Below are positions 1-64,000 of a stretch of 64,000 nucleotides of DNA, piece after piece. Positions within the stretch are counted from its first letter, which is position 1. Each line of letters opens with the position of its first letter. The notes beneath the pieces are model-generated. The model did not search any database. It had not been told where the DNA came from and saw only the letters and a list, made by a program, of their open reading frames with translations. The stretch is from Buttiauxella massiliensis (lineage in GTDB: Bacteria > Pseudomonadota > Gammaproteobacteria > Enterobacterales > Enterobacteriaceae): positions 124,001 to 188,000 of the forward strand of contig NZ_LR722656.1 of NCBI RefSeq assembly GCF_902500225.1. The letters run 5' to 3'. Both the position numbers and the translations under genes were made by a program.

Positions 1-1
1 A

Positions 2-157
2 GCTGCTAACGATGCGGGGTTCCATATGGCAGTAACGACAGTGCGTGGGAAAGTGAAGCCGGGGGATAATCCGTTTTTGCTAAAACGGCTTTATATATTG
101 AGAACTGACTCGTTAGAGACCATGTCGCGGCTTATCAGCAACCAGACTAAGCCTTAA
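2..157 (+). CDS. yadE: YadE-like polysaccharide deacetylase, C-terminal end (partial)
   Basis: The frame is open from the left edge and ends at TAA 155-157, giving about 51 residues that finish with [15 protein letters not shown]. This tail resembles what I remember of the C-terminus of E. coli YadE, a putative polysaccharide deacetylase encoded beside panD, and the position fits. No catalytic motif of the NodB family is visible because the body of the gene lies outside the window, so the name rests on the tail and on synteny alone. Confidence 0.65.
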
Positions 158-162
158 GATAA

Positions 163-194
163 AAAAAGACCTGCTTAACAAAGCAGGTCTTTTT
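163..194. terminator. Bidirectional terminator between yadE and panD
   Basis: An A-run, the arm AGACCTGCTT, a short AACA loop, the complementary arm AAGCAGGTCT and a T-run form a rho-independent terminator readable in both directions. It lies between two convergent genes and can end both transcripts. Confidence 0.9.
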
Positions 195-211
195 CATTCG
201 TTCGGAGGTTG

Positions 212-592
212 TTATGCAACCTGTACCGGTACGGCTTTCGCGAGACGTTTCATTTCGTTATCGCCATCGAAATAGGCGACTTTCGGCTGCCAGGTGCGTG
301 CTTGCTCATCTGGCATAGTCACGTAAGTGGCAATAATCATAATGTCGCCCACATCAGCACAATGCGCAGCGGCACCATTCACCGAAATGATTTTTGAACC
401 GCGCTCACCCGCGATAGCGTAAGTTGAAAAACGCTTACCGTTGGTGACGTTATAAATATCAATGGCTTCATATTCCAGAATGCCTGCCGCCTCAAGGAAG
501 TCCTGATCGATGGCGCAGGAGCCTTCATAATGCAAATCCGCCTGCGTCACTTTGACACGGTGAAGTTTGCCTTGCAGCATGGTGCGTATCAT
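212..592 (-). CDS. panD: Aspartate 1-decarboxylase
   Basis: Makes beta-alanine from L-aspartate in the cytoplasm for pantothenate and coenzyme A synthesis. The 126-residue product has the usual length. The self-cleavage site Gly24-Ser25 sits in YEGSCAID; after cleavage Ser25 becomes the pyruvoyl cofactor of the alpha chain. The GGNAA-type stretch is represented by [13 protein letters not shown] around residues 72-84. An AAAGG stretch about 9 nt upstream can serve as ribosome binding site. It follows panC on the same strand with a 93-bp gap that holds two hairpins, so it may be co-transcribed with panBC or separately expressed. Confidence 0.97.
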
Positions 593-620
593 AAAATTAA
601 ACCTTTATTACGGGGTCCGA

Positions 621-645
621 ATAGAGCTGATTTTATCAGCTCTAT
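621..645. repeat. Perfect hairpin in the panC-panD gap
   Basis: ATAGAGCTGAT and ATCAGCTCTAT form an 11-bp perfect stem around a TTT loop. A second small hairpin (GGGC/GCCC near 656-669) lies beside it on the panC side. Neither has a T-run on the minus strand, so this is not a standard terminator. It may set mRNA stability between panC and panD. E. coli K-12 carries rpnC in this gap; here there is no room for a gene. Confidence 0.6.
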
Positions 646-685
646 GAATATAAGCGGGCAGTATTGCCCGATTTATGAATGCTGT

Positions 686-1540
686 CTACTGCGCCAGATC
701 AACCTGAATATTATCAATCAAACGCGCCTGACCAAGCCATGCGGCCATTAATACCACCGCACGTTTACTCTCAACGTTCAGCTCTAACAAGGTATCGGCA
801 TCGCGGATTTGTAGGTCGTCAGAACGAAAACCTTTTTCATTCAGTTCGGTGGCGGCGATAGCCAACATTTCTTCGGTATCACGCTCACCAGACCGCAGTT
901 TATCTGCCAGAGACTGCATCACTTTATGCAAACCTGGGGCAATTTTGCGCTGTTCTGCAGTTAGGTAACCGTTGCGTGAACTCAGTGCCAGGCCATCTTT
1001 TGCGCGAACCGTTGGCACGCCGATAATTTCGATGTCATAGCCCATATCCGCCACCATCTTGCGGATCACGGCTACTTGCTGGAAATCCTTCTCACCGAAG
1101 CAGGCGATATCAGGTTGCACCATGTTAAAGAGCTTGCTGACAATGGTAGAGACGCCACGGAAATGCCCTGGGCGACTTGCGCCTTCGAGCATGGTAGAAA
1201 GCCCTGGGACTTCAACAAAGGTCTGTGAGTCCAGACCTTGTGGATAAATATCGGCTGGGGCAGGGGCAAATACCAAATCCACTTTGCGACGATTTAGTTT
1301 CTCGCAATCTTCCTGCAAGGTGCGGGGATAGCGCGTTAAATCATCCGGACGGTCAAACTGCATCGGGTTCACAAAAATGGTGGTAACCACCACATCGGCG
1401 CGGCTTTTCGCATCGTCGACCAGTTTCATATGGCCGTCGTGCAGGTTGCCCATGGTCGGCACCAATGCGATGCGTTTACCTTCCTGGCGCCAGCGGCGGA
1501 TTTGCTGACGTAACAGCGGTATCGTTTCGATAATCAACAC
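686..1540 (-). CDS. panC: Pantothenate synthetase (pantoate-beta-alanine ligase)
   Basis: Joins pantoate and beta-alanine with ATP to make pantothenate. The GTG start at 1540 is chosen because the product then begins [10 protein letters not shown], as in the E. coli protein, and an AGGAGAAGG ribosome binding site lies just upstream. The frame stays open further upstream but that extension runs into panB. The 284-residue length matches the family (283 in E. coli). The nucleotidyltransferase signature [16 protein letters not shown], and the loop LSSRNGYL are present. It begins 13 bp after the panB stop and forms a panBC operon. Confidence 0.96.
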
Positions 1541-1553
1541 AACCCTTCTCCTG

Positions 1554-2348
1554 TCAGTGGAAACTATGTTCTTCACCTGGGTAGGTGCCTGATTCAACCT
1601 CAGCTATATACTGGCGTACTGCGGCGCGCATGTCGCCGTTTCCTGTAAGGAAGTTTTTGGCAAATTTTGGAATATGACCACCGGTGATACCAAATGCATC
1701 GTGCATAACCAGAATCTGTCCATCAGTGACATTACCCGCGCCAATACCGATGACCGGAATGCTCAGCGCTTCAGTGATGCGTTTTGCCAGAGCGACCGGA
1801 ACACATTCCAACACCAACAATTGTGCACCTGCCGCTTCGAGTGCCACGGCATCATCGAATAGTGTCTGTGCAGCTGCCTCATCACGTCCCTGGACTTTAT
1901 AGCCACCGAAGATGTTCACGGATTGCGGCGTCAGGCCCAAATGCCCGCATACCGGAACGGCACGTTCGGTCAGCATCTTGACTGTTTCAACCAACCAGCG
2001 CCCGCCTTCGATTTTGACCATATTAGCACCAGCGCGCATAACGATGGCTGAATTGGCAAACGCCTGTTCAGGTGTGGCATATGCCATAAAAGGCAGGTCA
2101 GCAAGCAGCAGGCAGTTTGGCGCACCACGACGTACCGCGCGAGTGTGGTAGGCAATATCTTCCACGGTAACGGGTAAAGTGGAGTCGTGCCCCTGAACAG
2201 TCATCCCTAATGAATCGCCAACTAGCATCACACCAATGCCTTCATCGGCAAACAGTTTTGCAAAGCTGAAATCATAAGAGGTGATGGTTGCGAATTTGCG
2301 TTGAGCCTGTTTCCACTGGCGCAACTGAGACATGGTGATTGGTTTCAT
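1554..2348 (-). CDS. panB: 3-methyl-2-oxobutanoate hydroxymethyltransferase
   Basis: Transfers a hydroxymethyl group from 5,10-methylene-THF to alpha-ketoisovalerate, giving ketopantoate, the first committed step of pantothenate synthesis. The 264 residues match the family exactly. VGDSLGM near residue 43, [11 protein letters not shown] and the catalytic Glu in LVLECVP (about residue 180) are visible. It is followed directly by panC. Upstream the next gene is folK, 66 bp away; in E. coli K-12 a chaperone-usher fimbrial cluster separates these two genes. Confidence 0.97.
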
Positions 2349-2414
2349 GGCAATCCCAGAGAAATAAGAATGAGAGGTGAAATCGCTACATTAGCAAACA
2401 GAACACGTCCGTGG

Positions 2415-2894
2415 TTACCAAAACGTAATCCCATCCTGGGAGAGAGTATCTAAAATATCAGCGGCGCGCTTGCCGTCTGGGAAGGTGCAGTCAGGTGCAA
2501 TTTCCAGCAGCGGAACCAACATAAACGCGCGATTTTTCATATCATAATGCGGCACGATAAGCGTTGGTGTTACGACAGTCAGATTACCGAACAGCATAAT
2601 GTCGAGATCAAGCGTACGTGGCCCCCAGCGTTCAGCTTTGCGCACGCGACCATGCTCCAACTCAATACGTTGAGTATGGGCCAGTAATGCCTCAGGAGAC
2701 AGTTCGGTTTCCAGGGCAACAGCAGCATTGAGATAATCAGGTTGGTCTTGCGGGCCGAGCGGCGGAGTGCGGTAGTACGAAGATGTTGCAACCACCCGGC
2801 TTTGCGGAATGGTTGCAATGGCGTCTAACGCATGAGTCACTTGCTCAAGCGGAGACGCCTGGTTGCTGCCGAGTGCGATGTACGCAAGCGTCAT
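2415..2894 (-). CDS. folK: HPPK, 6-hydroxymethyl-7,8-dihydropterin pyrophosphokinase
   Basis: Transfers pyrophosphate from ATP to hydroxymethyl-dihydropterin in folate synthesis. The 159-residue protein carries the HPPK signature [15 protein letters not shown] (about 88-102) with the two magnesium-binding aspartates in DLD, and the N-terminal substrate motif YIALGSN. Its ATG overlaps the pcnB stop by 4 nt (ATGA), indicating translational coupling with pcnB, as in E. coli. Confidence 0.97.
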
Positions 2895-4288
2895 GCACTT
2901 CCACCGCTGCGTGGTGCACGCTTGCGTGGACGACGATGGCGGCGGCGTACTGCTGGCTCATCACCTAAAACATCGAGCATATCTTTCTGTGCCGGCGGAG
3001 CTGCAACCTGGAACTCACCCCACCATTTGGTCAGGCGCAGTAATTCCTGGTTATTTTCCACTTCAGCACGCAGTGCCAGCAAATCGTAAGCTGCACGGAA
3101 TTTAGGATGCTCCATCAGCTTCCATGCGCGTTTTCCCTGGCGGCGTGACAGGCGAAGCTGCAGGCCCCAGATATCACGAACCAGCGTGGTGATACGTTTT
3201 GGAATCGCCAGCGCACGGCAAGCTTCATCCAGCACTTCGTTCATCGCCAGTGCAAAAGCGTCCATATAGGCAAGGCCACTTTCCTGAGTCAGCTTTTGGG
3301 CCATCTCAAGTTGCGGATACCAGAATATGGCAGAGAACAAGAAGGCCGGATTAACACGCATATCATTCTGAATGCGGTTATCGGTATTCTTCAGCACCTG
3401 AACGATCATGCGTTCCATCGGGCTGTCACCCTGCTCGGTAAAGTAGCGGGTGATGGTCGGGAATAACGGCTGGAACAGCTGATATTCGCGCAGTAATTCG
3501 TAAGTTGGATACCCGTGGCCAGCTTGCAGAAGTTTCAGTGATTCTTCAAACAAACGAGCAGGCGGCACATCGTTAATCAAGGTCGCTAAGCGCGGAATAG
3601 GTTCGCCAGTTTCCGGGCTAATCGTCATATTCAGCTTGGCTGCAAAGCGCACTGCACGAAGCATACGTACAGGGTCTTCACGGTAGCGTGTTTCAGGATC
3701 GCCAATCAGACGGATAACGCCATTGCGTAAATCACGCAGGCCACCGACATAATCGCGAACGGAGAAATCAGCCACGCTGTAATAGAGGCTGTTGATTGTG
3801 AAATCGCGGCGTTGTGCATCTTCTTCGATAGAACCGAAGATGTTGTCACGAAGCAACATACCGTTTTGACCGGTCTGCGAAGTCTGTTTGTCAGACTTTT
3901 GCTCTTCGTGGTGACCACGGAAGGTAGCAACTTCGATGATTTCCGGCCCAAACATCACGTGCGCCAGACGGAAGCGACGACCCACCAGACGACAGTTGCG
4001 GAACAGTTTACGCACTTGATCTGGCGTAGCACTGGTCGTGACATCAAAGTCTTTCGGCTGTTTACCGAGCAAAAGGTCACGGACACCGCCGCCCACGAGG
4101 TAAGCCTCGTAGCCTGCTTTGTTCAGACGATAGAGCACCTTGAGGGCATTTTCACTGATATCTTTGCGGGACAGAGCGTGCTGGTCACGCGGAATTACCG
4201 TGATTTGCGGGAGATCTTCAATCTCCTCGACCACGACGTCATCGCGGTTAAGCACCTTGCGGCAAAAATTAGCGACTCGGGTAAAAAT
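2891..4288 (-). CDS. pcnB: Poly(A) polymerase I, with an AUU start codon
   Basis: Adds 3' poly(A) tails to RNA and so promotes decay; in E. coli it also controls ColE1-type plasmid copy number through RNAI. The nucleotidyltransferase head is clear: [12 protein letters not shown] followed by KDFDVTT with the metal aspartates, then the [11 protein letters not shown] block. The C-terminus is basic ([13 protein letters not shown]). No ATG fits the N-terminus. An ATT at 4288-4286, preceded by GAGGTG, starts the conserved [13 protein letters not shown] and gives 465 residues, the E. coli length; E. coli pcnB is known to start at AUU. A TTG at 4309 in frame is the alternative but lacks a ribosome binding site at the right place. 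Confidence 0.93.
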
Positions 4289-4373
4289 AGTACACCTCGG
4301 CAGTGTCAATCATAGGGACAAAAAAAACAGCGGCTAATCATAGCTCAGTGCGTGGCATTTGAGAATGGCGTAT

Positions 4374-5240
4374 TCACGCCGAGCCTGGTTCAATAGCCTC
4401 AAGCGACCAGGTTTGCACCGCCTGACTGAGTAACTCGTTGAGCGTCAAATCTTGCCAATGGACAATTTCTGGTTGATTCAAAAATTCCAGCGCGGCATGA
4501 ATAACCGGACGTGGATCGCCTTGCGGTAGGGCTGGCGCGTGATTTTGCTTAGAAAGTTTTGCCCCATTCTCATTAAGTACTAAGGGCAAATGCACGTAAT
4601 CAGGCACCGTCCAACCAAATTGTTGATACAGCGAAATTTGTCTTACCGTTGGCTCAATTAAATCTGCGCCACGTACAATTTCGCTCACACCTTGATAATT
4701 ATCATCCACTACCACAGCAAGATTATAGGCAAATAACCCATCCCGGCGGTGAATGATGAAATCTTCACGAGCCAGTTGTTCGTCGGCTATTAACGTCCCG
4801 TGAAGTTTATCTTCAAAACTTAATACCGGGTGATGTTGTATTAAACGCAACGCGGCATTATTAGGACCATGGTTTAACGTGCGGCAATGGCCATCGTAAA
4901 AACCGCCAATTTGCTGAATCCTGCTGCGCGTGCAAGTGCAGTAATAACTCAGCCCTTGCTGATGTAACCATGAGAGTGCTTCGCGGTAGGCTTCGTGTCG
5001 TTGGGATTGCCATAAAACTTCACCATCCCACTCCAAACCGTAATGTTCCAGTTGCCGCAATATAGTAGCAGCAGCGCCCGGTACTTCACGTGGCGGATCG
5101 ATATCTTCAATACGTACCAGCCATTGGCCTTGCTTTGAGCGTGCTTGCAGGTAGCTGCCGAGTGCGGCAATTAACGAGCCGAAATGGAGTTCACCTGAAG
5201 GCGAGGGGGCAAAGCGCCCAATGTAGTGCGGTGTGTTCAT
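4374..5240 (-). CDS. gluQ: Glutamyl-queuosine tRNA(Asp) synthetase
   Basis: A truncated glutamyl-tRNA synthetase paralogue that activates glutamate and attaches it to queuosine 34 of tRNA-Asp rather than to a tRNA 3' end. The class I HIGH-type motif appears as [13 protein letters not shown] and the KMSKS-type motif as AKLSKQ. A zinc site is formed by YYCTCT and YDGHC (about residues 99-120). The anticodon-binding domain of GluRS is absent, as expected. The ATG at 5240 is preferred over an in-frame extension because it places [15 protein letters not shown] at the normal N-terminus (288 residues). Lies between dksA and pcnB. Confidence 0.95.
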
Positions 5241-5317
5241 GATTTGCTGCGGTAGGCCAGAAATAAATAAGGCGGGAGAGTATCCCGCCATTATGAGTAA
5301 TCTGAAATTGCGAGCCG

Positions 5318-5773
5318 TTAACCGGCCATTTGTTTTTCGCGAATTTCTGCCAACGTTTTACAGTCAATGCACAAATCAGCTGTCGGGCGAGCTTCGAGAC
5401 GGCGGATGCCGATTTCAACACCACAGGACTCGCAGAAACCGAAGTCTTCGTCTTCTACTTTCTTGAGTGTCTTCTCGATTTTCTTGATCAGTTTACGTTC
5501 CCTGTCACGGTTACGCAGTTCGAGGCTGAACTCTTCTTCCTGGGCTGCACGGTCTACCGGGTCCGGGAAGTTTGCTGCTTCGTCTTGCATATGCGTTACC
5601 GTGCGATCAACTTCATCCATAAGTTGGCTACGCCAGGCTTCAAGAATAAGCTTGAAGTGCGACAGCTGGGCTTCGTTCATATACTCTTCGCCCGCTTTCT
5701 CCTGATATGGCTCCACCCCAGCGATGGCGAGGATACTCAGGGACGATGTTTTACGCTTTTGCCCTTCTTGCAT
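5318..5773 (-). CDS. dksA: RNA polymerase-binding transcription factor DksA
   Basis: Binds in the RNA polymerase secondary channel and, with ppGpp, represses rRNA promoters and activates amino acid promoters. The 151-residue protein is near-identical to the E. coli one as I remember it. The coiled-coil tip carries Asp71 and Asp74 in DPVD, and the zinc finger has CESC and CIDC (about residues 114-138). The ATG at 5773 is chosen because AAGGAGAAAC stands just upstream and the product begins MQEGQ; a slightly longer in-frame start is less likely. Confidence 0.98.
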
Positions 5774-5961
5774 GTTGTTTCTCCTTAACACGCACTATCG
5801 GTCCCCTGTTCGGGGGAAAATCAGGCCGCTATAAATAGCAGATGCTTTTCAGGATGGCAATTATATAAATTCCTCTCTTGACAAGCCTGTGAAGAAAAGC
5901 GTATTTACGCGAACCGCCAGCACACAAAACAGACAAACGTTAACTGCTCTTTATTAAAAAA

Positions 5962-6666
5962 TTATAAACAGACAGGCAACGGCGAAATTAGAGTAAGCCC
6001 AAGGGCTGAAAGTTCAGCCTTATAAGCGATAACTTCAACTCCACACTGTTGCACCTCGCATAATAATTGTGCGTATTTGGCATCGATGTGGCGTGCCGGG
6101 GAAACCTGGGTAATAGCAGAATGCAATACTGCAAATAGCAGCACCGCGCGTTCGCCCTGCATAACCACGTTCATCAACTCTCGCAAATGCTTCTGCCCTC
6201 GCAGGCTTACGGCATCCGGAAAATAGCCATTTCCTTGTTCTGATAACGTGACTGATTTTACTTCAATATAGCAGTTAACCTTGCAATCTGCCTGTAACAT
6301 AAAATCAATGCGGCTGCGCTCTGCGCCGTATTTCACTTCACTTTTAATGGTTGTGTAACCAATTAATTCTGAAATGCTTTCCGAACCTAACGCTTCCTTC
6401 ACGACCGCATTAGCGCGCAGCGTATTAACGCAAATAAACTCGCCGTTTTGCGTCTGGGTTATTTCCCAGGTATGGGGATATTTTCGGGTCGGGCTATCTG
6501 ATGTGGAATACCACACTGTATCGCCAGGTGTTGCACATCCGGTCATCGCGCCGGTGTTTGGGCAATGTAGCGTCAATTCTTCACCGGAAGGCGTAACGAC
6601 ATCGGCAAGAAAGCGTTTATAGCGTTTGATGAGTGTGGCCGGTTGTAGTGAGGGACTAAACTCCAT
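5962..6666 (-). CDS. sfsA: Sugar fermentation stimulation protein A
   Basis: A 234-residue SfsA-family protein, the same length as in E. coli. The family was found through its effect on maltose genes and is thought to bind DNA; its catalytic role is not established. The N-terminal [12 protein letters not shown] and central RIDFMLQ and [10 protein letters not shown] segments, which include the conserved Asp/Glu/Lys residues of a nuclease-like fold, are present. Its ATG follows the thpR stop with no gap, so the two are very likely co-translated. Confidence 0.94.
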
Positions 6667-7206
6667 TTACTCTTCCTTATTGCTTAATGACCAGCGCTGT
6701 AGCTCCAGGTAACGCGTTCGCCCTTGCTTGAAAACTGACTCATACAATACGAAGTCTTCAACTTTGTATTGCCAGTGAAAATTGGGTGGAGGAATAGAAA
6801 CCGCGCGCGGTGTATTGCGATAAAGCGTGATATGTGGGTGAAACGGCTGCGGGCTTTGGTAGCATCCGCTTCGAGCTGCTTGTGCACGCAACATATTTGC
6901 CAGTTGAATCAACCCCAAGGGCGCATGTCGGGGGCCAATCCACACCACGTTTGACCGCAACCACTGCCCTGCATCATCAATTTTCAGGGTAAAACCGCTC
7001 TGGCGGATTCTCCCGGCGAGCAGGCTGAGTGCTTTTTGCTTTTCAACACTGATGTCGCCTAAAAAGGCGAGAGTCAGATGCAAATTTGCAGCAGCGACCG
7101 GACGCCCGGAATCTTCAGGAAACTGTGTGGTACGCCACTGGATAATCTGTTGTTGTACCTCGGCTGGCAATTCGAGGGCAAAAAACAGACGGCGAGTTTC
7201 GGCCAT
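6667..7206 (-). CDS. thpR: RNA 2',3'-cyclic phosphodiesterase (2H family)
   Basis: A 179-residue 2H phosphoesterase, formerly called LigT, that opens 2',3'-cyclic phosphates on RNA and can join tRNA half-molecules in vitro through a 2'-5' bond. The two catalytic HxT motifs are HLTL (His43) and HITL (His125). It is immediately followed by sfsA and divergent from hrpB, with a short shared upstream region of about 70 bp. Confidence 0.94.
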   Translation of the reverse strand: MAETRRLFFALELPAEVQQQIIQWRTTQFPEDSGRPVAAANLHLTLAFLGDISVEKQKALSLLAGRIRQSGFTLKIDDAGQWLRSNVVWIGPRHAPLGLIQLANMLRAQAARSGCYQSPQPFHPHITLYRNTPRAVSIPPPNFHWQYKVEDFVLYESVFKQGRTRYLELQRWSLSNKEE

Positions 7207-7278
7207 AGTGGTCTCTCGTTATGAATTGGCTTGATGCTACAATAGCGAACTTCGCATCATACCCGTTTGGAGCCGTTT

Positions 7279-9711
7279 GTGCCGTCATTACCGGTTGCCG
7301 CAGTGCTACCCGATATTCTTAACGCCTTGCAAAATGCGTCCCAGATTTTACTGAGCGCTCCAACGGGTGCCGGTAAATCGACCTGGTTGCCGTTGCAGAT
7401 TTTACGGCAGGCAAACTTAGGCGGTCGCATTCTACTGCTGGAACCACGTCGCCTGGCTGCGCGTAATGTTGCACAGCGTCTGGCTGAGTTATTGGGTGAA
7501 AAACCTGGTGAAACAGTCGGCTACCGGATGCGTGCCGAAACCTGTGTTGGGCCGAACACTCAGCTTGAAGTGGTAACCGAAGGTATTTTGACGCGCATGA
7601 TTCAGCACGATCCTGAGCTTTCAGGTGTTGCGCTGGTGATCCTCGATGAATTCCATGAACGTAGCCTGCAAACCGATCTGGCGCTGGCGTTGTTACTCGA
7701 CGTCCAGCAAGGGTTACGTGACGATCTTAAACTGCTGATTATGTCGGCAACGCTTGATAATGCGCGCCTTCAGCAATGTTTACCGGAAGCTCCGGTAATC
7801 AGTTCTGAAGGGCGCACATTTCCTGTTGAACGCCGCTATAGCCCGCTCTCTACTCATCAGCGTTTTGATGAAGCAGTTGCCATTGCCGTGGCGAATTTAC
7901 TGCGCGATGAGTCGGGTTCTCTGTTGCTGTTTTTACCCGGAGTGGGTGAAATTCAGCGTGTTCAGCAACAGCTGCAAGAGCGCGTCACAAGTGATATTCA
8001 GCTTTGTCCGTTATACGGTGCACTGCCTTTAAGCGAACAGCGCAAAGCAATTCTCCCGGCGGCAAACGGCACTCGCAAAGTGGTGCTGGCGACTAACATT
8101 GCCGAAACAAGCCTGACGATTGAAGGCATTCGCCTGGTGGTGGATTGCGCCCAGGAGCGCGTCGCGCGTTTTGACGTTCGTACTGGGCTCACAAGGCTTA
8201 TCACCCAACGAATTAGCCAGGCGTCGATGATTCAACGCGCCGGGCGAGCGGGGCGTCTGGAGCCGGGTATCTGTCTACACTTAACCAGTGCCGAGCAGGC
8301 AGAACGCGCGAGCTTGCAAAGTGAACCAGAAATCCTGCAAAGCGACCTCTCTGGCCTGCTACTCGATTTACTGCAATGGGGTTGCCAGGATCCGGGCCAA
8401 CTGACCTGGCTTGATGCACCGCCTGTCGCCAATTTAGTGGCCGCACAAACCTTGTTGCGCCAGCTCAATGCTCTGGATGGACAAAATAAACTCACCCCTG
8501 TAGGCCAGAAAATGGCGAACCTGGGTAACGAACCGCGTCTGGCCGCGATGCTGGTTAACGCTAAAGATGCCGACCAACAGGCAACCGCTGCACGGCTTGT
8601 CGCGATTCTTGAGGAGCCACCACGTGGTCAGGACAGCGATTTGCGTAACGCTTTTAGCCGACGCCAGGAGAATTGGCAGCAGCGTAGTTCTCAGCTTCTT
8701 AAGCGTCTTAACAGCCATGGTGGAGATGCTGGTTTTTCTCTTGCCGCACCGTTACTGGCACAAGCTTTCCCAGACAGAATTGCCCGTCGTCGTGGACTGG
8801 ATGGTCGCTACCAATTAGCCAATGGAATGGGGGCGATGCTAAACCAGGATGACCCATTAACGCGTTACGAATGGCTATTGGCACCGCTTTTATTACAGGG
8901 AAGCCATACGCCTGATGCACGTATCTTGCAGGCCATTCCATTGGATATTGATGTGCTAGCGGCGCAGTGCCCTGAGTTACTCACACAAAGCGATTCTGTG
9001 GAGTGGGATGAAACTCAAGGTACTTTAAAGGCTTTTCGCCGCACCCAGATTGGCAAACTTGTAGTGAAAGTTCAGCCACTGGCGAAACCTTCCGAAGACG
9101 AACTGCATCAAGCGATGCTTAATGGTATTCGTGAGAAAGGCCTGTCAGTGCTTAACTGGTCGGCACATGCGCAACAGTTAAGAACACGACTGGTCTGTGC
9201 TGCAAAATGGCTGCCAGAACTTAAATGGCCAGACGTCTCAGACGAGGCGCTGCTGCGTGATTTAGACAGCTGGTTATTACCCGAACTGCATGGTGTACAC
9301 TCGCTTCGCGCGTTAAAAAATATTGATGTCACACGGGCGTTACAGAACCTGATCGACTGGAACGCACGCGTACGTCTGGATAGTGCGCTGCCAACTCATT
9401 ACACTGTGCCGACTGGAAGCCAGATAGCCATTCGCTATGATGATGAAAATCCGCCAGTTCTTGCTGTGCGTATGCAAGAAATGTTTGGTGAAGCTCAAAC
9501 TCCGGTGATTGCCGAAGGCCGTGTGCCACTGGTTCTGGAGTTGCTCTCCCCGGCGCAGCGCCCATTGCAGATTACGCGTGATTTAACCGCATTCTGGAAC
9601 GGTGCGTATCGGGAAGTGCAAAAAGAGATGAAAGGACGTTATCCAAAACACGTCTGGCCGGACTCGCCAGCAGACGCGCTGCCTACGCGGCGTACCAAAA
9701 AGTACCAATAA
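7279..9711 (+). CDS. hrpB: ATP-dependent helicase HrpB (DEAH/RHA type)
   Basis: A large DExH-box helicase of unknown physiological substrate, about 810 residues as in E. coli. Visible motifs are Walker A GAGKST (about residue 35), motif II DEFH within LVILDEFHERS, motif III SAT, and QRAGRAGR. The C-terminus ends with the family HrpB segment RYPKHVWPDSP. The GTG at 7279 is chosen because GGAG stands 6-7 nt upstream and the product then begins with PSLPVAAVLP as in E. coli; an in-frame TTG at 7267 would add four residues. Divergent from thpR. Confidence 0.94.
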   Translation: MPSLPVAAVLPDILNALQNASQILLSAPTGAGKSTWLPLQILRQANLGGRILLLEPRRLAARNVAQRLAELLGEKPGETVGYRMRAETCVGPNTQLEVVTEGILTRMIQHDPELSGVALVILDEFHERSLQTDLALALLLDVQQGLRDDLKLLIMSATLDNARLQQCLPEAPVISSEGRTFPVERRYSPLSTHQRFDEAVAIAVANLLRDESGSLLLFLPGVGEIQRVQQQLQERVTSDIQLCPLYGALPLSEQRKAILPAANGTRKVVLATNIAETSLTIEGIRLVVDCAQERVARFDVRTGLTRLITQRISQASMIQRAGRAGRLEPGICLHLTSAEQAERASLQSEPEILQSDLSGLLLDLLQWGCQDPGQLTWLDAPPVANLVAAQTLLRQLNALDGQNKLTPVGQKMANLGNEPRLAAMLVNAKDADQQATAARLVAILEEPPRGQDSDLRNAFSRRQENWQQRSSQLLKRLNSHGGDAGFSLAAPLLAQAFPDRIARRRGLDGRYQLANGMGAMLNQDDPLTRYEWLLAPLLLQGSHTPDARILQAIPLDIDVLAAQCPELLTQSDSVEWDETQGTLKAFRRTQIGKLVVKVQPLAKPSEDELHQAMLNGIREKGLSVLNWSAHAQQLRTRLVCAAKWLPELKWPDVSDEALLRDLDSWLLPELHGVHSLRALKNIDVTRALQNLIDWNARVRLDSALPTHYTVPTGSQIAIRYDDENPPVLAVRMQEMFGEAQTPVIAEGRVPLVLELLSPAQRPLQITRDLTAFWNGAYREVQKEMKGRYPKHVWPDSPADALPTRRTKKYQ

Positions 9712-9790
9712 CTTTGAGAGATTTCCTCTTTCGACTTGAGTTGAGATGAGGAGAATCAGGCCGTGCGCCTTATTTTTGGTGGAGAAAGCA

Positions 9791-12352
9791 ATGGCGGGGA
9801 ATGACCGCGAACCGATTGGACGTAAAGGAAAACCTTCACGTCCTGTGAAAGAGAAAGTAAGCCGTCGTCGTGTCCGTGAAGACGAATATGACGCGGATTA
9901 CGATGATGATTATGAAGACGAGGAACCTATGCCGCCACGTAGAGGAAAAGGCAGTGGCAATGGCAATGGCCGCCCGCCACGTAAAAAACGCCGTTGGTTC
10001 TGGTTCCTGGTAAAACTGTTTGTTGTCTTTGCTGTGCTGTTCGTGATTTACGGTGTTTACCTGGATCAGAAGATCCGTACCCGTATTGATGGGAAAGTCT
10101 GGCAGCTCCCGGCGGCAGTCTATGGCCGTATGGTGAACCTTGAACCAGACATGCCGTACAGCAAAAAAGAGATGGTTAACCTGCTGGAAGCGACCCAATA
10201 CCGTCAGGTGACGAAGATGACGCGTCCTGGTGAGTTTACGGTACAGGGCAACAGCATTGAGATGATCCGCCGTCCGTTTGATTTCCCTGACAGTAAAGAA
10301 GGGCAGATCCGCGCACGTCTGAATTTTGATGGTGACCATCTGGAATCCATCCAGAACATGGATAACAACCGCAGCTTCGGTTTCTTCCGTCTGGACCCAC
10401 GCTTGATCACCATGTTGTCTTCACCGAACGGTGAACAGCGCCTGTTTGTGCCACGCACCGGTTTCCCGGAGCTGTTGGTCGACACGTTGATCGCAACAGA
10501 AGACCGCCATTTCTATGAGCACGATGGGATTAGCTTTTTCTCAATTGGCCGTGCGGTGCTGGCGAACCTGACAGCTGGCCGTACCGTGCAGGGCGCAAGT
10601 ACGCTGACGCAGCAGTTGGTCAAAAACTTGTTCTTATCGAGCGAGCGTTCTTACTGGCGTAAAGCGAACGAAGCGTACATGGCGCTGATCATGGATGCGC
10701 GTTACGGCAAAGATCGCATCCTTGAGCTGTACCTGAACGAGGTGTACCTCGGCCAGAGCGGTGACAATGAAATTCGCGGTTTCCCACTGGCGAGCCTGTA
10801 TTACTTTGGCCGCCCGGTAGAAGAACTGAGCCTCGATCAGCAAGCATTGCTGGTGGGCATGGTAAAAGGCGCGTCGATTTATAACCCATGGCGTAACCCG
10901 AAACTGGCGCTGGAACGTCGTAACCTTGTATTGCGCTTGCTGCAAGAGCAGAAGGTGATTGACCAGGAACTTTACGACATGCTGAGCGCGCGCCCTCTGG
11001 GTGTGCAACCGCGTGGTGGTGTGATTTCACCGCAGCCTGCTTTTATGCAGATGGTTCGTAATGAGCTCCAGACCAAACTTGGCGACAAAGTTAAAGACCT
11101 GTCAGGTGTGAAGATCTTCACCACTTTCGACTCCGTTTCTCAGGATGCGGCAGAAAAAGCGGTGAGTGAAGGGGTTCCGGTTCTGCGTAACTCGCGCAAA
11201 CTGAAAGATCTGGAAGCGGCAATGGTCATTGTTGACCGTTCAACCGGTGAAGTTCGTGCGATGGTCGGCGGAGCGGAAACGCAGTTTGCGGGCTTTAACC
11301 GCGCGATGCAGGCACGCCGTTCTATCGGTTCTCTGGCAAAACCAGCGACCTATCTGACGGCATTAAGCCAGCCGGACGCTTACCGTCTGAATACCTGGAT
11401 TGCCGATGCGCCAATCGCGCTGAAGCAACCGAACGGGCAAGTGTGGTCGCCGCAAAACGATGACCGTCGTTACAGTGAGAGCGGCAAGGTCATGCTAGTG
11501 GATGCGCTGACGCGTTCCATGAACGTGCCAACTGTTAACTTAGGGATGGCGCTGGGCCTGCCTGCGGTCACCGACACTTGGGTCAAGCTTGGCGTGCCGC
11601 AGAACCAGTTACATCCGGTTCCTGCGATGTTGCTGGGGGCGCTGAACCTGACGCCAATTGAAGTGGCTCAGGCATTCCAGACCATCGCCAGCGGCGGCAA
11701 CCGGGCAACGCTTTCAGCCTTGCGTTCGGTGATTGCTGAAGACGGCACCGTGCTGTACCAAAGCTTCCCACAGGCGGAGCAGGCTGTTCCACCACAGGCC
11801 GCATACATGACGCTGTTTACTATGCAGCAGGTTATGGCTCGCGGTACTGGCCGTGCGTTAGGTGGCAAATATCCGAACCTGCACTTAGCAGGAAAAACGG
11901 GTACCACCAACGATAACGTGGATACCTGGTTTGCGGGCATTGATGGCAAAGAAGTCGCCATTACATGGGTAGGGCGTGACAACAACCAGCCGACCAAGTT
12001 GTATGGTGCGAGCGGGGCGATGTCGCTTTATCAACGTTATCTGGCTAACCAGACGCCAATTCCGCTGGTACTTAATCCACCGGAAGACATCGTTGATATG
12101 GGCGTTGATAGCGCAGGCTACTTCCAGTGCGGCGGTGGCGGGGATCGTGTGTTGCCAGTGTGGACCACTAATCCGGACGGGTTGTGCCAGCAAAGCCAGC
12201 AGGCTGAGCAGAACAACAATCCGTTTAGTCAGTCACAGTCGCCACAGACTCAGCAGCCGCAACAACAACAGCAGCAGCAACAACAACCGCAGCAGCAAGA
12301 GAGTAGTGACGGTGTTGCAGGTTGGATAAAAGACATGTTCGGCAGTAAATAA
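9791..12352 (+). CDS. mrcB: Penicillin-binding protein 1B, bifunctional peptidoglycan synthase
   Basis: Polymerises and crosslinks peptidoglycan at the inner membrane. Order of parts: acidic cytoplasmic tail, basic stop, one membrane helix (about 68-90), UB2H domain that binds LpoB, glycosyltransferase domain with catalytic Glu in [10 protein letters not shown] and the QGASTLTQQ motif, and transpeptidase domain with SLAK, SMN and KTGTT. The ATG at 9791 follows GGAGAAAG; an in-frame upstream extension is rejected. Met47 in EEPMPP matches the internal start that gives the shorter gamma form in E. coli. Length 853 against 844 in E. coli; the extra residues are mostly a glutamine-rich stretch before the conserved end [12 protein letters not shown]. 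Confidence 0.97.
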
Positions 12353-12370
12353 ATCTCACGGTTTTCCCAT

Positions 12371-12405
12371 AAAGCCTCCGTATACCACGGGGGCTTTTCT
12401 TTTTT
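12371..12405 (+). terminator. Rho-independent terminator after mrcB
   Basis: AAGCCTCCGT and ACGGGGGCTT pair with one G-T wobble around a short loop, followed by TTTTCTTTTTT. It separates mrcB from the iron-regulated fhu operon. Confidence 0.88.
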
Positions 12406-12507
12406 ATCAATCCCATGCAATTACTCTGGTTAATTATTATTCCCTCGCGCTTACCAGGGGCGTTTCCTGCTTGCTATGCACTTTCCGTTTCGTCTATTAT
12501 TCTGCAG

Positions 12508-12539
12508 CTAATAATAATTATCGTTTACGTTATCATTCG
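12508..12539 (+). promoter_or_regulatory. Probable Fur-binding region upstream of fhuA
   Basis: The AT-rich stretch AATAATAATTATCGTTTAC (12510-12528) resembles the Fur box GATAATGATAATCATTATC at roughly 12 of 19 positions, and a second partial half-site GTTATCATT follows. Fur control of fhuA is established in E. coli. The site assignment here is by eye only. Confidence 0.5.
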
Positions 12540-12564
12540 TCACTACTTCATCAGAGAAAAACCA

Positions 12565-14814
12565 ATGGCGCGTTTAAGAACTGGACAACCAGTCAACACC
12601 TCAATCCGAAAACTTGCATTCTTTGTTGCGGCCGCCGTCAGTGGCGTGAGTGCATCAAGCTTTGCAGCAGACAACACAACTACTAAAGAAGACACCATCA
12701 CTGTTTCTGCCTCAGCCCCGCAAGAGAGTGCCTGGGGACCTGCGGCCACCATCGCGGCGCGTCAGTCTGCGACCGGGACCAAAACCGATACGCCTATTGA
12801 AAAGGTACCTCAGTCTATTTCTGTGGTGACCGCTGAAGAGATGGCGTTACATCAACCAAGATCGGTGAAAGAAGCATTGAGCTATACCCCAGGTGTTGCT
12901 GTGGGAACTCGTGGCGCTTCAAATACTTATGACTATTTGGTGATTCGCGGATTTGCGGCCGATGGTCAGAGTCAGAATAACTACCTCGACGGTATGAAGA
13001 TGCAGGGCAACTTCTATAACGACGCGGTGGTAGATCCTTATATGCTGGAGCGCGCTGAAATCATGCGTGGTCCGGTTTCCGTTCTGTACGGAAAAAGCAG
13101 CCCGGGTGGTTTGCTGAACATGGTAAGTAAGCGTCCGACCACGGAACCGCTGAAAGAGATCCAGTTCAAAATGGGCACCGATAACCTGTTCCAGACCGGC
13201 TTTGACTTCAGCGATGCAATAGATGACGACGGCGTGTACTCGTACCGCTTAACGGGTCTGGCTCGTTCGAACAATGCTCAGCAGGAGCGTGCGGAAGAGC
13301 AGCGTTATACAATCGCGCCGTCTTTCTCATGGCGTCCGGATGACAAAACTAACTTTACCTTCCTCTCTTACTTCCAGAATGAACCGGAAACCGGTTACTA
13401 CGGCTGGCTGCCAAAAGAGGGAACGGTCGATCCGCTGCCAAACGGCGATCGTCTGCCTACTGACTTCAATGAAGGTGCGAAGAACAATACCTATTCTCGT
13501 AATGAGAAAATGGTTGGCTACAGCTTCGACCATGAATTCAACGATACCTTTACCGTGCGTCAGAACCTGCGCTTTGCTGAAAACAAAACTTCGCAAAACA
13601 GTGTCTACGGTTACGGCGTCTGTTCCGATCCAGCTAACAGCTTGAGCAAGCAATGTGCGGCGTTAGCGCCGGCGGACAAAGGCCATTATCTGGCGCGTAA
13701 ATACGTGGTTGATGATGAGAAGCTGCAAAACTTCACTGTTGATACCCAGTTGCAGAGCAAATTTGCCACCGGCGAAGTGGACCACACTCTGCTGACCGGC
13801 GTTGACTTTATGCGTATGCGTAACGACATCAACTCTTGGTTTGGTTACGACGACTCCGTACCGCTGCTGGATCTCTACAATCCGGTGTATACCGATTTCG
13901 ATTTCAATTCGAAAGATCCGGCGAACTCCGGTCCGTATCAGATCCTGAACCGCCAGAAGCAAACGGGCCTCTATGTTCAGGACCAGGCGCAATGGGATAA
14001 AGTGCTGGTGACTTTGGGCGGTCGTTATGACTGGGCCGACCAGGAATCCTACAACCGCGTGGCTGGTACTACTTCCAAACGTGATGACACTCAGTTTACC
14101 TGGCGTGGTGGTGTTAACTATCTGTTTGATAACGGTATAACACCGTATTTCAGCTACAGTGAATCGTTTGAACCTTCTTCACAGGCCGACGCGCAGGGTA
14201 ATCTGTTCTCACCTTCTACAGGTAAGCAGTATGAAGCGGGCCTGAAATATGTGCCGAGCGATCGTCCGATTGTATTGACCGGCGCGGTGTACCAATTGAC
14301 CAAAACCAACAACCTGATGGCTGACCCTGCGGGCTCATTCTTCTCGGTTGAAGGTGGTGAAATTCGTGCGCGTGGCGTTGAAGTTGAAGCGAAAGCGGCA
14401 CTGTCTGCGAGCGTAAACGTGGTTGGTTCTTACACCTACACCGAGGCTGAGTACACCACGGATACCAACTACAAAGGCAACACGCCAGCACAGGTGCCAA
14501 AACATATGGCTTCACTGTGGGCTGACTACACCTTCTTTGATGGCGCACTGTCTGGTCTGACGTTAGGCACTGGTGGACGCTTCACCGGCTCCAGCTATGG
14601 CGACCCGGCGAACTCCTTCAAAGTGGGAAGTTATACCGTTGTCGATGCCCTGGTGCGCTACGATTTGGCGCGTGTAGGTATGGCGGGTTCCAACGTGGCT
14701 GTTCACGTGAATAACCTATTCGATCGTGAATATGTAGCCAGTTGCTTCAACACCTACGGCTGCTTCTGGGGCGCTGAGCGTCAGGTTGTTGCGACTGCAA
14801 CATTCCGCTTCTAA
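12565..14814 (+). CDS. fhuA: TonB-dependent ferrichrome receptor FhuA
   Basis: Outer-membrane receptor for ferrichrome and, in E. coli, for phages T1, T5 and phi80, colicin M and microcin J25. The start at 12565 gives MARLRT and a signal peptide ending near SSFAA. The TonB box is DTITVSA, followed by the plug domain (VPQSISVVTAEEM, MRGPVSVLYGKSSPGG) and a 22-strand barrel ending with the terminal Phe of VVATATFRF. The cysteine pair in YVASCFNTYGCFW near the C-terminus is conserved. Length 749 against 747 in E. coli. The frame stays open upstream to 12415 but that part is not a signal peptide of this family. First gene of fhuACDB. Confidence 0.97.
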   Translation: MARLRTGQPVNTSIRKLAFFVAAAVSGVSASSFAADNTTTKEDTITVSASAPQESAWGPAATIAARQSATGTKTDTPIEKVPQSISVVTAEEMALHQPRSVKEALSYTPGVAVGTRGASNTYDYLVIRGFAADGQSQNNYLDGMKMQGNFYNDAVVDPYMLERAEIMRGPVSVLYGKSSPGGLLNMVSKRPTTEPLKEIQFKMGTDNLFQTGFDFSDAIDDDGVYSYRLTGLARSNNAQQERAEEQRYTIAPSFSWRPDDKTNFTFLSYFQNEPETGYYGWLPKEGTVDPLPNGDRLPTDFNEGAKNNTYSRNEKMVGYSFDHEFNDTFTVRQNLRFAENKTSQNSVYGYGVCSDPANSLSKQCAALAPADKGHYLARKYVVDDEKLQNFTVDTQLQSKFATGEVDHTLLTGVDFMRMRNDINSWFGYDDSVPLLDLYNPVYTDFDFNSKDPANSGPYQILNRQKQTGLYVQDQAQWDKVLVTLGGRYDWADQESYNRVAGTTSKRDDTQFTWRGGVNYLFDNGITPYFSYSESFEPSSQADAQGNLFSPSTGKQYEAGLKYVPSDRPIVLTGAVYQLTKTNNLMADPAGSFFSVEGGEIRARGVEVEAKAALSASVNVVGSYTYTEAEYTTDTNYKGNTPAQVPKHMASLWADYTFFDGALSGLTLGTGGRFTGSSYGDPANSFKVGSYTVVDALVRYDLARVGMAGSNVAVHVNNLFDREYVASCFNTYGCFWGAERQVVATATFRF

Positions 14815-14822
14815 GTGTATTC

Positions 14823-14842
14823 GGGCACGGTTCGCCGTGCCC
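14823..14842 (+). repeat. fhuA-fhuC intergenic hairpin
   Basis: GGGCACGG, a TTCG loop and CCGTGCCC make a stable 8-bp hairpin 8 bp past the fhuA stop. There is no T-run, so it is more likely an mRNA-stabilising or partial termination structure that lets the receptor be made in excess over fhuCDB than a full terminator. Confidence 0.65.
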
Positions 14843-14861
14843 ATCAACAAAGATGGCTGCC

Positions 14862-15659
14862 ATGCAGGACAAACTCGTTCATCCCGATACCACGTTTAGC
14901 CTCACTGACGTTACCTTCCGCGTACCCGGTCGCACGCTTCTCCATTCTCTGTCGATGACCTTTCCTGTCGGAAAAGTCACCGGCCTGATTGGACACAACG
15001 GCTCGGGCAAATCGACACTGCTGAAAATGCTTGGCCGCCATCAGAAGTCCTCTGATGGGGAAATCAGTCTTAACAATCAACCATTGGATAGCTGGAGCAG
15101 TAAGGAATTTGCGCGCAAAGTCGCATATTTACCGCAGCAACTCCCGGCGGCTGAAGGGATGACTGTACGTGAGCTGGTGGCGATTGGTCGCTATCCGTGG
15201 CACGGTGCGCTTGGTCGTTTTGGCGTGGCGGACAGAGAACTGGTTGAAGAAGCTATCTCTTTAGTTGGATTGAAACCTTTTGCTCATCGTCTGGTAGACA
15301 GCCTTTCCGGTGGTGAACGCCAGCGTGCGTGGATTGCCATGCTGGTGGCGCAAGATAGTCGCTGCCTGTTATTGGATGAACCGACTTCGGCGCTGGATAT
15401 TGCTCATCAGGTTGATGTGCTGGCACTGATACATCGTCTTAGTCAGGAACGCGGTCTGACGGTAATTGCCGTTTTGCACGATATCAATATGGCGGCTCGC
15501 TACTGCGATCATCTTGTTGCATTGCGTGGTGGTGAAATGATTGCGCAGGGTTCTCCTGCAGAACTGATGCAAAGTGAAACGCTGGAACAGATTTACGGCA
15601 TCCCGATGGGCATTCTGCCGCATCCGGCGGGTGCTGCTCCGGTGAGCTTTGTCTACTGA
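14862..15659 (+). CDS. fhuC: Ferric-hydroxamate ABC transporter ATP-binding protein
   Basis: Powers ferric-hydroxamate import with FhuB and FhuD. Walker A is GHNGSGKST, the ABC signature LSGGERQR, Walker B CLLLDEPTSALD, and the switch His is in VLHDIN. With the ATG at 14862 the product is 265 residues, as in E. coli; an in-frame ATG at 14853 would add three residues and cannot be excluded because neither has a clear ribosome binding site. Its stop overlaps the fhuD start (TGATG). Confidence 0.96.
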   Translation: MQDKLVHPDTTFSLTDVTFRVPGRTLLHSLSMTFPVGKVTGLIGHNGSGKSTLLKMLGRHQKSSDGEISLNNQPLDSWSSKEFARKVAYLPQQLPAAEGMTVRELVAIGRYPWHGALGRFGVADRELVEEAISLVGLKPFAHRLVDSLSGGERQRAWIAMLVAQDSRCLLLDEPTSALDIAHQVDVLALIHRLSQERGLTVIAVLHDINMAARYCDHLVALRGGEMIAQGSPAELMQSETLEQIYGIPMGILPHPAGAAPVSFVY

Positions 15660-16558
15660 TGAGTGAGCTGATTAACCCATTACTGAGTCGTCGGCAGTTA
15701 CTCGCAGCACTGGCGCTCTCACCGTTATTGCTCAAAATGGGCAATGTACATGCGGCCTCAATAGATCCTCAGCGCATTGTTGCTCTGGAATGGTTACCGG
15801 TGGAACTGATGTTGGCGTTGGGGATAACGCCTTACGCGATGGCGGATACCACCAATTACAAAGCCTGGGTCGGCGAGCCGAAACTGCCCGATGGCATAAT
15901 TGAAGTGGGTTTACGCACCGAACCAAATCTTGAACTTCTGACACAGTTAAAACCGTCTCTGATTCTCTATTCTGCCGGCTACGGCCCATCACCGGAAAAG
16001 TTAGCGCGTATCGCACCGGGACTGGGTTTTAGTTTCAACGATGGTTCCGGGAAACCGCTGACCGTTGCTCGCCAGTCATTGGCAGAACTGGGCGAAAAAT
16101 TAGGTATGCAGCAGGAAGCACGCGATCACCTGCTGAAATTTGATCAATTTATCGAGCAGATGAAACCCCGCTTTGCTTCCCGCGGGGATAAGCCCGTCTT
16201 GCTGATGACATTGTTAGATTCCCGCCACGCGCTGGTTATTGGCAAAAACAGTCTGTTCCAACAGGTGATGGAGTTGCTAGGCGTGAAAAACGCGTGGGCA
16301 GGTGAAACCAACTTCTGGGGCAGCGCAGTCGTTGGCCTTGAGCGCTTAGCCGAAGTCAAAGACGCCGATGTTATCTGCTTTGATCATAATAACGATGCTG
16401 AAATGGCCCGTGTAACCGCAACGCCATTGTGGAACTCGATGCCTTTTGTTCGTCAAAACCGCTTCCAACGCGTCCCGCCAGTATGGCTTTACGGCGCGAC
16501 ACTTTCCGCTATGAATTTCACCACTACGCTTGCTAAAGCCATAGGGAGCCAGACGTGA
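15659..16558 (+). CDS. fhuD: Periplasmic ferric-hydroxamate-binding protein
   Basis: Carries ferrichrome and related ferric hydroxamates from FhuA to FhuBC. The 299-residue precursor has a twin-arginine type signal (LSRRQLLAALALSPLLL), consistent with Tat export reported for E. coli FhuD, and a cut site near VHAA. The class III binding-protein fold shows RIVALEWLPVE and RTEPNLELL. It overlaps fhuC by one base and fhuB by four, so the three genes are translationally coupled. Confidence 0.96.
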   Translation: MSELINPLLSRRQLLAALALSPLLLKMGNVHAASIDPQRIVALEWLPVELMLALGITPYAMADTTNYKAWVGEPKLPDGIIEVGLRTEPNLELLTQLKPSLILYSAGYGPSPEKLARIAPGLGFSFNDGSGKPLTVARQSLAELGEKLGMQQEARDHLLKFDQFIEQMKPRFASRGDKPVLLMTLLDSRHALVIGKNSLFQQVMELLGVKNAWAGETNFWGSAVVGLERLAEVKDADVICFDHNNDAEMARVTATPLWNSMPFVRQNRFQRVPPVWLYGATLSAMNFTTTLAKAIGSQT

Positions 16559-18540
16559 AACATCGTTATGTTTTGCTCCCCGCGCTGCTTTTATCTCTGC
16601 TGTTTGTTATTGCCTGTGCGCTGACGCTACACAACCTGAACGCACAATTGCCTTCTGCGCAGTGGAGTGCGGCCTGGTGGCAGCCCAATATTGATGACAT
16701 CAATCAGATGTTATTCCACTACAGTTTACTGCCGCGCCTTGCCATCTCTTTGTTAGTTGGGGCAGGGCTTGGATTAGTGGGCGTGTTATTCCAGCAAGTG
16801 TTACGAAACCCGCTTGCAGAGCCGACTACGCTTGGTGTGGCAAGTGGCGCGCAACTTGGTATCACGGTTGCCACACTGTGGGCATTGCCCGGCGGGTTTG
16901 CCACACAACAGTTTGCCGCTCTTGTAGGGGCAGGCGTTGTGGGGCTACTGGTGTTTGGCGTCGCCTGGGGCAAGCGGTTATCTCCGGTCACGCTGATCCT
17001 CGCAGGGTTAGTGCTGAGCCTTTACTGCGGAGCAGTAAACCAGCTGCTGGCTATTTTCCATCACGACCAGTTGCAGAACATGTTCCTGTGGAGCACTGGC
17101 TCGTTAAACCAACAAGACTGGGACATCGTCAACGGCCTCTGGCCTCGTCTGGTGGGTGGTTTGCTGTTAACACTGCTGCTGTTGCGCCCACTAACATTGA
17201 TGGGCCTCGACGATGGTGTGGCGCGTAACCTTGGGCTGGCACTTTCCATGGTGCGCCTCGCAACGCTGGTACTGGCGATTGCCATCAGTGCGCTGTTGGT
17301 TAATGCAGTTGGGATTATCGGCTTTATCGGCCTGTTCGCGCCTCTGTTGGCGAAAATGCTCGGTGCTCGTCGCCTGGTTGCGCGTTTGTTCCTTGCGCCA
17401 ATCATCGGTGCATTGATTTTATGGTTGTCAGATCAATCCGTTATCTGGCTTACCAGCGTGTGGCGTGAGATCTCTACCGGTACGGTGACCGCTCTTATTG
17501 GAGCACCATTATTGCTGTGGCTGCTGCCACGCTTGCGTACTGTTGGCACGCCAGCGATGAACCAGGGCGATAACGTTCCGAGTGAGCGCCAGCATCTGAC
17601 ATGGTGGGTGTTAGTCGGTAGCGGTGTGTTAGCCTTGGTTCTTGTCACTGCGCTAACGCTTGGACGCGATGCGTATGGCTGGAACTGGGTAAGCGGTTCG
17701 TTATTCCATGAGTTATTACAGTGGCGCTGGCCGCGTGTATTAGCAGCACTGACTGCAGGTATGATGCTGGCGGTTGCTGGCAGCGTTATCCAACGACTGA
17801 CCGGTAATGCGATGGCAAGCCCAGAAGTGTTAGGTATCAGCTCTGGTGCGGCATTCGGCGTGGTGGTGATGTTGTTTATCGTACCTGGAAATGCATTCGG
17901 TTGGTTGTTCCCGGCAGGTAGCCTGGGTGCAGCTGTAACGCTGTTGGTGATTATGATCACAGCCAGTCGTGGCGGTTTTTCCCCGCAACGCATGTTACTC
18001 GCCGGGATGGCACTGAGTACCGCATTTACCATGTTGTTGATGTTGCTGATGGCGAGTGGCGATCCACGTATGGCGGGGATTCTGACGTGGATTTCTGGTT
18101 CAACCTATAACGTTACCGGCGATCAAGCCGTCAGAACGCTTATTCTAATGGTGATTCTTTTTGCCCTGACGCCGCTGTGTCGCCGTTGGTTGATGATACT
18201 TCCGCTAGGCGGAGCGACCGCACGGGCAATCGGCATGGCGCTGACGCCATCACGCTTTGCGCTGCTTTTGCTCGCTGCAACCTTAACCGCGGCGGCAACG
18301 ATGACCGTCGGCCCACTCAGTTTTGTTGGCTTAATGGCACCGCATATCGCGCGTATGCTCGGTTTCCGGCGTGCGATGCCGCAGCTGATAATATCGGCGT
18401 TATTAGGTGGGATGCTGATGGTTGCGGCGGACTGGTGCGGAAGAATGATCCTGTTCCCGGATCAGGTGCCTGCGGGCTTACTGGCGACCTTTATCGGCGC
18501 GCCTTATTTCATCTATTTGCTGCGTAAGCAGACGCGGTGA
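16555..18540 (+). CDS. fhuB: Ferric-hydroxamate ABC transporter permease (fused two-half protein)
   Basis: Inner-membrane permease of 661 residues made of two homologous FecCD-type halves fused in one chain, as is typical of FhuB. Each half has a coupling segment facing FhuC: GLALSMVRL / FIGLFAPLLAKMLG in the first and GLMAPHIARMLG in the second, and each has the block LGxxxGAxxGI/V. Starts at GTG 16555 inside the fhuD stop (GTGA). Confidence 0.96.
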   Translation: MKHRYVLLPALLLSLLFVIACALTLHNLNAQLPSAQWSAAWWQPNIDDINQMLFHYSLLPRLAISLLVGAGLGLVGVLFQQVLRNPLAEPTTLGVASGAQLGITVATLWALPGGFATQQFAALVGAGVVGLLVFGVAWGKRLSPVTLILAGLVLSLYCGAVNQLLAIFHHDQLQNMFLWSTGSLNQQDWDIVNGLWPRLVGGLLLTLLLLRPLTLMGLDDGVARNLGLALSMVRLATLVLAIAISALLVNAVGIIGFIGLFAPLLAKMLGARRLVARLFLAPIIGALILWLSDQSVIWLTSVWREISTGTVTALIGAPLLLWLLPRLRTVGTPAMNQGDNVPSERQHLTWWVLVGSGVLALVLVTALTLGRDAYGWNWVSGSLFHELLQWRWPRVLAALTAGMMLAVAGSVIQRLTGNAMASPEVLGISSGAAFGVVVMLFIVPGNAFGWLFPAGSLGAAVTLLVIMITASRGGFSPQRMLLAGMALSTAFTMLLMLLMASGDPRMAGILTWISGSTYNVTGDQAVRTLILMVILFALTPLCRRWLMILPLGGATARAIGMALTPSRFALLLLAATLTAAATMTVGPLSFVGLMAPHIARMLGFRRAMPQLIISALLGGMLMVAADWCGRMILFPDQVPAGLLATFIGAPYFIYLLRKQTR

Positions 18541-18545
18541 TTAAC

Positions 18546-18570
18546 ACGCCCTCTTCACAGAAGAGGGCGT
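18546..18570. terminator. Hairpin between fhuB and hemL
   Basis: ACGCCCTCTTC and GAAGAGGGCGT form an 11-bp perfect stem with a three-base loop between convergent genes. T-runs on either side are weak, so efficiency is uncertain, but the position is that of a shared terminator. Confidence 0.7.
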
Positions 18571-18575
18571 AAATA

Positions 18576-19856
18576 TTACAGCTTCGCAAACACCCGACGC
18601 GCAGCGTCGATAGTCTTCTGAATATCTTCTTTCGAATGCGCAACTGACATAAAGCCTGCTTCAAACGCAGATGGTGCCAGGTAAACACCTTCTTCCAGCA
18701 TCAGGTGGAAGAACTTCTTAAAGCGCTCGACGTCACACGCCATCACGTCCTGGTAGCAGGTTACAGATTCCGCATCAGTGAAGAACAAACCAAACATGCC
18801 ACCCACATTGTTCACGACCAATGGAATGTTTTCTTCTTTAGCTGCATGCAGCAAACCGTTTGCCAGCATTTCGGTCAGTTCAGTCAATGTCTGGTGAACG
18901 CCCGGTTGCGCGACTTCAGTCAGGCAAGCGTAGCCTGCGGCCATCGCAATTGGGTTACCAGAAAGCGTACCCGCCTGATAAACCGGGCCAGTTGGTGCCA
19001 GCGCATCCATGATTTCACGGCGGCCGCCGAATGCACCTACCGGCATACCACCACCGATGATTTTGCCCAGACAAGTTAAGTCAGGCTCCACACCGTAGTA
19101 AGACTGTGCGCCCGCCAGTGCAACACGGAACCCGGTCATGACTTCGTCGATAATAAACAGTGCACCAAACTCGTCGCACAGCGCACGCAGGCCTGGCAGG
19201 AAGTCATCGTTTGGTGGGATGCAATTCATGTTACCTGCAACGGGTTCAACGATAATGCAGGCAATATCTTGCGGATATTGCTCGAACGCGGCGCGAACGG
19301 AAGCCAGATCGTTATAGGTGCAGGTGAGGGTGTGTTTGGCGAAATCAGCTGGCACACCTGGCGAATTTGGCTGGCCGAGAGTTAGCGCACCAGAACCAGC
19401 TTTCACTAACAGGCAGTCGGCGTGACCGTGGTAGCAACCTTCGAACTTGATGATTTTATCGCGACCCGTGAAACCACGCGCCAGGCGAATCGCGCTCATG
19501 GTGGCTTCAGTGCCGGAGTTTACCATGCGCACCATATCCATGGTCGGAACCAGTTCGGTCACCAGCTCCGCCATTTTCACTTCCATCTCAGTTGGCGCAC
19601 CAAAGCTTAAACCGCGCTCAACCGCTTCAATCACGGCATTGCGAATTGCCGGGTGATTGTGGCCGAGAACCATTGGCCCCCATGAGCCAACATAATCGAT
19701 ATAGGCTTTGCCGTCAGCGTCATACAGGTAAGCCCCGTCAGCGCGTTCGATAAACAGCGGCACACCGCCGACGCCAGTAAAAGCACGCACCGGCGAGTTC
19801 ACTCCACCAGGAATGACTTTACGTGCGGCAGCGTACAGGTTTTCAGACTTACTCAT
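18576..19856 (-). CDS. hemL: Glutamate-1-semialdehyde 2,1-aminomutase
   Basis: Converts glutamate-1-semialdehyde to 5-aminolevulinate in the C5 pathway of heme synthesis. It is a 426-residue fold-type I PLP enzyme; the PLP lysine is in [14 protein letters not shown] (about residue 265), and the aminotransferase class III block [10 protein letters not shown] precedes it. GGAG lies upstream of the ATG. Divergent from clcA with about 145 bp between the starts. Confidence 0.97.
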
Positions 19857-20002
19857 GAATCGGCTCCAAATTCATTGATTCGTGGAAATAGTGGCAACAC
19901 GCTATTCTAAGGGAAACTCTCGAAGTTATGAAAGTTTTGCCCAATCGCGTCGAGAGAGTAGAATGCCCCCTCGATTTGTATTACCAATAAATGATTAGCC
20001 TA

Positions 20003-21424
20003 ATGAATCACTCCCACCCCTCTTTTGAAGCACAGCAGGTTGTGCGCTTACGCAGGGGCGACATGGTGCGTCGCCTAATTCGACAGGATAAAACTCCCGT
20101 CGCTATTCTTTTCATGGCCGCGATAGTAGGGACGTTAGCCGGTTTGGTGGGTGTCGCTTTTGAAAAAGCGGTCACCTGGGTTCAACAAAATCGCCTGGCA
20201 ATGCTGGCTCATGTAGCTGATTACAGCCTTATTGTCTGGCCGCTGGCATTCATCAGTTCAATGCTTCTGGCAATGATTGGCTACTATCTGGTGCGCCGTT
20301 ATGCGCCGGAAGCAGGGGGCTCTGGTATTCCCGAAATTGAAGGGGCACTGGAAGAGTTGCGTCCGGTGCGCTGGTGGCGTGTCATCCCGGTTAAATTTAT
20401 CGGTGGCATGGGAACACTTGGTGCTGGCATGGTGCTCGGACGCGAAGGGCCAACGGTGCAATTGGGTGGTAATATCGGCCGCATGGTGCTGGATATTTTC
20501 CGCCTGCGTGGTGCTGAAGCTCGCCATTCACTGTTAGCGACCGGTGCGGCTGCGGGTTTATCCGCTGCATTTAACGCCCCATTGGCGGGGATTCTGTTCA
20601 TCATTGAAGAGATGCGCCCGCAATTTCGCTACAACCTTATTTCGATAAAGGCCGTGTTTATCGGCGTGATTATGTCGAGCGTGGTGTTCCGTATTTTTAA
20701 CGGTGAAAATGCGGTTATCGAAGTCGGGAAACTGGCTAACGCGCCGGTTAACACGCTGTGGTTGTATCTGGTGTTGGGGATGGTATTTGGCATCGTCGGC
20801 GTGTTCTTTAACGCGATGGTGTTCCGCACTCAGGATATGTTCCAGCGCCTTCACGGTGGCAATCTGAAAAAATGGGTGATTATTGGTGGCTTGCTGGGCG
20901 GTATTTGCGGGATCCTTGGTCTTATTCAACCCGCAGCGGCTGGTGGCGGTTTTAATCTGATCCCCATTGCTGCCGCAGGAAATTACACCCTTGGCATGCT
21001 GCTGTTTATCTTTATTGCTCGAGTGATTACCACGTTGCTATGTTTTGCATCCGGTGCGCCTGGCGGGATTTTTGCGCCAATGCTCGCTCTGGGCACATTG
21101 CTTGGCACTGCATTTGGTATAGCGAGTGCGGCCTGGTTCCCGGCCTATCATCTTGAAGTTGGGACATTTGCCATCGCCGGAATGGGAGCGTTGTTTGCCG
21201 CATCGGTACGTGCGCCATTGACCGGGATTGTGTTGGTTCTGGAAATGACTGACAATTATCAGCTCATTCTGCCAATGATTATTACCTGCCTTGGCGCGAC
21301 ACTATTGGCACAATTTCTCGGCGGAAAGCCGCTATACTCCTCGATTCTTGAGCGCACGTTGGCAAAACAAGAAGCCGAACAGCGGGCGAAAGAGCAGCAA
21401 ACCCCTGCCGGGGAGAATACTTGA
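20003..21424 (+). CDS. clcA: H+/Cl- exchange transporter ClcA
   Basis: Inner-membrane antiporter moving two chloride per proton, used in extreme acid resistance. The selectivity motifs GSGIPE (Ser107), GREGPTV (Glu148 gate), GGIFAP and the central tyrosine in GKPLYS are all present, as is the inner proton-transfer Glu203 in IIEEMR. The ATG at 20003 is preferred over one at 19991 because it gives 473 residues and the same spacing from Met to RLRR as in E. coli. Confidence 0.96.
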
Positions 21425-21506
21425 ACGATTTACTCGGGTATTAGATAATGACCCCCAAAGGCTGGGTTAAACTTTACCCGACTTCTTATTTCGTTGGGAG
21501 CAAATG

Positions 21507-21854
21507 ATGAGTGATGACGTAGCAGTTCTGCCGTTGCAGTTTACCGAAGCAGCAGCCAATAAAGTAAAAAACCTGATCGCGGATGAAGAGAACCCGAATT
21601 TGAAACTGCGCGTTTACATCACCGGTGGTGGTTGCAGTGGTTTCCAGTATGGTTTTACCTTTGACGATCAGATTAACGACGGCGATATGACTATCGAGAA
21701 GCAAGGCGTTGCGCTGGTAGTTGACCCAATGAGCCTGCAATATCTGGTAGGCGGTGCGGTGGATTACACTGAAGGTCTGGAAGGTTCACGCTTTGTGGTG
21801 ACCAACCCGAATGCGAAAAGCACCTGCGGGTGTGGTTCCTCCTTCAGCGTTTAA
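21507..21854 (+). CDS. erpA: Iron-sulfur cluster insertion protein ErpA
   Basis: A-type carrier that delivers Fe-S clusters, essential for IspG/IspH function in aerobic E. coli. The three cluster cysteines are Cys43 in GGGCSGF and Cys107/Cys109 in TCGCGSS. Two ATGs stand in tandem at 21504 and 21507; the second gives MSDDVA as in E. coli. Length 115 against 114 because of one inserted residue near position 7. The stop codon lies within the left end of an ERIC element. Confidence 0.97.
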
Positions 21855-21977
21855 ACCTTCATACTTCAAGCTGCAGATGCGTCGACTGCACCCGTTCGCC
21901 CCAGTCACATAGTTATCTATGTTCCTGGGGACTTACGACTTTGTCGACTTTCTGCAACTCGAATTATTCGGTTTAAA
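21850..21977. repeat. ERIC element, copy 1 (erpA-yadS gap), divergent type
   Basis: A palindromic repeat of about 128 bp. Its ends TTTAAACC and GGTTTAAA are perfectly complementary. The core keeps the ERIC features: ACTTCAAGCTGCAG on the left, CTGCAACTCGAATTATT on the right, and a central hairpin CCCCAGTCACATAG, TTAT, CTATGTTCCTGGGG. The ERIC family consensus is recognisable, but the end sequence and the apical stem differ from the other copies by paired changes. It overlaps the erpA stop codon. Confidence 0.85.
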
Positions 21978-21998
21978 TGGTTAGTTATAAAAATTCTT

Positions 21999-22031
21999 GT
22001 AGGCCGGATAAGCGAAAGCGTCATCCGGCTT
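21999..22031 (-). repeat. REP (PU) palindrome downstream of yadS
   Basis: Read on the minus strand, GCCGGATGACGC and the arm CTTATCCGGCCTAC match the REP consensus. A T-run on the plus side (TTTTTTA) means that in plus-strand reading the same hairpin can end transcription coming from erpA. It lies 10 bp before the yadS stop on the other strand. Confidence 0.8.
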
Positions 22032-22040
22032 TTTTATTCT

Positions 22041-22661
22041 CTATTGTCTATCATCGAGTGCAAACGTCGGCAATTTGAGATGCCAACGAATGGCCGCCAG
22101 ACGGATTGCGAGGGTGACGACCATGCCAATCATACTCGCCTGTTCCAGTGGAACGTGGAAGGTGTAATACGCAGTGGCATGCACAATCCCGCCTGCAATA
22201 CACGCCGTGGCGTAAATTTCGGTACGCAGGATCATCGGGATTTCACGCGCTAAAACATCACGAATAATCCCACCGCCAACACCGGTCAACACGCCCATGC
22301 AGATGGCAATCAGTGGGCTGGTGCCAGCCAGAAACGCTTTATTCACCCCAATACCCACAAACACCGCAAGCCCGACGGCATCAAGCACTGGCAAAATCCA
22401 TTTTGGTAGCCGACGCGGTTGTCGAATCAACACAATAGTTAGCATACAGGTGACCATTGCGACCACTAAGTCGGTTGGGTCTTTAACCCAAAATACCGGG
22501 CCATTATCCAGTGCCATATCGCGAATAGTTCCGCCGCCAACTGCGGTCACTACGCCAAGAACCAGAACACCAAACGGGTCCATACGTAGCTTACCTGCCA
22601 GCAGTACGCCGGATATTGCAAAGACGGCTGTGCCAATGATGTCCAGCCAATAGACGAGCAT
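22041..22661 (-). CDS. yadS: TRIC-type inner-membrane channel family protein YadS
   Basis: A 206-residue membrane protein with two repeated UPF0126/TRIC units of three helices each; the glycine-rich motifs VVTAVGGGTIRDMAL and VLTGVGGGIIRDVLA mark the two halves and are typical of bacterial TRIC cation channels. Physiological role in enterobacteria is not established. The ATG at 22661 follows GAGGAT and gives the E. coli N-terminus; a longer in-frame start is rejected. Last gene of an mtn-btuF-yadS operon. Confidence 0.92.
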   Translation of the reverse strand: MLVYWLDIIGTAVFAISGVLLAGKLRMDPFGVLVLGVVTAVGGGTIRDMALDNGPVFWVKDPTDLVVAMVTCMLTIVLIRQPRRLPKWILPVLDAVGLAVFVGIGVNKAFLAGTSPLIAICMGVLTGVGGGIIRDVLAREIPMILRTEIYATACIAGGIVHATAYYTFHVPLEQASMIGMVVTLAIRLAAIRWHLKLPTFALDDRQ

Positions 22662-22686
22662 GTGGGTGTTATCCTCATAAAAAAGG

Positions 22687-23487
22687 TTATTTTTCTGCCA
22701 GCTCCTCACAGAGCTGTTTTGCGGCGAGGATAATACGTGGGCCTGAGCGACTAAACCAGTCATCATTCACTGCAATAACCGGAATTTTTAGCTGGGTATT
22801 CCAGAATTGTTCAACCGGAGGGATTTGCGTTTCATCGCCGGTGATAATAATAGCCTGCGGGTGGCGGCTTAGCACCTGCTCACGGCTCACTTGCGGCCAG
22901 GGAACCCGGCTATCAGCGAAGATATTTTGCCCTGTGCATACTTCCAGAATTTCGTTCTGAATCGAACCACTTCCTGACGTAAATAGCGGCTGCTGGCCGA
23001 ACTGGAGAAACACTTTTTTCTTCGGGTGCTGAGAATAGTGCGCTTTCAAATCGGCAAACTCTTTTACCAGTTTATCTGCTGCGTTGTGGGCCGTTTGGGG
23101 TGTCGGGCTGTATTGGCTCAATTGACGCAATGCCGCAACCACACCTTCGACCGTTGCCGGATCAAGCCAGACAACTTTAATACCCAATGCTTTTAGTTGA
23201 TTGACCTGGCGCTCAGCATTTCCACCGCGCCAGGCAAGAACCACATCAGGTTTTAGCGCCACGATGCGCTCAAGGTTCATTCCCTGCCAGTTTGAGACTT
23301 GCTCAAGCTTTTTGGCGGCCTCCGGATAGTCTGACCAGGCGCTGACCGCTACTGGCGTGATACCAGCCGCAAATGCCAGTTCAGTATTGCTCGGCGATAA
23401 TGAGATAACCCGCGGCGCGGCATTAAGCCACGCCGGGAGACAACACAGAAGCGCGGTGATGCCGCGCCAAAAGTTCTTATTAACCAC
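22687..23487 (-). CDS. btuF: Periplasmic vitamin B12-binding protein
   Basis: Captures cobalamin in the periplasm for BtuCD. The product has a signal peptide ending near LNA before [19 protein letters not shown], then the class III binding-protein lobes with [15 protein letters not shown] and the B12-contacting Trp/Asp segment SDYPE. No ATG is available near the N-terminus; a GTG at 23487 inside the last codons of mtn gives a signal peptide of normal length, about 266 residues in all. No ribosome binding site is evident, so translation probably depends on coupling to mtn. Confidence 0.93.
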
Positions 23488-24178
23488 GAGCCAGTTTCTG
23501 CACCAGGTTTTCAACCATCAGCGTGGACTGCTTCGCCGCAACAGCTAAGAACTCTTCGAAGCTCAGATGGGATTGCTGATCGGCAACATCAGAGATCGCG
23601 CGCACCACGACAAACGGGGTACCGAAGTTATGGCAAACGTGCGCAACAGCGGTCGCTTCCATTTCCACAGCAACCGCCTGTGGGAAGTTATGGCGGATTT
23701 TTGCCAGTGCCACAGAACCGTTAATAAACGCATCACCACTAACAACCAAACCGCGCACGGCGTTCAGGTTCAGCTCGGCAATGCACTCTTCAGCCGCGGC
23801 AATCAGTTTCGCGTCAGCAGCAAAACCTGCTGGGCAACCTGGCAGTTGGCCATATTCATAGCCAAAAGCCGTTACGTCTGCGTCGTGGTAACGCACTTCA
23901 TCAGAAACCACGATATCGCCCACTTTCAGCGTCGATGCGAGACCACCCGCAGAACCAGTGTTGATCACTACATCTGGTTTGCAATGCTCAAGCAGGAGAG
24001 TTGCACCCATTGCAGCTGCGACTTTGCCAATACCTGATTTCAGCAAAGCTACTTCAACGCCATTCAGGGAGCCGGTGTAAATTTCACACCCTGCAAGCTT
24101 CAGAGTCTGACGGTTTTCAATTTTGTCACGCAGCAGCGTAACTTCTTCTTCCATTGCACCAATGATGCCTACTTTCAT
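23480..24178 (-). CDS. mtn: 5'-methylthioadenosine/S-adenosylhomocysteine nucleosidase
   Basis: Cleaves the glycosidic bond of MTA and SAH, recycling SAM by-products and feeding autoinducer-2 synthesis. The 232 residues match E. coli Mtn (Pfs). Catalytic Glu12 is in GAMEEEV, substrate-binding [10 protein letters not shown] and the catalytic Asp197 in AISDVAD are present. It overlaps the btuF start and is divergent from dgt. Confidence 0.97.
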
Positions 24179-24270
24179 AGTGATTCTCGCTAAAGTGTTA
24201 AATTACCTTCATAGTCTATCATGGCTGGCATCAAGGAATTAATCCGCTGTTAAAAGGCGCAGGAGAGGGC

Positions 24271-25785
24271 ATGAGTGAAATAGATTTCCGTAAGAAAATT
24301 AATTGGCACCGCCGTTTCCGCTCTCCTGAAGGGCAGAAGAATGAACACGAAATTCTGCGTATTTTTGAAAGCGATCGCGGGAGGATCGTCAACTCACCTG
24401 CCATTCGCCGTTTGCAGCAGAAAACTCAAGTTTTCCCTCTGGAGCGTAATGCCTCTGTTCGCACACGTTTGACTCACTCGATGGAAGTTCAGCAAGTCGG
24501 ACGTTACATCGCCAAAGAAGTGCTGAGCCGCCTGAAGGAGCAGCAGGATCTCGAGCGCTTTGGGCTGCATGAGCTGACCGGACCGTTTGAAAGCATCGTT
24601 GAAATGGCGTGCCTGATGCACGACATCGGCAACCCGCCGTTTGGTCATTTCGGTGAGTCGGCGATTAATGACTGGTTCCGCCAGCGTTTGTTCCCAACAG
24701 ATGCCGGAAGCCAGCCGCGCAGCGATGATCGTTGCCGGGTTGAAGCTTTACGCCTGCGTGAAGGTGAAGATCAACTGAATGGCTTGCGCCACAAGGTGCG
24801 CCAGGATCTTTGTCAGTTCGAAGGAAATGCGCAGGGCATTCGCCTGGTACACAGTCTATTGCGTATGAATCTGACCTGGGCGCAGGTTGGTTGCATTCTC
24901 AAATATACGCGCCCGGCCTGGTTTGTTGGCGAGCCGCCGAAAAGCCACGCTTATCTGATGAAAAAACCAGGCTTCTATCTTTCTGAGGAGTCGTACATTG
25001 CCCGTTTGCGTACAGAGCTTGAACTGGGAGAATACAGCCGTTTTCCGCTGACATGGATAATGGAAGCTGCGGACGATATTTCATACTGTGTGGCGGATCT
25101 GGAAGATGCGGTTGAGAAGCGGATTTTTAGCGTTGAACAACTTTATCAGCACTTATGTGATGCCTGGGGCGAGCATAGCAAAGGCGATCTTTTTGAGCGT
25201 GTAGTGGATGAGGCTTGGGAGAAATCCCGTTCAAATCAGATGCGCCGCAGTACCGAAGATCAGTTCTTTATGTATTTGCGCGTCAACACGCTAAACCAGT
25301 TGGTGCCTTATGCCGCGCAACGTTTTATCGATAATATCAGCGATATATTTAGTGGCGAGTTCAATCACGCACTACTAGAAGATGACAGCCCCTTTGCACG
25401 CCTGCTGGAGCTATATAAGCAGGTTGCATTTAAACATGTATTTAGTCACCCAGAAGTTGAGCAACTTGAGTTACAAGGTTATCGCGTTATCAGTGGCTTA
25501 CTTGAAATTTACAGTCCATTACTCAATATATCAGTTGAGGATTTTGCTGAACTGGTGGAGAAAGAAAGTTTACGTCGTCTGCCGATTGAAACTCGATTGT
25601 TCCACAAATTATCGACAAAACATAGGCTTGCGTATATTGAAGCAGTCAGTGATTTGACGCCGTCAGCCAGTGATTTCCCGGTATGGGAATATTATTACCG
25701 CTGCCGCCTAATTCAGGATTATATCAGCGGAATGACGGACTTATTCGCATGGGATGAGTATCGGCGCCTGATGGCGGTGGAATAA
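24271..25785 (+). CDS. dgt: Deoxyguanosinetriphosphate triphosphohydrolase
   Basis: Hydrolyses dGTP to deoxyguanosine and tripolyphosphate. The HD-domain metal site is seen in TRLTHSMEV and [14 protein letters not shown], and the second-sphere Asp in [16 protein letters not shown]. Length 504 residues against about 505 in E. coli. AGGAG stands upstream of the ATG. Located between mtn (divergent) and degP, as in E. coli. Confidence 0.95.
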
Positions 25786-25848
25786 GTTGCTCATTGAGTT
25801 TTGTAAAGACGGACAATAAATTTTTACTTTTTCCAGTGACTTATCGGC

Positions 25849-25877
25849 GGAACTTAGCGCCTCAATTGTCACTCTAT
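25849..25877 (+). promoter_or_regulatory. Sigma-E type promoter of degP
   Basis: GGAACTT at 25849-25855 matches the sigma-E -35 element, and TCTAT at 25873-25877 fits the -10 (consensus close to TCTAA/TCTGA) at a 17-nt spacing. E. coli degP is a classic sigma-E gene. I saw no clear tandem CpxR box. Confidence 0.7.
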
Positions 25878-25928
25878 ATTGGCCTACACAGCAATTTTGC
25901 GTGACTTATTAACTTGAGACTGAAATCG

Positions 25929-27377
25929 ATGAAAAAAACAACTTTAGCAATGAGCGCGCTGGCTCTTAGCCTGGGTTTGGCGCTGAGTCCTGTATCTGCA
26001 ATTGCGGCAGAGACCGCTTCTTCTGTACCTGCAACCGCTGGGCAACCTATGCCAAGCCTTGCGCCGATGCTGGAAAAAGTGATGCCTTCCGTAGTGAGTA
26101 TTAACGTTGAGGGAAGCACCACTGTTAATACGCCGCGTATGGGGCGTAACTTCCAGCAGTTCTTTGGTGATAATTCACCATTCTGTCAGGAAGGCTCTCC
26201 ATTCCAGAGCTCTCCATTCTGCCAGGGTGGACCAGCTGACCAAGGCCCTCAGGGCGGCGGTCAGCAGCAGAAATTTGCAGCACTGGGTTCTGGTGTAATT
26301 ATTGACGCCGCTAAAGGCTACGTGGTGACAAACAACCACGTTGTTGATAATGCAACAAAAATTCAGGTTTCCCTGAGTGATGGACGTAAGTTCGAAGCAA
26401 AAGTGGTCGGTAAAGATCCACGTTCTGATATCGCACTGTTGCAACTTCAGGATCCGAAAAACCTGACCGCGATAAAAATGGCTGACTCCGACGCACTGCG
26501 CGTTGGCGATTACACCGTGGCTATCGGTAACCCATATGGTCTGGGCGAAACTGTGACCTCCGGTATTGTTTCAGCCTTGGGTCGTAGTGGCCTGAACATT
26601 GAAAACTATGAGAACTTTATCCAGACCGATGCGGCAATCAACCGTGGTAACTCCGGTGGTGCACTGGTTAACCTGAATGGTGAGCTGATCGGGATTAATA
26701 CTGCGATTCTGGCACCAGACGGTGGCAACATCGGTATCGGTTTTGCTATCCCAAGCAACATGGTGAAAAACCTGACCGCGCAGATGGTGCAATACGGCCA
26801 AGTTAAGCGTGGCGAACTGGGTATCCTTGGGACTGAGCTGAACTCCGAGTTAGCGAAAGCGATGAAAGTTGACGCGCAACGTGGTGCATTCGTCAGCCAG
26901 GTTATGCCGAACTCTTCTGCTGCGAAAGCGGGCGTGAAAGCCGGTGATGTTGTGGTTTCCATGAACGGTAAAGCAATTAGCAGCTTCGCTGCCTTGCGCG
27001 CTGAAGTGGGTTCTATGCCAGTCGGCAGCAAACTGACTCTTGGCCTGTTGCGTGATGGCAAACCAGTTTCAGTAAACCTGGAACTGCAACAAAGCAGCCA
27101 GACTCAGGTTGATTCAGCCACCATCTTTACTGGTATCGAAGGTGCTGAAATGAGTAACCGCAGCGGTAAAGATGAGAAGGGTGTTATCGTCAATAACGTA
27201 AAAGGCAATAGCCCTGCGGCACGTATTGGCCTGAAAAAAGGCGACATTATCATTGGTGTTAACCAGCAGGTTGTAAATAACATCGCTGAACTGCGCAAAA
27301 TTCTGGACACCAAACCGTCTGTAATGGCGCTTAATATTCAGCGTGGCGACAGTACCATCTATCTGTTGATGCAGTAA
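25929..27377 (+). CDS. degP: Periplasmic serine endoprotease/chaperone DegP
   Basis: Degrades or shelters misfolded envelope proteins. Signal peptide of about 26 residues (cut near AIA/AET), then the LA loop with SPFCQEG and SPFCQGG cysteines, the trypsin-like domain with His137 (TNNHVV), Asp167 (RSDIALL) and Ser242 (GNSGGA), and two PDZ domains. The ATG at 25929 gives MKKTTLAMSALALSLG; an ATG 15 nt upstream is less likely. Length 482 against 474 in E. coli, the extra residues being after the signal peptide and in the LA loop. Confidence 0.97.
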   Translation: MKKTTLAMSALALSLGLALSPVSAIAAETASSVPATAGQPMPSLAPMLEKVMPSVVSINVEGSTTVNTPRMGRNFQQFFGDNSPFCQEGSPFQSSPFCQGGPADQGPQGGGQQQKFAALGSGVIIDAAKGYVVTNNHVVDNATKIQVSLSDGRKFEAKVVGKDPRSDIALLQLQDPKNLTAIKMADSDALRVGDYTVAIGNPYGLGETVTSGIVSALGRSGLNIENYENFIQTDAAINRGNSGGALVNLNGELIGINTAILAPDGGNIGIGFAIPSNMVKNLTAQMVQYGQVKRGELGILGTELNSELAKAMKVDAQRGAFVSQVMPNSSAAKAGVKAGDVVVSMNGKAISSFAALRAEVGSMPVGSKLTLGLLRDGKPVSVNLELQQSSQTQVDSATIFTGIEGAEMSNRSGKDEKGVIVNNVKGNSPAARIGLKKGDIIIGVNQQVVNNIAELRKILDTKPSVMALNIQRGDSTIYLLMQ

Positions 27378-27409
27378 TTAATTGGCACTAAGTTCTCCTT
27401 AAACCATCA

Positions 27410-27434
27410 GGGCCGCAAATTGCGGCCCTTTTTT
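27410..27434 (+). terminator. Rho-independent terminator after degP
   Basis: GGGCCGCA and TGCGGCCC around an AAT loop followed by TTTTTT. Confidence 0.92.
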
Positions 27435-27544
27435 GTGAGCCTTACCACAACTCCATACTCTTCATCGGTGCTTTGTGCATTCGCACAATGCTGAGGCGAT
27501 CCATCTCGCCTATGCTAGGCCATTAGCACGACTCAGGAGGACAC

Positions 27545-28702
27545 ATGGCTGGCTGGCACCTTGATACCAAAATGGCGCAGGACATTGTGGCGCGCACCAT
27601 GACCATTATTGATACCAACATAAACGTGATGGATGCGCGTGGGCGAATCATTGGTAGCGGTGATAAAGAACGTATTGGTGAATTGCACGAAGGTGCATTG
27701 CTGGTGCTCTCTCAGGGGCGTGTGGTTGATATTGATGATGCCGTGGCCCGGCATCTGCACGGCGTGCGTCAGGGGATTAACCTGCCACTGCGCATCGAAG
27801 GTGAAATTGTCGGTGTTATCGGTCTGACAGGGGAGCCGGGCTCGCTGCGTAAGTACGGTGAGCTAGTGTGTATGACGGCGGAGATGATGCTTGAACAATC
27901 TCGTCTGATGCACTTGCTGGCACAAGACACTCGTCTGCGTGAAGAGTTAGTGATGAATTTGATTCAGGCCGAAGAACAGACGCCAGCGTTGAGCGAATGG
28001 GCACAACGCTTGGGTATCGATCTGAATCAACCTCGTGTGGTCGCCGTTGTGGAAGTAGATAGTGGGCAGCTTGGCGTGGAAAGCGCTATGGAAGAGTTAC
28101 AGCAGCTGCAAACTGCACTCACGACACCTGAGCGGAATAATTTGATAGCCATTGTGTCGTTAACGGAAATGGTGGTGCTGAAACCTGCGCTAAATCCCTT
28201 TGGCCGTTGGGATGCAGAAGATCACCGCAAGCGAGTAGAGCAGCTAATCAACCGTATGAAAGAAAATGGTCAGCTACGCTTTCGCGTCGCGCTGGGCAAC
28301 TATTTTACCGGGCCTGGCAGTATTGCGCGCTCGTATCGAACCGCTCGCACTACCATGATGGTCGGCAAACAGCGTATGCCGGAAAGCAGGGGTTATTTTT
28401 ATCAGGATTTGATGTTGCCAGTGCTGCTGGATAGTTTGCGGGGCGGCTGGCAGGCGAATGAACTGGCGCGGCCTTTAGCTCGCCTGAAATCAATGGATAA
28501 CAACGGGCTACTGCGCCGAACGTTAAGCGCGTGGTTCCGCCATAACGTACAGCCGCTGGCAACGTCTAAGGCATTGTTTATTCATCGTAATACGCTCGAG
28601 TACCGACTTAACCGTATTTCGGAATTAACAGGTTTAGATTTAGGGAATTTTGACGATAGATTGCTGCTGTATGTGGCGTTGCAACTGGATGAGCAAAGAT
28701 AA
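27545..28702 (+). CDS. cdaR: Carbohydrate diacid transcriptional regulator CdaR
   Basis: Activates genes for D-glucarate, D-galactarate and D-glycerate use in E. coli. The 385-residue protein has the N-terminal diacid-recognition domain (IGSGDKERIGELHEGA), a middle GGDEF-like region, and a C-terminal PucR-type helix-turn-helix (LFIHRNTLEYRLNRISELTG). AGGAGGACAC precedes the ATG. None of its known target operons is in the window. Confidence 0.94.
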   Translation: MAGWHLDTKMAQDIVARTMTIIDTNINVMDARGRIIGSGDKERIGELHEGALLVLSQGRVVDIDDAVARHLHGVRQGINLPLRIEGEIVGVIGLTGEPGSLRKYGELVCMTAEMMLEQSRLMHLLAQDTRLREELVMNLIQAEEQTPALSEWAQRLGIDLNQPRVVAVVEVDSGQLGVESAMEELQQLQTALTTPERNNLIAIVSLTEMVVLKPALNPFGRWDAEDHRKRVEQLINRMKENGQLRFRVALGNYFTGPGSIARSYRTARTTMMVGKQRMPESRGYFYQDLMLPVLLDSLRGGWQANELARPLARLKSMDNNGLLRRTLSAWFRHNVQPLATSKALFIHRNTLEYRLNRISELTGLDLGNFDDRLLLYVALQLDEQR

Positions 28703-28703
28703 T

Positions 28704-28730
28704 AAAAGGGCCGGAGATTCCGGCCCTTTT
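28704..28730. terminator. Bidirectional terminator between cdaR and yaeH
   Basis: AAAAGGGCCGGA, loop GAT, TCCGGCCCTTTT: symmetrical A and T tracts allow termination of both convergent genes. Confidence 0.9.
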
Positions 28731-28733
28731 GCA

Positions 28734-29123
28734 TTATTTACCGCGGGTTAACTTTTCAAGATCGGATTCAATTTCACTGATCTTGTGAGCAACTACGGAT
28801 TCCAGATGGCGAAGATCGTCGAGAATTTTGCGTTTCAGATCCACTTCAGTGCGATCTCGCTGGCAAAGTTGATCTAATTCATCAATTACATAGCGCAGAT
28901 TCGGGCTGATTTCCTGCACTTCTTTGTAACCCTGGCCGACGCCATCGGCAACGACAGTTTTGCGCTGGCGTGGGTATTTAAACTTCACGCTTTTAGCGAA
29001 AAACTCGCCTTTATCCTTCTGGAAATAGATTTTCAGGATATCGTTGTTGGCTTCCTGCCGGAGGCTATAACGATCGATCTCATCAGGATTGGTAATACCC
29101 AGACTTTTCAAGTTATCGTACAT
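28734..29123 (-). CDS. yaeH: UPF0325 family protein YaeH
   Basis: A 129-residue soluble protein of the UPF0325 family, unknown function, conserved in enterobacteria. It starts [20 protein letters not shown] and is rich in charged residues with a predicted helical C-terminal half. AAGG lies 7 nt before the ATG. In E. coli yaeI lies between this gene and dapD; here only 109 bp separate them. Confidence 0.9.
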
Positions 29124-29198
29124 AGTGTTACCTTTTTCGATATCAGCAATATCAAGATAATTAACGGAAAAATCCTTTTCCGCTAGCCCTAAATGCTA

Positions 29199-29222
29199 AA
29201 AAGGCGGGGAAGCCCGCCTTTT
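29199..29222. terminator. Terminator downstream of dapD
   Basis: AAAAGGCGGG and CCCGCCTTTT with a 4-base loop. It serves dapD on the minus strand and is symmetrical, but no plus-strand gene ends here. Confidence 0.9.
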
Positions 29223-29232
29223 GCACATTTTA

Positions 29233-30057
29233 TTAGTCGATAGTGCGAAGCAGCTCGTTGATTCCAACTTTGCCGCGGGTTTTCGCGTCGACTTTTTTCA
29301 CGATAACTGCACAGTACAGGCTGTATTTACCATCTTTTGATGGCAAGTTGCCGGAAACAACCACGGAACCTGCTGGTACGCGGCCGTAATGCACTTCGCC
29401 GGTTTCACGGTCATAAATACGCGTGCTTTGACCAATGTAAACGCCCATGGAAATCACAGAACCTTCTTCAACGATAACGCCTTCCACAACTTCTGAACGC
29501 GCGCCAATGAAGCAGTTATCTTCAATGATAGTTGGGTTAGCCTGTAATGGCTCCAGAACGCCACCGATGCCTACGCCACCAGACAGGTGAACGTTTTTAC
29601 CTATCTGCGCACAAGAACCGACTGTTGCCCAGGTATCAACCATTGAGCCTTCATCAACGTATGCGCCGATGTTGACGTAAGAAGGCATCAGAACGGTATT
29701 ACGCGCGATGTATGCGCCCTGGCGAACTGCCGCTGGTGGTACAACGCGGAAACCTTCTTTCTGGAAGCGTGCTTCGTCATAGTTGGCGAATTTCATCGGC
29801 ACTTTATCGAAGTAGCGGCTTTCGGCACCATCAATAACCTGGTTGTCATTGATACGGAAAGAAAGCAAAACGGCTTTCTTCAGCCATTGGTGGGTAACCC
29901 ACTGGCCATCAATTTTTTCGGCAACGCGCAGCGCACCGCTGTCGAGCAGGGAGATGACCTGGTTTACCGCTTCACGAGTGACGGTATCAGCATTTGCCGG
30001 AGTGATTTTGGCACGGCGCTCGAAAGCGGTTTCAATTACGTTTTGTAGCTGCTGCAT
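29233..30057 (-). CDS. dapD: Tetrahydrodipicolinate N-succinyltransferase
   Basis: Succinylates tetrahydrodipicolinate in the diaminopimelate/lysine pathway. Left-handed beta-helix enzyme of 274 residues with hexapeptide repeats between about 105 and 230 and the motif [10 protein letters not shown]. The ATG at 30057 gives [13 protein letters not shown] as in E. coli; an in-frame ATG at 30072, which has AGGA close by, would add five residues and remains possible. Lies 45 bp after glnD with no terminator between them. Confidence 0.96.
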
Positions 30058-30102
30058 TGGCATTGTGAACATTTTCCTGATTGTGACGAAATTAACAGAC
30101 TG

Positions 30103-32775
30103 TTATTTATCGTTTGGATTAAGGGCCGCTGTCAACCGTTGCTGTACTTCCTCTTGCAACTCATTATTAAGAGCACGCCGGTCGGCGGTGGCTATTATAA
30201 ATAAATCTTCTACTCGCTCGCCAATTGTCGTAATTCTCGCCCCGTAAAGCGAAATTCCGAGATCGGCAAACACTTCTCCCACTCGCGCCAACAAGCCTGG
30301 CTGATCCAGCGCAATCAGCTCCAGGAACGTTCTTCGGTCGGTATGCGTTGGCAAGAAATTCACCTCAGTATCGACGGTAAAGTGACGCAGTTTGGCAGAC
30401 TGGCGGCGCGGTTGAGGTGTTTGCCAGCTTGCCTGCGTAATGGCTTGTTCAATGCTGTGGCGGATAAGGTCATGCCTGTCGGCTGAAAGCGGACTGCCGT
30501 CCGGCTCCAGCACAATAAAGGTGTCCATTGCCATGCCGTCGCGCGTAGTAAATATTTGGGCGTCATGAACGCTGAGGTTGCGCCTGTCCAGCTCGGCACA
30601 AACGGCGGCGAACAGGTGAGGGCGGTCAGGGCTCCAGATAAAAATCTCTGTGCCGCCGCGCGTTGCCTGCGGGCTAAGCAAAATCATCGGTTTGCTGAGG
30701 TCGTGCTTGAGCAAGTGGCGCGCATGCCATGCAATTTGGTTTGGCGTGTGGCGAACAAAATAGTTCGCCCGGCAGCGACGCCAGATATTATGCAGTGCCT
30801 CTTCGTTGATGTTATCCATACGCAGTAATGCCAGCGCCTGAAGCTGGTGGTGGCGCACACGCTCACGCATATCCGGGCTGTTTTGCATTCCACGTCGCAG
30901 CTGTTTTTCGGTAGCGAAATAGAGCTCACGCAACAGGCTCTGTTTCCAGCTATTCCATAAAGTTTCGTTGGTCGCACAGATATCAGCGACGGTCAGGCAG
31001 ACCAGGTAACGCAGGCGGTTTTCAGTCTGCACTTCTTCGGCAAACTGCTTAATCACTTCCGGGTCCTGGATATCACGGCGCTGCGCAGTGACCGACATCA
31101 GCAAATGTTGGCGCACCAGCCACGCGACAAGTTGCGTCTCGCGAGAGTTCAGCCCGTGAAGCTCAGCAAATTTTAAAACGTCCTGTGCGCCGAGAACCGA
31201 GTGATCCCCGCCACGGCCTTTGGCGATATCATGGAACAGAGCGGCAATCAGGATAAGCTCTGGATGCGACAGGCGCGGCCAGAGATCGACACATAATGGA
31301 TGCTTTGGACGAGTTTCTTCTTTCGCGAAGCTTTCCAGTTTTTGCAGCACGCGAATGGTGTGTTCATCGACCGTATAAGCATGGAACAGGTCAAATTGCA
31401 TTTGCCCGACAATATGTGACCACTGCGGCATATACGCCCACAACACACTGTGACGATGCATTGGCAATAAGGCGCGGCTCACTGCACCGGGGTGGCGCAA
31501 TATGGTGAGGAAGAGATCGCGCGCTTCCGGAATGTAGCAAAGCGGCTGTACTAAATGGCGACGCGCATGGCGTAAATGGCGCAGGGTGGTTGAGTAAATT
31601 CCGGTGATGTCACGGTTACGCACCATCATGTAAAACATGCGCAAAATGGCCTGCGGTTCACGCATAAAAAGCGTTTCGTCACGCAGATCAATCAGAGTGC
31701 CACGTAACTGGAAGTCATCGTCCAGTGGGCGCGGTTTTTCGCTAGCATCTAGCGCTAGAATCGCTTCATCAAACAACTGCAACAGCATTTGGTTAAGCTC
31801 ACCGACGCGACGGGTCACACGATAGAAATCTTTCATCATGTGTTCGACCGGCTGATTGCCTTCACCGTTGTAATCCAGACGCTGAGCAACGCTGAGCTGC
31901 CTGTCGAATAACAAACGGTTGTCATAACGATTTACTTCGAGATGCAAAGCGAAGCGAATACGCCACAGCAAGTGTTGGCACTCATCCAGTTCATTTCTTT
32001 CTGCTTCGGTTAAAAAACCAAAGCCGACCATTTCACTCATGGACGTGGCGCCAAAGTGGCGGCGCGCGACCCATTGCAGCGTATGGATGTCACGCAAACC
32101 GCCGGGGCTGCTTTTGATATCTGGCTCGAGGTTATAACTTGTGCCGTGGTAACGCTGATGACGAACATTTTGCTCATCAATTTTTGCAGCAAAGAATTTG
32201 GCGGATGGCCAGAAGCCGTCACTGAAAATGTGTTTTTGCAGTTCAAGGAAGAGTGCGACATCGCCAATTAGTAAGCGCGACTCAATCAGGTTGGTGGCAA
32301 CTGTTAAATCAGAAAGACCTTCGAGCAGGCACTCTTCAAGCGTGCGTACGCTGTGGCCGACTTCTAATTTTACGTCCCACAGCAGCGTGAGAAGTTCACC
32401 GATTTTCTGGGATTGTGGCTCGCTCAGACGTTTACGGCTGAGTATCAGCAAATCAATGTCAGATAACGGATGAAGTTCACCGCGCCCGTAACCACCCACC
32501 GCGACGAGCGCGGTTTCTGCGACATCACCAAAACCGTAATTTACCCACAACCGTTGCAGTAACTGGTCGATAAACTCGGTGCGGGCATCGATAAGTTTTT
32601 CGGCGGAAATACCGTCGTCAAATGCTGTCCCCAACCACTGCTGGAAAGTGTCGAGGCGGGCTTTAATTTCGGCGCAATTAAGCTCTGAATCTGTCCAGTT
32701 GACGGGGTATTCAGGTTGCCCGGAAATCTCAGGAAGCACTGTGGTTGCGTACTGCTCGGGTAAGCTCGGTGTCAT
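30103..32775 (-). CDS. glnD: Bifunctional uridylyltransferase/uridylyl-removing enzyme
   Basis: Senses glutamine and modifies PII proteins GlnB/GlnK, setting glutamine synthetase activity. Order: nucleotidyltransferase domain with [21 protein letters not shown] domain with [13 protein letters not shown] for UMP removal, and two C-terminal ACT domains (one ends [18 protein letters not shown]). With the ATG at 32775 the length is 890, equal to E. coli. ATG 32787 is an in-frame alternative directly next to the U-run of the map terminator. Confidence 0.96.
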
Positions 32776-32787
32776 GTCGCCATCCAT

Positions 32788-32812
32788 AAAAAAAGCCGGC
32801 ATAAGCCGGCTT
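32788..32812 (-). terminator. Terminator downstream of map
   Basis: On the minus strand AAGCCGGC, loop TTAT, GCCGGCTT, then TTTTT. The U-run ends 12 bases before the chosen glnD start, so glnD either has a promoter inside the 3' part of map or relies on read-through. Confidence 0.9.
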
Positions 32813-32837
32813 CGATTGCTGACTTTCGCCAGGCATA

Positions 32838-33632
32838 TCACTCGTTATGCGAAATCACCGCGGGGATGGTGTCATCCTTGCGTAAAGTGAGAATTTCGCA
32901 GCCGTTATCTGTCACCACAATAGTATGCTCGTATTGTGCAGACAAGCTGCGATCTTTGGTTTTCACCGTCCAACCGTCTTTCATGGTGCGAATGCGGTAA
33001 TCGCCGGAGTTCACCATCGGTTCGATAGTGAAAGTCATACCCGGTTGCAGCACCACGCCACCATCATCAGCATCGTAATGCAGCACTTGCGGTTCTTCGT
33101 GGAATACGCGGCCAATACCGTGTCCACAGTATTCGCGAACCACAGAAAAACCTTCAGCTTCAACGAACTTCTGAATTGCAGCACCCAGAGTGCGTAGGCG
33201 AATGCCTGGTTTTACCATGCGCAGTGACAAATACAGGCTTTCTTGAGTAATACGGCACAGGCGCTCGCCCAGAATAGTCGGTTTGCCTACGATGAACATT
33301 TTCGAGGTGTCACCGTGGTATTCATCTTTGATGACAGTTACGTCGATGTTGACGATATCTCCATCTTTCAGGATTTTAGCGTCATCAGGAATACCATGGC
33401 AGACCACTTCGTTAATGGAAATGCACACGGATTTCGGGAAGCCGTGGTAGTTCAGGCAGGCAGAAATAGCATGCTGCTGGTTAATGATGTAATCGCTACA
33501 AATACGGTCCAGTTCACCCGTGCTGATGCCCGGTCGTACGTGGGGTTCAATCATTTCCAGCACTTCAGCGGCAAGACGGCCCGCGACGCGCATTTTTTCG
33601 ATTTCTTCAGGTGTTTTAATTGAGATAGCCAT
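32838..33632 (-). CDS. map: Methionine aminopeptidase, type I
   Basis: Removes the initiator methionine from nascent proteins; essential. The 264-residue pita-bread enzyme shows the five metal ligands in order: Asp in NIDVTVI, Asp in YHGDTSKMF, His in [10 protein letters not shown], Glu in FTIEPMV and Glu in YEHTIVV. Divergent from rpsB. Confidence 0.97.
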
Positions 33633-33753
33633 TAATTCGATCCGCAGGTGTCGTCGTTATCGACAATAATTGAGCAGTAGTGGGGCAATGGTATCAGGGC
33701 CTACGATCGGTGCCAAATCGAGAATCAGTGTGCGCACTATCAACTAACAACTA

Positions 33754-33783
33754 TTGGAGTCCGGGTCTGTTTTATGGTATAAA
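33754..33783 (+). promoter_or_regulatory. rpsB promoter
   Basis: -35 TTGGAG (33754-33759), 18-nt spacer, -10 TATAAA (33778-33783) preceded by TGG giving an extended -10. A GC-rich discriminator GCGCGCC follows, as expected for a promoter under stringent control by ppGpp and DksA. The region from map to rpsB (33633-33943, 311 bp) holds only this promoter and the leader. Confidence 0.75.
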
Positions 33784-33791
33784 GCGCGCCG

Positions 33792-34669
<878 letters not shown>

Positions 34670-34705
34670 TAAGGTTCGCTCTTATTTGAGCTCTTATTAA
34701 CCAAG

Positions 34706-34831
34706 TATACCCTTTAGATTTCGAGTTGCAGCCAGGCGGCAAGCTCAAGAATCCCCAGGAGCTTACTTAGGTAAGTGACTGGGTGAGTGAGTACAGCCAA
34801 CGCCCCTGCGGCTAGAAAGATAACGGGTATA
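34706..34831. repeat. ERIC element, copy 2 (inside rpsB-tsf operon), classical type
   Basis: A 126-bp element with ends TATACCC and GGGTATA. Its core contains AAGTGACTGGG and, on the other strand, GTAAGCTCCTGGGGATTC, the segments on which the standard ERIC-PCR primers are based, so the family is clear. It is in the opposite orientation to the other three copies and lies between two essential co-transcribed genes. Confidence 0.93.
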
Positions 34832-34848
34832 TTGAATAGTTTGGTTAG

Positions 34849-34872
34849 GGGGCCTGTACAGGCCCCTTTTTA
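34849..34872 (+). terminator. Intra-operon terminator/attenuator between rpsB and tsf
   Basis: An 18-nt perfect palindrome, GGGGCCTGTACAGGCCCC, followed by TTTTTATTTT. It lies between rpsB and tsf and would let only part of the transcripts reach tsf, or tsf may also have its own promoter. An internal terminator is known at the same place in E. coli as I recall. Confidence 0.85.
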
Positions 34873-34944
34873 TTTTGAGCCAGGGTTCGTCTATTCCGTG
34901 GACCAGGGCTTATCTCTCTCTACGAGATAACCGAGGATTTTAGA

Positions 34945-35796
34945 ATGGCTGATATTACTGCTGCTCTGGTAAAAGAACTGCGTGAACGTACTGGCGCAGG
35001 CATGATGGATTGCAAAAAGTCACTGACTGAAGCTAATGGCGACATCGAGCTGGCAATCGAAAACATGCGTAAGTCTGGTGCGATCAAAGCGGCTAAGAAA
35101 GCAGGCAACGTAGCTGCTGACGGCGTGATCAAAACTAAGATCGCAGACGGCTACGCTGTGATTCTGGAAGTAAACTGCCAGACTGACTTCGTTGCTAAAG
35201 ATGGTGGTTTCCAGGCATTTGCTGACAAAGTGCTGGACGCTGCTGCTGCAGGCAAAGTTACTGACATCGAAGTACTGAAAGCACAGTTCGAAGAAGAGCG
35301 TGTTGCACTGGTTGCTAAAATCGGTGAGAACATCAACATTCGTCGTGTTGCTGTTCTGGAAGGTGATGTTCTGGGTAGCTACCTGCACGGTGCTCGCATC
35401 GGTGTTGTTGTTGCAGCTAAAGGCGCTGACGAAGAGCTGGTTAAGCAAATCGCTATGCACGTTGCTGCAAGCAAGCCAGAATTCGTTAAGCCAGAAGACG
35501 TGTCTGCAGAAGTTGTTGAGAAAGAGTACCAGGTTCAGCTGGACATCGCTATGCAGTCTGGCAAGCCGAAAGAAATCGCAGAGAAAATGGTTGAAGGCCG
35601 TATGAAGAAATTCACCGGTGAAGTTTCTCTAACTGGTCAGCCTTTCGTTATCGACCCAAGCAAAACTGTTGGTCAGTTGCTGAAAGAGCACAATGCTGAC
35701 GTAACTGGCTTCATCCGCTTTGAAGTGGGCGAAGGCATCCAGAAAGTTGAGACTGACTTCGCAGCAGAAGTTGCTGCAATGTCCAAGCAGTCTTAA
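34945..35796 (+). CDS. tsf: Elongation factor Ts
   Basis: Nucleotide exchange factor for EF-Tu. 283 residues; N-terminal UBA-like domain [20 protein letters not shown], the TDFV motif (about residues 80-83) that contacts the EF-Tu magnesium site, and the core repeats. GAGGA lies upstream of the ATG. Codon bias is strong. Separated from rpsB by 275 bp holding an ERIC copy and a terminator. Confidence 0.98.
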
Positions 35797-35801
35797 TTTT
35801 T

Positions 35802-35834
35802 AAAGGGAGCCGCCAATTGGCGGTTCCTTTTTAT
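35802..35834 (+). terminator. Rho-independent terminator after tsf
   Basis: AAAGGGAGCCGCC and GGCGGTTCCTTT pair with one bulge around AATT, followed by TTTTT. Confidence 0.9.
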
Positions 35835-35939
35835 CTGGCTTTAAAAATCAGCCTGCTCTGATACAGATCTTGTTGATATGCGACATTATGTCGTCTGAAT
35901 TTACCATCCCCATTCGTTGACTGTTCCCAGGAAAGAATC

Positions 35940-36665
35940 ATGGCTACCAATGCAAAACCTGTCTACAAACGCATTCTGCTCAAGCTAAGCGGCGAAGCGC
36001 TGCAAGGTACCGAAGGCTTCGGTATTGATGCAAGCATCCTTGATCGTATGGCTCAGGAAATTAAAGAGCTGGTTGAATTGGGTATTCAGGTCGGGGTGGT
36101 GATTGGTGGTGGCAACTTATTCCGCGGTGCTGGCCTGGCAAAAGCCGGTATGAACCGTGTTGTGGGCGACCACATGGGCATGCTGGCAACCGTAATGAAC
36201 GGCCTGGCAATGCGTGATGCGCTTCATCGCGCCTATGTGAACGCCCGCCTGATGTCTGCTATTCCATTGAATGGCGTATGTGATAACTACAGCTGGGCAG
36301 AAGCTATCAGCTTGCTGCGCAATAACCGCGTAGTTATCCTGGCAGCTGGTACCGGTAATCCATTCTTTACTACTGACTCTGCTGCGTGTTTGCGTGGTAT
36401 TGAGATTGAAGCGGACGTAGTACTGAAGGCCACGAAAGTAGATGGCGTGTTTACTGCGGATCCGGTACAAGATCCTACCGCCACGCTTTGTGAGCAATTG
36501 ACCTATACCGAAGTACTGGAAAAAGAACTGAAAGTGATGGATTTGGCGGCGTTTACGCTGGCCCGCGATCACAAAATACCGATTCGTGTTTTCAATATGA
36601 ACAAACCTGGTGCGCTTCGCCGTGTGGTCATGGGTGAAAAAGAAGGCACATTGATCACTGAATAA
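35940..36665 (+). CDS. pyrH: UMP kinase
   Basis: Phosphorylates UMP to UDP; hexameric amino acid kinase family enzyme, regulated by GTP and UTP. 241 residues with KLSGEAL near the N-terminus, [10 protein letters not shown], and FTADP near residue 173. AGGA precedes the ATG. Lies between tsf and frr as in E. coli. Confidence 0.98.
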
Positions 36666-36825
36666 TTTCAGTCGATGCTTAATCAGGGTAAGATTCAGTT
36701 TCAGATAGTGTTAACAGGCAACCCCCACGGGCGCCATGAATAAACAGGGCTATACTTAGCTCGCAGCGTCTGCATAGCGGCGTGAAGTGTGGTCTGCCCT
36801 AAACCAGTTTTCAAGGATTCGTAAC

Positions 36826-37383
36826 GTGATTAGCGATATCAGAAAAGATGCCGAAGTGCGTATGGAAAAATGCGTAGAAGCATTCAAAACCCAAATCAGT
36901 AAAATCCGCACCGGCCGTGCCTCCCCATCTTTGCTGGACGGCATCATTGTGGAGTATTACGGCACCCCGACTCCACTGCGCCAATTGGCAAGCGTAACGG
37001 TTGAAGATTCTCGCACACTGAAGATCAACGTGTTTGACCGCTCTTTGAGCCAGGCCGTTGAGAAAGCGATCATGACTTCCGACCTCGGTCTGAACCCAAG
37101 CTCTGCTGGTACTGACATTCGTGTTCCACTACCTGCACTGACTGAAGAACGTCGTAAAGATTTGATCAAAATTGTACGTGGCGAAGCTGAAGGCGCACGT
37201 GTGGCGGTTCGTAACGTTCGCCGTGATGCTAACGACAAAGTTAAAGCGCTGCTGAAAGATAAAGAAATCAGTGAAGATGACGATCGCCGTTCTCAGGACG
37301 ACGTTCAGAAAATGACTGATGCTGCTATCAAGAAAGTAGATGCTGCGCTTGCTGAGAAAGAAGCTGAGTTGATGCAGTTCTAA
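36826..37383 (+). CDS. frr: Ribosome recycling factor
   Basis: With EF-G, splits the ribosome after termination. The GTG at 36826, preceded by AAGGA, gives 185 residues beginning [13 protein letters not shown], the E. coli length. A longer in-frame ATG at 36787 is rejected as it lacks a ribosome binding site and family support. Signatures: [23 protein letters not shown] and RNVRRDAND. Confidence 0.97.
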
Positions 37384-37402
37384 TCCGTTGAGATGACGGA
37401 TC

Positions 37403-37460
37403 AAACGCCGTATGCAAGCCGTGGCTCACGCCACGGTAATTGTCTACGGCGTTTTGTTTT

Positions 37461-37461
<1 letters not shown>
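37403..37461 (+). terminator. Two-stem terminator after frr
   Basis: Outer stem AAACGCCGTA / TACGGCGTTT encloses an inner hairpin CCGTGG/CCACGG, and TGTTTTTAT follows. The T-run runs straight into the left end of ERIC copy 3. Confidence 0.82.
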
Positions 37462-37587
<126 letters not shown>

Positions 37588-37619
37588 TGATTGTTAATAT
37601 TAAAACTCCAGAGCGCCCC

Positions 37620-38819
37620 ATGAAGCAACTGACCATTCTTGGCTCTACCGGATCCATCGGTACCAGTACCCTTAGCGTTGTTCGTCATAATCCTGATAAG
37701 TTTTCCGTCACGGCACTCGTAGCCGGGAAAAATGTCGCGCGCATGGCTGAGCAGTGCCTGGAGTTCAAGCCTCGCTGGGCAGTAATGGATGATGAAATCT
37801 CTGCCGGTGAGTTACGCCGTTTGCTTAAAGAGCAGGGGAGTAGCACTGAAGTTCTGGCAGGGCAGCAGGCAGCTTGTGAAATGGCTGCGCTGGAAGAAGT
37901 GAACCAGGTTATGGCGGCTATTGTTGGTGCTGCAGGCCTGTTACCCACTCTTGCGGCGATTGCGGCAGGCAAGCAAGTGTTACTGGCAAATAAAGAAGCA
38001 CTGGTGACTTGTGGGCGTCTGTTTATGGATGCTGTACAACGAAGCCACGCTCAGCTTCTGCCTATCGACAGCGAACACAACGCAATTTTTCAGAGTTTAC
38101 CGGAAACAATTCAGCAAAACCTCGGGTACGCTGAACTTGAGGGTAATGGCGTTTCATCGATTATTCTTACCGGGTCAGGTGGCCCATTCCGTGAGACGCC
38201 GTTAGGTGAACTGACAGCAATGACTCCGGACCAGGCTTGTAGCCATCCGAACTGGTCGATGGGACGTAAAATCTCAGTCGACTCGGCCACCATGATGAAC
38301 AAAGGTCTCGAATACATTGAAGCTCGTTGGCTATTCAATGCTTCAGCTAAACAAATGGAAGTACTGATACATCCGCAGTCGGTTATCCACTCGATGGTTC
38401 GTTATCGTGATGGTAGTGTACTAGCGCAGTTAGGCGCTCCGGATATGCGCACGCCTATCGCGCACGCTATGGCATTTCCTGAACGCGTGCAGTCGGGTGT
38501 TGAACCACTCGATTTTTGTAAAATCGGTACTTTCACCTTTATGGAACCGGACTATCATCGCTATCCTTGCCTGAAGCTTGCGATGGAAGCATTTGAGCAA
38601 GGGCAGGCAGCAACGACCGTACTGAACGCTGCAAATGAAATTGTGGTTGAGGCTTTCTTGCAACAACAACTACGTTTTACAGATATTGCTTCGTTAAATC
38701 GTGCCGTCCTTGATAGTGTTGAATTGACTGAGCCGAAGAGTGTGGAAGAGGTTCTTGCTGTTGATGCGAAAGCACGCGAGGTTGCCCGAGGTTTGGTGAC
38801 GCGCATCGCTTCTCGATGA
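37620..38819 (+). CDS. dxr: 1-deoxy-D-xylulose 5-phosphate reductoisomerase
   Basis: Makes 2-C-methyl-D-erythritol 4-phosphate in the non-mevalonate isoprenoid pathway, using NADPH; the target of fosmidomycin. The ATG at 37620 gives 399 residues (398 in E. coli) starting [17 protein letters not shown], with the NADPH motif GSTGSIG. Metal/substrate motifs [19 protein letters not shown] and [19 protein letters not shown] are present. An in-frame ATG at 37587, at the ERIC border, would add 11 residues and cannot be ruled out. The frame is open through the ERIC as well, without family support. Confidence 0.96.
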
Positions 38820-38846
38820 TTATTTATTCAGCTGATATGCCTCTAT

Positions 38847-38875
38847 TTGTTAGCTTTGTGCTTCAGTGATATAGT
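38847..38875 (+). promoter_or_regulatory. Candidate promoter in the dxr-uppS gap
   Basis: TTGTTA (38847-38852), 17-nt spacer, TATAGT (38870-38875). If used, transcription begins near 38882, immediately before a 9-bp hairpin and then a terminator. Confidence 0.45.
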
Positions 38876-38918
38876 CTGCGCCATCTTTCAGCCGGGAATA
38901 ACTGACTGAAAGATTGGT

Positions 38919-38944
38919 AAGCCGTGTTATAGCACGGCTTTTTT
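38919..38944 (+). terminator. Terminator in the dxr-uppS gap
   Basis: AAGCCGTG and CACGGCTT around TTATAG, followed by a run of T. A second perfect inverted repeat, ATCTTTCAG/CTGAAAGAT (38883-38914), stands just before it. It ends dxr transcription, a short local transcript, or both. Confidence 0.88.
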
Positions 38945-39005
38945 ATGTAAAAGCTGAGATCATTCTGAGTACCGCTTAATCCTTATCTGGGAATAATTAC
39001 GCGTT

Positions 39006-39758
39006 ATGTTGTCTGCAAACCAACAATTAAGCGAAACACAATCCGAACATGGCGCGCGCCATGTTGCCATTATTATGGATGGCAACGGTCGCTGGGCGAA
39101 ACGACAAGGGAAGATGAGGGTTTCCGGCCATAAGGCGGGGGCGAAATCTGTTCGCCGGGCGGTAAGTTTTGCGGCAAATAATGGTATAGATGCGCTTACG
39201 CTCTATGCTTTTAGTAGTGAAAACTGGAATCGTCCAGCTCAAGAAGTTAGCGCACTAATGGAGTTGTTTGTGTGGGCTTTAGACAGTGAAGTCAAAAGTT
39301 TGCATCGTCACAATGTCCGTTTGCGTATTATCGGCGATATCAGCCGATTTAATGCTCGCCTGCAAGAACGTATCAAAAAAGCCGAAGACTTAACGAGTGC
39401 CAACACAGGTTTGACTCTCAATATTGCCGCGAACTATGGCGGTCGTTGGGATATTATTCAAGGTGTGCGGCATCTTGCCGAACAGGTACAAGAAGGCTTA
39501 CTGCGTCCAGACCAGATTGATGAAGAGATGCTGAGTAAGCAAATCTGCATGAATGAACTGGCTCCCGTAGATTTAGTAATTAGGACAGGGGGAGAGCATC
39601 GTATTAGTAATTTTCTGATTTGGCAGATTGCCTACGCAGAACTTTATTTCACCGATGTTCTTTGGCCTGATTTCGATGAACAAGACTTTGAAGGTGCACT
39701 AAATGCTTTTGCAAATCGAGAGCGTCGTTTTGGCGGCACAGCACCTGGTAGTGAGTAA
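39006..39758 (+). CDS. uppS: Undecaprenyl pyrophosphate synthase
   Basis: Makes the C55 lipid carrier precursor from FPP and IPP; essential, also called ispU. 250 residues. The catalytic Asp25 is in AIIMDGNGRWAK, followed by GHKAGAKSVR, FSSENWNRP and the C-terminal RTGGEHRISNFLIWQIAYAE substrate block. Starts an uppS-cdsA-rseP-bamA-skp-lpxD-fabZ-lpxAB run of closely spaced genes. Confidence 0.97.
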   Translation: MLSANQQLSETQSEHGARHVAIIMDGNGRWAKRQGKMRVSGHKAGAKSVRRAVSFAANNGIDALTLYAFSSENWNRPAQEVSALMELFVWALDSEVKSLHRHNVRLRIIGDISRFNARLQERIKKAEDLTSANTGLTLNIAANYGGRWDIIQGVRHLAEQVQEGLLRPDQIDEEMLSKQICMNELAPVDLVIRTGGEHRISNFLIWQIAYAELYFTDVLWPDFDEQDFEGALNAFANRERRFGGTAPGSE

Positions 39759-39776
39759 GCCTGTTGGGGGTCACTT

Positions 39777-40634
39777 TTGCTGAAGTATCGCCTGCTTTCT
39801 GCGTTTATTTTAATCCCGGTGGTTATTGCCGCGTTATTCTGGCTTCCACCAGTAGGATTTGCTATTACAACCCTCGTGGTATGTATGCTGGCAGCCTGGG
39901 AATGGGGACAATTGGCAGGTTTTAAAGCACGTTCTCAACGTGTTTGGCTTGCTGTGTTGTGTGGTCTGTTACTGGCATTAATGCTTTATGCATTACCCGA
40001 ATACCAGCGTACGGTTCATATTCCGTTGATTGAGGCTTCGCTATGGGCATCACTTGCCTGGTGGTTTGCCGCGCTGTTACTGGTGTTGTTTTATCCGGGT
40101 TCAGCATCAATCTGGCGCAACTCAAAAACGTTGCGTCTGTTGTTTGGCGTATTAACGATTGTGCCATTTTTCTGGGGCATGATTGTATTACGTAACTGGC
40201 ATTACGATATTAACCACTACACTGGCTCAATCTGGCTATTGTATGTGATGGTTCTGGTCTGGGGTGCTGACTCTGGTGCTTATATGTTTGGCAAAATGTT
40301 TGGCAAACATAAATTAGCGCCGAAAGTATCCCCGGGTAAAACATGGCAGGGCTTCTTTGGTGGGTTGTTCACTTCTGCGATTATCTCCGTGCTGTTCGGC
40401 ATGTGGGCGAATCTGGATGTGTCGCCGGCTATTCTGTTGACCTGTTCGGTGATTGCCGCTCTTGCATCAGTATTGGGCGATTTAACCGAAAGCATGTTTA
40501 AGCGTGAAGCAGGGATTAAAGATAGCGGTCACCTGATCCCCGGTCATGGTGGTATCCTTGACCGCATTGATAGCCTCACAGCAGCAGTACCGGTATTTGC
40601 CTGTCTGTTATTGCTGGTATTCAGGACGATTTAA
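39777..40634 (+). CDS. cdsA: Phosphatidate cytidylyltransferase
   Basis: Makes CDP-diacylglycerol, the precursor of all major phospholipids. The TTG at 39777, preceded by GGGGGT, gives 285 residues starting [10 protein letters not shown], the same as E. coli, which also uses TTG as I remember. Multiple membrane helices and the family signature [20 protein letters not shown] near the C-terminus with its Asp/Arg/His residues. Confidence 0.96.
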
Positions 40635-40645
40635 CGGAAGGTTAT

Positions 40646-41998
40646 ATGCTGAGCTTACTCTGGAATTTGGCTGCGTTTATTGTCGCACTGGGTGTATTAA
40701 TTACCGTGCATGAGTTCGGCCATTTCTGGGTTGCTCGCCGCTGTGGCGTCAAAGTGGAGCGCTTTTCCATTGGTTTTGGTAAAGCTCTCTGGCGTCGTTC
40801 TGATCGCCACGGTACCGAATTTGTAATCGCCCTGATCCCACTGGGTGGTTATGTCAAAATGCTTGATGAACGTGTTGAGCCGGTTACGCCGGAACTACGC
40901 CATCAGGCCTTTAATAACAAAGCCGTTTCTCAACGCGCTGCGATTATTGCAGCCGGTCCTATTGCTAACTTCATCTTCGCTGTGTTTGCCTACTGGCTGG
41001 TGTTTATCATCGGTGTCCCTGGTGTTCGTCCGGTTGTTGGTGAAGTAATACCCAACTCGATAGCAGCAGAAGCACAAATTGCACCAGGCATGGAACTTAA
41101 AGCGATAGATGGTATCGAAACGCCTGACTGGGAATCGGTTCAACTTGAGTTGATGGCAAAGATTGGTGATGACAGTGTTAATCTTACGCTGGCACCACTA
41201 GGTTCAAATCTGAAAAGTGAGAAAACGCTAGATTTGCGCCACTGGCAATTTGAGCCAGAAAAGCAGGATCCGATCACCTCATTAGGCATCGGGCCACGCC
41301 GACCGCAAATTGAAACGGTATTACAAGAAGTACAGCCCAATTCCGCAGCGAGCAAAGCGGGTTTGCAAGCCGGGGACAGGATCGTTAAAGTCAACGGTGC
41401 GGCGCTTGCTCAGTGGACAGAATTTGTTAGCCAGGTGCGTGACAATCCAGGTCACCCACTGGAGCTAGAAATAGAAAGACAAGGGGCGCTCTTGTCTTTA
41501 ACGCTGATACCGGATACAAAACCGGGTAAAGCGAAGGCTGAAGGGTTTGCGGGGGTAGTACCAAAGGTTATCCCGCTGCCTGATGAGTATAAAACAGTAC
41601 GCCAGTATGGGCCGTTTGCTGCTGTCGCGGAAGCCACGGATAAAACCTGGCAACTGATGAAGCTTACAGTCAACATGCTGGGAAAATTAATAACCGGTGA
41701 CATCAAACTGAATAATCTCAGTGGGCCAATCTCTATAGCTCAAGGGGCAGGGATGTCAGCGGAATCTGGGTTGATTTACTATCTGATGTTCCTGGCGCTG
41801 ATTAGCGTCAATCTGGGGATAATCAACCTGTTTCCGTTACCCGTCCTGGACGGGGGACATCTGCTCTTTTTGGCGATTGAAAAGCTGAAGGGTGGGCCGG
41901 TTTCCGAGCGAGTTCAAGACTTTAGTTACCGCATTGGCTCTATATTGCTGGTGCTGTTGATGGGGCTTGCACTTTTCAATGATTTCTCTCGGTTTTAG
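40646..41998 (+). CDS. rseP: Regulated intramembrane zinc protease RseP
   Basis: Site-2 protease that cuts RseA after DegS, releasing sigma-E, and clears signal peptide remnants. 450 residues. HEFGH at 22-26 in the first helix, two tandem periplasmic PDZ domains (about 125-310), and the second metal motif PVLDGGHLL near residue 400. GGAAGG lies upstream of the ATG. Confidence 0.96.
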
Positions 41999-42030
41999 AG
42001 AGAATAGGTTAGGAAGAACGCATAACAACG

Positions 42031-44445
42031 ATGGCGATGAAAAAGTTGCTCATAGCGTCGCTGCTGTTTAGCAGCGCCACCGTATACGGTGCAGACGGGT
42101 TCGTGGTGAAGGATATTCATTTCGAAGGCCTGCAGCGAGTCGCCGTCGGTGCGGCCCTCCTCAGCATGCCGGTTCGCGTAGGCGATACTGTCTCTGACGA
42201 GGATATCAGTAATACTATTCGTTCACTGTTTGCTACCGGGAACTTCGAAGATGTCCGGGTACTTCGTGATGGCGAAACGTTAGTTGTTCAGGTGAAAGAA
42301 CGCCCGACAATCGCGAGTATTACCTTCTCCGGTAACAAGTCCGTGAAGGACGACATGCTCAAGCAGAACCTCGAGGCTTCTAGTGTGCGTGTCGGCGAAT
42401 CACTGGATAGAACGACCCTGGCTGATATTGAAAAAGGGCTGGAAGATTTCTACTACAGCGTTGGTAAATACAGTGCCAGCGTGAAAGCCGTTGTTACGCC
42501 ATTGCCGCGTAACCGTGTTGACCTGAAACTGGTATTCCAGGAAGGTGTTTCTGCCAAAATTCAGCAAATCAACATCGTCGGTAACCATGCGTTTACGACT
42601 GATGAACTCATTTCGCATTTCCAGTTGCGCGATGAAGTGCCATGGTGGAACGTGGTGGGTGACCGTAAATACCAGAAACAGAAGCTGGCCGGCGATCTCG
42701 AAACGCTGCGCAGTTATTATCTGGATCGCGGTTATGCCCGCTTTAACATCGATTCGACTCAGGTCAGTTTGACGCCTGATAAGAAAAGTATTTACGTGAC
42801 CATCAACGTTACAGAAGGCGATCAGTACAAGATTGCTGGCGTGACGGTGAACGGTAATCTGGCAGGGCACTCAGCAGAAATTGAAACGCTGACTAAGCTC
42901 AAACCAGGTGAGCTTTATAACGGCACCAAAGTGACCAAGATGGAAGACGACATCAAGAAATTATTGGGTCGTTATGGTTACGCCTATCCACGTGTGCAAA
43001 CGCAACCTGAAATCAACGATGCAGATAAGACCGTTAAACTGCATGTGAACGTTGATTCTGGTAACCGTTATTACGTGCGTAAAATTCGTTTTGAAGGCAA
43101 CGACACCAGTAAAGATTCAGTCCTGCGTCGCGAAATGCGCCAAATGGAAGGGACCTGGCTGGGTAGCGATCTTGTGAACTCAGGTAAAGATCGTCTGAAT
43201 CGTTTGGGTTACTTCGAAACTGTAGATGTTGATACGCAACGTGTGTCAGGTAGCCCTGACCAGGTTGATGTGGTCTACAAAGTTAAAGAGCGTAACACCG
43301 GTAGCTTCAACTTCGGTGTGGGTTACGGTACTGAAAGTGGTATCAGCTTCCAGGTAGGTGTCCAGCAGGACAACTGGTTAGGAACAGGATACTCGGTAGG
43401 TATCAACGGTACTAAAAACGATTATCAGACATATGCTGAATTGTCGGTAACCGATCCATACTTTACAGTTGACGGTGTGAGCCTCGGCGGCCGCGTCTTC
43501 TACAATGACTTTAAAGCTGATGATGCGGATCTTTCTGACTACACCAACACAAGTTATGGTGTGGACGGAACGCTTGGCTTCCCGGTTAACGAAAACAACA
43601 CATTGCGTCTGGGCTTAGGTTACGTTCACAACGACCTGTCCAACATGCAACCGCAGGTTGCGATGTGGCGTTATCTGGATTCTGTTGGTCAATCGGCTAG
43701 CACGTCATCTGATGACAATGGTTTTGCTGCAGATGACTTCACGCTGAACTATGGTTGGACTTACAACAAGCTTGACCGTGGTTACTTCCCAACGGAAGGC
43801 TCACGTGTGAACCTGAACGGTAAAGTTACCGTGCCGGGCTCTGATAACGAGTTCTATAAAGTCACTCTGGATACGGCAAGCTACTTCCCAATTGATGAAG
43901 ATCATACGTGGGTCATGTTAGGACGTACTCGTTGGGGCTACGGTGATGGTCTAGGCGGCAAAGAAATGCCGTTCTATGAGAACTTCTATGCCGGTGGTTC
44001 CAGTACTGTTCGTGGTTTCCAGTCCAATAACATTGGTCCTAAAGCTGTTTATTATGGCGGCAATGATACAGATAACTGTAACAAAGCTTCATCAACTGAA
44101 GTGTGTAGTTCTGATGATGCAGTCGGTGGTAACGCAATGGCAGTGGCAAGTCTTGAACTTATCACGCCAACGCCATTCTTGAGCGAGAAGTATGCGAACT
44201 CAGTTCGTACCTCTCTGTTCGTGGATGCAGGTACTGTTTGGGATACTAACTGGGATAATACCAAGTATTCTGCAGACGGGATTCCGGACTACAGTGACCC
44301 AAGTAATATTCGTATGTCAGCAGGTATCGCATTGCAATGGATGTCACCGCTGGGGCCGTTGGTCTTCTCTTATGCCCAACCGTTCAAGAAGTACGAAGGC
44401 GACAAAGCGGAGCAGTTCCAGTTTAACATTGGTAAAACCTGGTAA
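42031..44445 (+). CDS. bamA: Outer membrane protein assembly factor BamA
   Basis: Central component of the BAM complex that folds outer-membrane proteins. 804 residues against 810 in E. coli. Signal peptide ends VYGA, then five POTRA domains to about residue 420 and a 16-strand barrel with the conserved VRGF motif in loop 6 and the terminal aromatic in NIGKTW. Loop 6 is shorter than in E. coli and more acidic, but keeps two cysteines ([10 protein letters not shown]) that form its disulfide. AGGAAG stands 14 nt upstream. Confidence 0.98.
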
Positions 44446-44488
44446 CTGTTCTGTGCGAAGGATTGTATAAAAGCAGTGTAGCGTTGAT

Positions 44489-44514
44489 GCCAGTTCGCGA
44501 AATGCAGAACTGGC
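44489..44514 (+). repeat. bamA-skp intergenic hairpin
   Basis: GCCAGTTC and GAACTGGC form an 8-bp stem with a 10-base loop, followed by an A-run rather than a T-run. It may tune mRNA processing between bamA and skp. Confidence 0.5.
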
Positions 44515-44566
44515 ACACGCAAAAAAGAGTGTCTTCGGACACATTCGGGATGGTAAGGAGTTTATT

Positions 44567-45067
44567 GTGAAAAAGTGGTTATTTGCCGCAGGTCTTGGCC
44601 TCGCTATGGCTGCATCTGCCAGCGTTCAAGCAGCTGACAGCATTGCTGTAGTAAACATGGGCAACCTGTTCCAACAGGTAGCACAGAGCACCGGTGTGTC
44701 TAAAACTCTTGAAAACGAGTTTAAAGGCCGCGCAAGCGAGTTGCAGAATATGGAAGGCGACCTGCAATCCAAAATGCAAAAGCTGCAACGTGATGGCTCT
44801 ACCATGAAATCTGCTGACCGCAGCAAAGCTGAAAAAGATCTGATGGCTCAACGTCAGCAGTTCCAGACTAAAGCTCAGGCATTCGAACAAGATCGTCAAC
44901 GTCGTTCTAACGAAGAGCGTGGCAAACTTGTTACTCGTATTCAGAGCGCAGTGAAGAAAATTGCTGACGACAAAGGCATCGACGTAGTTCTGGATGCTAA
45001 CACCGTTGCTTATGCAGGTAGCAGTGTTAAAGACATCACTTCAGATGTTCTGAAACAGGTTAAATAA
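44567..45067 (+). CDS. skp: Periplasmic chaperone Skp (OmpH)
   Basis: Trimeric chaperone that carries unfolded outer-membrane proteins across the periplasm. The GTG start at 44567 follows TAAGGAG. Signal peptide of about 22 residues ends VQAADS. The long charged middle (about 45-130) forms the coiled-coil tentacles. Length 166 against 161 in E. coli. Ends 3 bp before lpxD. Confidence 0.96.
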
Positions 45068-45070
45068 GTA

Positions 45071-46096
45071 ATGTCTTCAATTCGACTGGCTGATTTAGCC
45101 CAGCAGTTGGATGCAGATTTGCACGGTGATGGCGATCTCGTCATCACCGGCGTTGCATCTATGCAAACGGCCCAGGCTGGCCAAATTACGTTTATGGTTA
45201 ACCCACGTTACCGTGAGCAATTGGCTGTTTGCCAGGCTTCTGCCGTCGTTATGACTGAAGCCGACCTCCCTTTCGCACATAGCGCTGCATTGGTAGTGAA
45301 GAATCCCTACCTCACATATGCTCGCATGGCGCAAATCCTTGATTCCACGCCGCAACCTGCTCAAAACATCGCACCAAGTGCAGTGATTGATGCAACTGCG
45401 ACGTTGGGTAATAACGTAGCCATTGGCGCTAATGCGGTTATCGAGTCTGGTGTCGTGCTGGGTGATGACGTCGTAATTGGCCCTGGCTGTTTCGTGGGTA
45501 AACACACCAAAATTGGTGCTGGCACACGCCTGTGGGCGAATGTTTCGATTTACCATGAAATCCAGATTGGTGAACAGTGCCTGGTTCAGTCCGGTACCGT
45601 CATCGGTTCAGATGGTTTTGGTTACGCTAACGATCGTGGCAACTGGGTGAAGATCCCCCAACTTGGCCGCGTGATCATTGGCGATCGTGTCGAGATCGGT
45701 GCCTGTACTACGATTGACCGTGGCGCACTAGACGATACGATTATTGGCAATGGTGTTATCATTGATAATCAATGCCAGATTGCACATAACGTTGTGATTG
45801 GCGACAATACTGCTGTTGCTGGCGGTGTGATCATGGCAGGCAGCCTGAAAATTGGCCGTTACTGCATGATTGGTGGTGCCAGTGTTATCAATGGCCATAT
45901 GGAAATCTGCGATAAAGTCACTGTGACTGGAATGGGCATGGTAATGCGCCCTATCACAGAGCCGGGGGTTTACTCATCAGGTATTCCATTACAGCCGAAC
46001 AAAGTGTGGCGTAAAACAGCCGCGTTGGTGATGAATATCGACGAGATCAGCAAACGCTTGAAATCCGTTGAGAAAAAAATCAATCAACAAGACTAA
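45071..46096 (+). CDS. lpxD: UDP-3-O-(3-hydroxymyristoyl)glucosamine N-acyltransferase
   Basis: Third step of lipid A synthesis. 341 residues: N-terminal uridine-binding domain, then a left-handed beta-helix of hexapeptide repeats (about 110-300), with the catalytic His in [13 protein letters not shown] (about residue 239), and a C-terminal helical tail. Confidence 0.97.
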
Positions 46097-46135
46097 AAGT
46101 CACCCGCCCAAGACGCGTTAGTGCTTACTGATTTG

Positions 46136-46170
46136 CGGCCTGCTAGCTATCCAGAGATAGTCGCAGGCCG
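46136..46170 (+). repeat. lpxD-fabZ intergenic hairpin
   Basis: CGGCCTGC and GCAGGCCG (8 bp) with an inner CTAT/ATAG pair, followed by TGTTATTATTGT. It could act as a weak attenuator between lpxD and fabZ, or be an RNA stability element. Confidence 0.5.
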
Positions 46171-46212
46171 TGTTATTATTGTCATTTGGTACATTTAGAC
46201 AGGAAGAGTATC

Positions 46213-46668
46213 TTGACTACCGACACTCATACTCTGCACATCGAAGAGATTTTGGAACTTCTGCCACACCGTTACCCGTTCTTACTGGTAGACCGCGTGC
46301 TGGATTTTGAAGAAGGGCGTTTTTTACGTGCAGTAAAAAATGTCACAGTAAACGAGCCGTTTTTCCAGGGCCACTTCCCTGGTAAACCGATTTTCCCGGG
46401 CGTGCTGATTCTTGAAGCAATGGCGCAAGCCACCGGTATTCTTGCGTTCAAAAGCGTAGGGAAACTGGAACCTGGTGAGCTTTACTACTTTGCTGGTATC
46501 GATGAAGCGCGTTTCAAACGCCCAGTCGTACCTGGTGACCAGATGGTCATGGAAGTTACTTTCGAGAAAACCCGCCGTGGTCTGACGCGCTTTAAAGGCG
46601 TGGCAACTGTTGACGGTAAAATTGTCTGTGAAGCAACTATGATGTGTGCCCGCAGCCGGGAGAGTTAA
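46213..46668 (+). CDS. fabZ: 3-hydroxyacyl-[ACP] dehydratase FabZ
   Basis: Dehydrates 3-hydroxyacyl-ACP in fatty acid elongation and competes with LpxA for 3-hydroxymyristoyl-ACP. The TTG at 46213, with AGGAAGAG upstream, gives 151 residues starting [13 protein letters not shown] as in E. coli; an in-frame earlier start is rejected. Catalytic His and Glu lie in [11 protein letters not shown] and LILEAMAQ. Confidence 0.96.
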
Positions 46669-46671
46669 TAC

Positions 46672-47460
46672 GTGATTGATAAATCCGCCTTTATTCATCC
46701 ATCCGCCATTGTGGAAGAAGGTGCCGTTATTGGTGCTAACGTCCATATTGGTCCGTTTTGTATTGTTGGTCCGCATGTTGAAATCGGTGAAGGTACCGTT
46801 CTGAAATCTCATGTTGTGGTAAATGGTCACACGACTATTGGCCGTGACAACGAGATTTATCAGTTCGCTTCCATTGGTGAAGTTAACCAGGATCTTAAAT
46901 ATGCTGGTGAACCGACCCGTGTGGAAATTGGCGATCGCAACCGCATTCGCGAAAGCGTCACCATCCATCGTGGAACAGAGCAGGGCGGTGGTTTGACGAA
47001 GGTGGGTAGCGATAACCTGCTGATGGTCAACGCTCACGTAGCGCATGACTGTACGGTCGGTAACCGCTGTATCCTCGCAAATAACGCAACTCTTGCTGGT
47101 CACGTTTCCGTTGATGATTTCGCAATCATTGGTGGTATGACCGCTGTGCATCAGTTCTGCATTATCGGTGCGCACGTGATGGTGGGGGGGTGTTCTGGTG
47201 TGGCACAAGATGTTCCACCGTATGTTATTGCGCAGGGCAACCACGCAACGCCGTTCGGCGTAAATATCGAAGGTCTGAAACGCCGCGGTTTCTCAAGAGA
47301 AGCGATACACGCTGTTCGCAACGCGTATAAAATTCTCTACCGCAGCGGGAAAACCTTCGAAGAAGCGAAGCCTGAGATTGCTGCGATTGCCGAGCAACAT
47401 CCAGAAGTGAACGCATTTGTTGAATTTTTTGAACGTTCAACTCGTGGTCTGATTCGCTAA
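46672..47460 (+). CDS. lpxA: UDP-N-acetylglucosamine O-acyltransferase
   Basis: First step of lipid A synthesis. GTG start at 46672, 3 bp after fabZ; 262 residues as in E. coli. Left-handed beta-helix of hexapeptide repeats; the catalytic His125 is in [13 protein letters not shown] (numbering by family). The C-terminal helical domain starts near residue 190. The next gene's ATG follows its TAA directly. Confidence 0.98.
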
Positions 47461-48609
47461 ATGAAACCTGGTCGTCCGCTTACGATTGCCCTGGTCGCCG
47501 GAGAAACTTCCGGCGATATTCTTGGCGCAGGTCTGATTCGTGCTCTGAAAGCCCGTCATCCTGATGCTCGCTTTATTGGTGTTGCAGGGCCTTTGATGCA
47601 GGCTGAAGGCTGCGAAGCCTGGTATGAGATGGAAGAGCTAGCGGTAATGGGCATTGTTGAAGTGCTCGGTCGCCTGCGTCGCTTATTACATATCCGAGCC
47701 GATCTCACGCGCCGTTTCACCGAATTGCAGCCAGATGTTTTTGTCGGCATCGATGCGCCTGATTTCAACATCACGCTCGAAGGCAATCTTAAGAAGCAGG
47801 GTATTCGCACCATTCATTACGTCAGCCCTTCCGTTTGGGCATGGCGGCAAAAACGCGTTTTCAAAATTGGCAGAGCAACGGATTTAGTGCTCGCATTTCT
47901 GCCTTTCGAAAAAGCGTTTTACGATAGATTTAATGTCCCGTGTCGGTTTATCGGTCATACCATGGCTGATGCCATGCCGCTTGATCCTGATAAAAATGCC
48001 GCACGCGCGACTCTGGGGATTTCCCCAGAGGCTAAATGCCTGGCGCTATTACCGGGGAGTCGTGGCGCAGAAGTTGAAATGCTCAGCGCGGATTTCCTGA
48101 AAACAGCTCTTTTGCTGCGTGAGCGTTTCCCGGGGCTGGAAATTGTCGTTCCGCTGGTTAACGCCAAACGGCGTGAGCAGTTCGAGCGTATCAAAGCAGA
48201 AGTCGCACCTGACCTGACGATGCACCTGCTCAATGGACAAGGGCGTGAAGCGATGGTCGCAAGCGATGCCGCATTGCTGGCATCGGGTACCGCAGCCCTT
48301 GAGTGCATGCTGGCGAAATGCCCAATGGTGGTTGGTTATCGCATGAAACCGTTCACTTTCTGGCTTGCGAAGCGCCTTGTCAAAACGGATTACGTTTCAC
48401 TGCCAAATCTGCTGGCTGGTCGTGAACTGGTTAAAGAATTATTGCAGGATGAGTGCGAGCCCAATGCGCTTGCAAAGGCGCTTGGCCCGCTGCTTGAAGA
48501 TGGGGCGCAGAGCCACCAAATGCATGACACCTTCCGCGAACTGCATCAGCAAATTCGTTGTAACGCCGATGAGCAGGCGGCGAATGCCGTGCTGGAGCTC
48601 GCTCAATGA
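47461..48609 (+). CDS. lpxB: Lipid-A-disaccharide synthase
   Basis: Condenses UDP-2,3-diacylglucosamine and lipid X to the lipid A disaccharide. GT-B family 19 enzyme, 382 residues. N-terminal [15 protein letters not shown], then [21 protein letters not shown] and PGSRGAEV, with the C-terminal block [20 protein letters not shown]. Starts with no gap after lpxA and overlaps rnhB by 4 nt. Confidence 0.97.
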
Positions 48610-49202
48610 TTGAATTTATTTACCCTCATACACATCTGGTCGCAGGTGTTGATGAAGTGGGTCGAGGCCCGCTGGTTGGCGCAGTCGTCACTGCAGCGGT
48701 TATTCTCGATCCTGCAAAGCCTATCATTGGCCTTGCTGATTCTAAGAAACTCTCAGAAAAACGCCGCAATGCGCTGTACGATGAAATCGTCGAAAAGGCG
48801 CTGTCATGGAGTCTTGGCCGTGCTGAGCCAGAAGAGATCGACCAGTTAAACATTTTGCATGCCACCATGCTTGCGATGCAGCGTGCCGTCGCTGGCCTGT
48901 GCGTGGTTCCTGAATATGTATTGATTGATGGTAACCGCTGTCCTGCATTGCCTATGCCTTCTCTGGCTGTGGTAAAAGGTGACAGCCGGGTTGCAGAAAT
49001 AAGTGCTGCATCAATAATTGCCAAAGTGACGCGCGATCGTGAAATGGCAGAGCTTGATCTCTCTTTCCCGCAATACGGTTTTGCCCAACATAAGGGCTAC
49101 CCCACAGCTTTCCATCTGGAAAAGCTGGCAGAGCATGGCGCGACTGAACATCATCGTCGTAGCTTTGCTCCGGTCAAACGCGCTCTCGGACTGGCGTCCT
49201 GA
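48606..49202 (+). CDS. rnhB: Ribonuclease HII
   Basis: Removes ribonucleotides from DNA. 198 residues. Acidic catalytic residues appear in [13 protein letters not shown] (Asp, Glu) and LIDGNRCPA; the GRG motif that recognises a single ribonucleotide is present. ATG overlaps the lpxB stop (ATGA), so it is coupled to lpxB. Confidence 0.97.
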
Positions 49203-49240
49203 TTTGCGGACGTACGTTACACATCTAAACGGAATGAGAA

Positions 49241-52200
49241 ATGGCTGAACCACGTTTCGTGCACCTGCGAGTGCACAGCGACTACTCCATGGTTGATGGC
49301 CTGGCAAAAACAGCTCCGCTGGTGAAGAAAGCCGCGGCGATGGGGATGCCAGCAATTGCGATCACTGATTTTACTAACCTTTGTGGGCTGGTGAAATTCT
49401 ATGGTGCTGCGCATGGTGCAGGGCTTAAGCCGATCATTGGTGCAGATTTTAACGTTGCGAATGAATTGCTGGGCGATGAACTCAGCCATTTAACCGTGCT
49501 TGCCGCAAACAATGTCGGTTATCAAAACCTGACGTTGCTCATCTCTAAAGCTTACCAGCGTGGTTACGGTGCTGCGGGCCCAATTATCGACCGAGCCTGG
49601 CTTGGCGAACTGAACGATGGGCTGATCCTTCTTTCTGGTGGGCGCATGGGGGATATTGGCAAAAACTTGTTGCGTGGAAATACGGCACAGCTCGATCTGT
49701 GCCTGGAATTCTACCAGCAGTATTTTGCCGATCGCTTCTATCTGGAACTGATTCGTACAGGTCGTCCTGATGAAGAAAGCTATTTGCATGCTGCCGTCGC
49801 TTTAGCCGATGAACGTGGTTTGCCGGTCGTAGCAACCAACGATGTAAGGTTCATTGAGTCCACAGATTTTGATGCTCATGAAATCCGCGTTGCTATCCAC
49901 GATGGTTTTACCCTTGACGACCCTAAACGACCGCGTAATTACTCTTCGCAGCAGTATCTTCGTACTGAAGAGGAGATGTGCGAACTCTTTTCAGACGTCC
50001 CGGAAGCGCTGGAAAACAGCGTAGAAATCGCCAGACGCTGTAACGTTACTGTGCGTCTGGGCGAGTACTTCCTACCGCAGTTCCCAACTGGTGATATGTC
50101 GACTGAAGACTTCCTGGTCATGAAGTCTAAGGAAGGGCTCGAAGATCGTCTGGAATTCTTGTTCAAAGATCCTGAGGAGCGCGCGGCAAAAAGACCGCCG
50201 TACGACGAGCGTCTGGATATTGAGCTTAAAGTTATTAACCAGATGGGATTCCCAGGCTACTTCCTGATCGTTATGGAATTTATCCAGTGGTCCAAAGACA
50301 ACGGCGTGCCGGTAGGGCCTGGCCGTGGTTCTGGTGCGGGTTCACTGGTTGCTTATGCTCTGAAAATTACCGATCTTGATCCGCTGGAATTTGACCTGCT
50401 GTTCGAACGTTTCCTTAACCCGGAACGTGTATCGATGCCTGACTTCGACATCGACTTCTGCATGGAAAAACGCGATTGGGTTATTGACCACGTCGCCGAA
50501 ATGTACGGGCGCGAGGCGGTATCACAAATTATTACCTTCGGTACGATGGCGGCAAAAGCGGTTATCCGCGATGTGGGCCGTGTACTGGGGCACCCGTACG
50601 GTTTTGTCGATCGTATCTCTAAACTGATCCCGCCCGATCCGGGGATGACGCTTGCTAAAGCGTTTGAAGTTGAACCGCAGCTTCCTGAAATGTACGACGC
50701 TGACGAAGAAGTTAAAGCGCTTATCGACATGGCGCGTAAACTTGAAGGCGTAACGCGTAACGCCGGTAAACATGCCGGTGGCGTGGTAATTGCGCCAACC
50801 AAAATTACTGACTTTGCTCCGCTTTATTGCGATGACCAGGGCCAAAACCCGGTCACCCAGTTCGATAAAAACGATGTGGAATATGCGGGCCTTGTGAAGT
50901 TCGACTTCCTGGGCTTGCGTACGCTGACCATCATCGACTGGGCGTTGAAGATGATCAACCCGCGTCGGGCGAAGCAAGGTTTAGAGCCGATTGATATCGC
51001 CGCTATCCCGCTCGAAGATAAGAAAAGCTTCGACATGCTGCAACGCTCGGAAACCACAGCGGTGTTCCAGCTAGAATCCCGCGGCATGAAAGATCTTATC
51101 AAGCGTCTGCAGCCTGACTGCTTCGAAGATATGATCGCACTGGTAGCGCTGTTCCGCCCTGGCCCGCTGCAATCAGGCATGGTTGATAACTTTATCGACC
51201 GTAAACACGGGCGTGAAGCCATCTCTTACCCTGATATTCAATGGCAGCATGAAAGCCTGAAACCGGTGCTGGAGCCGACCTACGGTATTATCCTGTATCA
51301 AGAACAGGTGATGCAGATTGCGCAGGTGCTGGCGGGATACTCGCTGGGCGGTGCGGACATGCTGCGTCGTGCAATGGGTAAAAAGAACCCGGTCGAAATG
51401 GCGAAGCAGCGTGGCGGTTTTGAAGATGGTGCGAAATCTCGTGGCATTGATGGTGAGCTGGCGATTAAGATCTTCGACCTGGTAGAGAAATTTGCCGGTT
51501 ATGGGTTTAACAAATCTCACTCAGCTGCTTATGCATTGGTTTCCTACCAAACGCTGTGGTTAAAAGCGCACTATCCGGCAGAGTTTATGGCGGCGGTGAT
51601 GACTGCTGACATGGATAACACTGAGAAAATCGTCGGCCTGGTAGATGAATGCTGGCGCATGGGCCTGAAAATTCTGCCACCGGATATTAACTCCGGGCTG
51701 TACCATTTCCACGTTAATGACGACGGGGAAATTGTTTACGGTATCGGTGCGATTAAAGGTGTCGGTGAAGGCCCGATTGAAGCGATAATTGAGGCGCGTA
51801 ACAAAGGCGGTTATTTCCGGGAGTTATTCGACCTCTGTGCGCGAGCTGACGTTAAAAAACTCAATAAACGAATCCTTGAAAAATTAGTGATGTCCGGGGC
51901 ATTTGACCGCCTCGGACCGCATCGCGCCGCATTAATGAATGCGCTGCCCGATGCACTTAAAGCGGCTGACCAACACGCCAAAGCCGAAGCTATCGGCCAG
52001 GTGGATATGTTCGGTGTGCTGGCCGATGAGCCGGAGCAGGTTGAGCAGTCCTACGCCAGCGTGACTCCGTGGCCAGAACAAGTGGTACTGGATGGCGAAC
52101 GTGAAACGTTAGGTCTATACCTGACTGGACACCCCATCACGCAGTATCTGAAAGAAATTGAGCGCTATGTCGGTGGCATGCGCCTGAAAGAGATGCACCC

Positions 52201-52723
52201 GACAGAACGTGGTAAAATGACCACAGCTGCGGGTCTGGTGATTGCTTCGCGGGTGATGGTTACCAAGCGTGGCAATCGCATTGGCATCTGCACTCTGGAT
52301 GACCGTTCTGGTCGCCTGGAAGTGATGCTATTCACAGATGCGTTAGAAAAGTACCAGCATCTGTTGGAAAAAGACCGTATCCTGATCGTCAGTGGACAGG
52401 TCAGCTTTGATGACTTCAGCGGTGGCCTTAAAATGACCGCTCGCGAAGTTATGGACATAGACGAAGCCCGCGAAAAGTATGCGCGTGGGCTTGCTATCTC
52501 GCTGACGGACAGGCAAATTGATGACCAGCTTTTGAACCGTCTCCGTCAGTCTCTGGAACCCCATCGTTCGGGGACCATTCCAGTACATCTCTACTATCAG
52601 AGAGCGGATGCACGAGCACGTTTGCGCTTTGGCGCGGCATGGCGTGTTTCCCCAAGCGATCGTTTGCTCAATGAGCTTCGCTCGCTGATAGGCTCGGAGC
52701 AGGTGGAACTGGAGTTTGACTAA
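49241..52723 (+). CDS. dnaE: DNA polymerase III subunit alpha
   Basis: Replicative polymerase subunit. 1160 residues as in E. coli. N-terminal PHP domain ([13 protein letters not shown]), C-family polymerase with PDFDIDF holding two catalytic aspartates (about 401, 403), a third near 555, [10 protein letters not shown], then helix-hairpin-helix, an OB fold (about 990-1070) and a C-terminal clamp-binding QADMF-like segment GQVDMFG near residue 920. Confidence 0.99.
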
Positions 52724-52735
52724 TACAGGAATATT

Positions 52736-53695
52736 ATGAGTCTGAATTTCCTCGATTTTGAACAGCCGATTGCAGAGCTGGAAGCGAAAATTGATTCCCT
52801 GACTGCAGTTAGCCGTCAGGACGAAAAGTTAGATATTAATCTGGACGAAGAAGTGCAGCGTCTGCGTGAAAAAAGCGTAGAACTCACACGTAAGATCTTC
52901 GCCGATTTAGGAGCATGGCAGATTGCTCAACTGGCGCGTCACCCGCAGCGCCCGTATACGCTTGATTACCTGCGTCTCGCTTTTGATGAGTTCGATGAAC
53001 TTGCGGGTGACCGTGCGTATGCTGACGACAAAGCTATTGTTGGCGGGATTGCGCGTCTTGATGGTCGTCCGGTGATGGTTATTGGCCATCAGAAAGGCCG
53101 TGAAACCAAAGAGAAGATTCGTCGTAACTTCGGTATGCCAGCACCAGAAGGCTATCGTAAAGCACTGCGTTTGATGGAAATGGCTGAGCGTTTCAATATG
53201 CCAATCATTACTTTCATCGACACTCCAGGAGCTTATCCTGGCGTGGGCGCGGAAGAACGCGGTCAGTCAGAAGCTATCGCGCGCAACCTGCGTGAAATGT
53301 CTGGCCTGAAAGTGCCGGTCATCTGTACCGTGATTGGTGAAGGTGGCTCCGGTGGTGCGCTGGCAATCGGCGTGGGTGATAAAGTGAATATGCTGCAATA
53401 CAGCACCTATTCCGTTATCTCCCCAGAAGGCTGCGCGTCTATTCTGTGGAAAAGTGCTGATAAAGCCCCGATCGCCGCAGAAGCCATGGGCATTATCGCA
53501 CCGCGTCTGAAAGAGTTGAAACTGATCGATACCGTTATCCCTGAACCACTGGGCGGCGCGCATCGTAATATTGAGACGATGGCGGCTTCACTGAAAGCGC
53601 AATTGCTGGCTGATTTAGCCGATCTGGACGTGTTAAATACCGAAGAGCTGTTGGCTCGTCGTTATCATCGGCTGATGAGTTACGGCTACGCGTGA
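52736..53695 (+). CDS. accA: Acetyl-CoA carboxylase carboxyltransferase subunit alpha
   Basis: With AccD, transfers CO2 from biotin to acetyl-CoA, the first step of fatty acid synthesis. 319 residues as in E. coli. Crotonase-fold motifs [18 protein letters not shown] and [15 protein letters not shown] are present. Follows dnaE by 12 bp with AGGA upstream. An ERIC element starts directly after its TGA. Confidence 0.98.
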
Positions 53696-53822
53696 TATAC
53701 CCATCATCCTTCAAGCTGCAGGGGCGTTGGCTGCACTCACTTACCCGAATCACTTACTTTAGTAAGCTCATCGGGATAAGCTCCCTGGCCGCCTACCTGC
53801 AACTCGAATGCTAACGGGTATA
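53696..53822. repeat. ERIC element, copy 4 (accA-ldcC gap), variant type
   Basis: 127 bp with ends TATACCC and GGGTATA, left arm CCTTCAAGCTGCAG, right arm CTGCAACTCGAATG, and central hairpin CCCGAATCACTTACT, TT, AGTAAGCTCATCGGG. Same CCCGA/TCGGG type as copy 3 and same orientation. It begins at the base after the accA stop codon. Confidence 0.92.
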
Positions 53823-53831
53823 TTGAAGAAG

Positions 53832-53859
53832 AAGGTCAGAAGAAATTCTGACCTTTTTT
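53832..53859 (+). terminator. Rho-independent terminator after accA
   Basis: AAGGTCAGAA and TTCTGACCTT around GAAA, followed by a T-run. It lies just beyond the ERIC element, which would therefore be in the 3' untranslated part of the accA transcript. Confidence 0.92.
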
Positions 53860-53966
53860 ATTGCCTGGACTCCCGCACTTTAAGAAACCTTACCCTTCTG
53901 CGCTTGTTCTGCATCCCTTTTCAATAAACTATGATTACCTGAAGGTTTTTTGCCAGGAGGTGAGCG

Positions 53967-56108
53967 TTGAATATTATTGCAATCATGGGGCCGCATGGCG
54001 TTTTCTACAAAGACGAGCCAATCAAAGAACTCCACCAAGCGCTGGAAGTTCAGGGTTTTCGCCTGATTTACCCGACCAACAGTACCGACCTGCTGAAACT
54101 TATCGAACATAACCCGCGTATCTGCGGCGTCATTTTTGACTGGGATGAATACAGCCTGGATTTATGCAGTGAAATTAACGGCTTGAATGAGTATTTACCG
54201 TTGTATGCGTTTATCAACACACACTCTTCGCTGGATGTCAGCGTCAACGAAATGCGCATGGCGCTGTGGTTCTTTGAATACGCCCTCAGTGCAGCAGACG
54301 ATATCGCCCTGCGCATCCGTCAGTACACCAATGAATATCTCGATAACATCACTCCTCCGTTAACCAAAGCATTGTTCAACTATGTGAACGAAGGGAAATA
54401 CACATTCTGCACGCCGGGGCATATGGCGGGCACCGCCTATCTGAAAAGCCCGGTTGGCTGCCTGTTCTACGACTTCTTTGGCGCGAACACGCTTAAAGCG
54501 GATGTCTCTATTTCGGTAACGGAACTGGGATCGTTACTCGATCACACTGGTCCACATCTGGAGGCTGAGGAATATATCGCCCGTACTTTTGGTGCGGAGC
54601 AGAGTTACATGGTGACCAACGGCACATCCACGTCGAATAAAATCGTGGGTATGTACGCCGCACCTTCTGGCAGCACGGTGCTGATTGACCGTAACTGCCA
54701 CAAATCGCTGACGCATTTGCTGATGATGACCGACCTGGTGCCCATCTGGTTAAAACCAACGCGCAATGCGCTGGGGATTTTGGGCGGCATTCCGCAACGT
54801 GAATTTATGCGCGAGAGTATCGAGGCGAAAGTTGCTGAGACGGAAAATGCCCAGTGGCCGGTGCATGCGGTTATCACCAACTCGACTTACGATGGCTTGC
54901 TGTATAACACCGAATTTATCAAACAGACCCTCGATGTACCTTCTATCCACTTTGATTCCGCCTGGGTGCCGTACACCAACTTCCACGCTATTTATCAGGG
55001 TAAAAGTGGCATGAGTGGCGATCGTGTGCCGGGGAAAGTGATTTACGAAACCCAGTCCACACACAAATTATTGGCAGCGTTGTCGCAGGCATCTCTCATC
55101 CATATCAAAGGTGATTACGACGAGGAAACCTTCAACGAAGCCTACATGATGCATACCACTACATCGCCAAGTTATCCGCTGGTGGCATCCATTGAAACGG
55201 CGGCAGCAATGCTACGAGGCAACCCGGGCAAGCGATTGATTAATCGCTCGGTAGAACGAGCATTGCATTTCCGTCGTGAAGTTCAGCGCCTGCGGGAAGA
55301 GTCAGAGGACTGGTTCTTCGATATCTGGCAGCCAGAATTTATCGATGAAGCCGCCTGCTGGCCGATTTCACCGGGTGAAGAGGACTGGCACGGTTTCAAA
55401 GATGCTGATGCCGACCATATGTACCTCGACCCGATAAAAGTCACCATTCTGACACCAGGCATGGATGAGTTAGGGACGATGGCTGATGAGGGCATTCCCG
55501 CTGCACTGGTGGCGAAGTTCCTTGATGAACGCGGTGTGGTCGTCGAAAAAACAGGGCCATATAACTTGTTGTTCCTATTCAGCATTGGGATAGACAAAAC
55601 CAAGGCGTTAAGTTTGCTGCGTGGTTTGACGGAGTTTAAACGCTCGTATGACCTCAATTTGCGTGTGAAAAACATGCTGCCGGATTTGTATGCTGAAGAT
55701 CCTGATTTCTATCGCAATATGCGTATCCAGGACCTGGCGCAAGGCATCCACAAACTGATTAAGCAGCACAACCTTTCTGACCTGATGCTGCGTGCTTTTG
55801 ATGTGCTCCCGGAAATGAAAATGACGCCGCACAAGGCGTATCAACAGCAGGTGAAAGGTAACGTTGAAACGGTAGAAATCGAACAATTGCTTAATCGCGT
55901 TTCAGCAAACATGATCTTGCCGTATCCACCTGGTGTGCCGGTGGTGATGCCGGGTGAGATGATCACCAATGAAAGCCGGGCAGTGCTCGATTTCCTGCTG
56001 ATGTTGTGTTCTGTGGGAGAGCACTATCCTGGGTTTGAAACCGACATTCACGGAGCCAAACTGGGTGAGGATGGCATCTATAGAGTACGAGTCCTAAAAT
56101 CGGTGTAG
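53967..56108 (+). CDS. ldcC: Constitutive lysine decarboxylase
   Basis: Converts lysine to cadaverine; the low-level paralogue of acid-induced CadA. 713 residues, the LdcC length. N-terminal wing (flavodoxin-like) domain, fold-type I PLP core with the Schiff-base lysine in TQSTHKLLAALSQ (about residue 367), and a C-terminal domain. Starts at TTG 53967 behind a very strong ribosome binding site AGGAGGTGA. The gene name over cadA is by position beside accA. Confidence 0.95.
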   Translation: MNIIAIMGPHGVFYKDEPIKELHQALEVQGFRLIYPTNSTDLLKLIEHNPRICGVIFDWDEYSLDLCSEINGLNEYLPLYAFINTHSSLDVSVNEMRMALWFFEYALSAADDIALRIRQYTNEYLDNITPPLTKALFNYVNEGKYTFCTPGHMAGTAYLKSPVGCLFYDFFGANTLKADVSISVTELGSLLDHTGPHLEAEEYIARTFGAEQSYMVTNGTSTSNKIVGMYAAPSGSTVLIDRNCHKSLTHLLMMTDLVPIWLKPTRNALGILGGIPQREFMRESIEAKVAETENAQWPVHAVITNSTYDGLLYNTEFIKQTLDVPSIHFDSAWVPYTNFHAIYQGKSGMSGDRVPGKVIYETQSTHKLLAALSQASLIHIKGDYDEETFNEAYMMHTTTSPSYPLVASIETAAAMLRGNPGKRLINRSVERALHFRREVQRLREESEDWFFDIWQPEFIDEAACWPISPGEEDWHGFKDADADHMYLDPIKVTILTPGMDELGTMADEGIPAALVAKFLDERGVVVEKTGPYNLLFLFSIGIDKTKALSLLRGLTEFKRSYDLNLRVKNMLPDLYAEDPDFYRNMRIQDLAQGIHKLIKQHNLSDLMLRAFDVLPEMKMTPHKAYQQQVKGNVETVEIEQLLNRVSANMILPYPPGVPVVMPGEMITNESRAVLDFLLMLCSVGEHYPGFETDIHGAKLGEDGIYRVRVLKSV

Positions 56109-56164
56109 CGTATTGATTTACCGATGCATGATAGTTACCGTGCGGAAAAGACAAAGGAGCATTT

Positions 56165-56554
56165 ATGCTGGGTTTAAAGCAAGTTCACCACATCGCTATC
56201 ATCGCGTCGGATTACCCAACCAGTAAGCATTTTTACTGCGATATTCTTGGCTTTACGCTACAAGCGGAAGCGTACCGTGAAGAACGGGATTCATGGAAAG
56301 GTGATTTGGCATTGAACGGGCAATATGTCATTGAGCTATTTTCCTTCCCGTTCCCGCCAGCAAGGCCGAGTCGCCCGGAGGCTTGTGGGTTACGTCATCT
56401 GGCATTCAGCGTTGACGATATCGACAGCGCGATTGTTCATCTTGAGAAGCATGGTGTGAAGTGTGAGCCGGTTCGTATCGATCCTTTCACCGATAAGCGT
56501 TTTACTTTCTTTAACGACCCCGACGGCTTGCCTCTTGAGCTATACCAGCAGTAA
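56165..56554 (+). CDS. yaeR: VOC family (glyoxalase-like) protein YaeR
   Basis: A 129-residue vicinal-oxygen-chelate protein, metal ligands likely His9 of VHHIAI, Glu in YVIELF, His in LRHLAF and Glu in LPLELYQQ. Substrate unknown. AAAGGAGC precedes the ATG. Lies between ldcC and tilS as in E. coli. Confidence 0.93.
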   Translation: MLGLKQVHHIAIIASDYPTSKHFYCDILGFTLQAEAYREERDSWKGDLALNGQYVIELFSFPFPPARPSRPEACGLRHLAFSVDDIDSAIVHLEKHGVKCEPVRIDPFTDKRFTFFNDPDGLPLELYQQ

Positions 56555-56617
56555 CGCTTGCCTCTCTTCTCGTAGCCCGGTAACGTGCCGGGCAAAACCT
56601 TATTCAAGTTACTGACT

Positions 56618-57928
56618 ATGCCACTTCGTCCTCTCATCAAATTATTGCAGCCGCACCCGAATTTGCTGGTGGCGTTTAGTGGTGGGCTGGATTCCACGGT
56701 TTTACTCCACCAGTTGGTTACGCTTCGCGATATGCAGGTCGCTAATTTCCAGATTCGCGCCATGCATATTCATCACGGTTTAAGCCCCTATGCCGATAAT
56801 TGGGCCGAACATTGCCAGCAAGTTTGCGAACAATGGAACGTACCGTTTGAAGTAAAACGAGTGCAGTTGGCAGACGATGGATTAGGGATTGAAGCCCATG
56901 CGCGAGCAGCACGTTATCAGGCGCTGGCTGAAACAATACGACCAGACGAAGTTTTACTGACGGCGCAGCACCTTGATGACCAGTGTGAAACATTTCTACT
57001 TGCCCTGAAGCGGGGAAGTGGCCCTGCGGGGCTGGCCGCAATGCCTGAACGTTTGCCGTTTGGTGAGACAGAATTAATCCGGCCATTGCTGGGGCAGACG
57101 CGCAAAGTTCTGGAAGCGTGGGCTAATGAACATCAATTAACGTGGATAGAAGACGAAAGTAACCAGGATGATAGCTACGATCGGAATTTCTTAAGGTTGC
57201 GGGTCATTCCTGAAATCCAACAGCGTTGGCCCCATTTCCCACAAAGCGTTGCCCGCAGCGCTGAGTTATGTGGAGAGCAAGAACAATTACTTGATGAGTT
57301 GCTTGCCGAACAACTTGAGGCGCTGATTCAGGACGATGGCTCATTACTCATTGAGCCTCTAAAGCCGCTCAGTGATATCCGGCGTTCGGCGTTGCTACGC
57401 CGCTGGTTTGGCCGTCAGAAAGCCGCTATGCCTTCGCGAGCAGCGCTGGCACGCCTGTGGAATGAGGTTGCAACAAGTCGTGAAGATGCCAACCCCCGTT
57501 TGAAATTTGGCAGCTTTGAAGTTCGCCGATATCAGGGGGCATTGTACTGGTTGCCGTTGATGAACGGATTGGGTGATGAGATCGTTTCCTGGTCTAAACC
57601 TTTTGCGCCATTAACATTGCCCGGTGGCTTAGGCACTCTTCAATTGGCATCTATTGGGCAGGAGGTTCGCACACCTGGTGCTGACGAGCCCGTTACCGTA
57701 CGTTTTAAGGCTTCCGGACAGTTCCATATCGTTGGGCGCGAACGTGGCCGTAGTTTGAAAAAGATCTGGCAAGAGTCAGGTATTGCGCCATGGCAGCGCG
57801 AAAGAACGCCGCTGTTATATTACGGCGAAAAGTTGATTGTCGCTCTTGGGGTTTTTGTCACCCGGGAAGGAAAGGCGACGGAAGAATCATGCTGGCATGT
57901 CGACTGGCAAAAGGAGAATAAATCATGA
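56618..57928 (+). CDS. tilS: tRNA(Ile)-lysidine synthase
   Basis: Converts C34 of the CAU-anticodon tRNA-Ile to lysidine so it reads AUA; essential. The PP-loop ATP motif SGGLDS is at residues 21-26, followed by the catalytic HHGLS and [13 protein letters not shown], and the block [17 protein letters not shown] 56618 gives 436 residues and normal spacing to the PP-loop; a GTG 33 nt upstream is the alternative. Its stop overlaps the start of the cytochrome c gene by 4 nt. Confidence 0.95.
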
Positions 57929-58236
57929 AGAGAATCATTATTTTAGCGGGCATATTATTGTGTGCTCAACCGGTACTGGCAAAAGGTGATGCCGCTGCAG
58001 GTGAGCAAAAAGCCATGATGTGCGTGGCGTGCCACGGGGCTACGGGGAAAGTTTCCGTGCCGATGTACCCGAATCTTGCCGGGCAAAACGAGGCGTATCT
58101 TGAACACTCGTTAAAGGCATATAAAAAGGGCGAGCGTAGTGGTGGGCAAGCTGAAGTGATGAAGGCTTATGTAAGTGGCCTTTCCGACGAGGACATCAGC
58201 AATCTGGCTGCTTATTACGCTTCAATGAAGCCATAA
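57925..58236 (+). CDS. Small periplasmic class I cytochrome c
   Basis: 103 residues: signal peptide (about 1-19, ending VLA), one heme-binding CVACH (Cys33, Cys36, His37) and a likely axial Met79 in [23 protein letters not shown], the usual layout of cytochrome c553-type proteins. It needs the Ccm maturation system, not in the window. The redox partner is unknown. The ATG overlaps the tilS stop (ATGA), so it is coupled to tilS. E. coli K-12 has no gene here as I recall, so it is either an insertion in this lineage or a loss in Escherichia. Base composition looks like its neighbours. Confidence 0.9.
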
Positions 58237-58260
58237 AAAAGGGCAGCCCCAAGGCTGCCC
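58235..58260 (-). terminator. Terminator downstream of rof
   Basis: On the minus strand GGGCAGCC, TTGG, GGCTGCCC and then TTTTTT, ending the yaeP-rof transcript. On the plus strand the same hairpin sits right after the cytochrome c stop but lacks a T-run. Confidence 0.88.
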
Positions 58261-58282
58261 ACGCATGCGGATACTTTGCGTA

Positions 58283-58543
58283 TCAGGATTCGCTAACTAC
58301 GACAGTACCAATTTCAGGATGGCTGAAGCTGGCAATTTTATCGAGACGAACTTCGCGAGTGGTACCGGCATCATCGAGAATCAAGTATTCGATGTTTTTA
58401 CGAGACACCAGATCACTGGCTTTCGCCTTGAAAACTTCTCCGCTCTTCAACTCCAGCGTCAGTATTAAGTTCTGCTGGCAGGCGAGCTCGAGATTGTCAT
58501 AATCATCACAATTGATGGGTTGATAGGCATCATTCATTGACAT
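58283..58543 (-). CDS. rof: Rho-binding antiterminator Rof
   Basis: Small inhibitor of Rho-dependent termination that binds the Rho primary RNA site (also called YaeO). 86 residues, or 84 if the ATG at 58537 is used; the conserved start is [20 protein letters not shown]. Acidic, with a small beta fold. Overlaps the 3' end of yaeP, indicating a yaeP-rof operon. Confidence 0.94.
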
Positions 58544-58730
58544 AGTCGCTCACCAGTAAGTTCGCGGCCGCATACGCCGCCTGTTCCCTAATAGATTCTG
58601 GTTGTGCTTCGTTGGAAGCCACTTCGTTCAGCACCTTCAAGACGCAGCCCAGTGCATCGGGAATGTAACCCAAATCTCCGCTGGCTATTTCCGCATAGCG
58701 CTTTCGTACTAATTCACAATACTTTTCCAC
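58530..58730 (-). CDS. yaeP: UPF0253 family protein YaeP
   Basis: A 66-residue protein of unknown function, starting at GTG 58730 with AGGAGGGCGT just upstream; a longer frame to 58811 lacks support. The product starts [21 protein letters not shown], trimmed here to its first residues [11 protein letters not shown], and is predicted mostly helical. Divergent from yaeQ across 205 bp that must hold both promoters; I saw no clear consensus there. Confidence 0.92.
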
Positions 58731-58935
58731 ACGCCCTCCTTTCAGAGTCCCGACCTCAGACTTAATCGTGTGATGCCAGTTAAGCCTACGAAGATAAACT
58801 CTGTTTAGCAAGGTGACTATACCACAGGCATGAAACCGATATCAGCAGCGCACCCCTCTACTTGAGTGAATACATAACAGCGTTTTAGCGAGGTTTTGGT
58901 TACAATGAGCGCCTAATTGAGTTCGGAGAAGTGTG

Positions 58936-59478
58936 ATGGCGTTAAAAGCAACAATCTATAAAGCGATGGTGAATGTTGCCGATCTCGATCGCAATCAATT
59001 CCTGGATAGCAATCTGACGCTTGCGCGCCATCCTTCGGAAACGCAAGAACGTATGATGCTGCGCCTGCTGGCGTGGATTAAATACGCTAACGAGCGTCTG
59101 CAATTCAGCCGGGGTTTAAGCGCAGAAGAAGAACCGGAAATCTGGCAGCGTAACGACCATATGGGTATCGACCTATGGATTGAACTAGGTCTGCCAGATG
59201 AAAAACGCCTGAAAAAAGCCTGTAGCCAGTCTGGTGAAGTGGCGCTGTTTACCTATAACAGCCGCGCTGCGGAAGTCTGGTGGCAGCAGCATCAGAACAA
59301 ACTCAAGCAATACCAAAACTTGTCTATCTGGTATCTGGATGATGAGCAACTGGCGAAGCTGTGCGAATTTGGTACACGTTCGATGAACTTACAGGCCACC
59401 ATTCAGGACGGTGCAATCTGGTTATCTGATGCTGAGAATAATCTCGAAATTCACTTTACGGCCTGGCAGCATCATTAA
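58936..59478 (+). CDS. yaeQ: YaeQ family protein
   Basis: 180 residues; the family has a PD-(D/E)XK nuclease-like fold but no established function, despite an early link to RfaH suppression. Conserved parts are [27 protein letters not shown] and the [13 protein letters not shown] core containing Asp and Glu. ATG 58936 is preferred over the GTG three bases earlier. GGAGAAG stands upstream. Overlaps arfB by one base (TAATG). Confidence 0.92.
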
Positions 59479-59897
59479 TGATCGAAGTGTCACGAACGAT
59501 AGCAATACCGGACAGTGAGGTCACTATTACGGCTATCCGCGCGCAGGGAGCGGGCGGCCAGCATGTGAACAAAACCTCAACGGCGATTCATTTGCGTTTT
59601 GACATCCGGGCCTCCAGCCTGCCAGAGTATTATAAAGAACGTTTGCTGGCGGCCAGCCACCATCTTATTACGCCCGATGGCGTGGTGGTGATAAAGGCGC
59701 AGGAGTACCGTAGTCAGGAAATGAATCGTGAAGCTGCAGTAGCAAGGCTGATTTCATTGATTCAAGAGTTAACTGTTGAGCAAAAAAACCGACGAGCCAC
59801 ACGACCTACACGTGCATCGAAAGAGCGCCGTCTCGCATCGAAATCACAGAAATCAACGACGAAATCATTACGCGGGAAAGTCCGTCGCCCTGAATGA
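59478..59897 (+). CDS. arfB: Alternative ribosome-rescue factor ArfB
   Basis: Peptidyl-tRNA hydrolase that frees ribosomes stalled without a stop codon, also called YaeJ. 139 residues. The catalytic GGQ is at 26-28 in [16 protein letters not shown], and the basic C-terminal tail (from about 105, rich in Arg and Lys) enters the empty mRNA channel. Starts within the yaeQ stop. Confidence 0.96.
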
Positions 59898-59932
59898 CGA
59901 ACGGCAAAGATATTGACCAGAAGAAGGAAGAG

Positions 59933-60631
59933 ATGGTGAAAAAGATTCTATTGTCAGCTATCGCTGTGTGTAGCTTGTTTGCACTTTTTGGCTGTAATAA
60001 CCGGGCTGAAGTTCAAACGTTACAGCCTGCTCAAGCCGCAGAGCTACAGCCAATGCAGCAAAGTTATAAAGGGGTTTTACCTTGCGCGGATTGTTCAGGG
60101 ATTGAAACGTCGCTGTTTTTGGAAAAAGACGGCACCTGGGTGATGAATCAACGTTATCAGGGCGTGAAAGAACCTTCAGTCTTTGCCTCTTACGGAAGTT
60201 GGGCACGTACCGCGGATAAATTGGTTCTCACTGAACGCGACGGCGAAAAACTCTATTTCCGCCCGAAAGGCGATAACCTGGAGATGTTAGATAGGGCAGG
60301 TAACTCGATTGAGTCTCAGCTCACTTACACTCTGACGCCAAGTAAAGAAGCGTTACCTGCAACGCCGATGACCATGAAAGGCATGTATAAGTACATGGCT
60401 GATGCGGCGATTTTCCAGGATTGCTCTACAGGGAAAACATTCGCTGTGGCCAGTAACGCAGAGCTGGAACGTGGATATGCGGCAGCGCGGGGTGAGGATT
60501 ATCAGCCGGTATTGCTGGTGGTTGATGCTCACTTTACATTGCAGGCATCACCAGATAGCGGCGAGTTGAAGAAAACAGTCGTTGCAGACCGAGCAGCCAA
60601 ATTTGAGCCTAAGAAAAGCTGCCACGATTGA
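59933..60631 (+). CDS. nlpE: Outer-membrane lipoprotein NlpE, Cpx activator
   Basis: Surface-sensing lipoprotein that activates the Cpx envelope stress response; also called CutF. ATG 59933 follows AAGGAAGAG. The lipobox LFGC sets lipid-modified Cys21. The N-domain has the CXXC motif in LPCADCSG, and later cysteines (DCSTGK and the C-terminal SCHD) would form the second domain's disulfide. 232 residues against 236 in E. coli. Confidence 0.95.
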   Translation: MVKKILLSAIAVCSLFALFGCNNRAEVQTLQPAQAAELQPMQQSYKGVLPCADCSGIETSLFLEKDGTWVMNQRYQGVKEPSVFASYGSWARTADKLVLTERDGEKLYFRPKGDNLEMLDRAGNSIESQLTYTLTPSKEALPATPMTMKGMYKYMADAAIFQDCSTGKTFAVASNAELERGYAAARGEDYQPVLLVVDAHFTLQASPDSGELKKTVVADRAAKFEPKKSCHD

Positions 60632-60647
60632 TAAACAAGTGGATATA

Positions 60648-60681
60648 AAAAAGCCCCGCTAATCACTTAGCGGGGCTTTTT
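60648..60681. terminator. Bidirectional terminator between nlpE and proS
   Basis: AAAAAGCCCCGCT and AGCGGGGCTTTTT around an 8-base loop between convergent genes. Confidence 0.93.
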
Positions 60682-60697
60682 ACTTTATATGCCAGTA

Positions 60698-62416
60698 TTA
60701 GCGTTGAATCTGTGCCAGCAAGAAATCAATGATTTCGCCGGTTTTGATCATCTGCTTCTCACCTTCACGGCGGTTTTTGTATTCAACTTCTTCGCTATCA
60801 AGGTTGCGATCGCCGATAACGACAGTATGAGGAATACCAATCAGTTCCATATCGGCAAACATCACGCCTGGACGCTCTTTACGGTCATCCATTAATACGT
60901 CGATGCCTTTGGCACGCAGAGTTGAGTACAGCTCTTCAGCCAGTTCTTTCACGCGGAAAGATTTGTGCATGTTCATTGGCAGAATCGCAACCTGGAATGG
61001 TGCGATTGCATCTGGCCACACAATGCCACGCTCGTCATTGTTCTGTTCGATTGCAGCAGCAACTACGCGAGTCACACCGATACCGTAGCAACCCATGGTT
61101 AGCGTTTGGTTACGGCCATCTTCACCCTGAACAGAAGCTTTCATCGCTTCGGAATACTTGGTGCCGAGCTGGAAGATATGACCCACTTCGATACCGCGTT
61201 TAATAAGCAGAGTGCCTTTACCGTCCGGGCTTGGATCACCTTCAACAACGTTACGGATATCAGCAACTTCTGGCAGCGCAACATCACGTTCCCAGTTAAT
61301 ACCAACGAAGTGTTTACCGTCGACGTTAGCGCCGGCTGCGAAATCGCTCATTGCGGCAACGGTACGGTCGATAACGACAGGGATTGGCAGATTAATTGGG
61401 CCAAGTGAACCCGGACCTGCTTTCGCTACCGCACGAATTTCTTCTTCTGTCGCGAAAGTTAGTGGGCTGGCAACTTGTGGCAGTTTTTCTGCTTTAACTT
61501 CATTCAGTTCATGATCGCCACGAACCAGCAGAGCAACCAGCGGGTAAGCGCTGCCTTCGGTAGCTTTAACCATCAAAGTCTTAACGGTTTTTTCTACCGG
61601 CAGGTTGAACTGTTCAACCAACTCAGCGATGGTTTTCGCATTCGGCGTATCGATCTGCGTCATTTCAACAGTGGGTGCAGCACGACCACCTGCTGGAGCA
61701 ACGGCTTCAGCAAATTCGATGTTCGCTGCAAAATCAGATTCGGTTGAGAAGATAACATCATCTTCACCACACTGAGCCAGTACCTGGAATTCGTGAGATG
61801 CGCTGCCACCGATTGAACCGGTATCCGCTTCTACCGCGCGGAAATCCAAACCCATACGGGTGAAGATTTTGCTGTAGGCTTGATACATTGCATCATAAGT
61901 TTCCTGCAGGGATTCCTGAGAAGTATGGAAAGAGTAAGCATCTTTCATCAGGAATTCACGGGAACGCATGACGCCGAAACGTGGGCGCACTTCGTCACGG
62001 AACTTAGTCTGGATCTGGAAGAAGTTCAGTGGCAGTTGTTTGTAAGAGCTCAGCTCATTACGAATCAGGTCAGTGATGACTTCTTCGTGAGTTGGGCCGA
62101 GAACAAATGGACGATCGCCGCGATCAACAAAACGCAGCAGCTCTGGGCCATACTGTTCCCAACGACCGCTCTCCTGCCACAAATCTGCGGGCTGAACTAC
62201 GGGCATGCACATCTCGATGGCACCGGCGTTGTTCATCTCTTCACGCACGATGTTTTCGACTTTTTTCAGGACGCGCAGACCGGTCGGCAACCAGGTATAC
62301 AAACCAGAAGCGAGTTTGCGGATCATCCCGGCACGCAGCATCAGTTGGTGGCTGATGACCTCAGCGTCGGCTGGTGTCTCCTTCAGTGTGGAGAGCAGAT
62401 ATTGGCTAGTACGCAT
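60698..62416 (-). CDS. proS: Prolyl-tRNA synthetase
   Basis: Class II synthetase of the bacterial type, 572 residues. Motif 2 region [23 protein letters not shown] is present in parts (for example [12 protein letters not shown]), with GPTHEEVIT before it. The editing INS domain lies between about 224 and 407. Motif 3 is GCYGIGVTR. The ATG at 62416 gives [13 protein letters not shown] as in E. coli; an in-frame longer start is rejected. Confidence 0.97.
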
Positions 62417-62529
62417 GTTGTTACGGTTCCATTTGAACGGCAGATAACTGGCTACCTGAGTAGCCTGATGCAAAATAAGTGTTTTAGTTTACCAGTGTGG
62501 CAGGGATGTCAAAAGAGAAGGGCGATAAA

Positions 62530-63237
62530 TTAACGGGTCTCAATTGCAAACACTTCTGAACCTTCGTCGGTCACACGCCAGCGAACGTTAAAATCCAGCA
62601 ATAAAACGGCATAGGTTTTACCCGTACCTTCCGTTTTACGATAGGCCGGACGAGGGTCTTGTGCGAGCACCTGGCGGATGAAACGCTCAATGTAAGGGTA
62701 ACGTTTATCCAGCGCCGGCAATTGCTGCTGCACTTCAGCGGTAAAGTAAACCGGCATATCGGCTGCGGGAGCATGCTGCGCATAACCCGCTATGGCTTCT
62801 GGCACGGCTTCTGCAAACGGCAAGTAGGGTTTGATATCAACGATAGGTGTGCCATCGACTAAATCCAGGCTGCCTAACTGCAAAATGACCTGATCTTTCT
62901 GGCAACGAATACCTTTCAGCTCAACCAGCGACATCCCAATGGGGTTGGGGCGGAAGGTCGAGCGAGTAGCAAAGACGCCCATACGCGCATTCCCACCCAG
63001 GCGCGGCGGGCGAACCGTCGGGCGCCAGCCACCTTCCATCGTTTGATGAAAGACAAATAGCAGCCATAGATGACTAAAACCTTCGAGGCCACGAACGGCA
63101 TCCGCCACATTGTAGGGAGGTTGTAAATGCAATTCTCCACCGCCATCAGTCACTAAACCTGGTTGGCGGGGGACTGCAAACTTCTCTTTATAAGGAGAGC
63201 GGATAACACCAATTTGCTCGAAACTAAATGCTGTCAT
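62530..63237 (-). CDS. trmO: tRNA (N6-threonylcarbamoyladenosine37-N6)-methyltransferase
   Basis: Adds a methyl group to t6A37 of tRNA-Thr(GGU), using SAM with a beta-barrel fold rather than a Rossmann fold. 235 residues as in E. coli (YaeB). Conserved blocks: EQIGVIRSPYKEKFAVPRQ, FHQTMEGGWRPTVRPPR and FATRSTFRPNPIGMSLVEL. ATG 63237 overlaps the rcsF stop by 4 nt. Confidence 0.95.
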   Translation of the reverse strand: MTAFSFEQIGVIRSPYKEKFAVPRQPGLVTDGGGELHLQPPYNVADAVRGLEGFSHLWLLFVFHQTMEGGWRPTVRPPRLGGNARMGVFATRSTFRPNPIGMSLVELKGIRCQKDQVILQLGSLDLVDGTPIVDIKPYLPFAEAVPEAIAGYAQHAPAADMPVYFTAEVQQQLPALDKRYPYIERFIRQVLAQDPRPAYRKTEGTGKTYAVLLLDFNVRWRVTDEGSEVFAIETR

Positions 63238-63638
63238 TTTGCAGAAACGTTTAACGCCGAACCAACGCAAACAGCCTGACGGTAACACCCTGGTGTGCCG
63301 CTGGTGACATCACAGCTATGAAGTAAGACCGCATTTGCTTTCATTTTTGAGGCGTTTACTTGTAAGCGTTTGCGAGCTGTTGGGATATTCGGTGGCGAAT
63401 CCTGATTGCTAACCTGGCATGAATCACCGCTGACTTCACCGAGGTCGCGGAAAGGTTTACCGACTAACTCTTCAGCATTGGTATAGATTCTTACTGGTGC
63501 TGGACGTGGAGCTTTAGGTTTAGCAGGTTCTGGCGCCGGCGCTGTTGCAGTGCTTTTAACAGGTTCAACAGGGGATCTGCTTAGCATCGTACAGCCGCTC
63601 AGCATGACTGCTAATAAACAGATCGGTAAAGCACGCAT
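63234..63638 (-). CDS. rcsF: Outer-membrane lipoprotein RcsF, Rcs stress sensor
   Basis: Senses outer-membrane and peptidoglycan stress and signals through IgaA to the Rcs phosphorelay; threaded through outer-membrane barrels by BamA. 134 residues, same as E. coli. Lipobox LSGC sets Cys16, then a proline-rich disordered linker (about 20-50) and a folded domain with four cysteines near 74, 109, 118 and 124 that make two disulfides. Confidence 0.96.
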   Translation of the reverse strand: MRALPICLLAVMLSGCTMLSRSPVEPVKSTATAPAPEPAKPKAPRPAPVRIYTNAEELVGKPFRDLGEVSGDSCQVSNQDSPPNIPTARKRLQVNASKMKANAVLLHSCDVTSGTPGCYRQAVCVGSALNVSAK

Positions 63639-63697
63639 AATTTTTCCTCAATGAATGATAAAACGCGATTATTGAACCAAGCTCTCGCACAAATAAC

Positions 63698-63719
63698 AAG
63701 ACGGGCATAAGCCCGTCTT
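63698..63719 (-). terminator. Hairpin downstream of metQ
   Basis: AAGACGGGC and GCCCGTCTT around a 4-base loop. In the minus direction it is followed by TTGTTATTT, an interrupted T-run, consistent with termination of metNIQ transcription. Confidence 0.75.
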
Positions 63720-63752
63720 AGATTATTTACGCAAAAATAGAAGAATGGAAAC

Positions 63753-64000
63753 TTACCAGCCTTTAACTGCGCCGCCGTTGAAGACTTTGTTTGCTGCTTC
63801 GTAAACTTCGTCAGACTGGTAAGCCTGAACGAACTTCTTAACATTTTCAGCGTCTTTATTGTCTTCGCGGGAAACGATCATGTTCACGTATGGAGAGTCT
63901 TTATCTTCAACGAAGATACCGTCTTTCGCTGGGGTCAGGCCAATCTGGCTTGCGTAAGTAGTGTTGATGATAGCCAGAGCAATCTGAGCATCATCCAAAG
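63753..64000 (-). CDS. metQ: D-methionine-binding lipoprotein MetQ, C-terminal part
   Basis: The frame is open to the right edge and ends at 63753, giving 82 residues of the C-terminus with DSPYVNMIVSREDNKDAENV and the end VFNGGAVKGW, characteristic of enterobacterial MetQ. It binds methionine for the MetNI importer. The start and lipobox lie outside the window. Confidence 0.93.
   Translation of the reverse strand, partial: LDDAQIALAIINTTYASQIGLTPAKDGIFVEDKDSPYVNMIVSREDNKDAENVKKFVQAYQSDEVYEAANKVFNGGAVKGW

Follow-up and report, generated by a model that had tools for sequence, protein, structure and literature searches.

A probably tolerated ERIC insertion between rpsB and tsf

Two genes on the forward strand frame the locus, which lies in the window, by which we mean the whole stretch of 64,000 nucleotides that was analysed: rpsB for ribosomal protein S2 (33944-34669, an ORF of 241 aa with its stop codon at 34667-34669) and tsf for elongation factor Ts (34945-35796, an ORF of 283 aa), followed by an ORF matching pyrH. 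Gene names were assigned by match to annotated E. coli, where rpsB and tsf are found at the matching places. Upstream of rpsB, in its leader, the forward strand matches the t44 RNA family at 33828-33915 (Rfam RF00127, 90 bits); uS2 autoregulation is described as working via the rpsB 5' untranslated region and not the rpsB-tsf gap (PMC10931766). The gap itself is 275 bp long, in a genome with a GC content near 0.51 in the stretches read, and three hairpins are predicted on its forward strand. HP1 (34667-34699, TAATAAG..GCTC..GAGC..CTTATTA) includes the rpsB stop codon and was seen in the minimum free energy (MFE) fold of the filled fragment. HP2 (34699-34846) is closed by AACCA at 34699-34703 pairing with TGGTT at 34842-34846, as indicated by pairing probabilities and the whole-gap MFE fold. 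HP3 (34847-34868) has nine pairs and recurs in the aligned E. coli and genus gaps; with its GC-rich stem and the T tract that follows, it has the make-up of an intrinsic terminator between rpsB and tsf. A complete ERIC of 126 bp (34706-34831, forward strand) occupies the loop of HP2, starting 37 bp downstream of the rpsB stop codon and ending 15 bases before the terminator stem, a distance that the first-pass annotation had given as 17 bp. A consensus scan of 34600-34960 returned no promoter-like site, and a new promoter there was rejected.

The element starts with TATACCC and ends with GGGTATA, has TA at both ends, and aligned over the full length of the ERIC profile (positions 1-126, 131 bits; the profile was built from nine copies, this one included). 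This confirms the claim that a complete 126-bp ERIC separates the rpsB stop from the terminator preceding tsf. Core and termini of the family are present, at a length that fits the usual one of about 127 bp, and comparison of filled and empty sites in 12 genus genomes revealed an insertion at TA with duplication of the TA. Many further copies are dispersed in the genome: all 40 scored candidates of a DNA search matched the element, the other 39 with 76-85% identity, and this count is a lower bound, as 130 candidates appeared at first look and 40 were scored. Profile matches revealed three other ERICs in the window, all on the reverse strand and in B orientation, one 79 bp after its upstream gene (37462-37587) and two 2 bp after a stop codon (53697-53822 and 21856-21969). 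Among the four ERICs found, the rpsB-tsf copy is the only one on the forward strand, as had been claimed, and it is also alone in its orientation relative to its own upstream gene. It is an ordinary ERIC with nothing different in the element itself, and the location is the point of interest. To our knowledge, the transposase that would mobilise ERICs has not been assigned.

Folding of the transcribed strand predicted the single long hairpin of an ERIC RNA, one extended stem with an MFE of -57.7 kcal/mol vs -42.7 kcal/mol for the other strand. The G-U-aided pairing proposed for the transcribed direction was therefore reproduced, yet it is shared by all 46 distinct copies examined in the genome (the window plus regions fetched around genome matches, L209-L247), each of which folds better on the same strand (means -56.3 vs -44.0). 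On the consensus structure 189 G-U cells stand against 2 A-C cells, and on the structure of the window copy the ratio is 147 to 47. These predictions mark the strand asymmetry of folding as a property of the ERIC family here, and as all 46 copies share the strand preference, the idea that the G-U pairs have a significance peculiar to the rpsB-tsf copy was rejected.

In the MFE fold of the empty E. coli allele, HP1 spans the stop codon, HP2 pairs ACCAG with TTTGGT and HP3 forms the terminator, and the window gap has elements corresponding to each of these three hairpins. HP2 is paired around the ERIC in the whole-gap MFE fold and is unpaired in that of a shorter, 238-base filled fragment; in the ensemble of this fragment its pairing probability dropped to 0.47, from 0.93 when the ERIC was removed in silico. 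Such a loss of HP2, or an added pause, might alter terminator read-through, all the more as the ERIC ends 15 bases before the terminator. We regard this as very unlikely, since the predicted pairing probability of HP3 in the same fragment is 0.859 with and without the ERIC, which also counts against the effect on the following terminator put forward in the first-pass annotation. Furthermore, E. coli K-12 strain HMS174 carries an Escherichia-type ERIC in this gap, and transcripts spanning rpsB-tsf-pyrH-frr are reported for E. coli (PMC6131387).

Pectobacterium was rejected as the source, since the genome gave no match to pectate lyase (PF00544), and a search of a plasmid collection returned 24 records, all distant, one at 80-90% and 23 at 60-80% identity. 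When 12 genus genomes were searched for the site, nine had an empty TA site reading ACCAGG-TA-TTGAA, two (G000, the genome of the window, and G003) had the same insertion with TA on both sides, and one (G009) had a shortened, core-deleted ERIC at a different TA, 11 bp nearer rpsB. The ERIC copies of G000 and G003 differ at 8 of 126 bases, a divergence of 6.3% that refers to this single genome pair, and the same pair differs at 16 of 242 third codon positions in rpsB and at 25 of 284 in tsf; over the 152 bases that align in the remainder of the rpsB-tsf gap it shows 3 differences, plus a single alignment gap of one base. As the divergence of the element resembles that of third codon positions in this pair, the window ERIC is without sign of constraint, and judged from these sequences the insertion appears to be young and dispensable. 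Its absence from nine of the 12 genomes and its rate of change speak against the functional reading of the first-pass annotation, in which the element changes the ratio of S2 to EF-Ts.

Simple ORF calls around the 46 copies gave 49 relations of an ERIC to an upstream stop codon, with some copies counting for two genes. The 15 that fall between -5 and +6 bp of the stop all run opposite to the rpsB copy; at 7-60 bp 13 relations are like it and 8 reversed. Inspection of the insertion sites by eye, readable for 34 of the 46 copies, showed flanking TA and A+T-rich sequence with no strong asymmetry, and an asymmetric target site was discarded as the cause of the orientation bias. Elements adjoining stop codons are said in a 2005 abstract to form the 'B' class, and as the rpsB copy faces the opposite way it would belong to the 'A' class.

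This assignment bears on RNA processing, for which precedents exist: according to two reviews, the presence of an ERIC in Yersinia reduces the level of the transcript upstream of it by means of an RNase E site (PMC2229807, PMC10969869), with orientation being crucial for the destabilisation (PMC2229807). The destabilising Yersinia elements lie in B orientation at or next to a stop codon, an arrangement that the rpsB copy does not share, and the published effect would belong to the orientation opposite to it. Given the putative A orientation and the orientation dependence, destabilisation by RNase E should not apply at rpsB-tsf. That the element nevertheless destabilises rpsB mRNA by way of an RNase E site within the terminal repeat, like B-oriented Yersinia ERICs, would agree with the reports of destabilising ERICs at gene 3' ends. 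It is hardly credible here, as the orientation of the rpsB copy occurs in none of the 15 near-stop relations and as 37 bp after the stop should be beyond the reach of a terminating ribosome. Of the regulatory reading given at first pass, the large transcribed hairpin is thus predicted and altered mRNA levels have their Yersinia precedent, the reported RNase E destabilisation would belong to the opposite orientation, and the S2:EF-Ts ratio may be affected.

The gap was compared across relatives in a family sample of 149 genomes, nearly one per genus, 147 of them with a tsf match. The 70 gaps extracted (30 from returned loci and 40 fetched) represent 70 of the 73 best tsf matches, leaving out G024, G117 and G143 as well as 74 matches of lower score, many of which come from small genomes. 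The ERIC profile was matched strongly by seven of these gaps, the window's own included, and weakly by one (g18), each scoring highest when read the same way as the window copy. A length pattern revealed a filled rpsB-tsf gap in at least 24 of 392 family genomes and 10 of 154 genera, these counts being lower bounds because a gap is detected only if it has both anchors, as 46 of the 70 gaps and 22 of the 30 loci do. Strong ERIC matches account for 20 of the 24 filled gaps and weak ones (g18) for three, again all in the same orientation; the remaining one (g50) holds a different long hairpin. As a control for occupancy, a long tsf-pyrH gap was found in 2 of 392 genomes, one with a weak ERIC match (g122), which is likewise a lower bound, as the anchors occur in 20 of the 30 loci and the cases in G002 and g18 were missed. 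Among the 30 loci spanning both gaps, an ERIC was present at profile threshold in rpsB-tsf in six and in tsf-pyrH in none; the weak g122 fragment, detected in a later and more sensitive scan, sits in one of these 30 genomes.

A pattern search for insertions after the terminator matched 6 of 392 genomes and is insensitive, since it missed the known g32 case (G042). Three of these matches (genus g75) have an element of the form TATACCC..GGGTATA in which no ERIC core is convincing, and the other three are unlike the rpsB-tsf gap as far as the matched sequence shown can tell. Short elements with such ends and no convincing core lie between terminator and tsf at L123, L130 and L251-L253; they possibly represent another small mobile family or decayed ERICs. 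A hairpin of about 120 nt that the profile did not recognise as ERIC lies in the HP1 loop at L185 (genus g50) and L037 (an uncultured Enterobacteriaceae assembly). On the other side of rpsB, ERIC insertions close to the promoter and leader region of rpsB, in the interval that separates it from map, were seen at L189-L191, L204 and L142, the last of these being an ERIC upstream of rpsB.

Judged from position, flanks and ends rather than from a tree, the rpsB-tsf gap would have received about six independent ERIC insertions in this one family, all in the same orientation. They comprise the window type in the HP2 loop, the copy of G009 between HP1 and HP2, an Escherichia type (g139, g45, g71, g42, g3 and probably g18) in the HP1 loop with altered ends (CTCCCCC/GGGGGAG in K-12), a g115 copy in the HP1 loop with TATACCC-type ends, a g23 copy between HP1 and HP2, and a g32 copy after the terminator. 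The three ERICs or pieces found in tsf-pyrH (L010:2505-2602, L206:2675-2792 and L249:1674-1736), from G002 of the genus (partial), g18 and the weak g122 fragment, are all reversed, i.e. in B orientation. Fisher's exact test on 6:0 vs 0:3 yields 1/84, or 1/56 if the Escherichia-type and g115 events are one, calculated by hand on small counts and post hoc.

In E. coli the site (L032:768-927, L033:768-806) is dimorphic: a probe for the filled allele of K-12 strain HMS174 matched 4062 of 5426 genomes and an empty-junction probe 1311 of 5426, leaving 53 genomes with neither if both sets are disjoint. The empty allele occurs, for instance, in EC958. As the two alleles differ in their left flank, taking the element out of the filled form would not by itself give the empty one. 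Covariation was analysed in 18 sequences (L031, L032, L187, L188, L192-L197 and L201-L208) on a structure taken from K-12. In this Escherichia-type ERIC 92.6% of cells pair vs 89.9% in shuffles and 37-47% when slid, and 23 cells are changed on both sides vs a shuffled mean of 7.9 (a value that none of 500 shuffles reached) and no more than 9 in the slid versions. Eight pairs contain a change on both sides vs 4.6 in shuffles (7 of 500), further pair types are not raised (412 of 500 shuffles), and there are 90 G-U vs 17 A-C cells, with many of the G-U cells found family-wide. Because the structure comes from one member of the set and the sequences are related, the covariation is suggestive and not proof; the shuffle control ignores relatedness, and if some of the copies are separate insertions, variation within the ERIC family could mimic covariation. 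As the compensatory changes extend across genera, the Escherichia-type hairpin may be kept by selection, and together with the shared orientation they are a hint that orientation or hairpin matters.

A working role would be that of a 3' barrier, the hairpin shielding terminator-ended rpsB mRNA from 3'-to-5' decay and raising S2 relative to EF-Ts, so that only this orientation is kept. The stable fold of the transcribed strand, the roughly six putative independent insertions facing one way, the compensatory changes and the excess of long rpsB-tsf over long tsf-pyrH gaps all argue for it. We consider it unlikely, because the window copy diverges like third codon positions, E. coli carries both alleles and the terminator hairpin is already such a barrier; moreover, the covariation is open to the effects of relatedness described above, and further pair types are not raised. 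A somewhat broader proposal, which we put forward tentatively and rather doubt, is that rpsB-tsf is, throughout the family, a recurrent, orientation-filtered landing place for ERICs, whose survivors fold strongly as transcribed and spare the flanking hairpins, and where the Escherichia copy has been co-opted to tune S2 vs EF-Ts while E. coli still has filled and empty forms.

For the window copy itself, a tolerated recent ERIC insertion in A orientation with a small or nil effect on S2:EF-Ts is the probable explanation. A non-autonomous mobile ERIC has inserted, apparently recently, at a TA in the HP2 loop between rpsB and the terminator; presumably transcribed with the operon in this host, it would fold on itself and lengthen a pre-existing hairpin. 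Neither the end of rpsB at its stop codon nor the terminator nor the ribosome-binding site of tsf is disrupted, and the orientation is the one with the best-folding RNA and apparently not the one reported to expose an RNase E site, for which reasons the insertion should be tolerated. Any effect would more likely be a mild protection of the rpsB 3' end than a destabilisation. Against toleration stand the same-facing insertions vs the three reversed ones after tsf, the compensatory changes and the lowered HP2 pairing. The effect of the window ERIC is probably slight and the element probably tolerated rather than needed, a mild influence on S2:EF-Ts being the most that the best reading allows.

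The surrounding pattern of repeated insertion, one orientation and two E. coli alleles holds more interest than the copy in the window. ERICs were already known around 1990. The gap combines several insertions, apparently independent, next to one and the same pair of essential genes with a common two-allele polymorphism in E. coli, which amounts to a natural experiment and makes ERIC function in a ribosomal operon testable in ordinary laboratory strains. No report of an ERIC in the rpsB-tsf gap was found among the open-access papers searched, at the level of titles and abstract starts; Wilson and Sharp 2006, which lies outside this search, may list the E. coli copy.

The window copy resembles the ERIC, IRU or RU-1 elements of Enterobacterales, reportedly described by Hulton in 1991, De Gregorio in 2005 and Wilson and Sharp in 2006, in length, TA termini, terminal inverted repeats, long single hairpin, copy number and intergenic place. 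The Correia or NEMIS elements of Neisseria are likewise transcribed mobile inverted repeats able to alter mRNA decay (PMC2229807, PMC10969869). They differ in belonging to another family and in being cut by another enzyme, RNase III. The ERIC in the E. coli K-12 gap (HMS174, L032) shares gap, orientation and family with the window copy; it would have inserted separately, some 20 bp closer to rpsB and inside the loop of HP1, and has non-canonical ends and compensatory changes across related genera.
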